Shown in pieces: positions 1 to 55,613 of a DNA stretch of 55,613 nt (its first letter is position 1; each line of letters opens with the position of its first letter). The DNA is from Symploca sp. SIO1C2 (lineage in GTDB: Bacteria; Cyanobacteriota; Cyanobacteriia; Cyanobacteriales; Coleofasciculaceae): assembly GCA_010672925.1 (NCBI GenBank), contig JAAHFP010000009.1, positions 1 to 55,613 of the forward strand, in the 5' to 3' direction. Made by a program: the position numbers and the translations under genes. The notes below the pieces were generated by a model, which saw only the letters and a list, made by a program, of their open reading frames with translations, made no database searches and was not told where the DNA came from.

Positions 1-56
1 GTTTTGCGATCGCTCTTTGAGGTTTTGCGATCGCTCTTTGGGGTTTTGCGAGCAGC
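1..56. repeat. HIP1-bearing 21-bp tandem repeat at window edge
   Basis: Two and a half copies of a 21-bp unit, each with a GCGATCGC octamer (HIP1, the hallmark palindrome of many cyanobacterial genomes). The array probably continues to the left of the window. The rest of the leader up to position 303 holds no gene that I can see. Around 150-180 there is a stretch resembling one end of the element described at 45444-45550, and near 230-260 a short A/C-rich repeat. Confidence 0.7.
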
Positions 57-303
57 TATTTACTTGTGGGTATAACCCTTATACTTGGCTCAGGCAAGGC
101 GCTTATCTTAGTGCCATTCGCCTTAAGCCCCTTGTTATCTTGCTTTACCGAAGAATGTCTTAAGCGCCCTGGCGACCGCTATATTAAGTATACCGAATGT
201 TCTGTTTCAAAAATGTTATTTGTGGCAAAAGACAAATAACAAACAACAAACAACCAAACTGTTACCGTTGTGTTGTTAATCTAACTTACTCTGTTTCCCC
301 TCA

Positions 304-2247
304 ATGATTAATCGGCGTTCCCGTTTTCAACTCAAGAGAGTATTAATCGCTTTAATAAGTATAATTACCCTGCTGCTGGCATTAAGTGCAACTCCGATTC
401 AGGCTCACTCAACGACAGGCCAAACCACAGGACCTGTAGTCATTGATGGTCAAGTTTTATTTATGGTTGGTGAACTAGAAAATTTCTCTGCTGAGGAGCG
501 AGCAGAACAAGCCAACATTATTCTAAGTTACGAAATTAAGTCTGGTAAACCAATTCAAGCCAAAATAGTTACTAAGGATAAACTACCTACTATCCGCATT
601 AATGATAGCCATCTCCTAACGGTTACAGAAGGGGATATAAGAGCAGGAGTAGAACCAGCAGAGTTAGCAAAAGACTGGCAGCTAAAAATTGAGACTGGTA
701 TTGAGCAAGCGAAACTCGAGCGTACCCTTGCTTACCAAAAACAAGCTTTAATTACTAGTTTTGGGGTTTTGCTCTTCGTTATTGCTGCTCATTTTGGGTT
801 GTGGTGGCTTTGTCGTCATTTGCCTTCCCAATGGGTAAGGTGGTTGGGAAAAGCCTCTGCTTCCCACGATCCGGGAAAAATGCTGAGTCTGGTACTAGTT
901 TGTCTGCAATTAGGGCTCTGGGGCACAGCAGTCTTTTATCTCGCCGGACTTTTCCCCTGGTTGCGGCGTTGGCGCTACTCATTAACTAGTAGTTTTCAGA
1001 GTCCAATTTTTACTCAAAATGAGAGGGATTATTCCATTTCGGACTTATTAGTTATCGTGCTGTCTATTATTACCCTGTGGCTCATAGTCCGATGGTTAAC
1101 TCAGTTACTTAAAAAATCACCAGTGCTACAAGGCGCAGACCGAGGAGTACAGGAAACTGTAGCAATTTTAGTTCAATATGTCCTCACTGGTATTGGTTTA
1201 ATTATTATACTACAAATCCGTGGTTTGGATGTCAGTTCCTTAGCAATTTTTGCCAGTGTTTTAGGGGTAGGTATTGGCTTTGGTTTACAAAATCTCGCCA
1301 ATAACTTTGTCAGTGGTTTAGTAATTTTGCTAGAGAGACCAATTCGTGTAGGGGATTTTGTAAATGTGGGAGATTTGGTGGGTAGAGTGGAACGGATTGG
1401 CTCTCGCAGCACTGAAATTCGTACTTTAGACCAGGTAACTATTATTATACCCAATTCTCACTTTTTAGAAAAAGAAGTAGTTAACTGGAATCATGGAGAT
1501 CCAGTTTCCCGCCTACATTTATCTGTAGGGGTTGCTTATGGTTCTAATATCAAAAAAGTGCATAGTGCTATTTTAGAAGCGGTAGTTCACCATCCGGATG
1601 TTTTAGGTCATCCCCAACCCGAAGTCCGGTTTATGGGTTTTGGAGACAATTCTCTGAATTTTGAACTTTTAGTTTGGATGTGTGACCCTCCCCATCAGTT
1701 CAAACTCAAAAGTGATCTTTACTATCGGATAGAAGCTAGTCTACGTCGGTATGGGATTGAAATACCTTTCCCTCAACGGGATTTGAATGTGCGATCGCCC
1801 CAACTGGAAGAGGCACTAACTACCTGGAGGAAGCAACAATCTCCACCCAAGCAACTTTACTACCCTGATGGTATCAGTCTAATCAAGAGTTCAGAGCCCA
1901 TTGATGTTGAAGAATTGCTCCCTGATGATTTGATACCAACGGAACAGCAAAGTCTCCTAGAAAGGGTTGATCGAGATGCCTTAATCAAGCAGATGCGTGG
2001 TGAGGGTGGATTAGAAATCACAGATCGTAAATATCGCCTGAAGTTCTACCGTAACTGTTTTGTGGGGTTTGAAGCAGTAAAATGGTTGATGAAGACTCAA
2101 AAAGCGACTCAAGCAGAAGCAATTCGGTTAGGACAAATGCTGGTAGAACAAAAAATAATTCATCACGTTGAAGATCAGCATTCCTTTAAGGATGGATATC
2201 TGTTCTATCGCTTTTATCAAGATGAAGAGGGAGGAATTAAGAATTAA
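304..2247 (+). CDS. MscS-family mechanosensitive channel with C-terminal DEP domain
   Basis: Predicted inner-membrane channel that releases small solutes on hypo-osmotic shock. Of 647 residues, about 10-33 form a signal or first membrane segment, followed by a soluble stretch. Further membrane helices lie near 148-170, 192-215, 245-268 and 286-306. The MscS pore helix is at about 312-342, rich in Gly and Ala (GVGIGFGLQNLANNFVSG), and is followed by the beta domain (RPIRVGDFVNVGD) and a cytoplasmic alpha/beta domain to about 500. Residues 556-640 look like a DEP domain, with LIKQMRGEGGLEITDRKYRL and FVGFEAVKWLM. DEP domains usually mediate membrane or regulator binding; the pairing with MscS is unusual. 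The ATG at 304 is the natural start. The gene stands alone on its strand. The channel call is firm and the DEP call is good. Confidence 0.88.
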   Translation: MINRRSRFQLKRVLIALISIITLLLALSATPIQAHSTTGQTTGPVVIDGQVLFMVGELENFSAEERAEQANIILSYEIKSGKPIQAKIVTKDKLPTIRINDSHLLTVTEGDIRAGVEPAELAKDWQLKIETGIEQAKLERTLAYQKQALITSFGVLLFVIAAHFGLWWLCRHLPSQWVRWLGKASASHDPGKMLSLVLVCLQLGLWGTAVFYLAGLFPWLRRWRYSLTSSFQSPIFTQNERDYSISDLLVIVLSIITLWLIVRWLTQLLKKSPVLQGADRGVQETVAILVQYVLTGIGLIIILQIRGLDVSSLAIFASVLGVGIGFGLQNLANNFVSGLVILLERPIRVGDFVNVGDLVGRVERIGSRSTEIRTLDQVTIIIPNSHFLEKEVVNWNHGDPVSRLHLSVGVAYGSNIKKVHSAILEAVVHHPDVLGHPQPEVRFMGFGDNSLNFELLVWMCDPPHQFKLKSDLYYRIEASLRRYGIEIPFPQRDLNVRSPQLEEALTTWRKQQSPPKQLYYPDGISLIKSSEPIDVEELLPDDLIPTEQQSLLERVDRDALIKQMRGEGGLEITDRKYRLKFYRNCFVGFEAVKWLMKTQKATQAEAIRLGQMLVEQKIIHHVEDQHSFKDGYLFYRFYQDEEGGIKN

Positions 2248-2266
2248 AAATTGGTAATGAGTAATA

Positions 2267-2365
2267 TCATGTCCGCCTAAACAGTTATCATATCATTCTA
2301 TCTTGCAACCTTCTGCCCTCTGCCTTGTTTGTACTAAAGCGTAAGTATTTTAACGGATTTGGCAA
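2267..2365 (-). repeat. MITE-like element, family A, copy 1
   Basis: Non-coding stretch after the MscS gene. It begins ATATCATGTCCGCC, runs through a CTTCTGCCCTCTGCC core, and ends near TAACGGATTTGG. It matches, in reverse orientation, the insert inside the Uma2 gene at about 6600-6730, including the internal AAACAGTTATCATATC block. The rest of the spacer (2366-2560) shows no convincing gene. Confidence 0.6.
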
Positions 2366-2560
2366 GTTATTAATGATACTATACTTAATCTGAATCTTTC
2401 CTGAGAAGATCCTTAGGATTGACTGAAAGAAAATTGTTTTGTAATTTAGTAAAAATTCAGATTTATTAACTACCCTTGACAAGAGAGGATGTATAAATCT
2501 TACAGCCTTATCTAGCGGCAAGGTAACCTACAAATCTCAATTGTACAAAATACATTAACA

Positions 2561-2761
2561 ATGGAAGGTAATGATTTTCTAGTAAATGAAACAGGAGTAG
2601 CTGAAGCTTGTCATCTTGGCTACTGTTGGCTCCAAGAAAAATATCTGGAACTTGACCTTGATACAGGTTGGCCAGTAATCATGTTGTATGATGAACCAAA
2701 TAGCTCTTGGAGATATTATCAATTTCCTGCCGGACACAATTCGCAGTGTAGAAGTTATTAA
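2561..2761 (+). CDS. Small hypothetical protein, 66 aa, doubtful
   Basis: A short open frame starting ATGGAAGG. It encodes an acidic, aromatic-rich peptide (WLQEKYLELDLDTGWP, SSWRYYQFPAG) without a family that I recognise. The composition looks more protein-like than the surrounding repeat DNA, but there is no clear ribosome binding site and no operon partner. The last residues may already be read from spacer sequence. It could be a real small gene, the remnant of a longer one, or chance. Confidence 0.25.
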   Translation: MEGNDFLVNETGVAEACHLGYCWLQEKYLELDLDTGWPVIMLYDEPNSSWRYYQFPAGHNSQCRSY

Positions 2762-2769
2762 GGCAGGAA

Positions 2770-2860
2770 GCTCCGAGGCAGAAGGCAGAACCCACCCCTA
2801 ACTTCTCCAAGGAGGGGAACTGGAGGCAGGAGGAAAAAAAGTTTTTTAAGTAAGCTGTTT
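2770..2860. repeat. Spacer palindrome of the CCTCC-AGGAGG type
   Basis: Contains CCCACCCCTAACTTCTCC followed by AAGGAGGGGAACTGGAGG, a palindromic spacer unit that recurs at about 14598-14630, 48268-48303 and 48668-48700. A related version lies inside the kinase gene at 18030-18055. It is followed by an AGGTGGTAGG-like 7-bp repeat (2875-2895). Confidence 0.55.
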
Positions 2861-2917
2861 AAGTTTTTACCTAACACCTACCACCTACCACCTACTCTGC
2901 TCCTGCATGAGAAAACA

Positions 2918-4417
2918 ATGAATAAACTAAATAAAAAGCGGTATTTAAAATTGGACAGTTATTTGAATCGAACCACAAACCTAAAATTCCCCAGTCACCT
3001 GTTGCCAAAGGTGGGTCAATTTTGCAGTAACCTTAATCCCCGTTCTCTCAGGGCAAGGCTAACGGTGGGAATCGCTGTTGTTGCTGCTGTCGGGATGGGC
3101 TCTCTAGCTATCTGGATTAGCTGGAAGATGCAAGATATTTTAGTAGTTAATCACAAACAAAATATCAAATACATTGATCAACGCTTGCCTCAGGAGGTGG
3201 AAATTTACAGCGATATGATGTCAGTGGAAGAGGGAATGCAAAAAGCGATTAATAACCTCACCATTAACAACACTTTGCTGTGGATACGGGATACTGATGG
3301 TTTTGTTGCTGCTCAATCTGCTGAACTAAAAGCTAGCAGAGAACTGAAGTATCTTAAGTCTCTCTCCGATATGCCCCTGACACCCAAAGTCAGTGAAGTG
3401 AAGGGAGGTTACTGGATATTGTGCGGTTCTCCTTTGATGGTGAGTGGGGAAAAAATGGGTACTTTGTATATTGCTCAGGATATTACTGAAGACCAAGTCA
3501 TGTTTATGAGCATGATTCGGAGTTTAGGTATCGCCAGTTTACTGACAATTGGGGGTCTAACTGTTGCGATCGCGTTTTACATCCAGCGCTCCCTCCAACC
3601 CTTACAGCGGATGGGGCAGCTAACCAAAAATATTTCTGCAGATGATTTGGGGGAGGCGCATATCCATTTGGATAATGCTCCTAGTGAACTCAAAGAACTA
3701 GCCCAAACTTTTGATGAGATGTTGGTACGTCTGCATGAGTCTTGGGAGCAGCAGCGGCAATTTGTCAGTAATGTTTCCCATGAATTACGTACACCTCTAA
3801 CTGTTGTCTCTGGCTATCTACAAAGTACCTTGCGACGAGGTAGTAACCTCACCCAACCCCAGCGAGAGGCTTTAGAAATTGCTGGTTCAGAAGCGGATCG
3901 TACTATCCAGTTATTGCAGGATTTACTTGACCTAGCACGGGTGGATAGTGGTCATCTGCATTTTAATCTAGAACCTTTAGTACTCAATGAGTTAGTTCAA
4001 GAAATTGCTGAGATGGCAAGGCAATATAGCAATCGGGAGATCCAAGTAGAGTCTCCCAACTCGGAGATTGAGGTCAAAGCAGATACTAATCGCCTGAAGC
4101 AAGTATTGTTAAACCTAATTGATAATGCAGTCAAGTATTCTGACTCTGGTCAACCAGTGACACTCAAGTTAGATTCTGCTGGTGGATGGGGCAGAATCCA
4201 AGTATGTGATCGAGGTAACGGTATTCCTCTGCAACACCAAGCCCGAATTTTTGAGCGTTTTTATCGGGTAGATGATGCTCGTGCTCGTTCTACCGGTGGT
4301 TGTGGGTTGGGTTTATCAATCGTGCAAACTCTAGTAGAAGGGATGGGAGGTAGGGTAACGGTGCGTTCTCAGTTGGGGAAAGGTAGTGTATTTTCGGTAA
4401 CTTTGCCCATTAATTAA
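2918..4417 (+). CDS. Membrane sensor histidine kinase (HAMP, HisKA, HATPase)
   Basis: Two-component sensor of 499 residues. The order is: basic N-terminus, membrane helix about 46-68, extracytoplasmic sensor region about 70-198, second helix about 199-222, HAMP linker about 223-275, HisKA with phospho-acceptor His288 in [13 protein letters not shown], and HATPase_c with the N box NLIDNAVKYS, DRGNGIP and GCGLGLSIV. This is a complete orthodox kinase with no receiver domain, and no response regulator is adjacent, so its partner must be elsewhere. The sensor region carries no motif I can tie to a ligand. The ATG at 2918 is used; the 40 basic residues before the first helix suggest the true start could lie slightly downstream. 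Confidence 0.9.
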   Translation: MNKLNKKRYLKLDSYLNRTTNLKFPSHLLPKVGQFCSNLNPRSLRARLTVGIAVVAAVGMGSLAIWISWKMQDILVVNHKQNIKYIDQRLPQEVEIYSDMMSVEEGMQKAINNLTINNTLLWIRDTDGFVAAQSAELKASRELKYLKSLSDMPLTPKVSEVKGGYWILCGSPLMVSGEKMGTLYIAQDITEDQVMFMSMIRSLGIASLLTIGGLTVAIAFYIQRSLQPLQRMGQLTKNISADDLGEAHIHLDNAPSELKELAQTFDEMLVRLHESWEQQRQFVSNVSHELRTPLTVVSGYLQSTLRRGSNLTQPQREALEIAGSEADRTIQLLQDLLDLARVDSGHLHFNLEPLVLNELVQEIAEMARQYSNREIQVESPNSEIEVKADTNRLKQVLLNLIDNAVKYSDSGQPVTLKLDSAGGWGRIQVCDRGNGIPLQHQARIFERFYRVDDARARSTGGCGLGLSIVQTLVEGMGGRVTVRSQLGKGSVFSVTLPIN

Positions 4418-4659
4418 GGCAGATAAGCGAAATAATAAAGTGGACGACTAGCTAAGTATCAAAAACATGGGTCTTCCGTAGTTAGGGCTCTCTAGTACAT
4501 AGGGTGATAAGCTGAGGTTATCATTTCTATATTCCTTACACAGCAAGGATGACAGGAATATATTTTCGAGGAAGCTATCACAAATACCGGAGTTTCCACC
4601 ACAAGTACGGGAGAGCCCATCTAAACCTTGTTGTTTACACGAGCGTGCGATCAGCTTCG

Positions 4660-5040
4660 CTGGTGCCGTAGGCAATCGCTATTGTGTTTTGTTGGATACC
4701 TTGTTGTCTACCTCTAATTTCAGCCTGTTCAATCTGTTCAACTTGCCATTGCGCCTCAAACTCTTAAGTACTCAAGATAATGGAAATAATCTAGTTGGGA
4801 GTTGTTTTGCACCTCTACGACGATTATCTCCGAGTTCCCGGTTTCAGCGATCAGATCTAAACGGTTGGATTTATCACTTTCGGTCTGTTGATTACTCTCA
4901 TTGTCGAGAAGAGTTTTGATGGTGATATCAGTATGTAATAATTCACTTAAAAACCCTTCCAAGACTACATAATTAGCCTTATTCCGCAGCAGCCTTTTGA
5001 TAGCCCAATCAAAACGAATATGTCTCGAAGGCATGGTCAA
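4660..5040 (-). pseudogene. Broken Rpn-family PD-(D/E)XK nuclease (transposase_31-like)
   Basis: The first 90 or so codons (from ATG at 5040) read as the N-terminus of the Rpn/transposase_31 family: HIRFDWAIKRLLRNKANYVVLEGFLSELL, then the nuclease core LDLIAETGNSEIIVVEVQNN. The frame hits TGA at 4756-4758. In another frame immediately after, the typical C-terminal tail resumes (EFEAQWQVEQIEQAEIRGRQ, then QQGIQQNTIAIA) to about 4660. The middle of the protein, over 100 residues in intact relatives, is missing. This is an internal deletion with a frame change, so no functional enzyme is expected. Nothing else in 4418-5304 looks coding. Confidence 0.75.
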
Positions 5041-5084
5041 TATAATGATTTTGCTACTTCTATTTTAGCTAAAGTAGGGAACAA

Positions 5085-5280
5085 GGGAGTAAGTAACGAG
5101 TAACAAGTAACAAGTAACAAGTTTTTTCCCAATTGCCAATCCCCTGTCGCTGAATGTGTTTTTAGTAACCAATCTGGCTCAACACTTATCATCTTCTTCT
5201 ACCTTGCCACTTTGCTCTGTTCCTCCTGCCTCCGAATACCTACCACCTACCACCTGCCACCTACCACCTACAATAGTTAA
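5085..5280. repeat. 7-bp tandem repeats ahead of tatC
   Basis: Spacer with two heptamer arrays: AGTAACA-type units at about 5087-5121 and CCTACCA-type units at about 5238-5272. They resemble the short tandemly repeated repetitive sequences described in cyanobacteria. No promoter is obvious. Confidence 0.6.
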
Positions 5281-5304
5281 AGATCCCTAAATCCATCCAA
5301 ACTG

Positions 5305-6081
5305 ATGACGCCTTCCGAAGTAGAAATCTTACCCCAGCCAAATTCAGAAGAACCAGAAAAAGACTATCTCGACGAAATACCCAATGATGTCGAGATGTCT
5401 TTGTTCGATCACCTAGAGGAGTTGCGGCAGCGAATTTTCTACTCCCTGATTGCTGTGCTGCTGTCGGTTATTGGCTGCTTTGTCGTTGTCAAGTCAATTG
5501 TCCAGTTGCTAGAAGTTCCTGCTCAAGGTGTCAAATTTCTGCAACTAGCTCCAGGGGAATACTTTTTTGTTTCTCTGAAAGTTGCTGGATACAGTGGGAT
5601 AGTGGTTGCCAGTCCCTTTATTCTTTACCAAATTATCCTATTTGTGTTACCAGGACTGACTCGCCGGGAAAGAAGAGTCATCGGACCTGTGATTTTGGGT
5701 TCGAGCGTCCTATTTTTCGTCGGCTTAGCATTTGCCTATATTGCCCTAATTCCCGCTGCTCTCAAATTCTTTGTTAGCTACGGTGCAGATGTGGTAGAGC
5801 AGTTATGGTCAATTGACAAGTACTTTGAATTTGTCTTGCTGTTGATGTTCTCGACAGGCATTGCTTTTCAAGTCCCAGTTGTTCAGATGCTGCTGGGTAT
5901 TTTAGGTATTGTCTCCTCTGGAAAAATGCTTTCTGCTTGGCGCTTCGTTATTCTCGGTGCAGCAGTTTTAGGCGCAATACTCACCCCCTCTACTGATCCC
6001 CTCACCCAAAGTTTACTAGCTGGTGCTGTAATTGGTCTTTATTTTGGTGGTATTGGTATGGTGAAGTTAGTAGGTAAGTGA
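5305..6081 (+). CDS. tatC: Twin-arginine translocase subunit TatC
   Basis: Core receptor of the Tat pathway, which exports folded proteins carrying twin-arginine signals across thylakoid and plasma membranes. The 258-residue product has an acidic cyanobacterial N-terminal extension, the conserved cytoplasmic motif [14 protein letters not shown] (about 31-44) and six hydrophobic helices. The F-I-L-Y-Q region ([22 protein letters not shown]) and the late [10 protein letters not shown] loop are both typical. tatA is not adjacent, as is usual in cyanobacteria. The Rieske protein at 14106 carries a Tat signal and is a plausible client. Start ATG at 5305. Confidence 0.96.
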
Positions 6082-6087
6082 CAAGCA

Positions 6088-6131
6088 TTAGAAGGCAGGA
6101 GGCAGGAGGCAGGAGGCAGGAGGCAGGAGGT
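6088..6131. repeat. GGCAGGA heptamer array
   Basis: About six tandem copies of a 7-bp unit (GGCAGGA) right after tatC. The lead-in AAGCATTAGAAGGCAGGAGG recurs at about 30297-30318. Confidence 0.7.
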
Positions 6132-6191
6132 GAGAGAAGAAAGTATGTATGTCAGGACTTTTAATTTTTGGTATAACATCTATTCCCAAAT

Positions 6192-6962
6192 ATGGTTGCT
6201 TCCCCAGTCACTATTCCCATTCGAACCATAAATCTTTCTCCTGGAAGTCACCTATTAATTGAAGAGGTGTCTTGGGAGCAATACGAATCTCTCCTAAAGG
6301 AATTAGGAGAAGAACGTTGTACTCCTCGGATTAATTACAGTAACGGCATCTTAGAATTCATGTCTCCTTTACCAGCTCATGAAAGACCTCATCGCATCAT
6401 CGGTTACATCGTTACGGCGATTTTGGATGCTCAAGAGCGAGACTGGGAAGATTTTGGTTCCACTACGTTTAAGAAACTAAAGCAGGCTGGACTTGAACCG
6501 GATACCTGTTTTTACATTAAAAATGCTGAACGGGTCAAATCACTTCAACGTATCGATTTAGAAATCGATCCTCCTCCAGATTTAGCAATTGAAGCAGATA
6601 TCATATCAAGTCCGGTGGAGTACTTACACTCTGGTGAGAAGAAGGCAGAGGGCAGAAGGCAGAAGGCAGAAGGGAAGGAAGAAAGTTGTAAGGTAGAAGG
6701 ATATGATAACTGTTTAGGCGGACATGATATCACCTCTAAAACGACACTGGAAGCCGATGAAGCAATCAAAGTACCAGAAGTCTGGATTTTTGCTAAGAAC
6801 AAACTCAAGATCCGGGTTTTGGAGCAGTCTGGCTATGTTGAATCCAGCATCAGTCCCACATTTCCCGATTTAGATGTAGTGGAGATGATTCCCCGATTGG
6901 TGCAGGAGGCATTTACACTAGGAACCAGTAAGATGTTGCGCTCTCTTCGTCAGCAGTTATAG
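6192..6962 (+). CDS. Uma2-family PD-(D/E)XK nuclease carrying an in-frame repeat insertion
   Basis: Uma2 (DUF820) proteins are abundant cyanobacterial proteins with a restriction-endonuclease-like fold and unknown substrate. Here the conserved regions are YSNGILEFMSP (about 49-59), GLEPDTCFYI (100-109), PPPDLAIEADI (127-137) and TSKTTLEADEAIKVPEVWIF (181-200). In relatives the last two are contiguous. Here 43 residues (138-180), rich in KAEGRRQKAEGK, separate them. They are encoded by 129 bp bounded by the direct repeat GATATCA (6597-6603 and 6726-6732). The insert matches the spacer element at 2267-2365. Because 129 is a multiple of three, the frame survives. The insert falls between active-site strands, so activity is doubtful. 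Start ATG at 6192. Confidence 0.85.
   Translation: MVASPVTIPIRTINLSPGSHLLIEEVSWEQYESLLKELGEERCTPRINYSNGILEFMSPLPAHERPHRIIGYIVTAILDAQERDWEDFGSTTFKKLKQAGLEPDTCFYIKNAERVKSLQRIDLEIDPPPDLAIEADIISSPVEYLHSGEKKAEGRRQKAEGKEESCKVEGYDNCLGGHDITSKTTLEADEAIKVPEVWIFAKNKLKIRVLEQSGYVESSISPTFPDLDVVEMIPRLVQEAFTLGTSKMLRSLRQQL
6597..6732 (+). repeat. MITE-like element, family A, copy 2, inside a gene
   Basis: The insert starts ATATCAAGTCCGG and ends GGCGGACATGATAT, imperfect inverted ends, and is flanked by GATATCA direct repeats. The core consists of GGCAGAAGG heptamers. It is homologous to 2267-2365. Confidence 0.65.
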
Positions 6963-7118
6963 CGCTTCGCGCAGGTGTTAGGTGTTAGTTGTTAGGTGTT
7001 AGGGAATTTTCTACAAGCAGTGCAAGGAAATTGTTTCTGGCTTCTTTTTGGACTGAAGTCCTACTACTGCTTATTACTTCAAAACCCGAATCAATCGACT
7101 CGATGAGGTAAGCCGTAT

Positions 7119-8723
7119 TTAATAAAAAGGAACCTCAAATGTGGGAATTCTGGTGAGAATGGCAGTATTTTCCGAAGGCATTGAAGTTGTACTAGGGGTA
7201 GCACGGGGTTGGTTGAAGTATTCATAAGTTACGCTGGAAATCTGGCGAATTAGGTCTTGGGCACTATCATCATTGTGGGGACGCTTCACCATTGCCACGA
7301 CGATGTAACGTTTACCTGTAGGCATATCCACTAAACCAAAATCAGCTAGCACAGAACCAATATTGCCGGTTTTATGGGCAATGGTGGCTCCTGGCCCTAA
7401 TCCTTGGGGCAGCATGGTGTTAGTTTCGGTTTTTTGCATAATGTCTAGTAGGCGATCGCGCGATCGCCTGGAGGTCAATTTTCCTTGATTGACAACCGAC
7501 ATCAAATATGCTAAGTCTCTGGGGCTAGTAGTATTTGTACCTTCTAAGTCCGGCAGAGGGTTGCGAATTACTGTGGTTTTCAAACCCCAAGAAGTAAAAC
7601 GTTGGTTAAGGACGTTAGGGCCACCAAGTCGAGCAATAATCATATTAGTGGCGCTATTATCACTAATAGTGATCATTTTGGTTACCACTTCTAGGGCAGT
7701 GTATTGGCTTCCTGGCTTTTGATATTGTAAGTCTCCAGAACCTCCAGCAATCAAATTCTCTTGCAGAATTAGAGGTTCATCCAAACGAATTCTGCCCGCA
7801 TCGACATCTTGAAAGAAAGCTACCAAGATCGGTACTTTGATCGTGCTAGCTGCAGAAAAAATATCGCTACTTTGCCAGTCAAGGTAGGCTCCGGTATCGA
7901 GATCGATTATAAGAACTCCTGGTTGCAAGTTCGGGTTCTGCGCAAATAGAGTCTCCATTTGAGCTTTCAAGGCCGGGATTTCCTGGCGCAAGTTCATTGG
8001 TAGGGAACTGCTTGCCTGATTAGGAGTTTCTTGAACTTCTGTTTGGGTCGTATTATTGGCTTTAACTGGGGTTTTTCCCGAGGGATTCAAGGTAGACAAT
8101 ACAGTCCCTGCGATCGCACCAATGCCAATTCCCACAATTACCATGCGGACGATATAAACCAATGAGCTGACAGGACGTTTGAGTTTACGCCTACCTCTGG
8201 GATTTCTCTTTGGCTGAGGAGATTGGAGGTTAGGCTGCTGCCTGCTTACTTGCTCACTAGCTATTCTTCCAGGAACCGATGGAACCATTGCCCTTGTCGT
8301 CGTTTTTAACTTTTTGTATTCTTGACGCCGTTTGTGAGCATCCCTGGTTGGTTTAACTGGTGGTAATAATTTTCTTCCAGGAATCAGTTGTCCCTTGGAT
8401 CCACTACTATTCTGAGGGTATGGTGGCAGCTGTGCTGGGGTATTTGCCCTGAAGTTGGGTAGAGCAGGGTTAATCGGGACAGCAACTTGCCTTTGTTCTG
8501 GATAAGGATAATTGGGAGGCGGTTGACGTGTTACTGGTCTGTTGCTCTGTGGTTTTACAATGGATTGGGGATGGGGAGATTGTTTGGGAGGTTGTGACAA
8601 CTTACGCCTTACTCCCTGCTGGGGAGGTTTTTTACCCCACCGCTGTCGTTGTCCCTTCTGATTATGCTCAGGTTGACGCCTGTTATTCATCGACATTGAC
8701 ACTAACGACACCTCCGCTCCCAC
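7119..8723 (-). CDS. Membrane-anchored class A beta-lactamase-like serine hydrolase
   Basis: Predicted periplasmic serine hydrolase of the penicillin-recognising fold. Residues 1-180 are a basic, Pro/Gln-rich cytoplasmic region, and about 187-210 form one membrane helix. From about 245 onward lies the beta-lactamase domain, with the three active-site elements S293-T-I-K296, S354-D-N356 and K451-T-G453. The omega-loop region (PDLEGTNTTSP, 391-401) is shorter than in true class A enzymes, so penicillin binding or a peptidoglycan role is as likely as resistance. Two ATGs follow the first within 12 codons (MSMNN...), and either could be the real start. It stands alone. Family call firm; substrate unknown. 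Confidence 0.88.
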   Translation of the reverse strand: MGAEVSLVSMSMNNRRQPEHNQKGQRQRWGKKPPQQGVRRKLSQPPKQSPHPQSIVKPQSNRPVTRQPPPNYPYPEQRQVAVPINPALPNFRANTPAQLPPYPQNSSGSKGQLIPGRKLLPPVKPTRDAHKRRQEYKKLKTTTRAMVPSVPGRIASEQVSRQQPNLQSPQPKRNPRGRRKLKRPVSSLVYIVRMVIVGIGIGAIAGTVLSTLNPSGKTPVKANNTTQTEVQETPNQASSSLPMNLRQEIPALKAQMETLFAQNPNLQPGVLIIDLDTGAYLDWQSSDIFSAASTIKVPILVAFFQDVDAGRIRLDEPLILQENLIAGGSGDLQYQKPGSQYTALEVVTKMITISDNSATNMIIARLGGPNVLNQRFTSWGLKTTVIRNPLPDLEGTNTTSPRDLAYLMSVVNQGKLTSRRSRDRLLDIMQKTETNTMLPQGLGPGATIAHKTGNIGSVLADFGLVDMPTGKRYIVVAMVKRPHNDDSAQDLIRQISSVTYEYFNQPRATPSTTSMPSENTAILTRIPTFEVPFY

Positions 8724-9112
8724 TAACTTCCTTCTAGACTAACCTCGACCCCTGGAAAATTTGGTTGATACCAATCTATTCTAGAACGACTTCGGCTCTG
8801 AGCCATCATCAACGCTTAGAATCGGGAATCGGGAATCGGGAATCGGGAATCGGGAATCGATAATGGGCAACTTCGGAAGAATTTACTTTCATAACCTGGT
8901 GTTGAACCTTTTTCATCGGGAATAACTCCTGCCTCGGAGCCTTCTGCCTCCGGGTGAACGAAATTGTGGGTGGGATTTCTTGAGCTTTATATCCTAAAAT
9001 TATAAGTTCTCTCTTCTCCCTCAGCTCCCTCAGCTCCCTCAGCTCCCTCAGCTCCCTCAGCTCCCTCAGCTCCCTCAGCTCCCCACCCTTTTTTCGCTCA
9101 TCCCCTGCCTTC
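8724..9112. repeat. Repeat-filled spacer: GGGAATC array, 9-bp array, family I element
   Basis: No gene is seen here. It holds a GGGAATC heptamer array (8823-8859), a CTCCCTCAG 9-bp array of about seven copies (9016-9082), and around that array an element with imperfect inverted ends: GGGTGAACGAAATT at 8952 and CCACCCTTTTTTCGCTCATC ending near 9103. The same two ends occur in inverted order at 12513-12589. Confidence 0.7.
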
Positions 9113-9868
9113 CTAAGACTTGGGCAAACATTTTAGCGCCCATTGCATTTGACGGAGAATACCTCTGAGCATCGCTACTTCTGCTGCAGTGGGCTGAGCT
9201 CGATTAAACAGACGTCGGAGTTTTTCTAGGCGTGCTGGGGCAGTATGGGGATAAATATAGCCTATTTGCAGCAATAAAGCTTCTAGATGTTGATAGTAGC
9301 CTTCTAAAGCTTCCAAGGGAGCTGCATCAAGGGAGGGAGGAGTGGGAGTAGGAAAGTTGGAATCTTGAGGTTTTGATGATTGCTCTTGGGCAATTTGATA
9401 CAGTTCGTAACAACAAACCGCTACTGCCTGAGCCAAGTTGAGAGAAGGATATTCTGGATTAGCAGGAATACCGACAAACCGCTGGGCATAGTTGAGTTCA
9501 ACATTGCTCAATCCCCGATATTCAGGACCAAAAATCACCGCCGAGTCTACCGGTGCTTCCAGTAACCAGGGTAAAGCTGAACGGGGAGACTCTAGGGGAG
9601 TAGGGATGGCACGGGGACGAGCAGTAGTTGCGATCGCTCGCTGGCATCCTGTCAGGGCGGCGGGTATAGTTTCTACAACTTGAGCTGTTTCCAAAATATC
9701 CACTCCATGTACTGCCATATGCTGTGCTTCGATATCTAAAGGCTCACATTGAGGATTGACTAACACCAACTGAGACAGTCCCATATTTTTCATGACCCGG
9801 GCAACTGACCCTACATTCAAAGGGCCAGCTGGCTCTACTAGAATAATTTTTATTTGCGCTAATGCCAT
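9113..9868 (-). CDS. TrmJ-type tRNA 2'-O-methyltransferase (SpoU/TrmH superfamily)
   Basis: SPOUT-fold methyltransferase expected to methylate the ribose of nucleotide 32 in the tRNA anticodon loop using S-adenosylmethionine. Of 251 residues, the N-terminal motif VEPAGPLNVGSVARVMKNMG (11-30) is the SpoU motif 1. IFGPEYRGLSNVEL (about 112-125) is motif 2, and YPSLNLAQAVAVCCYEL (about 139-155) is motif 3, forming the trefoil-knot cofactor site. The C-terminal helical region (LEKLRRLFNRAQPT...) is characteristic of TrmJ rather than TrmL. It is monocistronic, with spacer repeats on both sides. Start ATG at 9868. Confidence 0.88.
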   Translation of the reverse strand: MALAQIKIILVEPAGPLNVGSVARVMKNMGLSQLVLVNPQCEPLDIEAQHMAVHGVDILETAQVVETIPAALTGCQRAIATTARPRAIPTPLESPRSALPWLLEAPVDSAVIFGPEYRGLSNVELNYAQRFVGIPANPEYPSLNLAQAVAVCCYELYQIAQEQSSKPQDSNFPTPTPPSLDAAPLEALEGYYQHLEALLLQIGYIYPHTAPARLEKLRRLFNRAQPTAAEVAMLRGILRQMQWALKCLPKS

Positions 9869-10024
9869 CTCAAGTTTTGCGGTTAGGGAGATAAAGTATC
9901 CCTTTGTTGGTAAGCATATTAATCGTAATCGCTATTGTGTCTAATTCCTTCATTTGTTGGATATGTTCTAACCTGATACCAAATCCGGTTGAGAACAAAG
10001 GTGTTACTTAGCCCCCAACTATGG

Positions 10025-10417
10025 TTAATTTGCTTTGGTTTTCTGCCAATCTTCCAACGCACTAATTACAAAGGTAGCTGCAGGATGGTCGAAGAATTGT
10101 TCTAAAGCTTTAGCGCCGCCTTCCTTCAGCGCACTGAGTATACGAGCTGTTAAATTTGGGTTGTTTTCAATTTGTGCGATCGCCTCAGTAGCTAATTTCT
10201 CTTTCTCGTCGTTTGTGTCGGTAGGATAAGACTTCTCTAACTGCTCTAGAAGCTGCTGAATATCGGCTGCTGCTTCTGCGAGGGTTTGTTTTTGTTCAGT
10301 TGTGTAGTTAGTTTGGTTAGTTTCTATGCGACTATTATCTTGAGCTATATTAATATTAGGATTGTTAGATTTGTTTATGCTGCTATTAAAAGTTACATTT
10401 TTGTCGTGGCTTGTCAT
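10025..10417 (-). CDS. Cyanobacterial conserved protein partnered with a pentapeptide-repeat gene
   Basis: 130 residues. The N-terminus (about 5-40) is Asn-rich, with NVTFNSSINKSNNPNINIAQ. It leads into a helical domain with QTLAEAAADIQQLLEQLEKSYP, AIAQIENNPNLTARILSALKEGG and a C-terminal FFDHPAATFVISALEDW. Proteins of this shape are common in cyanobacteria and are often fused to or beside pentapeptide-repeat proteins; their role is unknown to me. Its ATG overlaps the stop of the upstream gene by 4 bp, so translation is probably coupled. Its N-terminal segment is a near copy of the C-terminal tail of that upstream protein. Confidence 0.8.
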   Translation of the reverse strand: MTSHDKNVTFNSSINKSNNPNINIAQDNSRIETNQTNYTTEQKQTLAEAAADIQQLLEQLEKSYPTDTNDEKEKLATEAIAQIENNPNLTARILSALKEGGAKALEQFFDHPAATFVISALEDWQKTKAN

Positions 10418-10530
10418 TCTTTTTCTCCTTTATTTTGGTTGGTTTTTATCTGACTATCATCTTGAGCAATATTAATATTGGGATTGTCAGATTTGTTTAT
10501 GTGGTTATTGACAGTTACATTTGTCGGTCT
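10330..10530 (-). repeat. Direct repeat spanning the junction of the two genes
   Basis: About 85 bp at roughly 10322-10405 matches about 85 bp at roughly 10441-10525, in the same orientation and frame. It encodes the motif (N/D)NPNINIAQD(D/N)SxIxTNQ in both proteins. One copy ends the upstream protein and the other begins the downstream protein. Confidence 0.75.
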
Positions 10531-12276
10531 TTCCAAGACTTTCAAGAGGAACTCAGGGAGATCTGTTATAGACAGATTTTCATTTTGTTTCGATCCCAAC
10601 TTATTTTTTAGGTTCTCTTCTTCAGTTTTGTAGGTCTGATAAAACGTGTTTTCTACAGTGCTTGTGTCAATGTTTTCGGGAATTTCTATTTTAAACAGAA
10701 AATCTTCTCCTACCCTCTCCAATCCCTGGAACCTGGAATCTGTACTCTGCTTTAATTGCTCGATAGCAGCTCTCAAAGCTTGTTTATTATCATCACTGCG
10801 GATGAGCAATTGAATAGTTCCTTTATCTTTGCTGAAGATTTTTTCAAACTCCCCAGCTTTAAATGTTCGTGGGCTAGGAGGGAAACGACGATAACCCGCA
10901 TTGGGGTCAGGAAGTTTTTCTTGATAAATATATTCACATTTGACCTGACTGAGAATTGTTTCTTCATCAATACTCCAATCATGTATGCAAGCACCGGTTA
11001 AAGAAGCACCAGTTAAGTCTGCACCATTTAGCTTAGCTTGTTGTAATTTTGCGTGGGTCAACTTAGCATTACTTAGGTTTGCTTGATTGAGATTAGCTCC
11101 AGTAAAATTTGCCTCACGTAAATCTTTCTCTTCTAAATTTATTCCTTTGAGATTCAGATCATTAAATATCTTCTCTTTATTTTTTAATTTTTGTCCCAAA
11201 ATTAATTTTTGAACCTTTGAATACTTAAGATAGCTATTGCCTACATAAGCATATTCTAGTTGATTGACTCTATTCCAAACAGTTCTTTTGATTTTTGCAT
11301 TTTTGAAGTTTGCACCTCTGAGAGCTGCTGAATTAAAGGCAACATTTGTTAAATTAGCACCCTTAAAAATAGTACCTCCACGAGTTACAAACTGAATATA
11401 TATCTTCCACAACCATTTAAATCTCTTCCCTTCAGATATTGCTGTTTTAGCAAACAAACAACCAAAAATTGCCCCAATGATTGCTCCAAAGATTCCGAAA
11501 CTAGATTGGCTAGTCTTAACTCCTGAAATCTGTCTTATTAAATCAGATACATGCTCTTCTAAAGCTTCGAGTTTAACTTCAAATAAACCAATATATGCCA
11601 GTAGAAATAAGAATGCTAATGTAGACCAAATAACTCCACCAAAATCATCTTGATCATCAGTTGTTACTAGTGCTACTATTGTGCCGAATAAAACCATAAG
11701 CATCATAATAATTCCCACATTTACATGCACAGTAACAAATGAGGCATTAGATTTCCAAATCAGTAGAACTGTTCGTATAGCTACAGTAAGAACAACCGAC
11801 CAAATTCCAACAATCAATGAAATTAAAATATAGTTTTTTTTATGATAAAAACCAGAAAAATATATTAAAAATGTACTAATTATAGCTGTTGGAAATGCTG
11901 ACAACAAACACAGGACTACAGAAGATAAAATTACAAAAACAGACCAAGAGCGACTTAAACCTGCTCTTGCCCCAGTGAAGTCTGCACCAATAAGTTCAGC
12001 ATCCGTAAAATTTACTCCTTGGATATTGGCATAACTAAAATTTACTTTAGGGGGTGAAGCATCATCATCAACAAAGATATTGGTAAAATTTGCTTCTCGA
12101 AGATTTGCTCCTTGAAAATTGGCTCCCTGAAGTTCAGCATTGCTAAAGTCTACCTTTTGAAGATTTGCCTTAGAGAAGTTTGCTCCTCGCAGGTTGGCAT
12201 TTCTAAAAAATTTCTTTCCTCTTAAATCTTGTCCACTGAAGTTCTGATTTGTTAAATCCTTACTCATGACATGCAT
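10414..12276 (-). CDS. Pentapeptide-repeat membrane protein with Asn-rich C-terminal tail
   Basis: 620 residues. The N-terminal pentapeptide repeats of A(N/D)Lxx type (about 5-100: NLRGANFSKANLQKVDFSNA and on) form a right-handed quadrilateral helix. Then come about four to five hydrophobic segments (about 110-290), a second pentapeptide block (about 298-430: ANLNQANLSNAKLTHAKLQQ), and a mixed alpha/beta stretch (about 470-550). The tail (about 585-613) reads TNVTVNNHINKSDNPNINIA. The tail is repeated at the start of the next gene. Probably an integral membrane scaffold; the ligand is unknown. Base composition is AT-richer than most neighbours. Start ATG at 12276; a second ATG (MSKDL) follows two codons later. 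Confidence 0.88.
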   Translation of the reverse strand: MHVMSKDLTNQNFSGQDLRGKKFFRNANLRGANFSKANLQKVDFSNAELQGANFQGANLREANFTNIFVDDDASPPKVNFSYANIQGVNFTDAELIGADFTGARAGLSRSWSVFVILSSVVLCLLSAFPTAIISTFLIYFSGFYHKKNYILISLIVGIWSVVLTVAIRTVLLIWKSNASFVTVHVNVGIIMMLMVLFGTIVALVTTDDQDDFGGVIWSTLAFLFLLAYIGLFEVKLEALEEHVSDLIRQISGVKTSQSSFGIFGAIIGAIFGCLFAKTAISEGKRFKWLWKIYIQFVTRGGTIFKGANLTNVAFNSAALRGANFKNAKIKRTVWNRVNQLEYAYVGNSYLKYSKVQKLILGQKLKNKEKIFNDLNLKGINLEEKDLREANFTGANLNQANLSNAKLTHAKLQQAKLNGADLTGASLTGACIHDWSIDEETILSQVKCEYIYQEKLPDPNAGYRRFPPSPRTFKAGEFEKIFSKDKGTIQLLIRSDDNKQALRAAIEQLKQSTDSRFQGLERVGEDFLFKIEIPENIDTSTVENTFYQTYKTEEENLKNKLGSKQNENLSITDLPEFLLKVLERPTNVTVNNHINKSDNPNINIAQDDSQIKTNQNKGEKE

Positions 12277-12665
12277 TTCTCTATCTAAAAGTCTCTCAGA
12301 GCGATAATTTTATTGGAGCCCATCTCCCTCTTTAGATAAATAAACTTATTTGCTTTTTCTATTTATACCATATATCTTTCTTGGGAAAGATGTCTATTAT
12401 TTCATCGTGAAAGCGATTGATTTTTGAGCTTAAGGATTGTCGTACTTCGGAGTTGTCACCGGGAACTAGTCTCATTCTCTCGATTTCTTTAACTTATTCA
12501 GCAAGCCCTAACGGATGAGCGAAAAAAAGGTGGGGGAAATGATAAAGAGACGCGGAGAATTGAAATCCCACGTAAAATTTCGTTCACCCAGCCCTAACTA
12601 AACCTGCCCTTTGTATATTTAATAATTCTTTACAATAGAACTAGATAATCTATAGCTAACTCAAT
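12277..12665. repeat. Spacer with family I element (12513-12589)
   Basis: No gene is recognised. A 77-bp element runs from GGATGAGCGAAAAAAAGGTG at 12513 to AAATTTCGTTCACCC at 12589. Its ends match those of the 8952-9103 element, reversed, while its middle differs. The upstream part is AT-rich and would contain the promoter of the pentapeptide gene. Confidence 0.6.
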
Positions 12666-12818
12666 ATGGCACGCCAACGCTCCAAATCTGACCTACCCAG
12701 CAAAATCTGTCCTGTGTGTGGACGCCCCTTCACTTGGCGCAAAAAATGGGCAGACTGTTGGGATGAAGTTAAGTATTGCTCACAACGCTGCCGCCGAAGG
12801 AAATCAGAGGCAAGATGA
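12666..12818 (+). CDS. DUF2256 small zinc-binding protein
   Basis: A 50-residue protein starting ATG at 12666 and ending TGA at 12816-12818. It has the DUF2256 pattern: basic N-terminus, [16 protein letters not shown], then [12 protein letters not shown]. The two Cys pairs (CPVC and CSQRC) should bind one zinc. Relatives are often beside photolyase/cryptochrome genes; none is present here. Function unknown. Confidence 0.85.
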
Positions 12819-12863
12819 TACTAAATAGATGCCCCCGTCGTCTTCGGCAAACCGTGAAATCCT

Positions 12864-12891
12864 GTAGAGACGTTGCATGCAACGTCTCTAC
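12864..12891. repeat. Perfect 28-bp palindrome, family E, copy 1
   Basis: Arms GTAGAGACG/CGTCTCTAC around a TTGCATGCAA centre. It sits within a longer repeat that includes AAACCGTGAAATCC on the left and CCGGATTTGGTATCA on the right (12919-12934). It matches the palindrome at 34040-34067, whose centre differs by compensating changes. Confidence 0.8.
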
Positions 12892-12994
12892 AATCTGGAC
12901 ATAAAGGGTTTATGTGTGCCGGATTTGGTATCAGAAGCAGGTATGATGAGCTTTGTTCTAGAACCGAAAAATTTCTCCTGAAGCAAGAACATAG

Positions 12995-13939
12995 ATGTCA
13001 GCAAATCAAATAAAACCCAAACTTATTATCCACGGTGGTGCTGGAAGTTCCCTTAAAGGCAAAGGGGGAATTGAAGCAGTGCGCCGTTCCCTCAGTAGTA
13101 TTGTCGAAGAAGTCTATGCTCTCTTGCTAACTGGAACTAAAGCTAGCGAAGCGGTGGTAAAAGGTTGTCAACTGCTCGAAGATGAACCTCGCTTTAATGC
13201 TGGTACCGGTTCTGTACTGCAATCAGATGGGCAAATCCGCATGAGTGCTGCATTGATGGAGGGTGAGTCTCAGCGGTTCAGCGGTGTGATTAATGTTTCC
13301 CGTGTCAAAAATCCGATTAACGTGGCTAAGGTGCTGCAAGATGCGGATGACCGTGTACTTTCAGATTATGGGGCAGCAGAATTGCTCAGAGAGCTTAATC
13401 TGCCAGTTTACAACCCTTTAACGGATCTGCGGTTGCAGGAGTGGATGGAGGAGAGAAAAGACAATTTCCAACGGAATATGGCAGGAGTTATTGCTGAAGA
13501 ATCTAACAGTGGCAGAGGCACAATCGGTGTGGTTGCCTTAGATAACCAAGGATGCATAGCAGCAGCAACTTCCACTGGAGGCAAGGGCTTTGAACGGATT
13601 GGTCGTGTTAGTGACTCCGCTATGCCAGCAGGTAACTATGCTACCAGTAAAGCAGCAGTTAGTTGTACTGGTATCGGAGAAGACATTATTGATGAGTGTT
13701 TAGCCGCAAGAATTGTGGTGAGGGTGACAGATGGTTTATCCCTAGCTGAAGCCATGCAGCGTTCTTTTACAGAAGCTAAAGAGCGTCAGCGAGATTTTGG
13801 AGCGATCGCAATTGATGCTACAGGTGCTATTGTTTGGGGAAAAACTTGTGAAATCTTGATTGCTGCTTATCATAACGGTGAGCAAATAGGAGATACACTG
13901 GACTGGACTGGGGAGCAACTCACTGGTTTTTCCAAGTAG
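12995..13939 (+). CDS. Isoaspartyl peptidase / plant-type L-asparaginase
   Basis: Ntn-hydrolase precursor that cleaves itself into two subunits and removes isoaspartyl residues from peptides or hydrolyses asparagine. At 314 residues it is the usual length. The N-terminal LIIHGGAGS (10-18) and FNAGTGSVLQSDG (68-79) match the family. The autocleavage site is Gly175-Thr176 in SGRGTIGVVALD, making Thr176 the new N-terminal nucleophile. The later TGIGEDII and SATGG-type glycine motifs (STGGKGFERIGRVSDSA) complete the active site. Start ATG at 12995. It stands alone, downstream of the palindromic repeat. Confidence 0.95.
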   Translation: MSANQIKPKLIIHGGAGSSLKGKGGIEAVRRSLSSIVEEVYALLLTGTKASEAVVKGCQLLEDEPRFNAGTGSVLQSDGQIRMSAALMEGESQRFSGVINVSRVKNPINVAKVLQDADDRVLSDYGAAELLRELNLPVYNPLTDLRLQEWMEERKDNFQRNMAGVIAEESNSGRGTIGVVALDNQGCIAAATSTGGKGFERIGRVSDSAMPAGNYATSKAAVSCTGIGEDIIDECLAARIVVRVTDGLSLAEAMQRSFTEAKERQRDFGAIAIDATGAIVWGKTCEILIAAYHNGEQIGDTLDWTGEQLTGFSK

Positions 13940-14105
13940 ACATCTAGCATCAATTCACCAAAGGGTATTCGCGTACAGTGTTCTCGAAGAGTAGCATTAG
14001 CTCTAGAAAACCCTAATCTTGAATTTCTGGAGCAATCTCCCAGAAAATTCTACTGTCAAATCTGCCCCGACAATTGCCGATTCTTGAGTCAGAGGAAACA
14101 CAACA

Positions 14106-14582
14106 ATGGAACGTCGTAAATTTTTAGGATGGGTTGGAGTTGGTGTAATGGCAAGTTCCCTGCCAGTAGTCATCGCCGCCTGTAGTAATACAGAGGAATC
14201 AGCGGCTAATGATCAACCAACCGATGCACAAGCAACTGGTAAATCAACCCCAGTAGCTGCTGAGTCCACCGTGCGAGAGGATGGATTTACATCTTTTGGT
14301 ACAACGGAAGAATTAGACGAAAAAGTAACAATTCTAGACAAGGAAGCAGGAGTTTTAGTACTGCGCAATCCTGAAACTAAGCAAATCTCAGCAGTAAACC
14401 CCAAATGCCCCCATCAAGGTTGTATTGTCAAGTGGGATGCCGAGGAGAAATATTTAGATTGCCCCTGTCATGGTTCTAAGTTTGATGCTGCTGGTGGATT
14501 ACTTGAAGGACCTGCCGTTGATGACTTGTCAATTTACGAAGTTAAAGAAGAAGACGATTTAGTTCTAGTTAAATTGAGTTAG
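14106..14582 (+). CDS. Tat-exported Rieske [2Fe-2S] protein, possible lipoprotein
   Basis: 158 residues. The N-terminus MERRKFLGWVGVGVMASS is a twin-arginine signal, followed by VVIAAC26, which fits a lipobox. The rest carries the Rieske cluster motif: C101-P-H103 and C119-x-x-H122 as cluster ligands, with C106 and C121 as the usual disulphide pair. It lacks the long membrane helix and length of the cytochrome b6f PetC protein, so it is a stand-alone Rieske ferredoxin of unknown partner, probably anchored at the outer face of a membrane. Export should need TatC, encoded at 5305. Start ATG at 14106. Confidence 0.9.
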   Translation: MERRKFLGWVGVGVMASSLPVVIAACSNTEESAANDQPTDAQATGKSTPVAAESTVREDGFTSFGTTEELDEKVTILDKEAGVLVLRNPETKQISAVNPKCPHQGCIVKWDAEEKYLDCPCHGSKFDAAGGLLEGPAVDDLSIYEVKEEDDLVLVKLS

Positions 14583-14597
14583 TAGAAGAAAGGACCA

Positions 14598-14787
14598 ACC
14601 CCTAGCCCCTCCCAGGAGGGGAACCGGAGGAGATGGGGAGACGGGGAGATGGGGGAGACAAAGGAGACAAGGGAGACAAGGGAGACAAGGTGGATATTTC
14701 CAAATGACAAACAACAAACAACAAACAACCAACAACAAATAACCAACAACAAACAACAAACAACAAACAACAAATAACAAATAACAA
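14598..14787. repeat. Spacer palindrome, GGGAGACAA array and AACAAAC array
   Basis: A CCTCCC-AGGAGGGG palindrome (14605-14630) is followed by a 9-bp GGGAGACAA array (14655-14692) and by AACAAAC/AACAAAT heptamers (14705-14785) running to the next start codon. Reverse-strand open frames here encode only low-complexity peptides. Confidence 0.75.
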
Positions 14788-15663
14788 ATGAGAATCACCA
14801 AACTCTGTGCCTTTTCTTTAGGTATTTTCTGTTTGTGCTCTTTCCCAGCTTGTGCTCATCCTCTTCATACTATTCCTCAGAATGAGCAGCCACAGCTAAA
14901 CCAAGAAGGGATATTAGAGGAACTAGCTAAGGCAGATGTGGTGTATTTGGGGGAAACTCACAGCAGTGAGTCAGATCATGAAGCTCAACTGGAAATCTTG
15001 CAAGCACTCTACCAGGACAACCCAAAAATTGCCCTGGGGATGGAGATGTTTCAGCGACCTTTTCAGGAGAAAATTGACCAGTACCTAACAGGGGAAATTA
15101 CTGAAGCTGAGTTAATCGAGCAAACTGAATATGAGCAGCGCTGGGGTTTTCCTTGGGAATACTATGCCCCCCTCCTCCGCTTCGCAAAAGCTAAGCAACT
15201 AAAAGTTTTAGCTTTGAATACTCCCGCTGAAATCACTCGCAAAGTTGCTCGTCAAGGTTTAGCAAGTCTTACTCCTGCTGAAAAGCAATATATCCCACCT
15301 CTGTCGGAAATCAATACGGATAATGCCAGCTACCGTGAGATGATTCAGAAAGTCTATGAAGCTCATGCTCACGCAGGCCATGGTAACAGTGATGGTTTTG
15401 AGCGATTTTTCACTGCGCAGGTTTTGTGGGACGAAACCATGGCTCAGAAGATTGCCCAATTTTATCAAGCTAACTCAGACCACCAAGTAGTAGTAATTGC
15501 TGGTAGAGGTCACATTGTCTATGGCTATGGCATACCTAGCCGGGTAGCAAGACGGATTGAGGATAATCAATTAGTGCAGCGTTCAGTTTTATTTGGGGAT
15601 GCGGTGGATCAACTACCAGATCAAGGGGAGGAAATCGCAGATTACTTTTGGCAACATCAATAA
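14788..15663 (+). CDS. ChaN-family (haem-binding-like) exported protein
   Basis: 291 residues with an N-terminal signal peptide (hydrophobic 5-20, ending FPACAHP, possibly lipidated). The ChaN (DUF399) domain begins at about 40, with ADVVYLGETHSSESDH, ALGMEMFQRPFQ, QTEYEQRWGFPWEYYAPLL, FFTAQVLWDETMA and the final VVVIAGRGHIVYGYGIPSR. In Campylobacter the founding member binds haem and supports iron uptake. Here the catalytic-looking Glu/His clusters are kept, so either haem binding or an enzymatic role is possible. Start ATG at 14788, directly after the repeat array. Confidence 0.88.
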   Translation: MRITKLCAFSLGIFCLCSFPACAHPLHTIPQNEQPQLNQEGILEELAKADVVYLGETHSSESDHEAQLEILQALYQDNPKIALGMEMFQRPFQEKIDQYLTGEITEAELIEQTEYEQRWGFPWEYYAPLLRFAKAKQLKVLALNTPAEITRKVARQGLASLTPAEKQYIPPLSEINTDNASYREMIQKVYEAHAHAGHGNSDGFERFFTAQVLWDETMAQKIAQFYQANSDHQVVVIAGRGHIVYGYGIPSRVARRIEDNQLVQRSVLFGDAVDQLPDQGEEIADYFWQHQ

Positions 15664-15799
15664 GTGGACGGGGGGACGGGGGGACACGGAGACGCGGAGA
15701 GAGAGATTTTCATCCTCAATCTAAAATCTCAAGCCTTGTTTCTTCAGAGAGTATAGTAAACATGAACACAAAAAATTTATTAGATATAAGGAAAAAGTC

Positions 15800-16222
15800 A
15801 TGGTTGCAAGCTCTAATGCCAAACAACTCATTAAAATCTTGATTGGTGCAGCATGGATAGACGGTAAAGTACAGATAGAGGAACGAGAATATCTCCATCG
15901 AGTGGCAAAGCAAGCAGAAGTTGCTGATGATCCAGAGATTAAACCTTTATTAAATGAACTAAGAGCTGTATCCGTTGACGAATGCTATAAGTGGATAGAG
16001 GAGTATCTGGGAGATAGCCCTAGCCAGGAAGATTATCAGCAGATGATCGAAGCCCTAAGCGCCTTAATTTACAGTGATGGTGATGTTGATACTGAAGAAG
16101 CAAAACTACTAAATCGCTTGGAACTTCTCAATCCAGCTAACGAGTCGCCAAAGTCTGCTTCCAACAAAGTCCTCAAAACTATCCAAAATATCTACCGCCG
16201 ATGGATTGATAAACAAGGGTGA
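15800..16222 (+). CDS. TerB-like helical protein
   Basis: 140 residues, mostly helical. The TerB-like pattern appears twice: LIKILIGAAWIDGKVQIEER (about 9-28) and MIEALSALIYSDGDVDTEEA (about 78-97), both with acidic D-G-x-(V)-x-x-E-E stretches that may bind metal. TerB proteins are linked to tellurite resistance and membrane stress, but the true role of cyanobacterial members is not known. Start ATG at 15800. There is a spacing of about 135 bp from the ChaN gene. Confidence 0.8.
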   Translation: MVASSNAKQLIKILIGAAWIDGKVQIEEREYLHRVAKQAEVADDPEIKPLLNELRAVSVDECYKWIEEYLGDSPSQEDYQQMIEALSALIYSDGDVDTEEAKLLNRLELLNPANESPKSASNKVLKTIQNIYRRWIDKQG

Positions 16223-16338
16223 GCCAGGTAATCCTCCAGGAAACTAGTTTTCACTAGGGCAGTATGGCCAAAATAACCCAAAGCGTGAAAAAAGCTTTCT
16301 TACCTCCTGCCTCCTGCCTCCTGCCTTTTCTCGATCAG

Positions 16339-16412
16339 GGCGAACGACGGGACTCGAACCCGCGAATGGTGGAACCACAATCCACTGCCTTAACCACTTG
16401 GCTACGCTCGCC
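16339..16412 (-). tRNA. tRNA-His (GTG anticodon)
   Basis: Read on the minus strand it folds as a full cloverleaf. The acceptor stem GGCGAGCG pairs with CGTTCGCC over 8 bp, including the extra G(-1):C73 pair diagnostic of tRNA-His. The anticodon loop TTGTGGT carries GTG, and the T arm contains GGTTCGAGTCCC. CCA is not encoded; the genome continues CTG. Confidence 0.97.
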
Positions 16413-16530
16413 ATTGCGTTTTTGATTGTAACATTAGCCGTGCTGGTTGATCTACTATTTTGATCCAATTCATCAGGAAATTTAGTATACCAGAATGTAG
16501 TTATAGCTATGTAGGCAGTAAAGAACTATA

Positions 16531-16929
16531 ATGAAAGGTTTACCAGTTTTGGCGGTACTTGGTGGATTAGCTCTAGTAGGACTAGGAACCGTAATGGCAG
16601 TGACTAATCCTCACCAGGATGGCTATGATGACTATGCTGTTGAGCGATTGAGTACCTATCTCAAAGAAGAAGCATGTAGCCAAGTACCTCAACTTCCTCA
16701 AGTGGAGGACTTTCTCCAGCGTCAATGCAAATCCCTCGTTGACACAGCACGTCCCCAAATTAAGCAAATTCTTTCGGAAAAGACAGAACGACAAAACTTT
16801 CTTCTGTTCAGCATTTATCGCACTGACTTAAATATTAGTCCCTCACTGCCTGCTTATCATGTTGAAACAGTGGGAGTTTTTCAGAAATTTTACATTTACC
16901 AGTTAGAGGAACAGGGAGTAGGGGAATAA
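16531..16929 (+). CDS. DUF4359 membrane-anchored protein
   Basis: 132 residues, with one N-terminal hydrophobic helix (about 4-26: LPVLAVLGGLALVGLGTVMA), then TNPHQDGYDDYAVERLSTYL, a Cys-containing stretch (C49 and C66, possibly a disulphide), and the typical RQNFLLFSIYRTDL near 90-104. This matches the cyanobacterial DUF4359 family, probably facing the periplasm or lumen. Function unknown. Start ATG at 16531. It is followed by a spacer in which ATTTTAGCTGTGCCACG (about 17000-17016) matches the element end seen at 20512. Confidence 0.82.
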   Translation: MKGLPVLAVLGGLALVGLGTVMAVTNPHQDGYDDYAVERLSTYLKEEACSQVPQLPQVEDFLQRQCKSLVDTARPQIKQILSEKTERQNFLLFSIYRTDLNISPSLPAYHVETVGVFQKFYIYQLEEQGVGE

Positions 16930-17059
16930 AGACGCGGAGACGCGGGGACGCCAAGTGTGGGAAGATGGAGATAGGTCGAGACGAAAATCTATTCCCTCAT
17001 TTTAGCTGTGCCACGCTATTAGGTTAAATCTAAAATCTAAAATCTAAAATTTAACACCA

Positions 17060-18535
17060 ATGAGTTACTGTGTCACTCCAGGATGTGTTGCCCCGAAAAA
17101 TCCGGACTCAGCTTTCTATTGTCTCAGTTGTGGTTCTCAATTATTGCTGAGGCAGAGATATCGTGGGGTTAGTCCCATTGGTAGCGGTGGCTTTGGTAAA
17201 ACTTTTTTGGCAGTAGATGAAGATATTCCTGGTAAGCCTTCCTGTGTTATTAAACAATTTGCTTTTCCCAGTAATGATGGTTTAATCTTAGATAAAGCAG
17301 GTCAATTATTTCGCCAAGAAGCAGAACGTCTTGAGCAGTTGGGAGAACATCCACAAATACCTCAACTTTTAGCCTACTTTGAACAGAATCAGCAACTGTA
17401 TCTAGTGCAAGAGTTGATTGATGGGCAGAATTTAGAAGAAGAGTTACGGCAGGTAGGACAGTTTGGAGAAAAGCAAATTTGGCAACTACTCAAGGATTTG
17501 CTACCAGTACTCCAATATATCCACGATCGCCAAGTAATTCACCGAGATATCAAACCACCTAATATTATCCACCGTCGCAGTGATGGCAAGCCAGTGCTGA
17601 TTGATTTTGGAGTAGCTAAACTGCTCAGTGCTACTGCTTTGCAACGTACTGGTACAACAGTAGGAACTGTTGAATATATGGCACCAGAGCAAATCAAAGG
17701 CAAAGCTTTCCCCGCAAGTGACCTTTATAGTTTAGGTGTGAGTTGCATTCACTTACTCACAGGCATTGCTCCTAGCGACATGTTTGATATTATGCATAAT
17801 CGTTGGGTCTGGCGGGATCATTTACCTACTGGTAAAGTAGTAAGCGATCGCTTGGGTCATATTCTGGATAAATTATTGGAAAATGCTATCTCTGAACGTT
17901 ACCAATCGGCTAATGAAGTTTTGCAAGCGATTAATTTACAACCAACAGTAGTTAAGCCAGTAATTTCTGATACTAGTGCAAGAAGACAGAAGACGGAACC
18001 CAATCCTAGCCCTTTCCCGTCAGAACCCACCCCTCACCTCTCCCAGGAGGGGAGACTTACTACACAAGCTTTATTAAAGATTGATTATAGTGAACTGCGG
18101 AATTTATTAGCTAGAAAAAAATGGCAGGATGCAGATAACAAGACCTGGGATTTACTATGCGAGGCGTTAGGAAGACGACCTGGTTATTACCTCCAAACCG
18201 TTGATATTAAAAATTTCCCCTGTGAGGATTTATTAATTATTGACCAACTTTGGAGCAAATACAGTGAAGGACGTTTTGGCTTCACTGTCCAAAAGCAGAT
18301 TTATGAAGAAGTTGAGGGAGACTATCCCAGTTTTTGCGATCGCGTGGGTTGGCCATTGCACAATTATAAACCACTGGCATCGAAGCCTAGTTTCAAGCTG
18401 CGTTTACCTTTTACTCAGACTCCACAAATGCCTGTAGGACATTTCCCGTCACGTCAATGGGCTGGAGGTTATTACTGGTGGCGTCATGCTGGAACGTTAG
18501 CAACTAAGCTCGAACAATGTGGTATTGGTCATTAG
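17060..18535 (+). CDS. Ser/Thr protein kinase with zinc ribbon and C-terminal GUN4 domain
   Basis: 491 residues. A four-Cys zinc ribbon (C4, C9, C21, C24) leads directly into a Hanks-type kinase: glycine loop IGSGGFGKTF (40-49), Lys65 in CVIKQF, catalytic Asp163 in HRDIKPPNI, Asp182 in IDFGVAK, and APEQ. A linker (about 300-336) rich in Pro/Ser follows, then a GUN4-like domain (about 338-488: LRNLLARKKWQDADNKTWDL, FPCEDLLIIDQLWSKYS, YEEVEGDYPSFCDRVGWP). True GUN4 binds porphyrins and activates Mg chelatase; kinase-fused versions may sense tetrapyrroles, which is inference. The linker DNA (17978-18055) matches the spacer palindrome family. It is a paralogue of the kinase at 44197. Confidence 0.93.
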   Translation: MSYCVTPGCVAPKNPDSAFYCLSCGSQLLLRQRYRGVSPIGSGGFGKTFLAVDEDIPGKPSCVIKQFAFPSNDGLILDKAGQLFRQEAERLEQLGEHPQIPQLLAYFEQNQQLYLVQELIDGQNLEEELRQVGQFGEKQIWQLLKDLLPVLQYIHDRQVIHRDIKPPNIIHRRSDGKPVLIDFGVAKLLSATALQRTGTTVGTVEYMAPEQIKGKAFPASDLYSLGVSCIHLLTGIAPSDMFDIMHNRWVWRDHLPTGKVVSDRLGHILDKLLENAISERYQSANEVLQAINLQPTVVKPVISDTSARRQKTEPNPSPFPSEPTPHLSQEGRLTTQALLKIDYSELRNLLARKKWQDADNKTWDLLCEALGRRPGYYLQTVDIKNFPCEDLLIIDQLWSKYSEGRFGFTVQKQIYEEVEGDYPSFCDRVGWPLHNYKPLASKPSFKLRLPFTQTPQMPVGHFPSRQWAGGYYWWRHAGTLATKLEQCGIGH

Positions 18536-18905
18536 TCATTAGTCATTAGTCATTAGTAACGCGATGTCCAACTAATTATCCATTATTCATTATCAATTAT
18601 TGAAAGTACTTTAGACTATTTTTATAACTGTCTTGCTCCATCGGCGATAAGTTCGCAAGTTCAGCAGTTTCAAACAATTGATTAAAGATTTATTCTTGCA
18701 GAGGGTCGGGGCGATCGCTTAATTATGATAGATGTTAATAAAATGGCTCATGGTCTAATTAGTGATGGTGAGTTTAGGAGTCCATTGATGTCATACATTT
18801 GGTGGTTTACGTTAAGGCTTTGTTGCTTGCCTATTTTGATACATCAACAACAAGTTGAACAATCCAATACAAGTATCGATTAGAGTTAAAGGAGGTTAAC
18901 TGAGG
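18536..18905. other. Spacer, no gene recognised
   Basis: GTCATTA heptamers at 18525-18556 follow the kinase stop codon. Further on there are short open stretches (for example around 18725-18785) but no start, length or motif that supports a gene. The end holds a strong ribosome binding site, AAAGGAGG at 18888-18895, for the next gene. Confidence 0.6.
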
Positions 18906-19238
18906 ATGAGTAGTGCTGTGATTGAGCTTCCGACAAAAGAAATTGCTGACTTCTGTAAACGCTGGCAAGTCGCTGAATTTGCTCTCTTCGGTTCTGTCTT
19001 GCGCGATGACTTTCGCCTCGATAGTGATATAGATGTCATGGTAGAATTTGACCCAGAGGCTCACCCCACTTTCAGTAGTTTAGACCAGATGGAAGCAGAA
19101 TTAAAATCCATTTTTCACAGAGACGTTGACCTCGTTACCCGTCAGGGTATTGAAACCAGTCGTAACTATTTACGCCGTCACGAAATTCTTTCCTCCGCTC
19201 AGGTGATTTATGCAACGAGACCTTCAATTTATGCTTGA
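18906..19238 (+). CDS. mntA: MntA-type minimal nucleotidyltransferase antitoxin
   Basis: 110 residues with the full antitoxin nucleotidyltransferase motif GSx10DxD: G29-S30 and D41-I-D43. The third acidic residue is D75 in HRDVDLVT. In characterised type VII systems MntA transfers AMP units from ATP onto the HepT toxin and silences it. The ATG at 18906 has AAAGGAGG ten bases upstream, much stronger than most ribosome sites in this window. It overlaps the next gene by 29 bp, which fits coupled synthesis of toxin and antitoxin. Confidence 0.93.
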   Translation: MSSAVIELPTKEIADFCKRWQVAEFALFGSVLRDDFRLDSDIDVMVEFDPEAHPTFSSLDQMEAELKSIFHRDVDLVTRQGIETSRNYLRRHEILSSAQVIYATRPSIYA

Positions 19239-19548
19239 TATGCTGCAATCTGCCGAACTGATTATAACCTATACTGCTCAATGTTCAAAAAGCGAGTTCG
19301 TCAACAATGTACAACTTCAAGATTCAGTTATTCGACGGTTATTGGTGATCGCTGAAGCTGCAAGAAGGGTTTCAGCAGCAACTCGACAGGGACTACCCAA
19401 TATCTCTTGGCAAGAAATCAATGGTATGCGTAATCGGTTAGTTCATGAATATGATGATGTGAACCTCAATATTGTTTGGGATGTCGTTCAATTAGAGATA
19501 CCGTCTTTGATTGAAGAATTAAAAATGCAAATTCCCCCTGAATGCTGA
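19210..19548 (+). CDS. hepT: HepT-type HEPN ribonuclease toxin
   Basis: 112 residues, all helical, with the HEPN active-site motif Rx4HxY: R74-N-R-L-V-H79-E-Y81. In the known HepT family this cleaves RNA, and the tyrosine is the residue AMPylated by the paired MntA. All three residues are intact, so the toxin should be active when free. The start codon at 19210 lies inside the end of mntA. Both genes together form a complete module with no mobile-element ends nearby that I can see. Confidence 0.92.
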   Translation: MQRDLQFMLDMLQSAELIITYTAQCSKSEFVNNVQLQDSVIRRLLVIAEAARRVSAATRQGLPNISWQEINGMRNRLVHEYDDVNLNIVWDVVQLEIPSLIEELKMQIPPEC

Positions 19549-19653
19549 CTAGGTTTATGACTCGCTTGTAAAGATAATATATCAAGATTTTTGACAAGCT
19601 ACAACCTAAGACTTTTCACTCAAACTAGTCAAGTCCCATTACCAGGTATTGCG

Positions 19654-20451
19654 ATGAAAAAAACAATCAACATAGGCTTGTGTATGATTCTATTACTTGG
19701 TTTAGGGGGAGTAGGAATGGCTGCTGTTCAATGGACAAAACACTCAAGTCAAGAACAATCCTCTGGGTCAACCATTTATCCTGATTTCCAGGTTAAAGAT
19801 GGTGATGTCATAGCATATCAGTTCCCTAATTATGACCTCACAATTCTTTCTTTCATGGATAATTTTGATTTTATCTACCAACCATCTCAAAATCAGTCCC
19901 TCGAAACCGTTGCAGAAGAGTTTGACTATCGATACTTGGTAAATGGTTCATTTTTTGAAGCTTCACGAGAACATGCTGGATGGCTTGCTGTGTTAGGTCA
20001 AGAGAGAACTCTCTTCAAGGAAGATCCACAACTTTCTCATATTATTCAATATAACACCAATACAGGAGGGCTGAACTTTACCGAAGCTCAACTATTTCAG
20101 CCTTCAACTCAGAAAAAGAATATTGAATTTCAGTCCGGCCCTTTAATTATAGATACTAATCAAGTAACCCCAAAATATATTAAGCAATCTCTCAATGGTC
20201 TTTTACCGTTTAAAAGGACATTGCTAGCTTATACAGAGGAAGACCAAAGAAAATATTTAATGATTACTCAAAAAAAGGTAAAATTAGATGAGTTGGCAGA
20301 CTATTTGTTAACCCTATCTGTATTTTCCGGTAAAACCTTACATGTAGTTAACTTAGATGGGGGTACTTCAACGGCTTTGTATTCTCAAACTCACCCAGAA
20401 TTGAGTTTTAACGAAGAAGGCATATTGCCTATACTATTAGGAATCAAGTAG
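19654..20451 (+). CDS. Phosphodiester glycosidase-like (NAGPA / DUF2233) secreted protein
   Basis: The frame opens at a TTG at 19591, but the ATG at 19654 gives a clean start followed by a signal or anchor (MKKTINIGLCMILLLGLGG). From there the protein has 265 residues. The NAGPA-type domain is shown by YRYLVNGSFFEASRE, FQSGPLIID, the FKRTLLAY strand and the C-terminal VVNLDGGTSTALY. The family includes enzymes that remove GlcNAc from phosphodiesters and exopolysaccharide-linked proteins. Substrate unknown. It lies about 100 bp after hepT and is probably independent of it. Confidence 0.85.
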   Translation: MKKTINIGLCMILLLGLGGVGMAAVQWTKHSSQEQSSGSTIYPDFQVKDGDVIAYQFPNYDLTILSFMDNFDFIYQPSQNQSLETVAEEFDYRYLVNGSFFEASREHAGWLAVLGQERTLFKEDPQLSHIIQYNTNTGGLNFTEAQLFQPSTQKKNIEFQSGPLIIDTNQVTPKYIKQSLNGLLPFKRTLLAYTEEDQRKYLMITQKKVKLDELADYLLTLSVFSGKTLHVVNLDGGTSTALYSQTHPELSFNEEGILPILLGIK

Positions 20452-20463
20452 GGCTTCCTACAA

Positions 20464-20515
20464 TTAAGGTCGTACCGTTACAGTGGTGCGTTACGCTGCG
20501 CTAACACACCCTACT
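20464..20515. repeat. Palindromic TGCGTTACGC-type spacer repeat
   Basis: Contains GTGCGTTACGCTGCGCTAAC followed by ACACCCTAC, a palindromic unit typical of cyanobacterial spacers. It abuts the family F element. Confidence 0.5.
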
Positions 20516-20649
20516 GCCGTGACACAGCTAAAATGGTTCATTAGAAAGCTGAGGGAGCTGAGGAAGCTGAGGGAGCTGAGGGAGCTGAGGGAGCTGAGGG
20601 AGATAGGGAGAAAAATCTATTGCACAGTTTTAGGTGGGTCACGGCACTA
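20512..20649. repeat. MITE-like element, family F, complete copy
   Basis: Imperfect inverted ends of about 25 bp: TACTGCCGTGACACAGCTAA at the left and, on the other strand, TAGTGCCGTGACCCACCTAA at the right. The middle is an array of a 9-bp unit (GAGGGAGCT). Single ends of the same type are found near 17000, 38878 and 51078. Confidence 0.7.
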
Positions 20650-20708
20650 CAATAGCTATGATAGGTACTTGATATAATCACAAATAACCAACAACCAATA
20701 ACCAACAA

Positions 20709-21500
20709 CTAACAACTAACAATTCCCGACCATTGAACTTTTTTAAGTTTATTACGGCGATAGGAGAAGAATAATTCGGGTTCCTGGAAAGTGCAGTGAG
20801 GCGCGATCGCAATTTGTTCTGGACTAATACCTAAGTGTTCGAGTTGTAGCTCATTCACCCGCCGCACATCTAAGCGTACTCTTCCTGGTTGGGGATCATC
20901 GAGGATTGGTGGGTTGGGTAATTCCCGTAAGGCAGCAAGTATGGATTCTGGGGTATCTGCTGAGCAAATACTAGCTCCCACTTCCGCTGCGACTGTCTCC
21001 GATACCTGATAGACTTTACCTGCGATTGCAGGACCCATCGCCACAGACAAATTCTCTATGGTACTTCCTGCATCAAGGAATCTGGCGATCGTTTTGGGTA
21101 CAATCTGAGTTGCAGTACCCCGCCAACCTGCATGTACCGCTGCTGTCTGTCCTGTCTGAATATCTCCAATTAGTACTGGTGTACAGTCGGCAGAGCAAAC
21201 CCATACTGCTTGTTGAGGTTGTTCAGTTAGGATACCATCAGCTGGTGCTCTAGGCGGTTCTTCATCTTCCTCATTAGGCAAGGAATCGATAATCTTGTGG
21301 ATTTCCGAGGGTGTTAGTACTGTATTACCATGTACTTGTCTTACTCGATATACCTGAGCCTCCGGTTGGAGTGCCGCCACAATTTCAGTAGGTGATCGCG
21401 GTGCAAATGCTGAGCTGAAAAAGCCATGCTTCCATTGTTTCAGCAGACTACAAGTAAGATAGGGCAATTCTTCCCAGGTTTGCCAGTGCCAAGTATGCAT
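20709..21500 (-). CDS. pgeF: Peptidoglycan editing factor PgeF (YfiH/laccase-domain family)
   Basis: 263 residues. Conserved metal-site and active-site segments are present in order: RQVHGNTVL (about 53-61), ADGILTEQP (about 86-94), VWVCSADCTPVLI (about 99-111), AAVHAGWRGT (about 119-128), the AMGPAI motif and the C-terminal APHCTFQEPELFFSYRR. The Cys and two His residues form the zinc/copper site. Characterised members correct misplaced L-Ser in peptidoglycan precursors or act as purine nucleoside phosphorylases; older annotation says polyphenol oxidase. Start ATG at 21500. It is monocistronic. Confidence 0.92.
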   Translation of the reverse strand: MHTWHWQTWEELPYLTCSLLKQWKHGFFSSAFAPRSPTEIVAALQPEAQVYRVRQVHGNTVLTPSEIHKIIDSLPNEEDEEPPRAPADGILTEQPQQAVWVCSADCTPVLIGDIQTGQTAAVHAGWRGTATQIVPKTIARFLDAGSTIENLSVAMGPAIAGKVYQVSETVAAEVGASICSADTPESILAALRELPNPPILDDPQPGRVRLDVRRVNELQLEHLGISPEQIAIAPHCTFQEPELFFSYRRNKLKKVQWSGIVSC

Positions 21501-21518
21501 TTATTTAGGTGTTAGGTA

Positions 21519-21695
21519 AGTGGAACTGGCATCCTGCCAGTAGAGTGTAACTGGCATCCTGCCAGTAGAGTGGAACTGACATCCTGCCAGTAGAGTGGAA
21601 CTGACATCCTGCTAGTAGAGTGGAACTGGCATCCTGCCAGTAGTAAGTGGACCTGGCATCCTGCCAGTAGAGTGGAACTGTTATCCTGCCAGTAG
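21519..21695. repeat. Seven tandem copies of a 25-bp palindromic unit
   Basis: Unit AGTGGAACTGGCATCCTGCC plus AGTAG, with the inner CTGGCATCCTGCCAG forming a near-palindrome. The seven copies carry scattered point changes, and two extra bases lie between copies 5 and 6. No gene; apparent open frames through it are repeats only. Confidence 0.88.
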
Positions 21696-21829
21696 TAGGA
21701 GACAATATCTGTAGGGGCAAAGCATTTGAGCAACAATTTAAGTACATAGAGCCAAATGTACCTATTCAAATGCATTGCCCTCCGACAGTTGGAAAACAGA
21801 CCCTAGCAAATAGACTTATCCAATCGAAT

Positions 21830-21942
21830 GACAGGCAAGATGCCTGTTCCACAGGAAACTGATAATTGGATGACAGGCAAGATGCCTGTTCCACAGGAAA
21901 CTGATGATTGAATGACAGGCAAGATGCCTGTTCCACAGGAAA
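21830..21942. repeat. Three copies of a 42-bp unit with a CAGGCAAGATGCCTG palindrome
   Basis: Each 42-bp copy starts GACAGGCAAGATGCCTGTTC. Single copies of the palindrome occur at about 40934-40957 and 42693-42716 (variant GACAGGCAGGATGCCTGTTC). This family is distinct from, but similar in core to, the 25-bp array next to it. Confidence 0.85.
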
Positions 21943-21966
21943 ATGTTGCAAGCTTGGACAGTAATC

Positions 21967-23757
21967 TCAACGCCTTGCCAACTTCTTCGACAGCTTCCGT
22001 AAGCGCACTGATTGGGGAGTCACTTCTACCAATTCATCATCTTTGATATATTCTAGAGCTCTCTCTAGGCTCATCTCTACTGGTGACTGTAGCTGGACTA
22101 ACTCTTCTCCTGTAGAAGATCTGTGGTTAGTTACGTGCTTGGCTTTGCAGACATTGAGTTCTAAGTCTTGGGGACGGTTATTTTCTCCAACGATCATACC
22201 CTTATACACTTTAGTACCAGGAGTAATAAAGAATACACCCCGGTCTTCCCCATTTTTCAGAGCATAGAAGGTGGCAACTCCTTCCTCAAAGGCAATAATT
22301 ACCCCATTGCGGCGAGTTTCTACTTCACCAGTCAGAGGACGATACTCCAGGAAACTGTGGTTCATAATGCCATCTCCTTTAGTAATACGCAGGAAATCAC
22401 CCCGGAAGCCGACTAAACCGCGAGCAGGAATGACAAAATCTAGTTGGGTACGACCATTACTTCCTACTTGCATATCCTGCATTTCTCCCTTGCGCTGTCC
22501 TAATCGCTCAATGCAGTTGCCTACCGCTACTTCTGGCACATCCAGCACCAGATACTCAAAGGGTTCACAAGGTTGACCGTTGATTTCCCGGTAGATAACC
22601 TGGGGTGTGGAAACCTGGAATTCATAGCTTTGGCGACGCATGGTTTCAATCAGAATACCTAAGTGCAGTTCCCCCCGTCCGGATACCAGGAATTTATCCG
22701 GAGAGTCAGTTTCTTCTACTCGTAAGGCAACATTAGTTTCCAATTCTCGCATGAGGCGATCGCGTAATTGTCGGGAAGTGACATAATCCCCTTCTTTACC
22801 AGCAAAAGGGGAGTCATTTACCGAAAATGTCATCTGCAATGTGGGTTCATCCACTTTAATTAGGGGTAAGGCTTGGGGCTCTTGGGGGCAAGTAATCGTT
22901 TCCCCAATATTGGCGTCGGCAAAACCAGCCACAGCAACCAAATTACCAGCGGAGGCTTCTTTGAGTTCAATGCGATTGAGTCCTTCAAAACCCATCAGCT
23001 TGGAAATTTTTCCTTTGACAATGTCCCCAGTTTCTTTAACCAAAGCTGCTGTTTGAGCGGCTTTGATGGTACCGTTGTGGATCCTGCCAATAACAATACG
23101 ACCGAGATATTCCGAATAGTCGAGGGTCGTTACTTGTAGCTGTAGGGGTTTGGTCGAGTCTCCTACTGGTGGCGGTACATGGTGGACAATTGCTTCAAAC
23201 AAGGGTTGCATATCCACACCCTTTGTATCTAAATCTTCTTTGGCGTAGCCTTCTAAGCCAGAAGCAAAGAGGTAAGGAAACTCACACTGGTCATCATCTG
23301 CACCTAATTCGAGAAACAAGTCTAGGACTTTATCAATAGCACCGTAAGGGTCTGCTTGGGGGCGGTCAATTTTATTGACTACAACAATGGGACGCAGTCC
23401 TTTTTCCAGAGCCTTTTTCAGTACAAACCGGGTTTGGGGCATCGGACCTTCATTGGCATCCACAATCAGGATGCAACCATCAACCATGCCCAATACTCGC
23501 TCAACTTCACCACCAAAGTCAGCGTGACCCGGAGTATCAACTATATTGATTAATGTATCTTTGTAGTGAACGGCAGTATTTTTGGAGAGAATGGTAATTC
23601 CCCGCTCCCGCTCCAAATCATTGGAATCCATGACACAGTCTGGAACCTCTTGTCCTTCTCGGAAGATACCGGATTGTTTGAGCAGGGCATCTACTAGAGT
23701 AGTTTTGCCGTGATCGACGTGGGCAATGATAGCAACGTTGCGAATAGGGAGACTCAT
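21967..23757 (-). CDS. typA: Translational GTPase TypA/BipA
   Basis: 596 residues, standard length. The GTPase domain has [15 protein letters not shown] (G1), the RGITILSKN switch region (G2), [17 protein letters not shown] (G3) and [10 protein letters not shown] (G4). It is followed by EF-G-like domains II, III and V and the BipA-specific C-terminal domain ([30 protein letters not shown]). BipA helps assemble the large ribosomal subunit and is needed under stress and low temperature. Start ATG at 23757. The hybrid kinase is transcribed divergently 386 bp away. Confidence 0.97.
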
Positions 23758-24143
23758 AGGAGCAATTGAGAACTATAGAGATTTGGTGGAAACTGCCACT
23801 GAAGGTCAGAGGTTAGTTAGCAGGATATAAAATTTTACAATAATTCTGTAACAAACCCTTAACAATTTTAGCTTAATCCCTTGCGATCTGGTGATCTGGG
23901 ATTAGAAGTCACTAGTACCGCTACGCGGAATTCAAAATTGAAAATTGAAAATTCAAAATGTTTATATAGTAAGGATTATAGCAATTTCAAGCTGGTGGAT
24001 TATTTCCACCACGCTGCACTAAAGTAAGAAAGCAGTCCCGAGGAAAAAATTTAGCACTAAGAAATCTCAGTAGATTCTTCCGAAGTTCCTACTTATTGAT
24101 AAAAGTACTCGAATTTTGTGAGAATAAAGATTAAAAACGAGCA
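23758..24143. repeat. Divergent spacer with family H element (23925-24000)
   Basis: This region should hold the promoters of typA and the hybrid kinase; no clear -35/-10 pair is claimed. From about 23925, CTAGTACCGCTACGCGGAAT, then AAAATTGA heptamers, then TGTTTATATAGTAAGGATTA. The same block occurs inverted at 36243-36312. A hairpin GGTGGA-TTATT-TCCACC lies at 23994-24010. Confidence 0.6.
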
Positions 24144-27100
24144 ATGACTCTAAATTCTAAAACATCCCCAACTACTAATGTCAATTTATCGCCTTCGTCA
24201 CAAAATAACCAGATAAAAACTGAGTCAACACCTGTTTCATCTTATGAAGCACAAATTAAAATATTGGCTGGGGTTATTAATCGCATCCGAAAGCCTCTGA
24301 AACTAAGCGAGATTTTCCAATGGACAGCCACTGAAGTACGGAAACTGCTCACAGCAGACAGAGTGGCAGTCTTTCGCTTTTACCCGGAAAGAGATTGGGA
24401 AGGAGAGTTCGTATCTGAAGATACAGTCCCTGAATGGGACTCCGTTTTGACTAAACGAGTCTATGATCACTGTTTCGGAGAAAGGTTTGCTCCTCTCTAT
24501 CAACAGGGAAGCGTGCAGGCAGTGGCAAATATTTATGAAGAAGGTTTGAGTGATTGCCATGGGGAGATTTTGGCGAAATTTCAAGTCCGTGCCAACTTAG
24601 TAGTGCCTGTACTGTTAGGTCAACAACTTTGGGGATTATTCTGCATTCACCAGTGCAGTAGTTCCCGCCATTGGCAAGATACAGAGATTGAGTTTGTCCA
24701 GCAAATTGCTGAAAGCTTTGGAGTAGCGCTTCAGCAAGCAAAATATTTTAATAAAGCTAAAACTAAAACAGTACAGTTGGCTAAAGTTGTTGAGCAGGAG
24801 CGAACAGTTGCTCAAGTAGTCAGTAAAATTCGTCAGTCTCTTGATCTGCAAACGGTTTTTAACTCCACTACAGCCGAGGTGCGACAGCTGTTGAAAGCAG
24901 ACAGAGTTGCTCTATTTCGTTTTTATCCAGAAAGAGATTGGGAAGGAGAATTTGTTGCTGAGGATGTTGGGGCTACATGGGATACAGTTTTGACTAAACG
25001 AGTTTATGATCATTGTTTTGGGGAAAGATTTGTCTCCCTTTATCAGCAAGGTCAAATACAAGCGGTTACTGACATTTATGCAGGAGAGTTAAGTGAATGT
25101 CATACAGAAATTCTTGGCAAATTCCAAGTCCGTGCCCATTTAGTAGTTCCTGTATTACAAGAGCAAAATCTCTGGGGGTTGTTGTGCATTCACCAATGTG
25201 AGCAACCTCGACAGTGGAGTTCCCACGAAATTGCCTTTGTCAAGCGTATTGCAGAGCATTTTAGTATTGCGGTACAGCAAGCTGGATTATTGGCACAAGC
25301 TCAGTATCAAACTCAACAACAGAAAGCTTTGACTGGGGTAATTGTTCGCATTCGCGAATCCCTCAATTTAGAGACAATTTTTCAAACTACAGTTACTGAG
25401 GTACGTCAATTACTTAAAACAGACCGGGTTGTGGTGTTCCGCTTCGATCAGACTGAGAGTTGGGAAGGAGAATTTATCTTTGAAGATCTGGCTCCTGGAC
25501 TCGATTCAGTGATGGCAGCAAAAATTAATGGTCACTACTTTAGTGAACAGTTTCTCCCCTTGTATAAACAAGGAAAAATACAGGCTATTGCTGACATCTA
25601 CCAAGCAGATTTAGAAGGTTACTATGTTCAGATTTTGGAGAGATTTAAAGTTCGTGCCAATATCGTAGTACCTCTGTTGGCAGAAGAAAATCTCTGGGGA
25701 CTGCTCTGTGCTCATCAATGTGAGATTCCTCGTCAGTGGAAAGCTTCAGAAGTTGAGTTTTTCACCCAAATTGCTGAGCAATTGGGGATTGCACTTAAAC
25801 AAGACCAATATGTGCAGCAGGTAAAAACCCAAACTACAAAAATCGCTGAAGCTGCTGAAAGAGAGAGAGTGGCAGAACGTCGAAAGTTATTAGCGGCAAC
25901 AGTTGATAAAATTCGTCAATCTCTGGATATCGACAAAATTTTTCAAACTACAACTCAAGAGGTTCTGCAACTGTTAAAAGCTGAGCGAGTAGCAATTTAT
26001 CGCTTCAATGCAGATTGGAGTGGTGAGTTCGTAGCAGAAGCATTAGCAGAAGAATGGAGTCCAGTTGTAGGGATTAAACTTGTAATTGAAGATACTTATC
26101 TCCAAGAAACAAAAGGAGGGAGATATGCCGCTCAAGACACCTTGGCTGTTGATGACATTTATCGCGCTGGATATTCAGATTGTTATATTTCTTTGTTAGA
26201 AGAATTGGAGGCCAAAGCTTATGCCATTGCTCCAATTTTAGAAGGACAAAAACTTTGGGGATTACTTGCCATTTATCAAAACTCAGCATCACGTCATTGG
26301 GAAAAAGAGGAAGTTGAACTGCTAGCCCAAATTGCTGGACAGTTAGGTATTGCTCTACAACAAGCAGAATCTCTCAAGCAAGTCCAACTTCAAGCAATTG
26401 AGCTTAAAAAGGCAACTGAAAGGCAACAGGCTTTAGCTAGAACGATTGAACATATTCGTCAGTCTCTAGACCTTGATACTATTTTTCAAACTACGACTCA
26501 GGAAGTTAGACAGTTGCTAGGGGTTGAAAGAGTAGCAATCTATCGTTTCAATCCAGATTGGAGTGGTGAATTTGTTGCTGACTCTATTTCTATTGTAGAT
26601 GGTTATAATCAATTAACTCTTTCCCAGCCTCAGTTAACAGATATTTTATCTCATACTAATCCCCAAGGAAAATATCCCCATAGTGAAACTTTTGTTCCCA
26701 TTTCCCAAGGAGATAAATTATGGGGTTTGTTGGTGGTTTATCAAAATTCTCAACCTCGTTATTGGCAGGAAGAAGAAACTAATCTGCTAGCCCAGATTGG
26801 TAACCAGTTAGGTATTGCACTACAACAAGCAGAACTGTTACGGCAAACAAAACAGCAAACAGAAGAATTGGCTCAGAACCTAAGAGATTTAAAACGTATG
26901 GAGAAAGTTGAATATCTCTTAGAAGAGCTGGAGAAAGCGAAGGAAGCAGCGGTTACTGTAGCAGAACAAAGCGAAGTTGCTAACCGTGCCAAGAGCCGAT
27001 TTCTTGCCCATATGAGCCATGAACTTCGTACCCCCCTCAACGGCATTCTGGGATATACCCAAACTCTTCAACGAGCGAGTAACCTTACCCCCCAACAACA

Positions 27101-28418
27101 ACAAGGTATCGATATTATTCACAGCTGTGCCAATCACCTCCTCACCCTGATTAACGATATTTTAGATATCTCCAAAATCGAAGCAGGAAAATTAGAGCTT
27201 ACGCCTCAAGAAGTACGTTTTCCTAAATTCTTATTGGAGGTTGTGAAAATGTGTCAAATTCGTGCTCAGGACAAATATCTTGCCTTTGCTCATCAATTTT
27301 CTCCTCAATTACCTAATGTGGTTCAGGTTGATCAAAAACGACTACGCCAAGTTTTAATTAATTTGCTAGGTAATGCTATCAAATTTACCGATACTGGCAA
27401 TGTTACTTTTAAAGTAAGCGTTATTCCTCAAAATCTAAAGATAAATGACCAAGGAGAAATGACAAATAAAAAAATTCGCTTCCAAATTCAAGATACCGGT
27501 ATTGGTATAGCAGTAGCCAAACTCAACCAAATTTTTGAGCCTTTTGAACAAGTGGCAGAAAAGAGACACATAGCACAAGGCACTGGACTTGGGTTAACTA
27601 TTACCACCAATATCCTGAAGATGATGGGCAGTCAACTCCAAGTTGAAAGTACTTTGGGAAAAGGAAGTACCTTTTGGTTCGATTTAAGTTTGCCTTCAAC
27701 CTACAAATCCCTTGATTTCCCCTCTGTCAAATCCTACAAAAAAATTATGGGCTACCAAGGTGAAAAAAAGAAAATTTTGGTAGTAGATGACCGCTATGAA
27801 AATCGTGCCGTGATCCTCAGTTTACTCGAACCAATCGGCTTTGAAGTTAGAGAAGCAGCTAATGGAGAAGAAGGTCTCACACAAGCTCAGGAGTTTAGAC
27901 CAGATTTGATCATTATTGATCTGTTAATGCCTGTCATCAACGGTTTTCAACTAGCCCACCGCCTCAGGGAGTTACCAGAGTTTAAAAAGACTATTTTGCT
28001 AGCATGTTCTGCCACAGTATCTAATGTTTACCAACTCCGGAGCCAGAAAGCAGGATGTAATGATTTTCTACCCAAGCCTCTTTCTAAGAGAGATTTACTC
28101 GAAAAAATTCAAAATTATTTGGGACTGTCATGGGTTTATCAAAACAATGATCAATTGTCAATTAAAAAATCTCAACCTGTGACTGATTCCTTAACAGATA
28201 TTCAGAGCCAAGAGCTTATACCTCCCCCTATGGAAGAATTAAATGTTATGTATGATTTAGCTAGGAAAGGTCTAATTGACAGCCTTATCGAGCAAACTGA
28301 AAAGCTGAAAGCAATGGATAGACAATATCTGCCTTTTGCTGAAAAAATTCAGATCCTAGCTGAAAAATTTAAAATTAAAGAAATTAGACAGTTTATTCAA
28401 CAGTTTTTGGTGGTATAG
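24144..28418 (+). CDS. Five-GAF hybrid histidine kinase with cyanobacteriochrome-like domains
   Basis: 1424 residues, soluble. Five GAF domains lie at about 55-195, 236-380, 408-550, 595-740 and 775-895. GAF1 and GAF2 each contain the DXCF motif (D108-H-C110-F; D289-H-C291-F) and the canonical bilin Cys-His (C138-H139; C319-H320). GAF3 has lost both cysteines (G463-H-Y-F; Y493-Y494). GAF4 resembles red/green cyanobacteriochromes ([15 protein letters not shown]) with Cys680-Tyr681. GAF5 is shortened and lacks the chromophore region. Then come coiled coil, HisKA with His959 ([12 protein letters not shown]), HATPase_c ([21 protein letters not shown]), a receiver with Asp1259 (IIDLLMP) and a helical tail. 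A photosensory role is inferred. Confidence 0.92.
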
Positions 28419-28429
28419 CGCTGACTTGA

Positions 28430-28616
28430 AAGTAAGGAACAGGGAACAGGAAATAGGGAATAGGGAATAGGGAATAGGGAACAGCAGTGCTCCTACTTTC
28501 ATTACCTGGTGGTGAAAAAATTTTTTCATTGGGACTGCCTCCTGCCTCCTGCCTCCTGCCTTCTGCCCTCTGCCTCCTGCCTCCTGCCTTCTGCCCCCTG
28601 CCTCCTGCCCTCTGCC
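28430..28616. repeat. GGGAATA and TGCCTCC/TGCCTTC heptamer arrays
   Basis: Convergent spacer between the kinase and glmM. There are GGGAATA-type units at about 28450-28482 and CTGCCTC/CTGCCTT units at about 28536-28616, running up to the glmM stop codon. Confidence 0.8.
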
Positions 28617-30092
28617 TTAAGCAACTACTAAGTTTTGTTCCACCACGGTAACCAATTGCGATGTCCACTCCTGAACCAGTTCAGTAGTAGCCGCTTCTAC
28701 CATCACCCGAATAACTGGTTCCGTACCAGAAGCACGTACCAGAATTCTGCCTTGGTCTCCCATTGCGGATTGACCCTGAGCGATCGCATTTTTGAGAGCA
28801 TCACATTCTTCCCAATGTAGGCGGCGCTCCCGGTCTTCTACCCGGACATTGTGCAGTAACTGTGGGTAGGTTTGGAAGCTTTGGTCTACTAGCTTAGTCA
28901 AAGGAACACCAGATTGGCGTACCAAAGAGGCTATATGTAAGGCAGTTAGCAAACCATCACCAGTGAAGCTGTAGTGGTGGCAAAGAATATGTCCTGATTG
29001 CTCACCCCCCAGCATTGCTCCAGTTTCCAGCATTTGAGCCTGAACATATTGATCCCCCACTTTGGTGCGCATAAAGTTGCCACCTAACTGCTGCCAAGCA
29101 CGTTCAAAACCCAAATTGGCCATAACCGTAGCCACAATCAAATCTCCCGGCAGCTTACCCGCCTGACGTAAAGTTTGACCCCAGAAATAGAGAATATAAT
29201 CCCCATCGACAACTCGACCCTGCCCATCTACGGCTAATACCCGGTCAGCATCACCATCGAAAGCAAAGCCAATATCCGCTGAATGCTCCTGCACCGCTGC
29301 GGAGAGGATATCGAGATGAGTCGAACCACAATTGACATTAATGCGATCACCATCTGGTTGGTTGTGTAGGCAGATCACTTCTGCTCCCAACTCAGCAAAT
29401 ACTGGCTCAGCTATCTGCACACAAGCTCCCCAAGCCAAATCCAGTACAATCCGCATACCTCGTAAATCTGTAACCGATTTCAGAGGAGAGTGTAGTGATT
29501 TAATATAGTCGGCAATTAATTCAGGACGGGAATAATGCTTACCCCAGGTATTGGTAGCGAAAGGATTACCAGCGAAACCTCTTAAACCTTCTTCAATTTT
29601 CTTTTGCAACACCGCTGAAAGCTTTGCACCTATTGAGCTAAAGAACTTAATGCCGTTGTCTTCCGGAGGATTATGACTAGCGGAAATCATAACTCCTCCT
29701 ATGGCTTCAGTCGCAGCAGTGAGATAAGCAACACCAGGAGTAGTACATAACCCTAAGTTCCATACCTCCAACCCTGCGGAAGTCAAACCTGCCGCTAGAG
29801 CCATTGCTAGCATATCACCGGAGTTACGGGAATCTTGTCCCATAACCACAGGACCAGGCGCTGATGCTTCCTCCTGTAATACTTTACCTGCCCAAAAACC
29901 AACTTGTAATGCTAAATCTGCACTCAAAAGCTCTCCGGCTCTTCCCCGGATGCCATCAGTGCCAAACAAAGGAGTTTTCGGTAATACCGTCGGATAGTTC
30001 CTAAGGCTAAAATTTTTTGCGGACTTCTGCTGATGTCTCTGGGACTGCTCAACCAAAGTCAAATTCTGATTTTCTATAGGGGATGTAACCAT
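28617..30092 (-). CDS. glmM: Phosphoglucosamine mutase GlmM
   Basis: 491 residues. It converts glucosamine-6-phosphate to glucosamine-1-phosphate for UDP-GlcNAc and peptidoglycan synthesis. [14 protein letters not shown] (43-56), active-site Ser139 in [16 protein letters not shown], the metal-binding [11 protein letters not shown] loop, the sugar-specificity GEQSGH segment and the C-terminal [15 protein letters not shown] phosphate loop are all present. The N-terminus is about 40 residues longer than in E. coli GlmM, a feature seen in cyanobacterial members; a later start is possible. Start ATG at 30092. Confidence 0.96.
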
Positions 30093-30681
30093 AATCTAAA
30101 TTTTCCTCACACAAACACACTCATACGTGAGGGATAATAACACTTTATTCACGTTCTGCTGCTTTGTCATTGATCAAATGTCATAAGTCATTAGCAGCAA
30201 GGACTCTCTCGCTCTACTGAGCCTAACTGCTGCCAGGAAGAGAGGTTATTGGTGGACAGAAGGGGCAATTCTTCTGGGCAGGTTTTTGAAGTAATAAGCA
30301 TTAGAAGGCAGGAGGCAGGAGGGACAAGAGTTTTCTCTGCCTAAAAAGAAGTCAAAAACTACTCATATCAAGGAATTCAGCCGTACCTTTTTATTTTTAG
30401 TTTCAGCAAGAGTAATAAGCGCCTAACGGCGAATTAAGAATTAAGAATTAAGAATTAAGAATTCATTAATTGAATCGCAAAAAAAGGCTGCAAACTAATC
30501 ATATCAAGGTTTTCAGACCTAAATCAGTGTTTTTTAGTTTCTGAAGAGTAATAAGTAATAGTTAATAGGTAATAAGCCAATAGTTCAGGATGGATTACCC
30601 GGTAAAAGAGCAAGGTTTCTGGAGCTAAAAGGTATGATATCTTTGACTAGCTTGGTAAGAAAATCTTTAAAAGACTCTCTT
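30093..30681. repeat. Long spacer with AATTAAG array and an imperfect direct repeat
   Basis: No gene is recognised. AATTAAG units are at about 30431-30463. Two related blocks, about 30355-30415 and 30485-30560, share ACT-ATCATATCAAGG, TTCAG, TTTTTAGTTTC and AGAGTAATAAG in order. The segment AAGCATTAGAAGGCAGGAGG (30299) repeats the sequence after tatC. Confidence 0.5.
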
Positions 30682-30981
30682 TCAAAAACCAGCATCTGAC
30701 AACAATTGTTCCATTGTCTCCCAGCTGATTCCTTGCTGAAGATAATGAGGGGCACTAGGGTTGTAGGGACTAGCCACTCGATCTATATTGATAATCTTGG
30801 CTTGTGGTGGTAAGACTGGTACATCTGGGTCAAAAGAAGTTGGGTTCATTAAAGAACTAGAAAAGCCTTTGTAAATGGCAATTTGGTCTTCCACCCCTGC
30901 AATCTCAGCAGTAACAATTAAGACTTCTTGGGGGTGCTTTATCGTGTACTGCTCTAAGCGCCATCCAATCGTATCAGTCAT
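30682..30981 (-). CDS. Conserved cyanobacterial protein of unknown function, 99 aa
   Basis: A compact 99-residue protein that looks genuinely coding: DTIGWRLEQYTIKHPQEVLI, EDQIAIYKGFSSSLMNPT, INIDRVASPYNPSAPHYLQQ and WETMEQLLSDAGF. The hydrophobic and charged pattern suggests a small alpha/beta fold with no membrane segment or signal. I recall similar proteins from many cyanobacteria but know no function. Start ATG at 30981. It stands alone between repeat-rich spacers. Confidence 0.72.
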   Translation of the reverse strand: MTDTIGWRLEQYTIKHPQEVLIVTAEIAGVEDQIAIYKGFSSSLMNPTSFDPDVPVLPPQAKIINIDRVASPYNPSAPHYLQQGISWETMEQLLSDAGF

Positions 30982-31077
30982 AGTACATTTGGCAATTGTT
31001 AATTTATTTTAGTTTAAGGCAAATGTAGGAGCGTCAATGGTATAGACCTTTAAAAAACAATCCTAGCAAAGTGTACC

Positions 31078-31135
31078 AATTCTCCATTCCCAATTCCCAA
31101 TTCCCAATTCCCAATTCTCCATTATCAATTATCCA
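31078..31135. repeat. CCCAATT heptamer array
   Basis: About five CCAATTC/CCCAATT units (31083-31116), followed by degenerate ATTATCAATT-type units that reach into the stop region of the next gene. Confidence 0.75.
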
Positions 31136-33107
31136 TTCTCAAAAGTTTTTCAATTGTTTGCAGACGATTGTCCCAGACTTGCACTTGATAAGGTTTTTCT
31201 GTACCATAGTCCCGCATCCATTTGGGAAATCGTGAACGAAATGAGGATAGAAGCGATTGTGCTTTAGATACATTGGATTTTGATGGTTCTTCTGCTACTG
31301 ACTCAAGTAAGACAGAGAGTTCCTCAGCTTGTCTGCTCCACTGAGACAAAGCCGGTTCTTGCATGTTGAGTTGGTTATTTTCCAACAAAAAACCCCATTC
31401 TCGCAATAATGTTTGATAGCGATTTGCAGCTGTTTTTAATGGCTGGCGGTAGGGTACTGGTTCAGGATTAGTATCGGCTTCTGGTCCTTGGGTGAGACGG
31501 AAGATATCGTGTAAATTCTCATTGAGATTCTCGGCGGCGAATAGTGCATAGCCACCAACAGGCAAATCCCGCAGTAGTTGAATTTGGTCAACTGCTACAA
31601 CATCTGGCAACTGCAACAGCCGAATTCCTGGTACAATTAGAGAGCGAGTACGGTCTGAAACACTGACAACAGGTTGGGTTAGTTGTTGCAAGCTGTCCGT
31701 ATCTAGGGCATAGGTCATGGGTACTATCAGGTCAACGTGACCCTGCTCAGCCCAAGTCTCCCAATGTTGTTGTATTTTACGTATACGATCAGGACGGAGA
31801 ATAGGAAAGACAGCGGCGGAAAGGATCAAGTCAGGATTTTGTTGCCGTAGCTTTTTGGAAGCTGATGCCACGAAACGATCTACTTGCTGAGTGCGAAAAT
31901 CCGTCCACTCTCGCCACAAATTGCGATCGCGTAGTCTAATGGTAGCCGGATCGACACCAGTTTTTTGGTGAAATTGCTGACGTGCGACCATGCTATAACC
32001 ATGGGTCTGATTTACATTAGGGTCTTGGAAGGGGTAGCGAATATAGTCGAATTGAATACCATCTACCTTATATTTACTAGCAATCTCTTCTAGCAGGGAA
32101 ATAAGGTAACGCTGCACTTCTGGATTAGCAGGGTCGAAAAATGCCTTTTTGGTGTCTGGGTGAAAGGCACGTCCTCTCTGATCAAGATTCGCCCAATCTG
32201 GATTGGCTTCTAATACTGGTCCGAGGTAGTCTACTGGTTGGTTGAGTAAAAGATTGTGACGCTGATTGGCTGCGGCAAAGATCCAAACCCAAGCGTGCAA
32301 CTCCATTTCCCGCTCATGAGCCAACTTAACTGCTGCGGCTAGAGGGTCCCAACCCCGAACCAAGGGATTCTGTTCTGGAGCGACAGTACTAGGATAAATC
32401 GGATAACTGGCATTAACTGTTTCAAAAAATACCGTATTAAAACCAGCTGCGGCTAGCTGATCGAAGAGTTTGGCTAAATCTTTCTCTGACCTAGCTCTAA
32501 CAATAGTACCCCGGTCTAACCAGATTGCCCTAATTTCTGGCTGAGCTAGTTTACGATCCAGGGGATAATTATCCCAGAGTAGGCGTCGCGTCTGAGTCCA
32601 CTCTTGTCTTGCTCTAGGGAAATCTTTTTTAGCGATCGCATCGCGGAAATTTTGCAGACCTCTTCTCGCTTGGACTAAGGTTGGGTTGGTAGATTGAGGG
32701 TTGCTACTAGCGGAAGCCGATAATTCTTTCGTCGTCTCAGTAGACTGCTCTGCCAATATTTTTTCTATAGTAGTACTGAGGGAAAAATCTAGATCACCGT
32801 TAGCGGCTTCCGCAGCTAGTAGAGCACTTTCAAAACGACCAATTAACCCTTCCAACTCCTGGAGCATCGCAGTCACTTCTACTGCTGTCAAGTCTACCTT
32901 TTGAGGGATTGACCCTTGAGCTGGAACCACGACTCTTTCAGCTTTAGCTCCAGTTTCTAGGAGCAGTACACCTAGTGCCAGCAGGCAAGATGTTTTGAGG
33001 AAGGAGACAGTTGACTCCTTAATGGTTCTTTTCTGGTTAACTGGTAGGCTATTTCTGCCCTGTGGCACTAGATTCAGTAACTTACCCATCAACATACGCA
33101 AGCCCAT
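31125..33107 (-). CDS. GHL10/DUF187-type glycoside hydrolase, exported
   Basis: 660 residues. A hydrophobic signal-like segment (about 33-53: SFLKTSCLLALGVLLLETGAKA) is followed by a helical N-terminal region. The COG1649 domain starts at about 193, with EIRAIWLDRGTIVRARSEKD, then AGFNTVFFETVNASYPIYPS, HEREMELHAWVWIFAA, DGIQFDYIRYPFQDP and LIVPMTYALDT. This is the TIM barrel of the FenI/YddW family, thought to cut denuded peptidoglycan or extracellular polysaccharide. The C-terminal 110 residues are helical and specific to cyanobacteria. Start ATG at 33107; ATGs at codons 5 and 7 are alternatives. Confidence 0.88.
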   Translation of the reverse strand: MGLRMLMGKLLNLVPQGRNSLPVNQKRTIKESTVSFLKTSCLLALGVLLLETGAKAERVVVPAQGSIPQKVDLTAVEVTAMLQELEGLIGRFESALLAAEAANGDLDFSLSTTIEKILAEQSTETTKELSASASSNPQSTNPTLVQARRGLQNFRDAIAKKDFPRARQEWTQTRRLLWDNYPLDRKLAQPEIRAIWLDRGTIVRARSEKDLAKLFDQLAAAGFNTVFFETVNASYPIYPSTVAPEQNPLVRGWDPLAAAVKLAHEREMELHAWVWIFAAANQRHNLLLNQPVDYLGPVLEANPDWANLDQRGRAFHPDTKKAFFDPANPEVQRYLISLLEEIASKYKVDGIQFDYIRYPFQDPNVNQTHGYSMVARQQFHQKTGVDPATIRLRDRNLWREWTDFRTQQVDRFVASASKKLRQQNPDLILSAAVFPILRPDRIRKIQQHWETWAEQGHVDLIVPMTYALDTDSLQQLTQPVVSVSDRTRSLIVPGIRLLQLPDVVAVDQIQLLRDLPVGGYALFAAENLNENLHDIFRLTQGPEADTNPEPVPYRQPLKTAANRYQTLLREWGFLLENNQLNMQEPALSQWSRQAEELSVLLESVAEEPSKSNVSKAQSLLSSFRSRFPKWMRDYGTEKPYQVQVWDNRLQTIEKLLRMDN

Positions 33108-33194
33108 GCTTTAGAAACAATTCTTAATCATAATACTTAAATAAGCATTAATATTCTGGAAAAACAAGGAAGAAGGCAAACAAACCACCTTTCA

Positions 33195-33241
33195 ATCTCT
33201 GCCTTCTGCCTTCTGCCCTCTGCCCTCTGCCTTTTGCTATA
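33195..33241. repeat. Partial family B element (one end plus heptamer core)
   Basis: CTTTCAATCTCTGCC, then TTCTGCC/CTCTGCC units, ending CTTTTGCTATA at 33241. This matches the right half of the element at 53610-53724; the left half is missing or diverged. Confidence 0.6.
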
Positions 33242-33271
33242 TAATTAATTGGTTTCATTGAGGGAAGCATC

Positions 33272-33952
33272 ATGGCGAAGATAAAAATAACACAGAACAC
33301 AATATTTAAACAAAGCACAGCAGATTCCAGTTCTTTGCCACCATCTCAGTTACTTAATGTTCCCTATGACACGACCTTTGAAGTAAACTCATATAAATTA
33401 GATAACAACCATTACTATTTGAATTTACCTGGTAACCTGGGAAATTATCGTTCTTGGTATGTCTACGAAGGTCATGTCCAATTCCAGGATAAATATAGTT
33501 TAGGCTACGTTGCTACCAGGAAAGATGACCTTCCTTTGCGTTCCAGTCCAGGTAAACAGGAACCGATCAAGAAATCTTTGTCTCCCGGCACGATAGTTGA
33601 GATTGATGAATCTGATATTGTAACTGTAGACGGAGAAGACTGGTGTTATGGTGGTGAGCCAGGAGCGAAAGAAGAAGACCGTGGCTGGATGGGTAGAGAG
33701 TATATCAGGTTAAAAAAATATGCACGACCTGGTTATGTTGACACCCCACAAAGTCCCCTAGCTGTAAGGTTTGAACCAAGCAACCTGTCAGAAAAACTTA
33801 CTGAACTGCCCAAGGGAACTCCAGTTGAGGTTTGGGGTCAACCTACTGCTGGTCCTGGTTCTAGTAAGGGATGGCTTTTTGGTCATGCTACCCAAGGTAC
33901 AGAGCAAAACCAATTTGGCTGGATGGCTTTAGATTTTCTCGCTTCTCTTTAG
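33272..33952 (+). CDS. SH3-like repeat protein, 226 aa
   Basis: No signal peptide or membrane segment. Three SH3b-like units can be seen: residues 1-70 (KITQNTIFKQSTADSSSLPP, WYVYEGHVQF), 77-147 (GYVATRKDDLPLRSSPGKQE, GWMGREYIRL) and 153-226 (GYVDTPQSPLAVRFEPSNLS, WLFGHATQGTEQNQFGWMAL). Units 2 and 3 have the classic LxLRxxPs pattern. Bacterial SH3 repeats often bind cell-wall or protein ligands; the target here is unknown and the product appears cytoplasmic. Start ATG at 33272 after GGGAAGCATC. Confidence 0.75.
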   Translation: MAKIKITQNTIFKQSTADSSSLPPSQLLNVPYDTTFEVNSYKLDNNHYYLNLPGNLGNYRSWYVYEGHVQFQDKYSLGYVATRKDDLPLRSSPGKQEPIKKSLSPGTIVEIDESDIVTVDGEDWCYGGEPGAKEEDRGWMGREYIRLKKYARPGYVDTPQSPLAVRFEPSNLSEKLTELPKGTPVEVWGQPTAGPGSSKGWLFGHATQGTEQNQFGWMALDFLASL

Positions 33953-34277
33953 TTTCCCTTAAATATCCCCGACTTCTTCTTCAAGTTTGTCGAGTAGTCA
34001 TACCCAATCCGGTATCGATATACCTGCTATAACCACATTGTAGAGACGCGCCATGGCGCGTCTCTACAGGGATTTCACGGTTTCTCAAAACGGCTCTATT
34101 GTAACCGGATTTGGTATTACCGGTTCACTACAGAAGTCGAAGATCTAGACTCAGGGCGGGTTTTGTTCCAAAGTTATCTTGAATTGTTCCAGATTATCCC
34201 TAAACCCGCCCCTACATATTTACAAGATTTTTTCCCAATTCTAAATTCTAAATTCTAAATTCTAAATTCTAAATTCT
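33953..34277. repeat. Spacer with families E and C and a TTCTAAA array
   Basis: A perfect 28-bp palindrome lies at 34040-34067 (arms GTAGAGACG). A family C element is at 34153-34215 (AGGGCGGGTTTTG to CCTAAACCCGCCCCTACA). ATTCTAA heptamers lie at about 34236-34276. No gene. Confidence 0.75.
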
Positions 34278-36038
34278 CTACAATATCCCAGACTGTACTC
34301 GCCAAAGGGTGGCATAAATTCCCTGTTGCGCCAACAATTCCTCGTGGGTTCCTTGCTCCACTAATTTGCCTTGCTCCAGAACATAAATACAGTCAGCATT
34401 GCGCACAGTAGAAAGACGATGAGCGATCGCGATCGTTGTTCGATTTTGAGTAATCTTTTCTAGGGAGCGCTGGATGGCAGCTTCTGTCTCATTATCCACT
34501 GCGGAGGTTGCTTCATCAAGAATAAGCACTGGAGGGTCTTTTAAAATTGCTCTAGCGATCGCAATCCGCTGTTGTTGTCCTCCAGATAATTTTTGACCTC
34601 TTTCTCCAATAATTGTCTCATAACCTTGGGGTAATTGGTCGATAAATTCTTGGGCTTCGGCGATTTCTGCTGCTGCTCTAATTTCTGATAAAGTAGCATC
34701 AAAACTGCCGTAAGCGATATTCTCTCTGACAGTGCCATGAAATAGAAACACATCCTGGCTAACTAAACCGATGGCACGACGTAAATCTGGTAACTGCAAT
34801 CGATTAATTTCAATGCCATCAAGGGTAATTATCCCTTTCTGTACTTCATATAATCGCAACAAGAGTTTTACCAAGGTACTCTTACCGGAACCAGTAGCAC
34901 CGACAATACCAACAGTTTTACCGGCAGGGATGTGTAGGGAAAGATGCTGGATAGCTGGAGACCGATGGCGGTAAGCAAAGGTGATATCTTGTAAAACTAA
35001 TTCTCCCTCTACTTTGCTCACGGGTAAGGCAATTTCTCCGGAATGGACAGCGATGGGAGTATCCAGCAAATTCATCACCCTAGTAGTAGAAGCCATTGCC
35101 CGTTGATACTGGTCTAGAGTATTACCGAGGCGGGTTAAAGGCCAAAGCAAGCGCTGGGTCATAAACACTAATACACTGTAGGTGCCGACAGATAGCCTGC
35201 CTGCTGCTGCTTCCATGCCACCAAACAGCAGAATACTGGTAAAGCCGACTAAGATAATCATCCGAATCAAGGGGACAAAAGCAGCAGAAAGAGTGATCGC
35301 TCGTCGGTTACTAGTGCGGTAAGCTTGACTTTGGTCAGCAATTCTCCCTAATTCATAGGTTTCAGCGGTAAAACTTTTAATGGTGGTGATACCTATGAGA
35401 TTATTAGACAGTTGCCCATTAAGTAAACTCACCTGTTCTCGCACTTCAGCATAACGAGAAGCTAACAGACGCTGAAAAGCGATGGAACCCCAGAGGATAA
35501 AAGGTATCGGTAGAATAGTCATCCAAGCAACATTAGGAGCCAGGATCATAAAGGCAGTACCAATAATCACCACTGTGGTACTTACCTGGAGAATCTCATT
35601 AGCTCCTACATCTAGAAAACGTTCCAGTTGATTGATATCATCACTGAGAATCGACATCAACCCTCCGGTACTGCTGTCTTCAAAGTAAGCTAATTCCAGG
35701 GATTGCAAATGTTCATAGGCATCTAAACGCAAGTCATGCTGCATAGCTTGGGCTAGATTACGCCATAGTCGATTGTAGATATATTGAAACAGGGATTCTA
35801 AGCCCCAGACAAGGAAGCTGAGAGCAACTAGAACTAATAGTTGACTAAAAGTATCGGTAATACCTAGTTTAGCGATGAAAGAGTCCTGTTGTTGAACTAT
35901 CACATCCACCGCCGCACCAATTAAAACTGGTGGTGCTAGATCAAATATTTTATTAAGAATCGAGCAAGCGATCGCTTGACCAATCAAAGTACGATATTTC
36001 TGACCGTAACTGAGTAGACGCAGGAGAGGAGAAGACAA
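34278..36038 (-). CDS. ABC exporter half-transporter (MsbA-like)
   Basis: 586 residues. The N-terminal transmembrane domain (about 15-310, six helices) is followed by a nucleotide-binding domain. This contains [20 protein letters not shown] (Walker A), Q-loop [15 protein letters not shown], signature [16 protein letters not shown], Walker [13 protein letters not shown] and the H-loop [11 protein letters not shown]. Such proteins work as homodimers or heterodimers to export lipids, peptides or drugs. There is no adjacent partner, so a homodimer is likely. The substrate cannot be read from sequence. Start ATG at 36038. Confidence 0.95.
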
Positions 36039-36054
36039 GGGAGGTTAGGGGGTA

Positions 36055-36312
36055 GGTGGAGAATTGAGAATTGAGAATTGAGAATTGAGAATTGAGAATT
36101 GAGAATTGAGAATTGAGAATTAGGGAATACGGTATTTACCGCAAAGTGGGTAAATACCACGAACTCTTGAGTTATAAACCAGATCCAAATTTGGGTATCT
36201 AGTGCAGCGCGGCAGAAGTAACTGACCAGTTTGATATCGATATAATCTTTACTATATAAGCATTTTGAATTTTGAATTTTGAATTTTGAATTCCGCGCAG
36301 CGGTACTAGGAC
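36055..36312. repeat. GAGAATT array and family H element, inverted copy
   Basis: GAATTGA heptamers, about nine, lie at 36059-36121. From 36243, TATAATCTTTACTATATAAG, TTTTGAA heptamers and ATTCCGCGCAGCGGTACTAG form the inverted copy of the 23925-24000 block. Confidence 0.75.
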
Positions 36313-36314
36313 GA

Positions 36315-36536
36315 TTACTTGAGACATTCCCAATCCTGTTCTTCAAGCAAGGAACTGACTAAATCTCCTAAAGTTTTACCTTTACCTGCAATCGTAGCAG
36401 AAGGGGTTCGACGCAATAGTTGGGGTTCATTAGTGGAAAGAATGGTTACAATTACATGGGCTTTGGCTACTTTTGGTTCATCTGTTAACCACTGCACTTG
36501 ACCATTTTCGATCATGGCTTCATAGCTGGGAAGCAT
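36315..36536 (-). CDS. Solo antitoxin-like protein, 73 aa
   Basis: Reads MLPSYEAMIENGQVQWLTDE, then a hydrophobic strand HVIVTILS, and ends with IAGKGKTLGDLVSSLLEEQD and the stop. This matches a common cyanobacterial antitoxin pattern in which a short beta domain precedes a C-terminal toxin-binding tail. Intact relatives are normally followed at once by a PIN-type toxin gene. Here the stop is followed by heptamer repeats and no toxin. It is either orphaned or acts in trans. Confidence 0.72.
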   Translation of the reverse strand: MLPSYEAMIENGQVQWLTDEPKVAKAHVIVTILSTNEPQLLRRTPSATIAGKGKTLGDLVSSLLEEQDWECLK

Positions 36537-37201
36537 TACTCTCTCCTGGTAATGGTGTTAGATTTTATCCGTTGAGTTTAAGGTTATATGTCTAGTAGGT
36601 GTGTCCTAATCAGCCCCTAAATTTTATTTTGGGTTTGTCAGTAACTACCAGATGCAATCAGCTATGCTGGTGTTGTAGGCAATCACAAATTCTGATTCCC
36701 AGTCAATTATCACCCTGTAGGGGCGGGTTTAGGGATAACTTTACCCATTTTACCCAAATATTCAGTTCAAAACCCGCCCTAGCATCTTGCCCCAATCTGC
36801 GATCGCCTGCGTTATCTTACCCGAATATTGCCCTCAAAACCCTTCCTACCATCTTCCCCGAATCAGCATTGCCATTGCCCAAGTTATCGATTCACAACCA
36901 ATAAGCGATCGCTGCTAATACCTAGGTTATCGACAGGGCGGGTTTTGTATCCAGGTTATCTTTGATGTCCTTCTCATATCCCTAAACCCGTAGGGGCGGG
37001 TTTACGTGATTTATTGGATTCTAAACTCTCAATTATTTGTTGAGGAATTATTCCAGCAAGAAGCGGAAACTATGCTTAAATTCAGGTTTAACAAAGCGAT
37101 CGCTTGTCCGTTAGAATATTGGCTTGGTTGTAATTATCGTTACTTTTCATAATTCCATATGCTATATTAGCAACTGATTCGAGCTGTACAATCATTCCGA
37201 C
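36537..37201. repeat. Spacer with two family C elements
   Basis: Element copies lie at 36713-36780 (TGTAGGGGCGGGTTTAGGG to AAAACCCGCCCT) and 36933-37010 (AGGGCGGGTTTTG to CCCTAAACCCG, followed by GTAGGGGCGGGTTT). HIP1 octamers are at 36905 and 37096. The region lacks a convincing gene and probably carries the promoter of the CHAT-COP23 gene near 37140-37200. Confidence 0.7.
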
Positions 37202-38743
37202 ATGAGCAGTAATCCTCCAGTAAAAATTCTGTTTCTAGCAGCTGATCCGAGTGATGCTGCTCGGTTACGTTTACAGCAAGAGTACCGAGATATTGAAGAA
37301 AAGCTTAAGTTGTCTGAACAACGAGGATTTTTGTTGGAGCTACGATTAGCAGTTCGTACAAAAGACATTATTCAGATATTACTGGATACTAAACCACAAA
37401 TTGTGCATTTTTCTGGGCATGGTCAACAATCTGGTAATCTTTGCTTTGAAGATGAAATAGGCAAAAGCAAGCCCGTAGAGCCTGAGGCTTTGGCATCGTT
37501 GTTTGAATTACTAGCGGATCAAGTTAACTGTGTTATCCTCAATGCTTGTTATTCCGAGAAACAGGCACGCGAGATTGTTAAGCATATCCCATTTGTAATT
37601 GGTATGAGCCAATCCATCAGTGATCCGGCAGCAATTGCCTTCGCTGATGATTTTTATACAGCTTTGGCAGCCAACAAATCGGTTGAAGAAGCTTATAAAT
37701 TTGGTCGTGTGAGGATCCGACTTGAAGGTTTTCCAGAGCATCTCACACCGGTTTTGCTCACAAAAAAAAAAGTAACTAATGCTCCTCAAGGGGATGCTCC
37801 TAATGAAGAGATAGAGAATCAACTGCAAGGAATCAGCCATGATGCCAACCAAGCTAGAAATGCTCAAAACCTCAATCAGCTTGAAGATGCTAAGCAATTG
37901 TGGACGCAAGTATTATCTAAAGCTTCTGCATTACGTATAGAATCTTCTGCATTCGTTACCGAAGCTGAAAAATCCTTACAAGAGATTGCTAAATTACAGA
38001 CAGAGCGCTCTAATAAACAATATAGCTTTTCTCATCAAGATCTGAATTGTGCAAATAGATTAGATTCAATATATTCTGGGCTTAGAGCCGAAGCTAATGG
38101 TACAAAAAAGCAGAAGGCAACCTCTCTTTGGGGAAACACAAGAAGAGAAGGCAAAAGCCAGAAGCCTGTAAAGCGACGTTTAGCAAGATTAGGGTGGGTG
38201 GTTGCAGGAATTTGTTCTACTGTTGTTGCTCTTAATACCCTTGACTTAAGTGAACTAAGCGTCTTTGATAATCTTCAAGATAAGGAAAGCGTCTCTGATA
38301 ATCCTAAAAATGGGGAAAGCATCCCTGAAAGTCCTAAAAATGAGGAAAGCGTCCCTGATAATCCTCAAAAAACAGCAATTAATTTTGTATGTACAACAAT
38401 CAACGATACACCAGTGACGCTTGCCAAATCTGATAAATGGGGAGGTGACACAAGGCAATTTATTCGCTGGGTTAGTGATTATGGTAATTCTGCTGGTTAT
38501 ACACCAGCATTGCGCTGTCAGGAGGTTACCGCGAAATTAAATAAATATTTTGCTGGAGGCGGGCGTTACATCACTTACGGAGTTAAGAATCAACAAAAAG
38601 TAATCTGTCTCACGGATAAGAAGGGTAACGGTTGTATTGAGGATCTTTTTACACTAAGACCTGATGAAGATTCCAAGGCAGCTTTGGAAGACTTATTTTC
38701 ACTTAATGCTCAGAACTTTGCGGGTCGTCCACTTCGTATGTAG
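37202..38743 (+). CDS. CHAT-domain caspase-like protein fused to a COP23 domain through a membrane helix
   Basis: 513 residues. The N-terminal CHAT protease domain (about 5-190) has the catalytic pair His73 (HFSGHGQ) and Cys116 (LNACYSE). A helical region follows (about 200-270). Residues about 329-346 form one hydrophobic helix (GWVVAGICSTVVALNTL) after the basic stretch KPVKRRLARL, so the N-terminus should be cytoplasmic. Four 10-residue repeats (about 353-389; SVSDNPKNGE type) form a spacer. The C-terminus (392-513) resembles COP23, a circadian-oscillating Cyanothece protein: FVCTTINDTPVTL, FIRWVSDYG, GYTPALRCQEV, YITYGVKNQQKVICL, with Cys397, 439, 469 and 478. A protease linked through the membrane to a sensor is inferred. 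Confidence 0.85.
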   Translation: MSSNPPVKILFLAADPSDAARLRLQQEYRDIEEKLKLSEQRGFLLELRLAVRTKDIIQILLDTKPQIVHFSGHGQQSGNLCFEDEIGKSKPVEPEALASLFELLADQVNCVILNACYSEKQAREIVKHIPFVIGMSQSISDPAAIAFADDFYTALAANKSVEEAYKFGRVRIRLEGFPEHLTPVLLTKKKVTNAPQGDAPNEEIENQLQGISHDANQARNAQNLNQLEDAKQLWTQVLSKASALRIESSAFVTEAEKSLQEIAKLQTERSNKQYSFSHQDLNCANRLDSIYSGLRAEANGTKKQKATSLWGNTRREGKSQKPVKRRLARLGWVVAGICSTVVALNTLDLSELSVFDNLQDKESVSDNPKNGESIPESPKNEESVPDNPQKTAINFVCTTINDTPVTLAKSDKWGGDTRQFIRWVSDYGNSAGYTPALRCQEVTAKLNKYFAGGGRYITYGVKNQQKVICLTDKKGNGCIEDLFTLRPDEDSKAALEDLFSLNAQNFAGRPLRM

Positions 38744-39185
38744 AATCGTGAGCAGAAAATAGATACTGAAGCAAATTAGGTGCACAAATAGCTAGCAAGA
38801 TGTTTGTGCTACGCACACGCTACGCGAACGCACTACATAAGTTACACTCGTAAGCGATCGCATAACCAAATCTACTGGCATGACACACCTAAAATGGTGA
38901 AATAAATGTAGGTTGGGTCGAGGCAACGAGACCCAACACAGTCCCCGAAGAGAGTTGGATCACTATTCCAATAATAAGTATGTATTAGCTTTACCGGTAA
39001 TAATCTTGCTCAGAATCACCCGGTTTAGTCCTATGATTATAGTGCCTTCCCGTAGCGTGCGCGTTACACAGAGCGTCTCAACCGCGCTGAGGTAAAAAGC
39101 GAACAAGGGATTTAGCGATCGCGACTATACATTTTAAATATACCTCAGCTGCTACAGCTGCAAGACCAAGAAGATTCCCACAGCA
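38744..39185. repeat. Spacer with palindromic fragments
   Basis: GTGCTACGCACACGCTACGC (about 38808-38830), one end of family F at about 38878-38900 (GACACACCTAAAATGGTGAA) and a GTTGGGTCGAGG-CAACGAGACCCAAC palindrome at 38912-38937. No gene seen. Confidence 0.55.
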
Positions 39186-40301
39186 ATGCTCAAACGAATA
39201 TATATCGATAATTTTCGCTGCCTAGTAAATTTTGAACTTAATGTTGACTCAATTAATCTGTTTCTGGGAGCCAATGGCACAGGAAAATCGACGGTTTTTG
39301 AAGTTCTACAAAAGCTACAAGCATTTATTGGTGGTGATGGCAAGGTAGAGAAAATTTTCAAATCTGTAGATTGCACTCGATGGCAAACCTCACAAGTTCA
39401 GCGTTTCGAGTTAGAGATTCTAGGTAATGGGGGTTGCTACAAATATGAATTGGCTGTTGGTCACAATCAAGATCAATGTCGTGTTGAGTATGAGCGTCTT
39501 TGGTTTGACCGCCAGCCTTTACTAAAATTTGAGTTAGGCGAGGTTCAACTTTATCGAGATGATCATTCAACAGGATCACAATATTCTTTTGACTGGTCAC
39601 AGTCTATGATACCTTCATTGATGCCCAGAAGTGATAACAGTAAATTAACTTGGTTTAGAGAACGAATGGCACGATTAATTATTGTGCAAATTATGCCTCA
39701 CTTAATGGTTAACGAGAGTTATCAGGAAGAAAATCATTTATCCAGTAAAATGGAAAATTATGTTTCTTGGTATCGCTATCTCTCTCAAGACCAAGGCAAG
39801 ATCGCTGAATTAGGAACTATTTTAAGAGATGTGCTAGATGGTTTTACTAGCTTTAAATTTGAGCGAGTAAGTGAGCAAAGTTGGGTACTAAAACTTAGAT
39901 TGGCAACAGACACCAACGGTAGTATCATTGAATATCGTCTAGGGGAACTGTCGGATGGACAGAAAACCTTAATTGCTTTATACACCCTGATTCAGGGTAC
40001 TAAATCTGAAGACTATACTTTGTGCATTGACGAACCGGAAAACTTTTTAGCCTTGCCAGAAATTCAACCCTGGCTTATTCAGCTTTATGATCTTTGTCAG
40101 GAAGGTAAACTACAATCACTATTGATTTCTCACCATCCTGAGTTGATCAATTACCTGTTAGCATCACCGATAGGCTATTGGTTTGAGCGTCAAAGTAATA
40201 CTCCTGTTAGAACAAAACTAATTAGCACTGATATCGCTGAAAATTCTGGCATTCCGGTTTCAGAACTCATTGCACGGGGATGGTTAAATGAGTCAGCGTA
40301 G
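39186..40301 (+). CDS. AAA ATPase (AAA_21, SMC/ABC-like) of a two-gene module
   Basis: 371 residues. Walker A GANGTGKST (28-36) follows the family opening IYIDNFRCLVNFELNV. The C-terminal half has the ABC-type signature LSDGQKTL (255-262), Walker B LCIDEPENFLAL (279-290) and a His switch in LLISHHPEL (313-320). Such ATPases form dimers around a long insert (here about 60-220) and are the sensor subunits of several defence systems (OLD, PARIS AriA, AbiL, Septu). The gene overlaps the next one by 14 bp, which argues for a joint complex. The start ATG at 39186 follows CCACAGCA with no strong ribosome site. Confidence 0.85.
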   Translation: MLKRIYIDNFRCLVNFELNVDSINLFLGANGTGKSTVFEVLQKLQAFIGGDGKVEKIFKSVDCTRWQTSQVQRFELEILGNGGCYKYELAVGHNQDQCRVEYERLWFDRQPLLKFELGEVQLYRDDHSTGSQYSFDWSQSMIPSLMPRSDNSKLTWFRERMARLIIVQIMPHLMVNESYQEENHLSSKMENYVSWYRYLSQDQGKIAELGTILRDVLDGFTSFKFERVSEQSWVLKLRLATDTNGSIIEYRLGELSDGQKTLIALYTLIQGTKSEDYTLCIDEPENFLALPEIQPWLIQLYDLCQEGKLQSLLISHHPELINYLLASPIGYWFERQSNTPVRTKLISTDIAENSGIPVSELIARGWLNESA

Positions 40302-40839
40302 AGTTCAGATTGTTATTCTTTGTGAAGATCGGCAGCAAGAAGTTTTTGCCCGTCATTTTCTCAAAAAGCGAGGTTTTAAAGGTCTATTCCGACCTAAAAT
40401 TTGTCCTCCTGGCAGCCAATCTGGAGAACAGTATGTACGCACTCAGTATTTGCGAGAAGTAAAAGCATACCGCCAGAATAGATATCGTGTTTCGATTGGA
40501 TTAGTTGTGTTAATTGATGCAGATAAGCTATCATTACAAGATAGGCTAAATCAATTAGCTGACATCCTTAGGGAAGATTCCCAGCCAAGTCGTCAACCAG
40601 ATGAAGCGATTGCTGTATTTGCCCCCAAACGTAATATTGAAACTTGGATACACTACTTACAGGGAGAACCCGTTAACGAGATACAAGAATATGCAAAATT
40701 TGACAAGGATGAGGCTTCTTGCAAACCTTATGTAGAAAATTTAGCAGAGCAATGTCGTTCACAGAGCTTACCAGAAGATGCACCAGAATCGCTTCAGGCA
40801 GCTTGTGGAGAATTACAAAGGCTATTGCCACTTTTATAA
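40288..40839 (+). CDS. Toprim-like partner of the AAA ATPase (DUF4276/DUF4435-like)
   Basis: 183 residues. The layout fits a small Toprim-like nuclease: VQIVILCE13DRQQE18VFARHF at the N-terminus, a hydrophobic strand ending VVLID77AD79KLS (the DxD), then APKRNIETWIHYLQG (112-126), a segment also typical of Toprim-like partners of defence ATPases. These acidic residues would bind Mg2+. I do not recognise the exact family. Its ATG lies inside the upstream gene. Together the pair resembles, without matching for certain, PARIS, AbiL or AAA-DUF4276 defence modules. Function inferred, not shown. Confidence 0.72.
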   Translation: MSQRRVQIVILCEDRQQEVFARHFLKKRGFKGLFRPKICPPGSQSGEQYVRTQYLREVKAYRQNRYRVSIGLVVLIDADKLSLQDRLNQLADILREDSQPSRQPDEAIAVFAPKRNIETWIHYLQGEPVNEIQEYAKFDKDEASCKPYVENLAEQCRSQSLPEDAPESLQAACGELQRLLPLL

Positions 40840-40933
40840 AATTAAAGCGTTTCTAGAGGAAAGCATGACAGGCAAGATCGCAATATCTCACTTTCCAATT
40901 AAACTTAAAGCATGAACATAAAAATATACGCAT

Positions 40934-40957
40934 GACAGGCAGGATGCCTGTTCCACA
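40934..40957. repeat. Single GACAGGCAGGATGCCTG palindrome
   Basis: Stand-alone copy of the palindrome arrayed at 21830-21942. A partial copy precedes it at 40867. Confidence 0.75.
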
Positions 40958-40967
40958 AGAAGATTAC

Positions 40968-42221
40968 TCATTTAATTTGTTGAATAACCTTGATCACTTC
41001 CCCAATTCCATCCTCAGATCTAATTGTCTCCCCTAATTGTGCTGCTTGTTGCCGCATTGATTGATCTGCGATCGCTTTTTGAATCCCATGGGCTAGCCGA
41101 TTTACCGTCAACTGCTTTTTCGGAATTGGTTGAGGACTTACTCCCAATTTTGCCACGCGATCGCCCCAAAATGGTTGATCGACAAAGAAGGGAATAGCAA
41201 TTGAAGGAATACCAGACTTCAGTGCTGCTGCTGTTGTGCCAGCCCCACCATGATGGACAATAGCTTTCATCCTAGGAAACAACCAGTCATGGGGAATAGA
41301 CTCTAACTTAAAAACCTGCTCCGGTAAGTCTACATTACTAATACCTCCCCATCCTGTCAGAAGAATGCCCCGTTGCTTAGTTTTTTCCAAAGCTTTAAGA
41401 GCAATTGTGGTTATTTGTTCAGGGTTACGGCTTGCCATCGAGCCAAAGCCAATATAAATTGGAGGTTCACCTGATTCGAGAAAGTCTAGGAGTTTTGGTG
41501 GAGGTACAAAATCATCAGGACTATCCAAAAACCAGTACCCAGTTACATGGCACGATTCGTTCCAATCCTGGGGAGTAGGCACTACAGAGGGACTGTAACC
41601 GAAAAGTTTCGGAAGCTGATGCCATTCATCCATCGCAAAGAAACTCTTAGTGCAGGGTGCTTGCCCCATTGTCTCCACATGCCAGCGATTGATCGATTCC
41701 CGAAACAATTGCCAAAACAATTCACAGATCAAGATATAACTACGTCGGTTTACCCATCCACCTAACCTTAGCCAGCGGGGAAGTATGGGATTGGGAAAAC
41801 TCCCCGTGGGATAAATAGGCTGTAGTGCGGTGAAAAAGAAAGGAAGATTCAGCTGTTGGGCAATATAGTAGCCCCAAAATGCCGTGCCACCACCAATCAC
41901 TAATTCTGCATCCTGACAAGCTAGCCAAGATTCTTGCATACTTTGCCTCATGACCGGTTCTAAAACTTTACCTAACCGTTTCAGAGCTGTAAAGGGATTT
42001 CCCCCTGCTTCAGTCATCTGTTGGCCGGATTCACCCTGGGAAATAGATTGAATATCACCTCCAACAGAGAAAAAATCTAGCCCGTAGCGAAGAGTGAGAT
42101 CTTTAAAAGTATCGTGAGTTGCTAATCGGACAGTATAACCTGCTTGTTGTAGTCCCACCCCAAGAGCCAGATAGGGCTGCACATCGCCACGAGAGCCAAC
42201 GGTAATAATCGTAATTTTCAT
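40968..42221 (-). CDS. UGT/GT1-type glycosyltransferase
   Basis: 417 residues. The N-terminus MKITIITVGSRGDVQPYLAL is the acceptor-side Rossmann domain, typical of the sterol-glucosyltransferase and macrolide-glycosyltransferase branch. The donor-side domain holds PPIYIGFGSMASRNPEQIT (about 254-272), VFKLESIPHDWLFPRMKAIV, HHGGAGTTAAALKSGIPSIA and PFFVDQPFWGDRV, the nucleotide-sugar site. Cyanobacterial homologues are thought to glycosylate lipids, carotenoids or secondary metabolites; the acceptor is not predictable here. Start ATG at 42221. It is an independent transcription unit. Confidence 0.92.
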   Translation of the reverse strand: MKITIITVGSRGDVQPYLALGVGLQQAGYTVRLATHDTFKDLTLRYGLDFFSVGGDIQSISQGESGQQMTEAGGNPFTALKRLGKVLEPVMRQSMQESWLACQDAELVIGGGTAFWGYYIAQQLNLPFFFTALQPIYPTGSFPNPILPRWLRLGGWVNRRSYILICELFWQLFRESINRWHVETMGQAPCTKSFFAMDEWHQLPKLFGYSPSVVPTPQDWNESCHVTGYWFLDSPDDFVPPPKLLDFLESGEPPIYIGFGSMASRNPEQITTIALKALEKTKQRGILLTGWGGISNVDLPEQVFKLESIPHDWLFPRMKAIVHHGGAGTTAAALKSGIPSIAIPFFVDQPFWGDRVAKLGVSPQPIPKKQLTVNRLAHGIQKAIADQSMRQQAAQLGETIRSEDGIGEVIKVIQQIK

Positions 42222-42280
42222 CTTTACCTCAACCCAACACTTATTTCAAGCACTGAAGTGAAGAGCCACACAAGCAATTC

Positions 42281-42511
42281 TCAAGTACTTGCATGAGGCA
42301 TTGCTTCAATAAGTGCCCGAAGCATCTTATTTACTGCCTCCGGTGTGGAGAAAACCTCGGCAACGTCCTTATCTAAAACTACAACTGTTAGTTCTGGCTT
42401 GCCACTGCGATGGGCAAATCGATTGGGTTTTGCCTTTTTATAATCAAACTGGTACTCCGGCAAAAGCTCATCTTCAGAGCCTGATGGTTGCTCAAAAGGC
42501 GTTTTGTTCAT
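42281..42511 (-). CDS. Solo antitoxin-like protein, 76 aa
   Basis: The open frame extends further upstream (to 42586), but the ATG at 42511 has GGGAGAAG seven bases before it and gives the family start MNKTPFEQP. The body is EYQFDYKKAKPNRFAHRSGK, then LTVVVLDKDVAEVFSTPEAV and NKMLRALIEAMP. This is a frequent cyanobacterial pattern of a short DNA-binding-like antitoxin (the D-Y-x-K-A-K-P-N-R-F signature), usually next to a toxin. None is adjacent here. Confidence 0.75.
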   Translation of the reverse strand: MNKTPFEQPSGSEDELLPEYQFDYKKAKPNRFAHRSGKPELTVVVLDKDVAEVFSTPEAVNKMLRALIEAMPHAST

Positions 42512-42692
42512 AATCTTCTCCCTGGATTTCACCAGTGTGAAGTTTAATTGTTTTTTGAGGAAAGCATGACCATTTTTTGAATGCAAAATGCAAAATTATC
42601 TTTTCCTAATGAATGCATTGATTAATTTTGGGTACAAACCCCCACTAATTGTCTTTAATTTTGAATTGATAATTTTGAATTTTGAATTGTTT

Positions 42693-42716
42693 TGACAGGC
42701 AGGATGCCTGTTCCAC
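42693..42716. repeat. Single GACAGGCAGGATGCCTG palindrome
   Basis: Another stand-alone copy of the palindrome, just after the hom stop. The preceding spacer (42600-42690) holds AATTTTGAATT-type units. Confidence 0.75.
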
Positions 42717-42723
42717 AAGTCTG

Positions 42724-44031
42724 CTAAAGTACTCGCAGGATACTGGGAATACTATCAACCGCATCTAAAGTACGCATTTGCTCTAGTGCCTGTCGAAAAT
42801 TTTCTTCACGAACATCATGGGTTACCACAACAATTTCCGCCAAATCTCCTTGGAAACCAGTCTGTACTATAGACTCTAGGCTAACGCCCTGCTTCCCAAA
42901 ACAAGTACCCAAGCTACCGATAACCCCAGGATGATCTTTAGTCAGAAAACGAACATAGAAGCGGGTAACGAGTTCCCCAATGGGAGCGATCGCGCAATAA
43001 TGTTGGTGAGTACAGCTCAATAGGGGGTGCAATCCTTCAGTCTTTCCACCGGTTTTGAGCACTGCAGCAATGTTGACAATATCCGATACTACAGCACTGG
43101 CAGTGGGACCAGCACCAGCACCAGGTCCAAAGAACATGACCTGCCCAATCGGTTCTCCTTCTACTAAAATTGCATTGTAAACACCACTGATACTGGCGAG
43201 GGGATGCTCCGTTGACACAAGGGTGGGATGGACTCTCACCTGTAGCAGATCCTCTTCTGAAGTATCAACTGTTGACTCCCGCTTGGCCACCGCCAGTAGT
43301 TTAATCACAAAACCCAACTTTTCGGCATAGGCAATATCCGCCGCACTCACCTGACGGATCCCTTCACAGTGGATATCTTGGAGCTTAATTCTGCCTCCAA
43401 ATGCCAGGGAAGCCAGAATAGCAATTTTATCAGCCGCATCCAATCCATCAACATCAGCGGTAGGGTCTGCCTCGGCATAACCCAGCTGTTGAGCCTCACT
43501 GAGAATATCAGTAAAAGCACCACCAGTGGCTTGCATCTTGGTCAGGATGTAATTAGTCGTGCCGTTAACAATACCAGTGATACTACTAATTTGATTAACT
43601 CCTAAGGACTCCTTGAGAGGTTGAATTACAGGAATACCCCCTCCCACTGCCGCCTCTAACAAAACATATACTCCTGCTTGGTTAGCTGCAGTAAAGATTT
43701 CATCCCCATACCGGGAAATCACCGCTTTGTTGGCTGTGACAACATGCTTCCCGTGGGCAATTGCTTGTAGAATTAGCGATCGCGCTGGTTCTAGTCCTCC
43801 CAATACTTCAACTACAATGTCAACAGCAGGATCTGTGACAATCCCTTCTACATCAGTTGTCAGCACTTCCGACGGTAGAGAGACGGAGCGAGGTTTATCC
43901 AGGGAGCGCACTCCTACCTTATGAATTTCGATTTCTTGCACCATTGGGTGACGCCCAGTGGGTTGCTGCAAAATTTGCGCCGTCCCAGTACCAACTGTTC
44001 CTAGTCCTAATAAACCTATTTTAAAAGCCAC
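42724..44031 (-). CDS. hom: Homoserine dehydrogenase
   Basis: 435 residues. It reduces aspartate-4-semialdehyde to homoserine for threonine and methionine synthesis. The N-terminal NAD(P) fold GLLGLGTVGTGTAQIL (7-22), the TANKAVISRYGDE segment (about 99-111), the catalytic domain GIVNGTTNYILTKM (about 153-166) with AEADPTADVDGLDAADK (about 186-202), and a C-terminal ACT regulatory domain (about 355-430: RFYVRFLTKDHPGVIGSLGT) are all present. It is unfused to aspartate kinase. Start ATG at 44031. Confidence 0.97.
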   Translation of the reverse strand: MAFKIGLLGLGTVGTGTAQILQQPTGRHPMVQEIEIHKVGVRSLDKPRSVSLPSEVLTTDVEGIVTDPAVDIVVEVLGGLEPARSLILQAIAHGKHVVTANKAVISRYGDEIFTAANQAGVYVLLEAAVGGGIPVIQPLKESLGVNQISSITGIVNGTTNYILTKMQATGGAFTDILSEAQQLGYAEADPTADVDGLDAADKIAILASLAFGGRIKLQDIHCEGIRQVSAADIAYAEKLGFVIKLLAVAKRESTVDTSEEDLLQVRVHPTLVSTEHPLASISGVYNAILVEGEPIGQVMFFGPGAGAGPTASAVVSDIVNIAAVLKTGGKTEGLHPLLSCTHQHYCAIAPIGELVTRFYVRFLTKDHPGVIGSLGTCFGKQGVSLESIVQTGFQGDLAEIVVVTHDVREENFRQALEQMRTLDAVDSIPSILRVL

Positions 44032-44196
44032 TGTGGTTATCCTGAATCCTCAAAGAGTTACAAAATATTGAGCCAAGCTCCATAAGCTGCGGGAGTCTCT
44101 TTATTAAGGTACTATAGATTGTTTGTAAAGAAATCAAATAACAAATAGGAGATATCGCGCACAATAGAGATCAAAGTGCGATCACTTACCTTCATC

Positions 44197-45369
44197 ATGA
44201 GCTACTGCCTTAATCCAAATTGCCGGTCTCCCGAAAATCCTGATGGAACAAACTTTTGCCTCAGTTGTGGGACAAAATTATTGCTCAGGGATCGTTACCG
44301 TGGGATGAAAACCCTAGGGCAAGGTGGCTTTGGCAAAACTTTCCTAGCCGTCGATGAAGATAAGCCTTCCCACCCATACTGCGTGATTAAGCAGTTTTTA
44401 CCCCAAACTCAGGGCAAGAAGACCTTGCAAAAGGCAGCAGAATTGTTCAACCAAGAAGCAGTCAGACTTGATGAGTTAGGTAAACATGCTCAAATTCCTG
44501 AGTTGCTGGCATATTTTTCCCAAGAAGGGCAACAGTATTTAGTGCAAGAGTTTATTGAAGGGAAAAATTTAGCCCAAGAATTGGCAACTAACGGTACTTT
44601 CGATGAAGCACAAATCCGGGTATTACTCCATGATTTACTACCAGTACTGCAATTTGTACATCAGCATCAAGTCATTCACCGGGATATCAAGCCAGATAAT
44701 ATTATTAGCCGTACCCTCAGTAAGTTAGGAACAGGGAATGTAAAAGGGCAACTGGTGTTGGTGGATTTTGGAGCATCGAAACTCGCTACCGGCACTGCTT
44801 TAGCCAGAACCGGAACCGTCATTGGCTCCGCTGGCTTTGCTGCACCAGAACAAGCGATCGGTAGAGCAGTTTTTGCCAGTGACTTGTATAGTCTTGGTGT
44901 CACTTGCATCCATTTGCTGACTCAGATGCATCCCTTTGACTTATTTGATGCTAGTGAGGGGGTTTGGGTCTGGCGGGATGTCTTGAGCCAGCCAGTTAGT
45001 GACGCCCTAGGTATCATTTTAGATAAAATGATTGCCAGTCCCATCAACCAGCGCTATCAATCAGCAGCTGAGGTAATGTCGGATTTACAGGTACAGATGC
45101 CTGCAAGAAAATTAACCGTAAAGCCTCCACAACCACAAGCCAAACCAGCAAGACCGGTTAAACCTCAACCGGTTGCCAGACAATATAGCAGCAAAATTGA
45201 CCAAGAATTAACCGAATTGCGATCGGAATTTCTAGGGACTCCTACTCCTCAAAAACCAAGCCAAAAATCGACAACCGCTTCTTCTGGCAATCGAGCAAAA
45301 TCCCCCAGTCAAATTGATTTGGAGTTGGAGGAAATCAAATCTCAGTTTTTAGGTTCTGATAATGAATAA
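44197..45369 (+). CDS. Ser/Thr protein kinase with zinc ribbon and paired C-terminal motif
   Basis: A GTG at 44176 also opens the frame, but the ATG at 44197 gives the paralogue-matching start MSYCLNPNC (390 residues). Zinc ribbon C4, C9, C21, C24; kinase core LGQGGFGKTF, Lys65, catalytic Asp163 in HRDIKPDNI, Asp190 in LVDFGASK, and APEQ. The tail (about 303-390) is Pro/Lys/Gln-rich and carries the 15-residue motif xIDxELxEx(R/K)SxFLG twice, at 333-347 and 372-386. There is no membrane helix or sensor domain, unlike the GUN4 version at 17060. The repeated tail motif is probably a docking element (inference). Confidence 0.93.
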   Translation: MSYCLNPNCRSPENPDGTNFCLSCGTKLLLRDRYRGMKTLGQGGFGKTFLAVDEDKPSHPYCVIKQFLPQTQGKKTLQKAAELFNQEAVRLDELGKHAQIPELLAYFSQEGQQYLVQEFIEGKNLAQELATNGTFDEAQIRVLLHDLLPVLQFVHQHQVIHRDIKPDNIISRTLSKLGTGNVKGQLVLVDFGASKLATGTALARTGTVIGSAGFAAPEQAIGRAVFASDLYSLGVTCIHLLTQMHPFDLFDASEGVWVWRDVLSQPVSDALGIILDKMIASPINQRYQSAAEVMSDLQVQMPARKLTVKPPQPQAKPARPVKPQPVARQYSSKIDQELTELRSEFLGTPTPQKPSQKSTTASSGNRAKSPSQIDLELEEIKSQFLGSDNE

Positions 45370-45443
45370 TTGAGAATTGGGCTGTGGTTAATGGAACTTC
45401 TTTAATAACCTTATTGTAAAATGGGTGAATGGTGAGTAGTAAG

Positions 45444-45550
45444 TATAGCAAAAGGCAGAGGGCAGAGGGCAGAAGGCAGAAGGGAAGAGGTTGACAGGTA
45501 AAGGTTTGCTGCATAAGGCAATTGTCCTAACCGCCTTGGCGATTGCTATA
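45444..45550. repeat. MITE-like element, family B, copy 1
   Basis: Bounded by TATAGCAA at 45444 and TTGCTATA ending at 45550. Inside are GGCAGAG/GGCAGAA heptamers, TTGACAGGTAAAGGTTT and CAATTGTCCTAACCGCCTTG. The same blocks in reverse order make up 53610-53724. Confidence 0.78.
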
Positions 45551-45556
45551 ATAAAA

Positions 45557-46075
45557 TTATAAGTAAAAGCATTTTTTTATACAGTTTTCTAGAGATATAT
45601 CTCTCCAGTGTAGTGCTGGTGTGTACCGAGCTATGTGCTTCACATTTGTTGTAGCTATAATTGGGGATTTACCTTTGAGACCTAAAATAACAGCTTGTGC
45701 TGCTAGTATTACATCTCCATCAAGGGATTCGCCATGAGCAGTAGACTGTCCTGTTTGTCTTGCCCAAGCCCATAACTCTGCAGCTTTTTGCATAGTTTCT
45801 CTATTGATTGGTAAACATCCGATTTCCTCCCGTAATTCGTTTAGTCTTCTTAATCCATTGGTCTTTTTGGCTCTGATGAGTTCCCTTCTTATTTCGTAGT
45901 CTGATATCTCAGAAGAAACTGTCCGTATTCCTTCTAGCTCAATTTTTGTAAACCATCTTTTACATTCTAAAGCTAATTTTTCACTTTGTGGGTTTGTAAC
46001 TAAACCTAGGATCCCCGTATCAAGGATTATTACTATTTTCTGCAAATAATTTTCTACTTCTGTATTTGTCAACAT
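45557..46075 (-). CDS. PIN-domain ribonuclease toxin (VapC-like)
   Basis: 172 residues. The PIN acidic residues are in place: VIILDTGILG (first Asp), SSEISDYEIRREL (Glu), LDGDVILAAQAV (Asp) and IATTNVKHIARY (Asn/His end). Close cyanobacterial relatives start nearer the IVIILD strand, so the real start may be the in-frame TTG at 46045 rather than the ATG at 46075. It overlaps the upstream partner by 56 bp. Expected action is Mg2+-dependent RNA cleavage, silenced by the partner. Confidence 0.88.
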   Translation of the reverse strand: MLTNTEVENYLQKIVIILDTGILGLVTNPQSEKLALECKRWFTKIELEGIRTVSSEISDYEIRRELIRAKKTNGLRRLNELREEIGCLPINRETMQKAAELWAWARQTGQSTAHGESLDGDVILAAQAVILGLKGKSPIIATTNVKHIARYTPALHWRDISLENCIKKCFYL

Positions 46076-46850
46076 TTTTGATGCATTCCAAGGTTGCTTT
46101 TTGCTCCTCTCTATCTCCTTCTTTTTCCCAAGAGTCTAGTAGTTGTACAAGTCTTGAATTTGTTTTTCTCTTTGGCAAGAACTCTTCCTGAGTATTTACT
46201 TCTTTTAAGTTAACCATTTTGAAGAGTTCATTTACTTGCCAACGTATAGATATTAAAGAATTTCGTAAGGTATTTTTACTGTATTCAAATTGATGTTTTT
46301 CTTCAGCTTTGGTACTTGTAAAATAAAAACCATTCAATTCTTCTAATACCTCTCGACAAAGAATATCTAATCCAATTAAGACTAAAGGATACATAAAAAT
46401 TCTTGGATTATCATGTACAGAATTGGATATTAAGTAAAATCCTAGGGTTAAATCTCTAACCTGTTCTGAGGTTTTTCTTGGTACAATATTCTTGGCTATG
46501 TAATCAAGACCTGAGTAAGTTTGGCTAAAGCTCTTATAATCCTGTATAAGATTCAGGTAATTATTGCGTAAGTCTATTGATATCTGAGTATTATCAAATT
46601 TTGTTAAAATTTCAGTTGTTATTTTTGCTAATTCTTCAAATTTATCACTTTTCTTTTGAAATGATGTTTCGTTAATTATTTGTGCTATCAATTGTTCTAA
46701 TTCAGCATTTTTGCTTTTAAGCAGTTCTGAGTAAGAATCGCTCTCTAGGGTTTTTTCTAGCTTTTTTTTGATTTCGTTGATAAATTTAGCAAGTGGTTCT
46801 TCTTCTAGATTCTTAACTAAATCTCTAATTTCGTTATTTAATTGCAGCAT
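46020..46850 (-). CDS. Long antitoxin-like partner of the PIN toxin
   Basis: 276 residues. Residues 1-105 are highly charged and helical (coiled-coil-like: LVKNLEEEPLAKFINEIKKK), and about 106-225 form a further helical region (YPLVLIGLDILCREVLEEL). The last 45 residues, NSRLVQLLDSWEKEGDREEQ onward to KYRSRKLFAE, resemble the small stand-alone antitoxin that normally precedes this PIN family (pattern LLxSWxEEGDExEQxETxxxL...RxSxRKLF). The usual antitoxin is about 50-80 residues, so this looks like a fusion of an extra domain to it. Base composition is AT-rich, suggesting acquisition. Start ATG at 46850. Confidence 0.68.
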   Translation of the reverse strand: MLQLNNEIRDLVKNLEEEPLAKFINEIKKKLEKTLESDSYSELLKSKNAELEQLIAQIINETSFQKKSDKFEELAKITTEILTKFDNTQISIDLRNNYLNLIQDYKSFSQTYSGLDYIAKNIVPRKTSEQVRDLTLGFYLISNSVHDNPRIFMYPLVLIGLDILCREVLEELNGFYFTSTKAEEKHQFEYSKNTLRNSLISIRWQVNELFKMVNLKEVNTQEEFLPKRKTNSRLVQLLDSWEKEGDREEQKATLECIKNVDKYRSRKLFAENSNNP

Positions 46851-46956
46851 AGTTGTTTTTACCTATTGCCTGTTGATAATTATATCAGCCAGTAGGGTTG
46901 GAGGTCTTAGACCAAATTAACCAATTATCCATTATCCATTGATAAAGTCAATTAGA

Positions 46957-46990
46957 CAAAAAAAAGCACCCACCGTGTAGGAGGGTGCTA
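46957..46990 (-). terminator. Rho-independent terminator of psbA
   Basis: Read on the minus strand: AGCACCC stem, loop, GGGTGCT stem, then a run of eight T. It lies about 40 bp past the psbA stop codon. Confidence 0.9.
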
Positions 46991-47032
46991 TTAACTTTCT
47001 AGAGAGGTTCCTAAGAACCTGTGACTTAAAGA

Positions 47033-48115
47033 TTAACCATTGATAGTAGGAGCTTGTAGCGCTACGGGAGCTGCTTCACCTGCTGCCAAGTCTAAGGGGA
47101 AGTTATGAGCGTTACGCTCGTGCATTACTTCAAATCCTAAGTTGGCCCGGTTTAGCACGTCTGCCCAGGTTCCTACTACTCGTCCTTGTGAGTCGATTAC
47201 GCTCTGGTTGAAGTTGAATCCGTTGAGGTTGAACGCCATGGTGCTGATGCCTAAAGCGGTGAACCAGATTCCAATTACTGGCCATGCACCCAAGAAGAAG
47301 TGCAAGGAACGGCTATTGTTGAAAGAAGCATATTGGAAGATTAAACGACCGAAGTAGCCGTGAGCTGCAACGATGTTGTAGGTCTCTTCCTCTTGTCCGA
47401 ACTTGTAGCCGTAGTTCTGGGATTCGCTCTCGGTGGTCTCACGTACCAAGGAGGAGGTTACCAAAGAACCGTGCATTGCACTGAACAGAGAACCACCGAA
47501 TACACCGGCTACTCCCAACATGTGGAAGGGGTGCATTAGGATGTTGTGCTCTGCTTGGAACACGAACATGAAGTTGAAGGTTCCGCTGATTCCCAAAGGC
47601 ATACCATCGGAGAAGCTACCTTGACCTAGAGGGTAGATTAAGAATACGGAGGTAGCAGCTGCAACAGGTGCACTGTAAGCAACGCAGATCCAAGGACGCA
47701 TTCCTAAGCGGTAGCTGAGTTCCCACTGACGACCCATGTAGGAGAAGATTCCGATGAGGAAGTGGAAAACCACCAACTGGTAAGGGCCACCGTTGTACAA
47801 CCACTCATCAAGAGAAGCTGCTTCCCAGATGGGGTAGAAGTGTAGACCAATAGCGTTGGAAGAAGGAACAACAGCACCAGAGATGATGTTGTTGCCATAC
47901 AGCAAGGAGCCAGCAACAGGCTCACGGATGCCGTCGATGTCCACAGGAGGAGCAGCGATGAAGGCAATGATGAAGCAGGTGGTAGCAGTGAGTAGGCAAG
48001 GGATCATCAGAACACCGAACCAGCCTACATAGAGGCGGTTGTTGGTGGAGGTGACCCAGTTGCAGAACTGCTGCCAAACAGAAGCGCTTTCGCGTTGCTG
48101 AAGGGTAGTAGTCAT
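47033..48115 (-). CDS. psbA: Photosystem II D1 protein (PsbA), Gln130 form
   Basis: 360 residues with five membrane helices. Redox and Mn-cluster residues are present: Tyr161 (LIYPLGQGS), Asp170 (SFSD), His190 (QAEHN), His198 (HPFHM), and the C-terminal Glu333/Asp342/Ala344 region ([10 protein letters not shown]). A 16-residue extension (345-360) will be removed by CtpA. Residue 130 is Gln ([11 protein letters not shown]), the feature of the low-light/standard D1:1 form; high-light forms have Glu. Its own promoter and terminator make a monocistronic unit. Start ATG at 48115. Confidence 0.98.
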
Positions 48116-48182
48116 GTTAGGTATGATTGCTATGAATGAATTTTCGAGGTTCGGCAGACGTTTTGTTTGTCTGTATGTAAAT

Positions 48183-48211
48183 ACATTAACTCAATTTTCA
48201 AGTTTTGTAAA
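48183..48211 (-). promoter_or_regulatory. Likely psbA promoter
   Basis: On the minus strand TTTACA (48211-48206) and TAATGT (48188-48183) are separated by 17 bp. This predicts a transcript start near 48176 and a 60-nt leader, in the range known for psbA genes. Position judged by eye only. Confidence 0.5.
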
Positions 48212-48215
48212 GTTA

Positions 48216-48917
48216 TTTAAACAAATTTTTTATTTGCTTAATATTTTGGCTTAGCTTCGGAGGCACAAACCCACCCCTAACCCCTCTAGGGAGGGGAACA
48301 GGAGGATATGAGGGAAGAAAGCTTGTTTTCATCTTCTTTAGCTAGCGGGTTATGTTCGCCGCGTTGTACCAGGGCGGGTTTTGATGGTGAGCTTCTGATA
48401 ATTTGAGCTAAATTATCCCTAAACCCGCCCCTACAGGAACTCCAAGAAATAAATCATCCCAATTTTTGGACTTGTCTTACTCCCCCAGCTCTCTGACAAG
48501 GGTAGGTTTTTTACTTTCGGGTTGGGACAAGACAAGGGGGACAAGACAAGGGGGACAAGGAAGACAAGGTGACAAGGGAGTAAAACCTACAAAATCCTGT
48601 TCGGTTCGCCAAAATTGTTGATGTTGAAAAGCCCAGTTTTTCGTAAAAAATCCTCCTTGTCTACTGCTCCCCTCCAAGGAGGGGTTGGGGGTGGGTTCCT
48701 TCCTTGTCTCATTTTCACCTAAATATTAAAAACCTACCCTTGTGAGCCCCCAGCTCCCCCAGCTTCCTCAGCTTCCTCAGCTTCCTCAGCTCCCCAGCTC
48801 CCCCAGCTCCCTCAGCTTCCTCAGCTTCCTCAGCTCCCCAGCTCCCTCAGCTCCCCCAGCTCCCTCAGCTCCCTCAGCTCCCTCAGCTCCCCCAGCTTCC
48901 CCAGCTCCCCCAGCCCT
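48216..48917. repeat. Repeat cluster upstream of psbA
   Basis: The order is: CCCCTAACCCCTCTAGGGAG palindrome (48268-48303), family C element (48371-48436), GGGGGACAA 9-bp array (48530-48580), a second CCTCC-AGGAGG palindrome (48668-48700), and a long CTCAGCTTC/CCCAGCTCC 9-bp array of about 18 copies (48750-48915). No gene; the Pro/Ser-rich open frame through the array is a translation of the repeat. Confidence 0.8.
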
Positions 48918-49618
<701 letters not shown>

Positions 49619-50488
49619 ATGCCATTCACTATTGATGCAGCCAGAAATATCTTCCCCGACACTTTAGCAGCTGATGCCGTACCCGCAACCATCGCTAGGT
49701 TCAGCCAACTCAGCGCAGAAGATCAGCTAGCACTAATCTGGTTCGCCTATTTAGAAATGGGTAAAACTATTACTGTTGCTGCCCCCGGAGTAGCTAGTAT
49801 GCAGCTTGCAGAACGAACCATCAAAGACATGTGCGAGATGACTCCTCTAGCACAAAGCCAGGTTATGTGTGATTTAGCCAACCGTGCTGATACACCAATC
49901 AGTCGCACCTACGCTACTTGGACACCAAACCTCAAGCTTGGTTTTTGGTATGAATTAGGGAAGTTGATGGAGCAGGGGAAAATCGCTCCAATTCCTAAAG
50001 GTTACAAGCTTTCCGCTAATGCGAATGCGATTCTTGTAACCATTATCGGCTTAGACCCTGGCCAACAAATTACCGTCCTCCGCAATGCAGTGGTGGATAT
50101 GGGTTACGACATCAACAAAATAAGTGGCTTCCAAAGAGTTAGCGGACCGGTTGTTCCACCCAAAGAAATCTCACAGCGAACTCTGGTTAAGATTGAAGGC
50201 GTAGACAATCCGACGATTAATAGCTACATGAATAACTTGAATGCCAATGATTTTGAGGCATTAATCAAGTTGTTTACCCCAGATGGAGCTTTGCAGCCTC
50301 CATTCCGCCGACCAATTGTTGGTCAACAAGCAGTCTTACAATTTTTCCGTGAAGAATGTCAGAATCTCAAATTGATTCCTGAACGAGGAGTTGCTGAGCC
50401 AACAGATGATGGCTTTACTCAGATTAAAATCACAGGCAAGTGCCAAACACCTTGGTTCGGTGGCAATGTAGGTATGAATATCGCTTGA
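49619..50488 (+). CDS. ocp: Orange carotenoid protein (OCP) ending at a premature TGA
   Basis: Photoactive 3'-hydroxyechinenone-binding protein that quenches phycobilisomes. The N-terminal domain is complete, with Trp41, Tyr44, Trp110 and Arg155. The linker and most of the C-terminal domain are present, with Tyr203 (Tyr201 of Synechocystis), Glu246 (Glu244) and Trp279 (Trp277). The frame stops at codon 290, TGA at 50486-50488, after GGNVGMNIA. In all OCPs that I know this codon is Trp, equal to Synechocystis Trp288, which with Tyr201 hydrogen-bonds the carotenoid carbonyl. One base (TGG to TGA) explains the stop. The remaining 29 codons are intact (next entry). FRP follows. The cause may be real inactivation, sequencing error or readthrough. 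Confidence 0.9.
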   Translation: MPFTIDAARNIFPDTLAADAVPATIARFSQLSAEDQLALIWFAYLEMGKTITVAAPGVASMQLAERTIKDMCEMTPLAQSQVMCDLANRADTPISRTYATWTPNLKLGFWYELGKLMEQGKIAPIPKGYKLSANANAILVTIIGLDPGQQITVLRNAVVDMGYDINKISGFQRVSGPVVPPKEISQRTLVKIEGVDNPTINSYMNNLNANDFEALIKLFTPDGALQPPFRRPIVGQQAVLQFFREECQNLKLIPERGVAEPTDDGFTQIKITGKCQTPWFGGNVGMNIA

Positions 50489-50578
50489 CGCTTTTTACTC
50501 GATCCTGAAGATAAGATTTTCTTTGTGGCGATAGATTTGCTAGCATCTCCCAAAGAGCTATTAAACCTAGCTCGCTAA
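50489..50578 (+). pseudogene. In-frame continuation of OCP after the TGA
   Basis: Directly after the TGA the same frame reads RFLLDPEDKIFFVAIDLLAS then PKELLNLAR and TAA at 50576-50578. This is the complete last beta strand and C-terminal tail of OCP, with no further damage. A full-length product would be 319 residues, normal for OCP. Confidence 0.9.
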
Positions 50579-50602
50579 ATACCACCCCTGATTTAAATAC
50601 CT

Positions 50603-50629
50603 ACGCTCTTGGAAACAGAGCGTTTTTTA
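50603..50629 (+). terminator. Rho-independent terminator between OCP and FRP
   Basis: ACGCTCT (50603-50609) and AGAGCGT (50617-50623) form a 7-bp stem with a 7-base loop, followed by a run of T. It should end most OCP transcripts; FRP may depend on readthrough or its own promoter. Confidence 0.82.
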
Positions 50630-50651
50630 TTGACTTTTTTTGATACTAGAT

Positions 50652-50978
50652 ATGCAAGAGCAAGCTCCACAATGGTCAGAGACCGAAAAACAAATAGCTC
50701 GTGAAGCTTTGAGTAAAGCTTACACCAGAGAAACCGAGACTCTGATAACTGAAATTCGCCAAAAAGCCAGTGCCATTACTGAACTCAATGATGTGTGGTC
50801 TTTAAGCGACTATTTAAATGCCAAAAGATACGACATCGACGGTAAGTACGACTATAGAGACTCTACGCCAATTTTTGTTCTCGCCAAATTAATTAAAGAA
50901 GGATGGTTACATGCCGATGAATTAGCAGGTTTAACTCCTGATAAAAGGGCTAAAGTGGCTGCGCTTGCCAGAATGTAA
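50652..50978 (+). CDS. frp: Fluorescence recovery protein (FRP)
   Basis: 108 residues from the ATG at 50652; an upstream TTG would add four. FRP is a dimeric helical protein that binds active OCP at its C-terminal domain and returns it to the orange state. The conserved surface is intact: Trp49, Asp53 and Arg59 in DVWSLSDYLNAKRYDIDGKY, equal to Trp50, Asp54 and Arg60 of Synechocystis FRP. The C-terminal ELAGLTPDKRAKVAALARM is also typical. Nothing is broken here, which contrasts with the stop in the OCP gene. Confidence 0.95.
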   Translation: MQEQAPQWSETEKQIAREALSKAYTRETETLITEIRQKASAITELNDVWSLSDYLNAKRYDIDGKYDYRDSTPIFVLAKLIKEGWLHADELAGLTPDKRAKVAALARM

Positions 50979-50984
50979 TATGGG

Positions 50985-51120
50985 AATGAGGAATGGAGAA
51001 TTAAGAATTGGGAATTGAGAATGGGGAATTGAGAATGTAATATAGGAATTTAGAAGAAAATCACGCGAATTTGTAGTACCGTGGCACAGCTAAAACTGTG
51101 AAATACTCGATAGTCTCAGG
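50985..51120. repeat. GGGAATTGAGAAT units and a family F end
   Basis: GAATTGAGAATGGG-type units lie at about 50988-51040. GTACCGTGGCACAGCTAAAA (51077-51096) matches one end of the 20512-20649 element; no second end is seen. Confidence 0.6.
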
Positions 51121-51129
51121 GTGATTTAT

Positions 51130-52659
51130 ATGCTTGCCAGAGTTTGGAGTGCTTCTATTGTGGGCATTGATGCTGTCAAGGTAGGCGTGGAGGTTGATGT
51201 TTCCCGTGGTTTACCAGCCATTGTTGTTGTTGGTTTACCTGATACTGCTATTCAAGAATCCCGGGAACGGGTAAAAGCAGCTATCAAAAATTCCGGTTTT
51301 ACCTTTCCTCTAGGCAGGATAGTGATTAATCTGACACCAGCTGACTTGCGCAAAGAAGGTCCAATCTTTGATTTACCTATCAGTGTCGGAATTTTGGCGG
51401 CGTCTGAGCAGGTGAGTGCTCACTTATTGGGAGATTATCTGTTTCTCGGAGAAGTTTCTTTAGATGGTAGCCTCAGACCTGTTGCCGGTGTCCTACCAAT
51501 CGCAGCTGCGGCTCAAGCCATGGGTATCGCGGGTTTAGTCGTACCAGCAGATAATGCTAAAGAAGCCGCAATAGTAGAAGGATTAGCGGTTTATGGACTC
51601 AAAGACCTCTGGCAAGTAGTGGATTTCTTGAATGAGCCTGAACGTTACTCCCCTGTAGAAATTGACGGGTTGCAGGAGTTAGCCAAGTCTAAGTTTACAG
51701 GAGCGGATCTTAAAGATGTTAAAGGTCAGGCTCATGCCCGTCGCGCCTTGGAAATTGCTGCTGCTGGAGGGCATAACTTAATCTTTGTTGGTCCTCCAGG
51801 AAGTGGCAAAACTATGCTGGCACGAAGACTACCGGGAATTTTGCCCCCTTTGAGCTTTACCGAAGCTTTGGAAGTTACTCAAATTCACTCTGTTGCTGGA
51901 TTACTTAAGAATAAAGGAACTTTGGTAAATGATCGCCCCTATCGCAGTCCCCACCATTCCGCATCTGGTCCTTCTCTGGTGGGTGGTGGAACCTTTCCCC
52001 GCCCAGGGGAAATTTCTCTAGCTCATCGGGGTGTATTATTTCTAGATGAACTAACGGAATTTAAGCGCAATGTCCTAGAGTTCTTGCGTCAACCCTTAGA
52101 AGATGGTTACGTTAGTATTTCTCGCACAAGGCAATCCGTAAGCTTCCCTGCTCAATTTACCTTGGTAGCCAGTACTAATCCCTGTCCCTGTGGCTACTTT
52201 GGGGATACGATCCAGGAATGCACCTGTTCCCCTAGAGCCAGAGAGCAATATTGGGCAAGGCTTTCAGGACCTTTAATGGATCGGATTGATTTACAAGTAG
52301 CAGTGAATCGCCTCAAACCGGAAGAAATCACCCGACAATCAACGGGAGAGGATTCAGCACCAGTAAGAGAAAGAGTCAAAACAGCACGCGATCGCACTCG
52401 TCATCGCTTCCAAGCTGAACCACAGATCCACTGTAATGCTCAGATGCAGAGTGAGCAACTACGCCGTTTCTGCCAATTAGATGATAGTTCCCGCAATTTA
52501 TTAGAAGGAGCAATTCGCAAACTAGGTCTTTCTGCACGAGGAACTGATCGCATTCTGAAAGTAGCACGTACTATTGCTGATTTGGCTGGAGAAGATGACT
52601 TACAAATTCCTCATGTTGCCGAAGCGATTCAGTATCGCACGATTGACCGGATGCAATGA
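51130..52659 (+). CDS. YifB/ComM-family Mg chelatase-like AAA ATPase
   Basis: Start ATG at 51130, with GGTGA six bases upstream; a GTG at 51121 would add three residues. The product is about 509 residues. The N-terminal domain MLARVWSASIVGIDAVKVGV and LPAIVVVGLPDTAIQESRER is typical. The AAA core holds VGPPGSGKTMLARRLPGILP (Walker A), VLFLDELTEFKRNVLEFLRQ (Walker B) and the Cys-rich NPCPCGYFGD, followed by CTCSP. ComM promotes branch migration and integration of DNA taken up by transformation. It is a widespread gene; there is no other competence gene in the window. Confidence 0.95.
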   Translation: MLARVWSASIVGIDAVKVGVEVDVSRGLPAIVVVGLPDTAIQESRERVKAAIKNSGFTFPLGRIVINLTPADLRKEGPIFDLPISVGILAASEQVSAHLLGDYLFLGEVSLDGSLRPVAGVLPIAAAAQAMGIAGLVVPADNAKEAAIVEGLAVYGLKDLWQVVDFLNEPERYSPVEIDGLQELAKSKFTGADLKDVKGQAHARRALEIAAAGGHNLIFVGPPGSGKTMLARRLPGILPPLSFTEALEVTQIHSVAGLLKNKGTLVNDRPYRSPHHSASGPSLVGGGTFPRPGEISLAHRGVLFLDELTEFKRNVLEFLRQPLEDGYVSISRTRQSVSFPAQFTLVASTNPCPCGYFGDTIQECTCSPRAREQYWARLSGPLMDRIDLQVAVNRLKPEEITRQSTGEDSAPVRERVKTARDRTRHRFQAEPQIHCNAQMQSEQLRRFCQLDDSSRNLLEGAIRKLGLSARGTDRILKVARTIADLAGEDDLQIPHVAEAIQYRTIDRMQ

Positions 52660-53165
52660 TATTATCTTAGTACAAGACCAACCCAAACGATAAGCTGGGG
52701 ATAGCTTAACGCCTAGCTTCCACACCCACCCAGAACTCAAGTTCTGGGCTAATAGCTAAAGTCCACTCAAGTGGACTGAATATGTTTTTTGCCGATTCCG
52801 ATTGAATCATCTTTAGATGACTGGGGCTATTAGCAAGGAACTTAAGGATACTGTGGGTCAATTAAGTGAGGGGTCTTACCCTTCATACTGTTAAACTACT
52901 GAACTGGCAAGACTTTTCACGCTTTGTCAAAAATTGTTTGACCTAACCCCCCAGCCCCCTTCCCTGCAAGGGAAGGGGGAGCCGGAAAGCCCCTCTCCTC
53001 GCAGGGGAGGGGTTTGGGGAGGGGTCAGACCCCCCAGTCGATTCGCCCACAGTATCCTTAAGTTCCTTGTGAGGCATCAATTTTACGTTAAGTTGACACC
53101 AATGATCGCTAAACCCGCCCCTACAGTATGTGCAATTTAGTTCACATTAGATGTAACTTATAACT
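52660..53165. repeat. Nested repeats with a 236-bp inverted-end element
   Basis: Palindromes CCCAGAACTCAAGTTCTGGG, AGTCCACTCAAGTGGACT and ATCATCTTTAGATGA lie at 52728-52822. A perfect 24-bp inverted repeat (CAAGGAACTTAAGGATACTG plus TGGG) lies at 52834-52857 and 53046-53069, so the element is 52834-53069. Inside it are CCCCCTTCCCTGCAAGGGAA and CCCCTCTCCTCGCAGGGGAG palindromes (52940-53020). A family C end is at about 53108-53126. No gene. Confidence 0.85.
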
Positions 53166-53609
53166 ATGGATCAATCCCTAACGGAACAAACATCACCTGA
53201 ACCACAGACTTCCGAGATCAAGTATGGAGAACGTCAGATTGCGGAAGGAAAGCTCATCACCTTTCCCAATCCTCGTGTAGGGCGTCGCTACAAAATCAAC
53301 ATCACCTTACCAGAGTTTACCTGTAAATGCCCCTTTTCTGGCTATCCAGACTTCGCCACTATCCATATCACCTATGTCCCCGATGAGCGAGTAGTGGAGC
53401 TCAAAGCCATTAAACTATACATTAATAGTTATCGCGATCGCTACATTTCTCATGAAGAGAGCGTTAATCAGATTTTGGATGATTTTGTCGAAATTTGTGA
53501 ACCCCTAGAAGTCACCATCAAGGGGGATTTCAGCCCACGGGGTAATGTTCATACAGTTATTGAAGTACATTACCAAAAAGACGCGGAGCAAGAGAGCAAT
53601 GACAGTTGA
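53166..53609 (+). CDS. queF: NADPH-dependent 7-cyano-7-deazaguanine reductase QueF
   Basis: 147 residues, the single-domain type. It reduces preQ0 to preQ1 in the queuosine pathway of tRNA modification. The catalytic Cys55 and Asp62 are in FTCKCPFSGYPDFATIHITY, and the QueF motif Glu-x-K-S/A-x-K-x-x-x-x-S is represented by VVELKAIKLYINSYRDRYIS. HEESVNQILDDFV binds NADPH. The family B element starts one base after the stop codon (53607-53609). Start ATG at 53166. Confidence 0.96.
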   Translation: MDQSLTEQTSPEPQTSEIKYGERQIAEGKLITFPNPRVGRRYKINITLPEFTCKCPFSGYPDFATIHITYVPDERVVELKAIKLYINSYRDRYISHEESVNQILDDFVEICEPLEVTIKGDFSPRGNVHTVIEVHYQKDAEQESNDS

Positions 53610-53724
53610 TATAGCAATCGCCAAGGTAGTTAGGACAATAATACCAAATGCTGAAATCTTTACCTGTCAATCTCTTTCCTTCTGCCTTCTGCCCTCTGCC
53701 TTCTGCCCTCTGCCTTTTGCTATA
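53610..53724. repeat. MITE-like element, family B, copy 2
   Basis: TATAGCAA at 53610 to TTGCTATA ending 53724. The inner blocks are CGCCAAGGTAGTTAGGACAA, TCTTTACCTGTCAA and CTCTGCC/TTCTGCC heptamers. It is inverted relative to 45444-45550. TCATGTCCGC at 53725 resembles a family A end. Confidence 0.8.
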
Positions 53725-53780
53725 TCATGTCCGCATTTACCAGGAGGATTTACCAAAATTACTTGTTGCTTGTAATCAGC

Positions 53781-53810
53781 TTGCACTAAAATCATCAGAC
53801 ATGATATACT
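53781..53810 (+). promoter_or_regulatory. Promoter of the SRP RNA
   Basis: TTGCAC (53781-53786), 18 bp, TATACT (53805-53810). It is placed exactly to start the RNA near 53816. A good sigma-70-type promoter. Confidence 0.75.
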
Positions 53811-53814
53811 AGGC

Positions 53815-53914
53815 TCTGGCTCGGATTCATGCAATCTCAACGCTCAAACCTTGTCAGGACCGGAAGGTAGCAGCAATACGAGATGCTTGTGATAGGCGTG
53901 AACTCCGGGTCTTC
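53815..53914 (+). ncRNA. ffs: Signal recognition particle RNA (4.5S-type)
   Basis: Contains the conserved Ffh-binding tip: GTCAGGACCGGAAGGTAGCA, followed by GCAATACGAGATGCTTGTGA. The outer helix pairs GGCTCGGATTCATGC near 53817 with GCGTGAACTCCGGGTC near 53897-53912. Small bacterial type without an Alu domain. The ends are accurate to a few bases. It guides membrane proteins to the translocon together with Ffh. Confidence 0.93.
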
Positions 53915-54149
53915 TAATTTTGAGCACAACTTTAGAGGCGGGTCTAAGATAACTGTTTAAGACCATACCCAAGTTATCCGAACAACTGACTCAATGAAAG
54001 CAGTGAGAAGCCTATTCCTTAAAGAATGGCAGAGATATCCGTCAACCGCTACACCCACCATACTCAGCAAAGGTTATTTGTTTTTTTACAAACAACCAGC
54101 AACAAATAACAAGAAATACTCCGAGTTTTAGCCTGGGGATGAGTTAACC
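53915..54149. other. Spacer, no gene recognised
   Basis: Contains a GGCGGGTCTAAGATAACTG fragment (53938) reminiscent of family C, and AACAACC/AACAAAT units at 54093-54112. Otherwise nothing is seen. Confidence 0.5.
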
Positions 54150-54371
54150 ATGACTACTGCAGAAGCTGTGTACGAACTTGTCAAAACCTTGCCCGAAGAG
54201 CAAGCCAATATGGTATTAGCTTTTGCAGAGTTTTTGCAGCTAAAATTTCCATCACATCCATCCCCTAAATCACAATTGCTTTCCAGTTACTTGGGAATTT
54301 TGAAAGACTCCCCTAACTTTAACGAAGACCCCGTCGAAATTCAGCAGGGACTACGCAATGAGTGGGATTGA
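54150..54371 (+). CDS. Solo DUF2281-like antitoxin, 73 aa
   Basis: MTTAEAVYELVKTLPEEQAN, then MVLAFAEFLQLKF, a Pro/Ser hinge (SHPSPKSQ) and a C-terminal tail (FNEDPVEIQQGLRNEWD). This is the layout of DUF2281-like antitoxins: an N-terminal dimerising helical part and a C-terminal toxin-binding tail. GGGGATGAG lies before the ATG. No toxin follows. Instead a short inverted repeat, CCCACGGCTAAAAGC-GCGTGGG, lies at 54379-54400. Confidence 0.72.
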   Translation: MTTAEAVYELVKTLPEEQANMVLAFAEFLQLKFPSHPSPKSQLLSSYLGILKDSPNFNEDPVEIQQGLRNEWD

Positions 54372-54375
54372 CAAA

Positions 54376-54402
54376 CTCCCACGGCTAAAAGCGCGTGGGA
54401 TT
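54376..54402. repeat. CCCACG-GCGTGGG inverted repeat
   Basis: A short palindrome between the antitoxin stop and the methyltransferase stop. It resembles the subterminal hairpins of IS200/IS605-type elements, but no transposase or second end is present. It could also serve as a bidirectional terminator. Confidence 0.45.
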
Positions 54403-54421
54403 CCCCGGTCAACCTCCCATT

Positions 54422-55483
54422 TCAATTAAAATATTGTGTATACCTAGGGTTCAAAGATAGCTGTATTGGTTGATTGAGTAAATGAGATTCTTTGGTTACT
54501 TCTTGTTCCAAATCGTCTAAATAAGCTTTGACGGAACAAGCTAAAGCTTTGGCTAAGACAGGAGGAACCGCATTACCAATTTGATTGCATTGACTCTCGA
54601 CCCTCCCCTGAAATTCAAACCAATCAGGAAAACTTTGAAGACGAGCCCCTTCTCGGACAGTTAACCGTCTTCTGCGTCCATCAGGCAATTTAATACGTAG
54701 CATATCTCCTGTGGGAGCACTAAGGTTACGACAAGTGACGGTTCTAGAAGGTGCATCTAAATGTAAATCTCTCGGTCTAACACATTTAGAAGCTATCTCA
54801 TATTTTTTGACATACTCATCCATACTAGGAGTAAGGAATTTGGAGCCAGAAGGTGCTAAAAATGCCAACTCTCCTAAAGCTTCACCAGCTGTGTATGGTG
54901 TGTTAAGATGGGTTTGTTGTGGCCATTTCCATCTACCTTGATGAGCAACACAAAAAAGACGTTCTCGCTTCTGAGGAACGCCATAATGGGCAGCATTGAG
55001 AATCTTCCATTCAACGATATAACCTAACTCCCTAAGAGCCGTTACAATTTCTTCAAAATAAGCTTTGTTGCGAAATAGCATTCCCCGCACATTCTCAAAT
55101 AGAGCTAGTTGAGGACGATAGCGATTAACAGCATCAATAAAGATAGGAAAACCATCACGGCTGTCTTGGAGCCCAAGTTGATGTCCACCGACGCTGAAAG
55201 GTTGACAGGGAGGACCACCAATAATTACGGTAGCTCCATTGACTAGATTAGGTTTACGAGTAAGGGTTACCTGATGACAAGAATTGTGCAAGTTGTGACA
55301 ATATGTAGCACAAGCAGCTTCGAGTTTTTCATAACCAACGGTTCTAAAACCTACAGCTTCAAAACCCAAGGCTAGCCCCCCGCAACCAGCAAACAGATCT
55401 ACGATCAAAGGCGCATCTAGGTCTGTTGGGGGAAGTTGAAGAGCTTTTTCAATGAAGTCTAGGTAGAGAGTGTTGTTTTGCAT
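54422..55483 (-). CDS. C5-cytosine DNA methyltransferase
   Basis: 353 residues from the ATG at 55483; a TTG at 55501 would add six and overlap the upstream gene. Motif I VDLFAGCGGLALGFEAVGF, motif IV GGPPCQPFSVGG with the catalytic Cys (residue 93 from the ATG), motif VI LFENVRG, motif VIII QKRERLF and motif X QCNQIGNAVPPVLAKAL are present, with a short variable target-recognition region before motif IX (PSRTVTCRNLSAP, then RRRLTVREGARLQSFP). No restriction enzyme gene is visible. Solitary cyanobacterial C5 enzymes include some that modify CGATCG, the HIP1 core; the specificity here is unknown. Confidence 0.93.
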   Translation of the reverse strand: MQNNTLYLDFIEKALQLPPTDLDAPLIVDLFAGCGGLALGFEAVGFRTVGYEKLEAACATYCHNLHNSCHQVTLTRKPNLVNGATVIIGGPPCQPFSVGGHQLGLQDSRDGFPIFIDAVNRYRPQLALFENVRGMLFRNKAYFEEIVTALRELGYIVEWKILNAAHYGVPQKRERLFCVAHQGRWKWPQQTHLNTPYTAGEALGELAFLAPSGSKFLTPSMDEYVKKYEIASKCVRPRDLHLDAPSRTVTCRNLSAPTGDMLRIKLPDGRRRRLTVREGARLQSFPDWFEFQGRVESQCNQIGNAVPPVLAKALACSVKAYLDDLEQEVTKESHLLNQPIQLSLNPRYTQYFN

Positions 55484-55493
55484 TCGACTAAGT

Positions 55494-55613
55494 TTATTCA
55501 ATCTGCGATCGCAGTTTTTTCAGGAACACCCTCACTTCTTCTACCAACCACTCCTTTTCCGGCTGCGTCAGAAATTGAGCAAACTCATGGCATTGCTCTC
55601 GACCAGTTAGTGT
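55494..55613 (-). CDS. C-terminal end of an upstream gene (partial)
   Basis: The last 39 codons of a gene that enters from the right: GREQCHEFAQFLTQPEKEWL, then VEEVRVFLKKLRSQIE and TAA at 55494-55496. Charged and helical; I do not recognise the family. The stop lies ten bases before the methyltransferase ATG on the same strand, so the two may form an operon. Confidence 0.6.
   Translation of the reverse strand, partial: TLTGREQCHEFAQFLTQPEKEWLVEEVRVFLKKLRSQIE

Follow-up and report, generated by a model that had tools for sequence, protein, structure and literature searches.

The only orange carotenoid protein (OCP) gene that we found in the genome of Symploca sp. SIO1C2 has TGA in place of the codon for a carotenoid-bonding tryptophan, probably as the result of a recent G-to-A point mutation that would leave photoswitching of the protein lost or strongly reduced. 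OCP is a photoprotective safety valve of photosynthesis that is switched on by light. The best-supported description of this ocp is that of a nascent pseudogene of a known family, with a recent nonsense mutation as the cause. The gene lies on contig JAAHFP010000009.1, in a stretch of 55,613 nucleotides that was analysed as a whole and is called the window below (Table 1).

The ocp frame and its internal stop

The TGA at codon 290 is the sole in-frame stop ahead of the terminal TAA, and the 29 codons downstream of it translate as RFLLDPEDKIFFVAIDLLASPKELLNLAR, a normal OCP end; the earlier note's description of the frame as otherwise undamaged thus stands. With the TGA read as Trp, 5ui2 (residues 1-317) is the solved structure that matches best, and pairwise alignment places codon 290 on W290 of that protein. 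Query residues 1-318 also align to residues 1-316 of chain 3mg1_A, which we take to be the Synechocystis OCP, so that residue 290 corresponds to 288 of the chain; both alignments support the earlier assignment of this codon to the equivalent of Trp288. Tyr203, the equivalent of Tyr201, is present and invariant in a 16-row OCP alignment, as are Tyr44 and Trp110, while the W290 of row 1 in that alignment appears solely because the TGA was translated as W. Trp288 and Tyr201 are described, in the available text of PMC9909426 and PMC5686206, as hydrogen-bonding the keto oxygen of the pigment and as highly conserved.

Set beside a photoactive OCP1, the gene in the window has the N-terminal PF09150 domain and the expected neighbour, frp, which adjoins ocp here and in the five relatives examined. 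The C-terminal hydrogen-bonding pair is incomplete, with Tyr203 in place and codon 290 a stop under translation table 11, and so is the NTF2-like domain, whose last 29 codons sit after the stop. That the stop falls on Trp288 of all residues might seem to call for a special explanation, an idea we discarded: the ocp frame offers 29 single-transition routes to a stop without codon 290 and 31 with its two, and a third of them (10 of 31) hit Trp codons.

Table 1. Features of the window, with positions counted from its first nucleotide.
Feature	Position	Strand	Remarks
ocp (orange carotenoid protein) frame	49619..50578	+	ATG 49619, TAA 50576-50578; 319 sense positions, single internal stop
N-terminal carotenoid-binding domain PF09150	49661..50110	+	intact; 208.1 bits, cut-off 25
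TGA replacing Trp codon (Trp288, Synechocystis numbering)	50486..50488	+	codon 290; next base C
C-terminal-domain codons behind the TGA	50489..50575	+	n = 29, undamaged
Terminator-like hairpin between ocp and frp	50603..50623	+	consensus match only; 1 such site, against 1.5 expected from shuffling
frp (fluorescence recovery protein)	50652..50978	+	intact, 108 aa
Dispersed stretches	4478-4623, 4780-5085, 6594-6744, 8940-9110, 14629-14803, 20472-20662		
Dispersed stretches, further	21502-21699, 28422-28623, 30385-30577, 33993-34124, 36195-36319		

Elsewhere in the window, short dispersed stretches recur as many similar copies (about 75-100% identity) both on the genome's other contigs and in the two same-genus genomes.

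Distribution of the stop and of OCP among relatives

Apart from the window's own gene, 109 OCP loci were fetched by OCP similarity (L003-L111). They amount to 97 distinct sequences, some loci having been fetched twice from two collections, or 96 without L029. TGG occupies the position of codon 290 in 108 of them, including those of both same-genus genomes, and the 109th, L029, is frame-broken upstream of the position and unreadable there. The premature stop is thus private to the window's genome among those examined. The two same-genus proteins are 93% and 92% identical to that of the window, an agreement that shows the OCP frame to be no chance ORF, and both are encoded by full frames that extend 87 bases beyond the window's TGA and end at the homologous place. 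As a separate observation, the OCP gene of L029 (G048:C388:4024-4889) switches from one frame to another near codon 250. The genome is 61% complete, and the break may be a fault of the assembly or a second case of loss in nature.

A second OCP copy, which the earlier note had suggested looking for, was found neither by protein nor by domain searches: with the OCP protein as query, the full 8.67 Mb assembly, which is 97.9% complete, gave no second OCP at E-values up to 0.001, and a PF09150 search of the whole assembly at E-values up to 10 gave this gene only, with no helical carotenoid protein. Nor was a C-terminal-domain homolog found in the assembly, while the same OCP query gives several such genes in many relatives. 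By our reading of the search table, the best OCP-like match reaches an E-value below 1e-90 in 38 of 57 genomes (own included). Within the window's family there is such a match in nine of 20 genomes, again including the own genome, and none in the other 11, two of which are less than 90% complete (67% and 88%). Judged by these matches, a missing OCP is ordinary in the family; the 11 genomes suggest that the protein is dispensable there and make its loss plausible. In one genome, two near-identical partial OCP matches (G039:C42 and G039:C40; 70% and 69% identity, residues 46-289) were seen, possibly a duplication or a split assembly.

Age of the change, and the case for a consensus error

Changes on the window's own branch were counted from four sequences (its own, the two same-genus sequences and the outgroup L033). 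The window's OCP has accumulated 29 silent and eight missense changes plus the stop (nine non-silent), compared with silent-to-missense counts of 14:3 and 14:5 on the sister branches; downstream of the stop there are two silent changes and one missense. A simple mixture model puts the time since constraint ended at 3.5-5% of the branch (posterior median) and, with 95% probability, at no more than 12-17%, a rough bound that presumes a neutral missense-to-silent ratio of 2.5-3.5. The resemblance to the sister branches bears out the earlier view that the change is recent, and the best reading of the counts is that ocp was under purifying selection until shortly before the stop arose, although as they stand the branch data would fit a young lesion or none at all.

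The neighbouring frp was likewise said to be intact, which its own-branch changes (six silent, one missense) uphold; its family name we assign from its position next to ocp. The known role of FRP is on OCP, and an frp free of decay is thus a point against a mutation that disables its partner. A further such point is that the change concerns one base, in one assembly, of one strain of the species, and that the lack of a second lesion also fits a base error or a tolerated read-through.

It may be, then, that the TGA is a consensus error, or that it comes from a minority allele of a mixed sample, and that the organism's OCP is normal. This is a real if lesser possibility, in keeping with a single-base change private to this assembly, with ocp and frp genes that carry no other damage, and with constraint on ocp not distinguishable from that on the sister branches. 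The remaining sampled sequence, however, looks clean: ocp alone is cut among the 25 window genes with an ortholog, and 150 scored response-regulator domains contain no stop. TGG to TGA, moreover, is a plain transition. The lack of other breaks in the compared genes and domains argues against a poor assembly in general, if not against an isolated error. In our judgement a mutation is about three times as likely as a consensus error.

Genetic code and RNA editing

The earlier note had also allowed for recoding. That UGA is a general Trp codon in this organism has the codon in question as its one item of support, and can be excluded for practical purposes. Release factor RF2 is present (487.6 bits, above the curated cut-off), and TGA ends six of 26 chosen window genes; these were picked from 44 ORFs, with antisense ORFs set aside and the choice confined to genes within the compared stretches. 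Since ORFs are defined by stops, a count of internal stops would be circular, and the proper test is whether the frames of relatives run past the window's stop. In the same-genus comparison 25 of the 26 genes have an ortholog (the exception being the gene at 6192-6962, without one in the same-genus pieces), and the relatives' frames pass the window's stop in ocp only; psbA (47033-48115) and the gene at 37202-38743 were compared in their first part only. Where the relatives have Trp, the window has Trp (TGG) at 206 of 219 aligned positions, and two of the 13 exceptions are codon 290, counted once per relative. Elsewhere in the genome, no in-frame stop was found in 150 response-regulator domains scored out of 189 candidates, or in the ABC-transporter domain rows examined (about 52 of 69, by hand count). 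Thus neither a loss of RF2 nor many in-frame TGAs, the marks of a UGA-to-Trp code, was seen in the genome samples, and recoding at the genome level was rejected on the presence of RF2, on the normal genes that TGA terminates and on the absence of any other interrupted gene or domain from those sampled.

Two features of the compared genes are recorded for their own sake. The window gene at 37202-38743 is one frame of 513 aa, and on contig C1275 of one same-genus genome (G002; L179) there are two similar partial copies of it in separate frames. For the gene at 304-2247, one relative copy (G002, L182) has a stop in the alignment, so the relatives' sequences are not themselves free of breaks.

Another route back to Trp would be A-to-I editing of the mRNA: an inosine at the third base would turn UGA into UGI, which is decoded as precisely this residue. 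The TadA enzyme, however, is described in the available part of PMC12255301 as requiring YTACGAA within a stem-loop. Three of the seven bases differ at the ocp site, including the one before the A (here G), and the local RNA around the TGA is less stably folded than most of its shuffled versions (z 2.17 and 1.05). With both motif and stem-loop lacking, TadA editing was rejected, and we consider the earlier suggestion of an edited base exceedingly improbable.

Possible read-through and a second tRNA-Trp

A different kind of rescue would be translation of the UGA as Trp often enough for the gene still to work, whether the housekeeping tRNA-Trp or a second one in a tRNA array did the decoding. 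We consider this quite unlikely, though constraint on ocp and frp looks unbroken and the second tRNA-Trp has an unusual anatomy. In the portions available of PMC5289835, read-through is described as most frequent at UGA; a following C is associated with more read-through in yeast, UGA-C with ribosome slippage, and misreading of UGA by tRNA-Trp in E. coli with a following A. Around the ocp stop we found no stimulatory downstream RNA element, neither as a fold (z 0.34 for the 75 nt from the stop) nor as an Rfam match at E-values up to 1. Programmed read-through would be expected to leave the in-frame stop conserved in relatives, and the stop is there in none of the 108 readable loci; nor was any other UGA-interrupted gene found among the compared window genes and sampled domains.

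In the housekeeping tRNA-Trp the anticodon stem is 5 bp long and base 24 is A. This Hirsh-type A24 was set aside as a cause of misreading, being the norm here: a search for the tRNA gene gave a match in 36 of 37 genomes, and all 30 loci looked at (the own and 29 of relatives) have A24 together with the 5-bp stem.

Besides its scattered tRNA set, the genome contains an array of 26 tRNA genes (G000:C112:104651-112359; L142:651-8359), similar in kind to the trn operon of Anabaena. Its tRNA-Trp(CCA) has the stem GTGGT/ACCAA, in which the top pair, G27-A43, is open, and so a 4-bp anticodon stem, together with a 7-nt loop, A9 and G24 (positions by our own numbering). These are the features of the 'Blastocrithidia-like' tRNA of PMC13092985: a 4-bp stem open at the top, a 7-nt loop, and neither A9C nor G24A. 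A 4-bp anticodon-stem tRNA-Trp is reported, in the accessible text of that paper, to read UGA; in E. coli, with the top pair opened (C27A) and the tRNA overexpressed, UGA read-through rose about 2.5-fold. An in vitro experiment to which the same text refers saw no read-through from C27A by itself, and the change tested in the paper was C27A, not G27-A43. The 4-bp form is there said to co-occur with the 5-bp form in 62 genomes of a set of 42,109. In the main text of PMC13092985, as far as it is accessible, the words 'cyanobacter' and 'tRNA array' are absent.

An open top pair as the sole irregularity occurs in three of the 26 array genes, compared with one of 42 scattered tRNA genes examined. 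Both same-genus genomes carry the array tRNA-Trp without a single base difference (74 of 74 and 73 of 73 bases; array pieces on G001 C250 and G002 C673), and among 18 array genes compared only those for Trp and Phe are identical in both wherever aligned, most of the others showing some base differences or no alignment. In an array of a more distant genome (G073), by contrast, the stem of the tRNA-Trp is 5 bp long. Since the same tRNA occurs in relatives with an intact OCP, it did not arise for this TGA, and a link between the array tRNA-Trp and OCP is speculative. The 26-gene array of Anabaena, moreover, is normally silent and is induced by translational stress, according to the available text of PMC10272220. 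One could imagine on this basis that OCP synthesis is under control of the state of translation, UGA stopping it normally and a stress-derepressed array tRNA-Trp reading the UGA to give photoactive OCP; we regard this as very improbable, but if true it would make a silent tRNA array the switch of a photoprotection gene.

One other array gene was looked at as a suppressor, a 'Pyl' tRNA with anticodon CTA called by ARAGORN (L142:6141-6214). It was dropped as an amber suppressor because the CTA register pairs badly; a one-base shift gives, by eye, a tRNA-Arg(TCT)-like arm, and the call is probably wrong.

Expected consequences for the protein

We return to the nonsense mutation as the preferred reading. 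A G-to-A transition would have changed the carotenoid-bonding Trp codon to TGA, and most ribosomes would be expected to terminate there, giving a protein of 289 aa that keeps the N-terminal quenching domain but has neither the hydrogen-bonding Trp nor the final 29 residues of the C-terminal domain. Of the stops, UGA leaks most, and a tRNA-Trp that misreads it restores the normal residue, so some full-length OCP probably persists through a small leak. Light-switchable quenching of phycobilisomes would nevertheless be lost or strongly reduced, in keeping with the missing Trp and residues, in an organism that still encodes FRP and phycobilisome proteins (13 PF00502 matches in the genome, two of them within one 1121-aa frame).

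The earlier note had gone further and proposed that the shortened protein could act as a light-independent quencher. This is a variant of the nonsense-mutation reading, compatible with it, and has a basis in print: in the available text of PMC5686206 and PMC9909426, full-length W288A quenches persistently and interacts with FRP, and the helical homolog HCP4 is described as quenching phycobilisomes in that of PMC12059629. The N-terminal domain is intact here, and by analogy with full-length W288A some unregulated quenching by the 289-aa product is conceivable. But W288A retains the final stretch of the C-terminal domain, which the product here would lack, so that an unstable product is at least as likely as a quencher, and constitutive quenching would be costly for light harvesting. 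On balance we think it unlikely that the 289-aa product is itself a functional quencher; a shortened C-terminal domain would more likely make it unstable.

If the change is real, nature has supplied a nonsense allele of a residue that has otherwise been studied through mutagenesis. No backup OCP or HCP was found in the genome, and the allele would show how a phycobilisome-bearing cyanobacterium fares without a photoswitchable OCP. The array tRNA-Trp, common to three genomes of the genus and with the anatomy reported for a UGA reader, may matter more, as it opens the question of array-driven read-through to a direct test; should the TGA prove to be a sequencing error, this tRNA part alone would remain. 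No broken OCP genes turned up in a literature search that was not restricted to OCP and mostly left subscription papers outside; we make no claim to a first report.

Comparison with known systems

The array tRNA-Trp agrees in sequence features with the form described in the accessible text of PMC13092985, and differs in its setting: it sits in a cyanobacterial tRNA array, in a genome that also has a 5-bp housekeeping tRNA-Trp. The OCP itself is closest to the OCP1 and FRP system of the Synechocystis type (5ui2, 3mg1), with which it shares domain order, length, Tyr203 (201), Tyr44, Trp110 and the adjoining frp, and from which it differs in the stop at Trp288 and the last 29 residues that this cuts off. 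OCP-W288A, a purple and persistently quenching laboratory mutant, lacks the same hydrogen-bond donor; it is a full-length substitution, however, whereas the window's chain ends at that point. Finally, HCP4 and HCP5 illustrate, in the literature as far as it was available, that a carotenoid-binding helical domain can quench phycobilisomes without a working regulatory domain. Unlike these proteins, the 289-aa product would retain about 100 residues of the C-terminal domain, and it would owe its form to a nonsense mutation, not to descent from a separate family.
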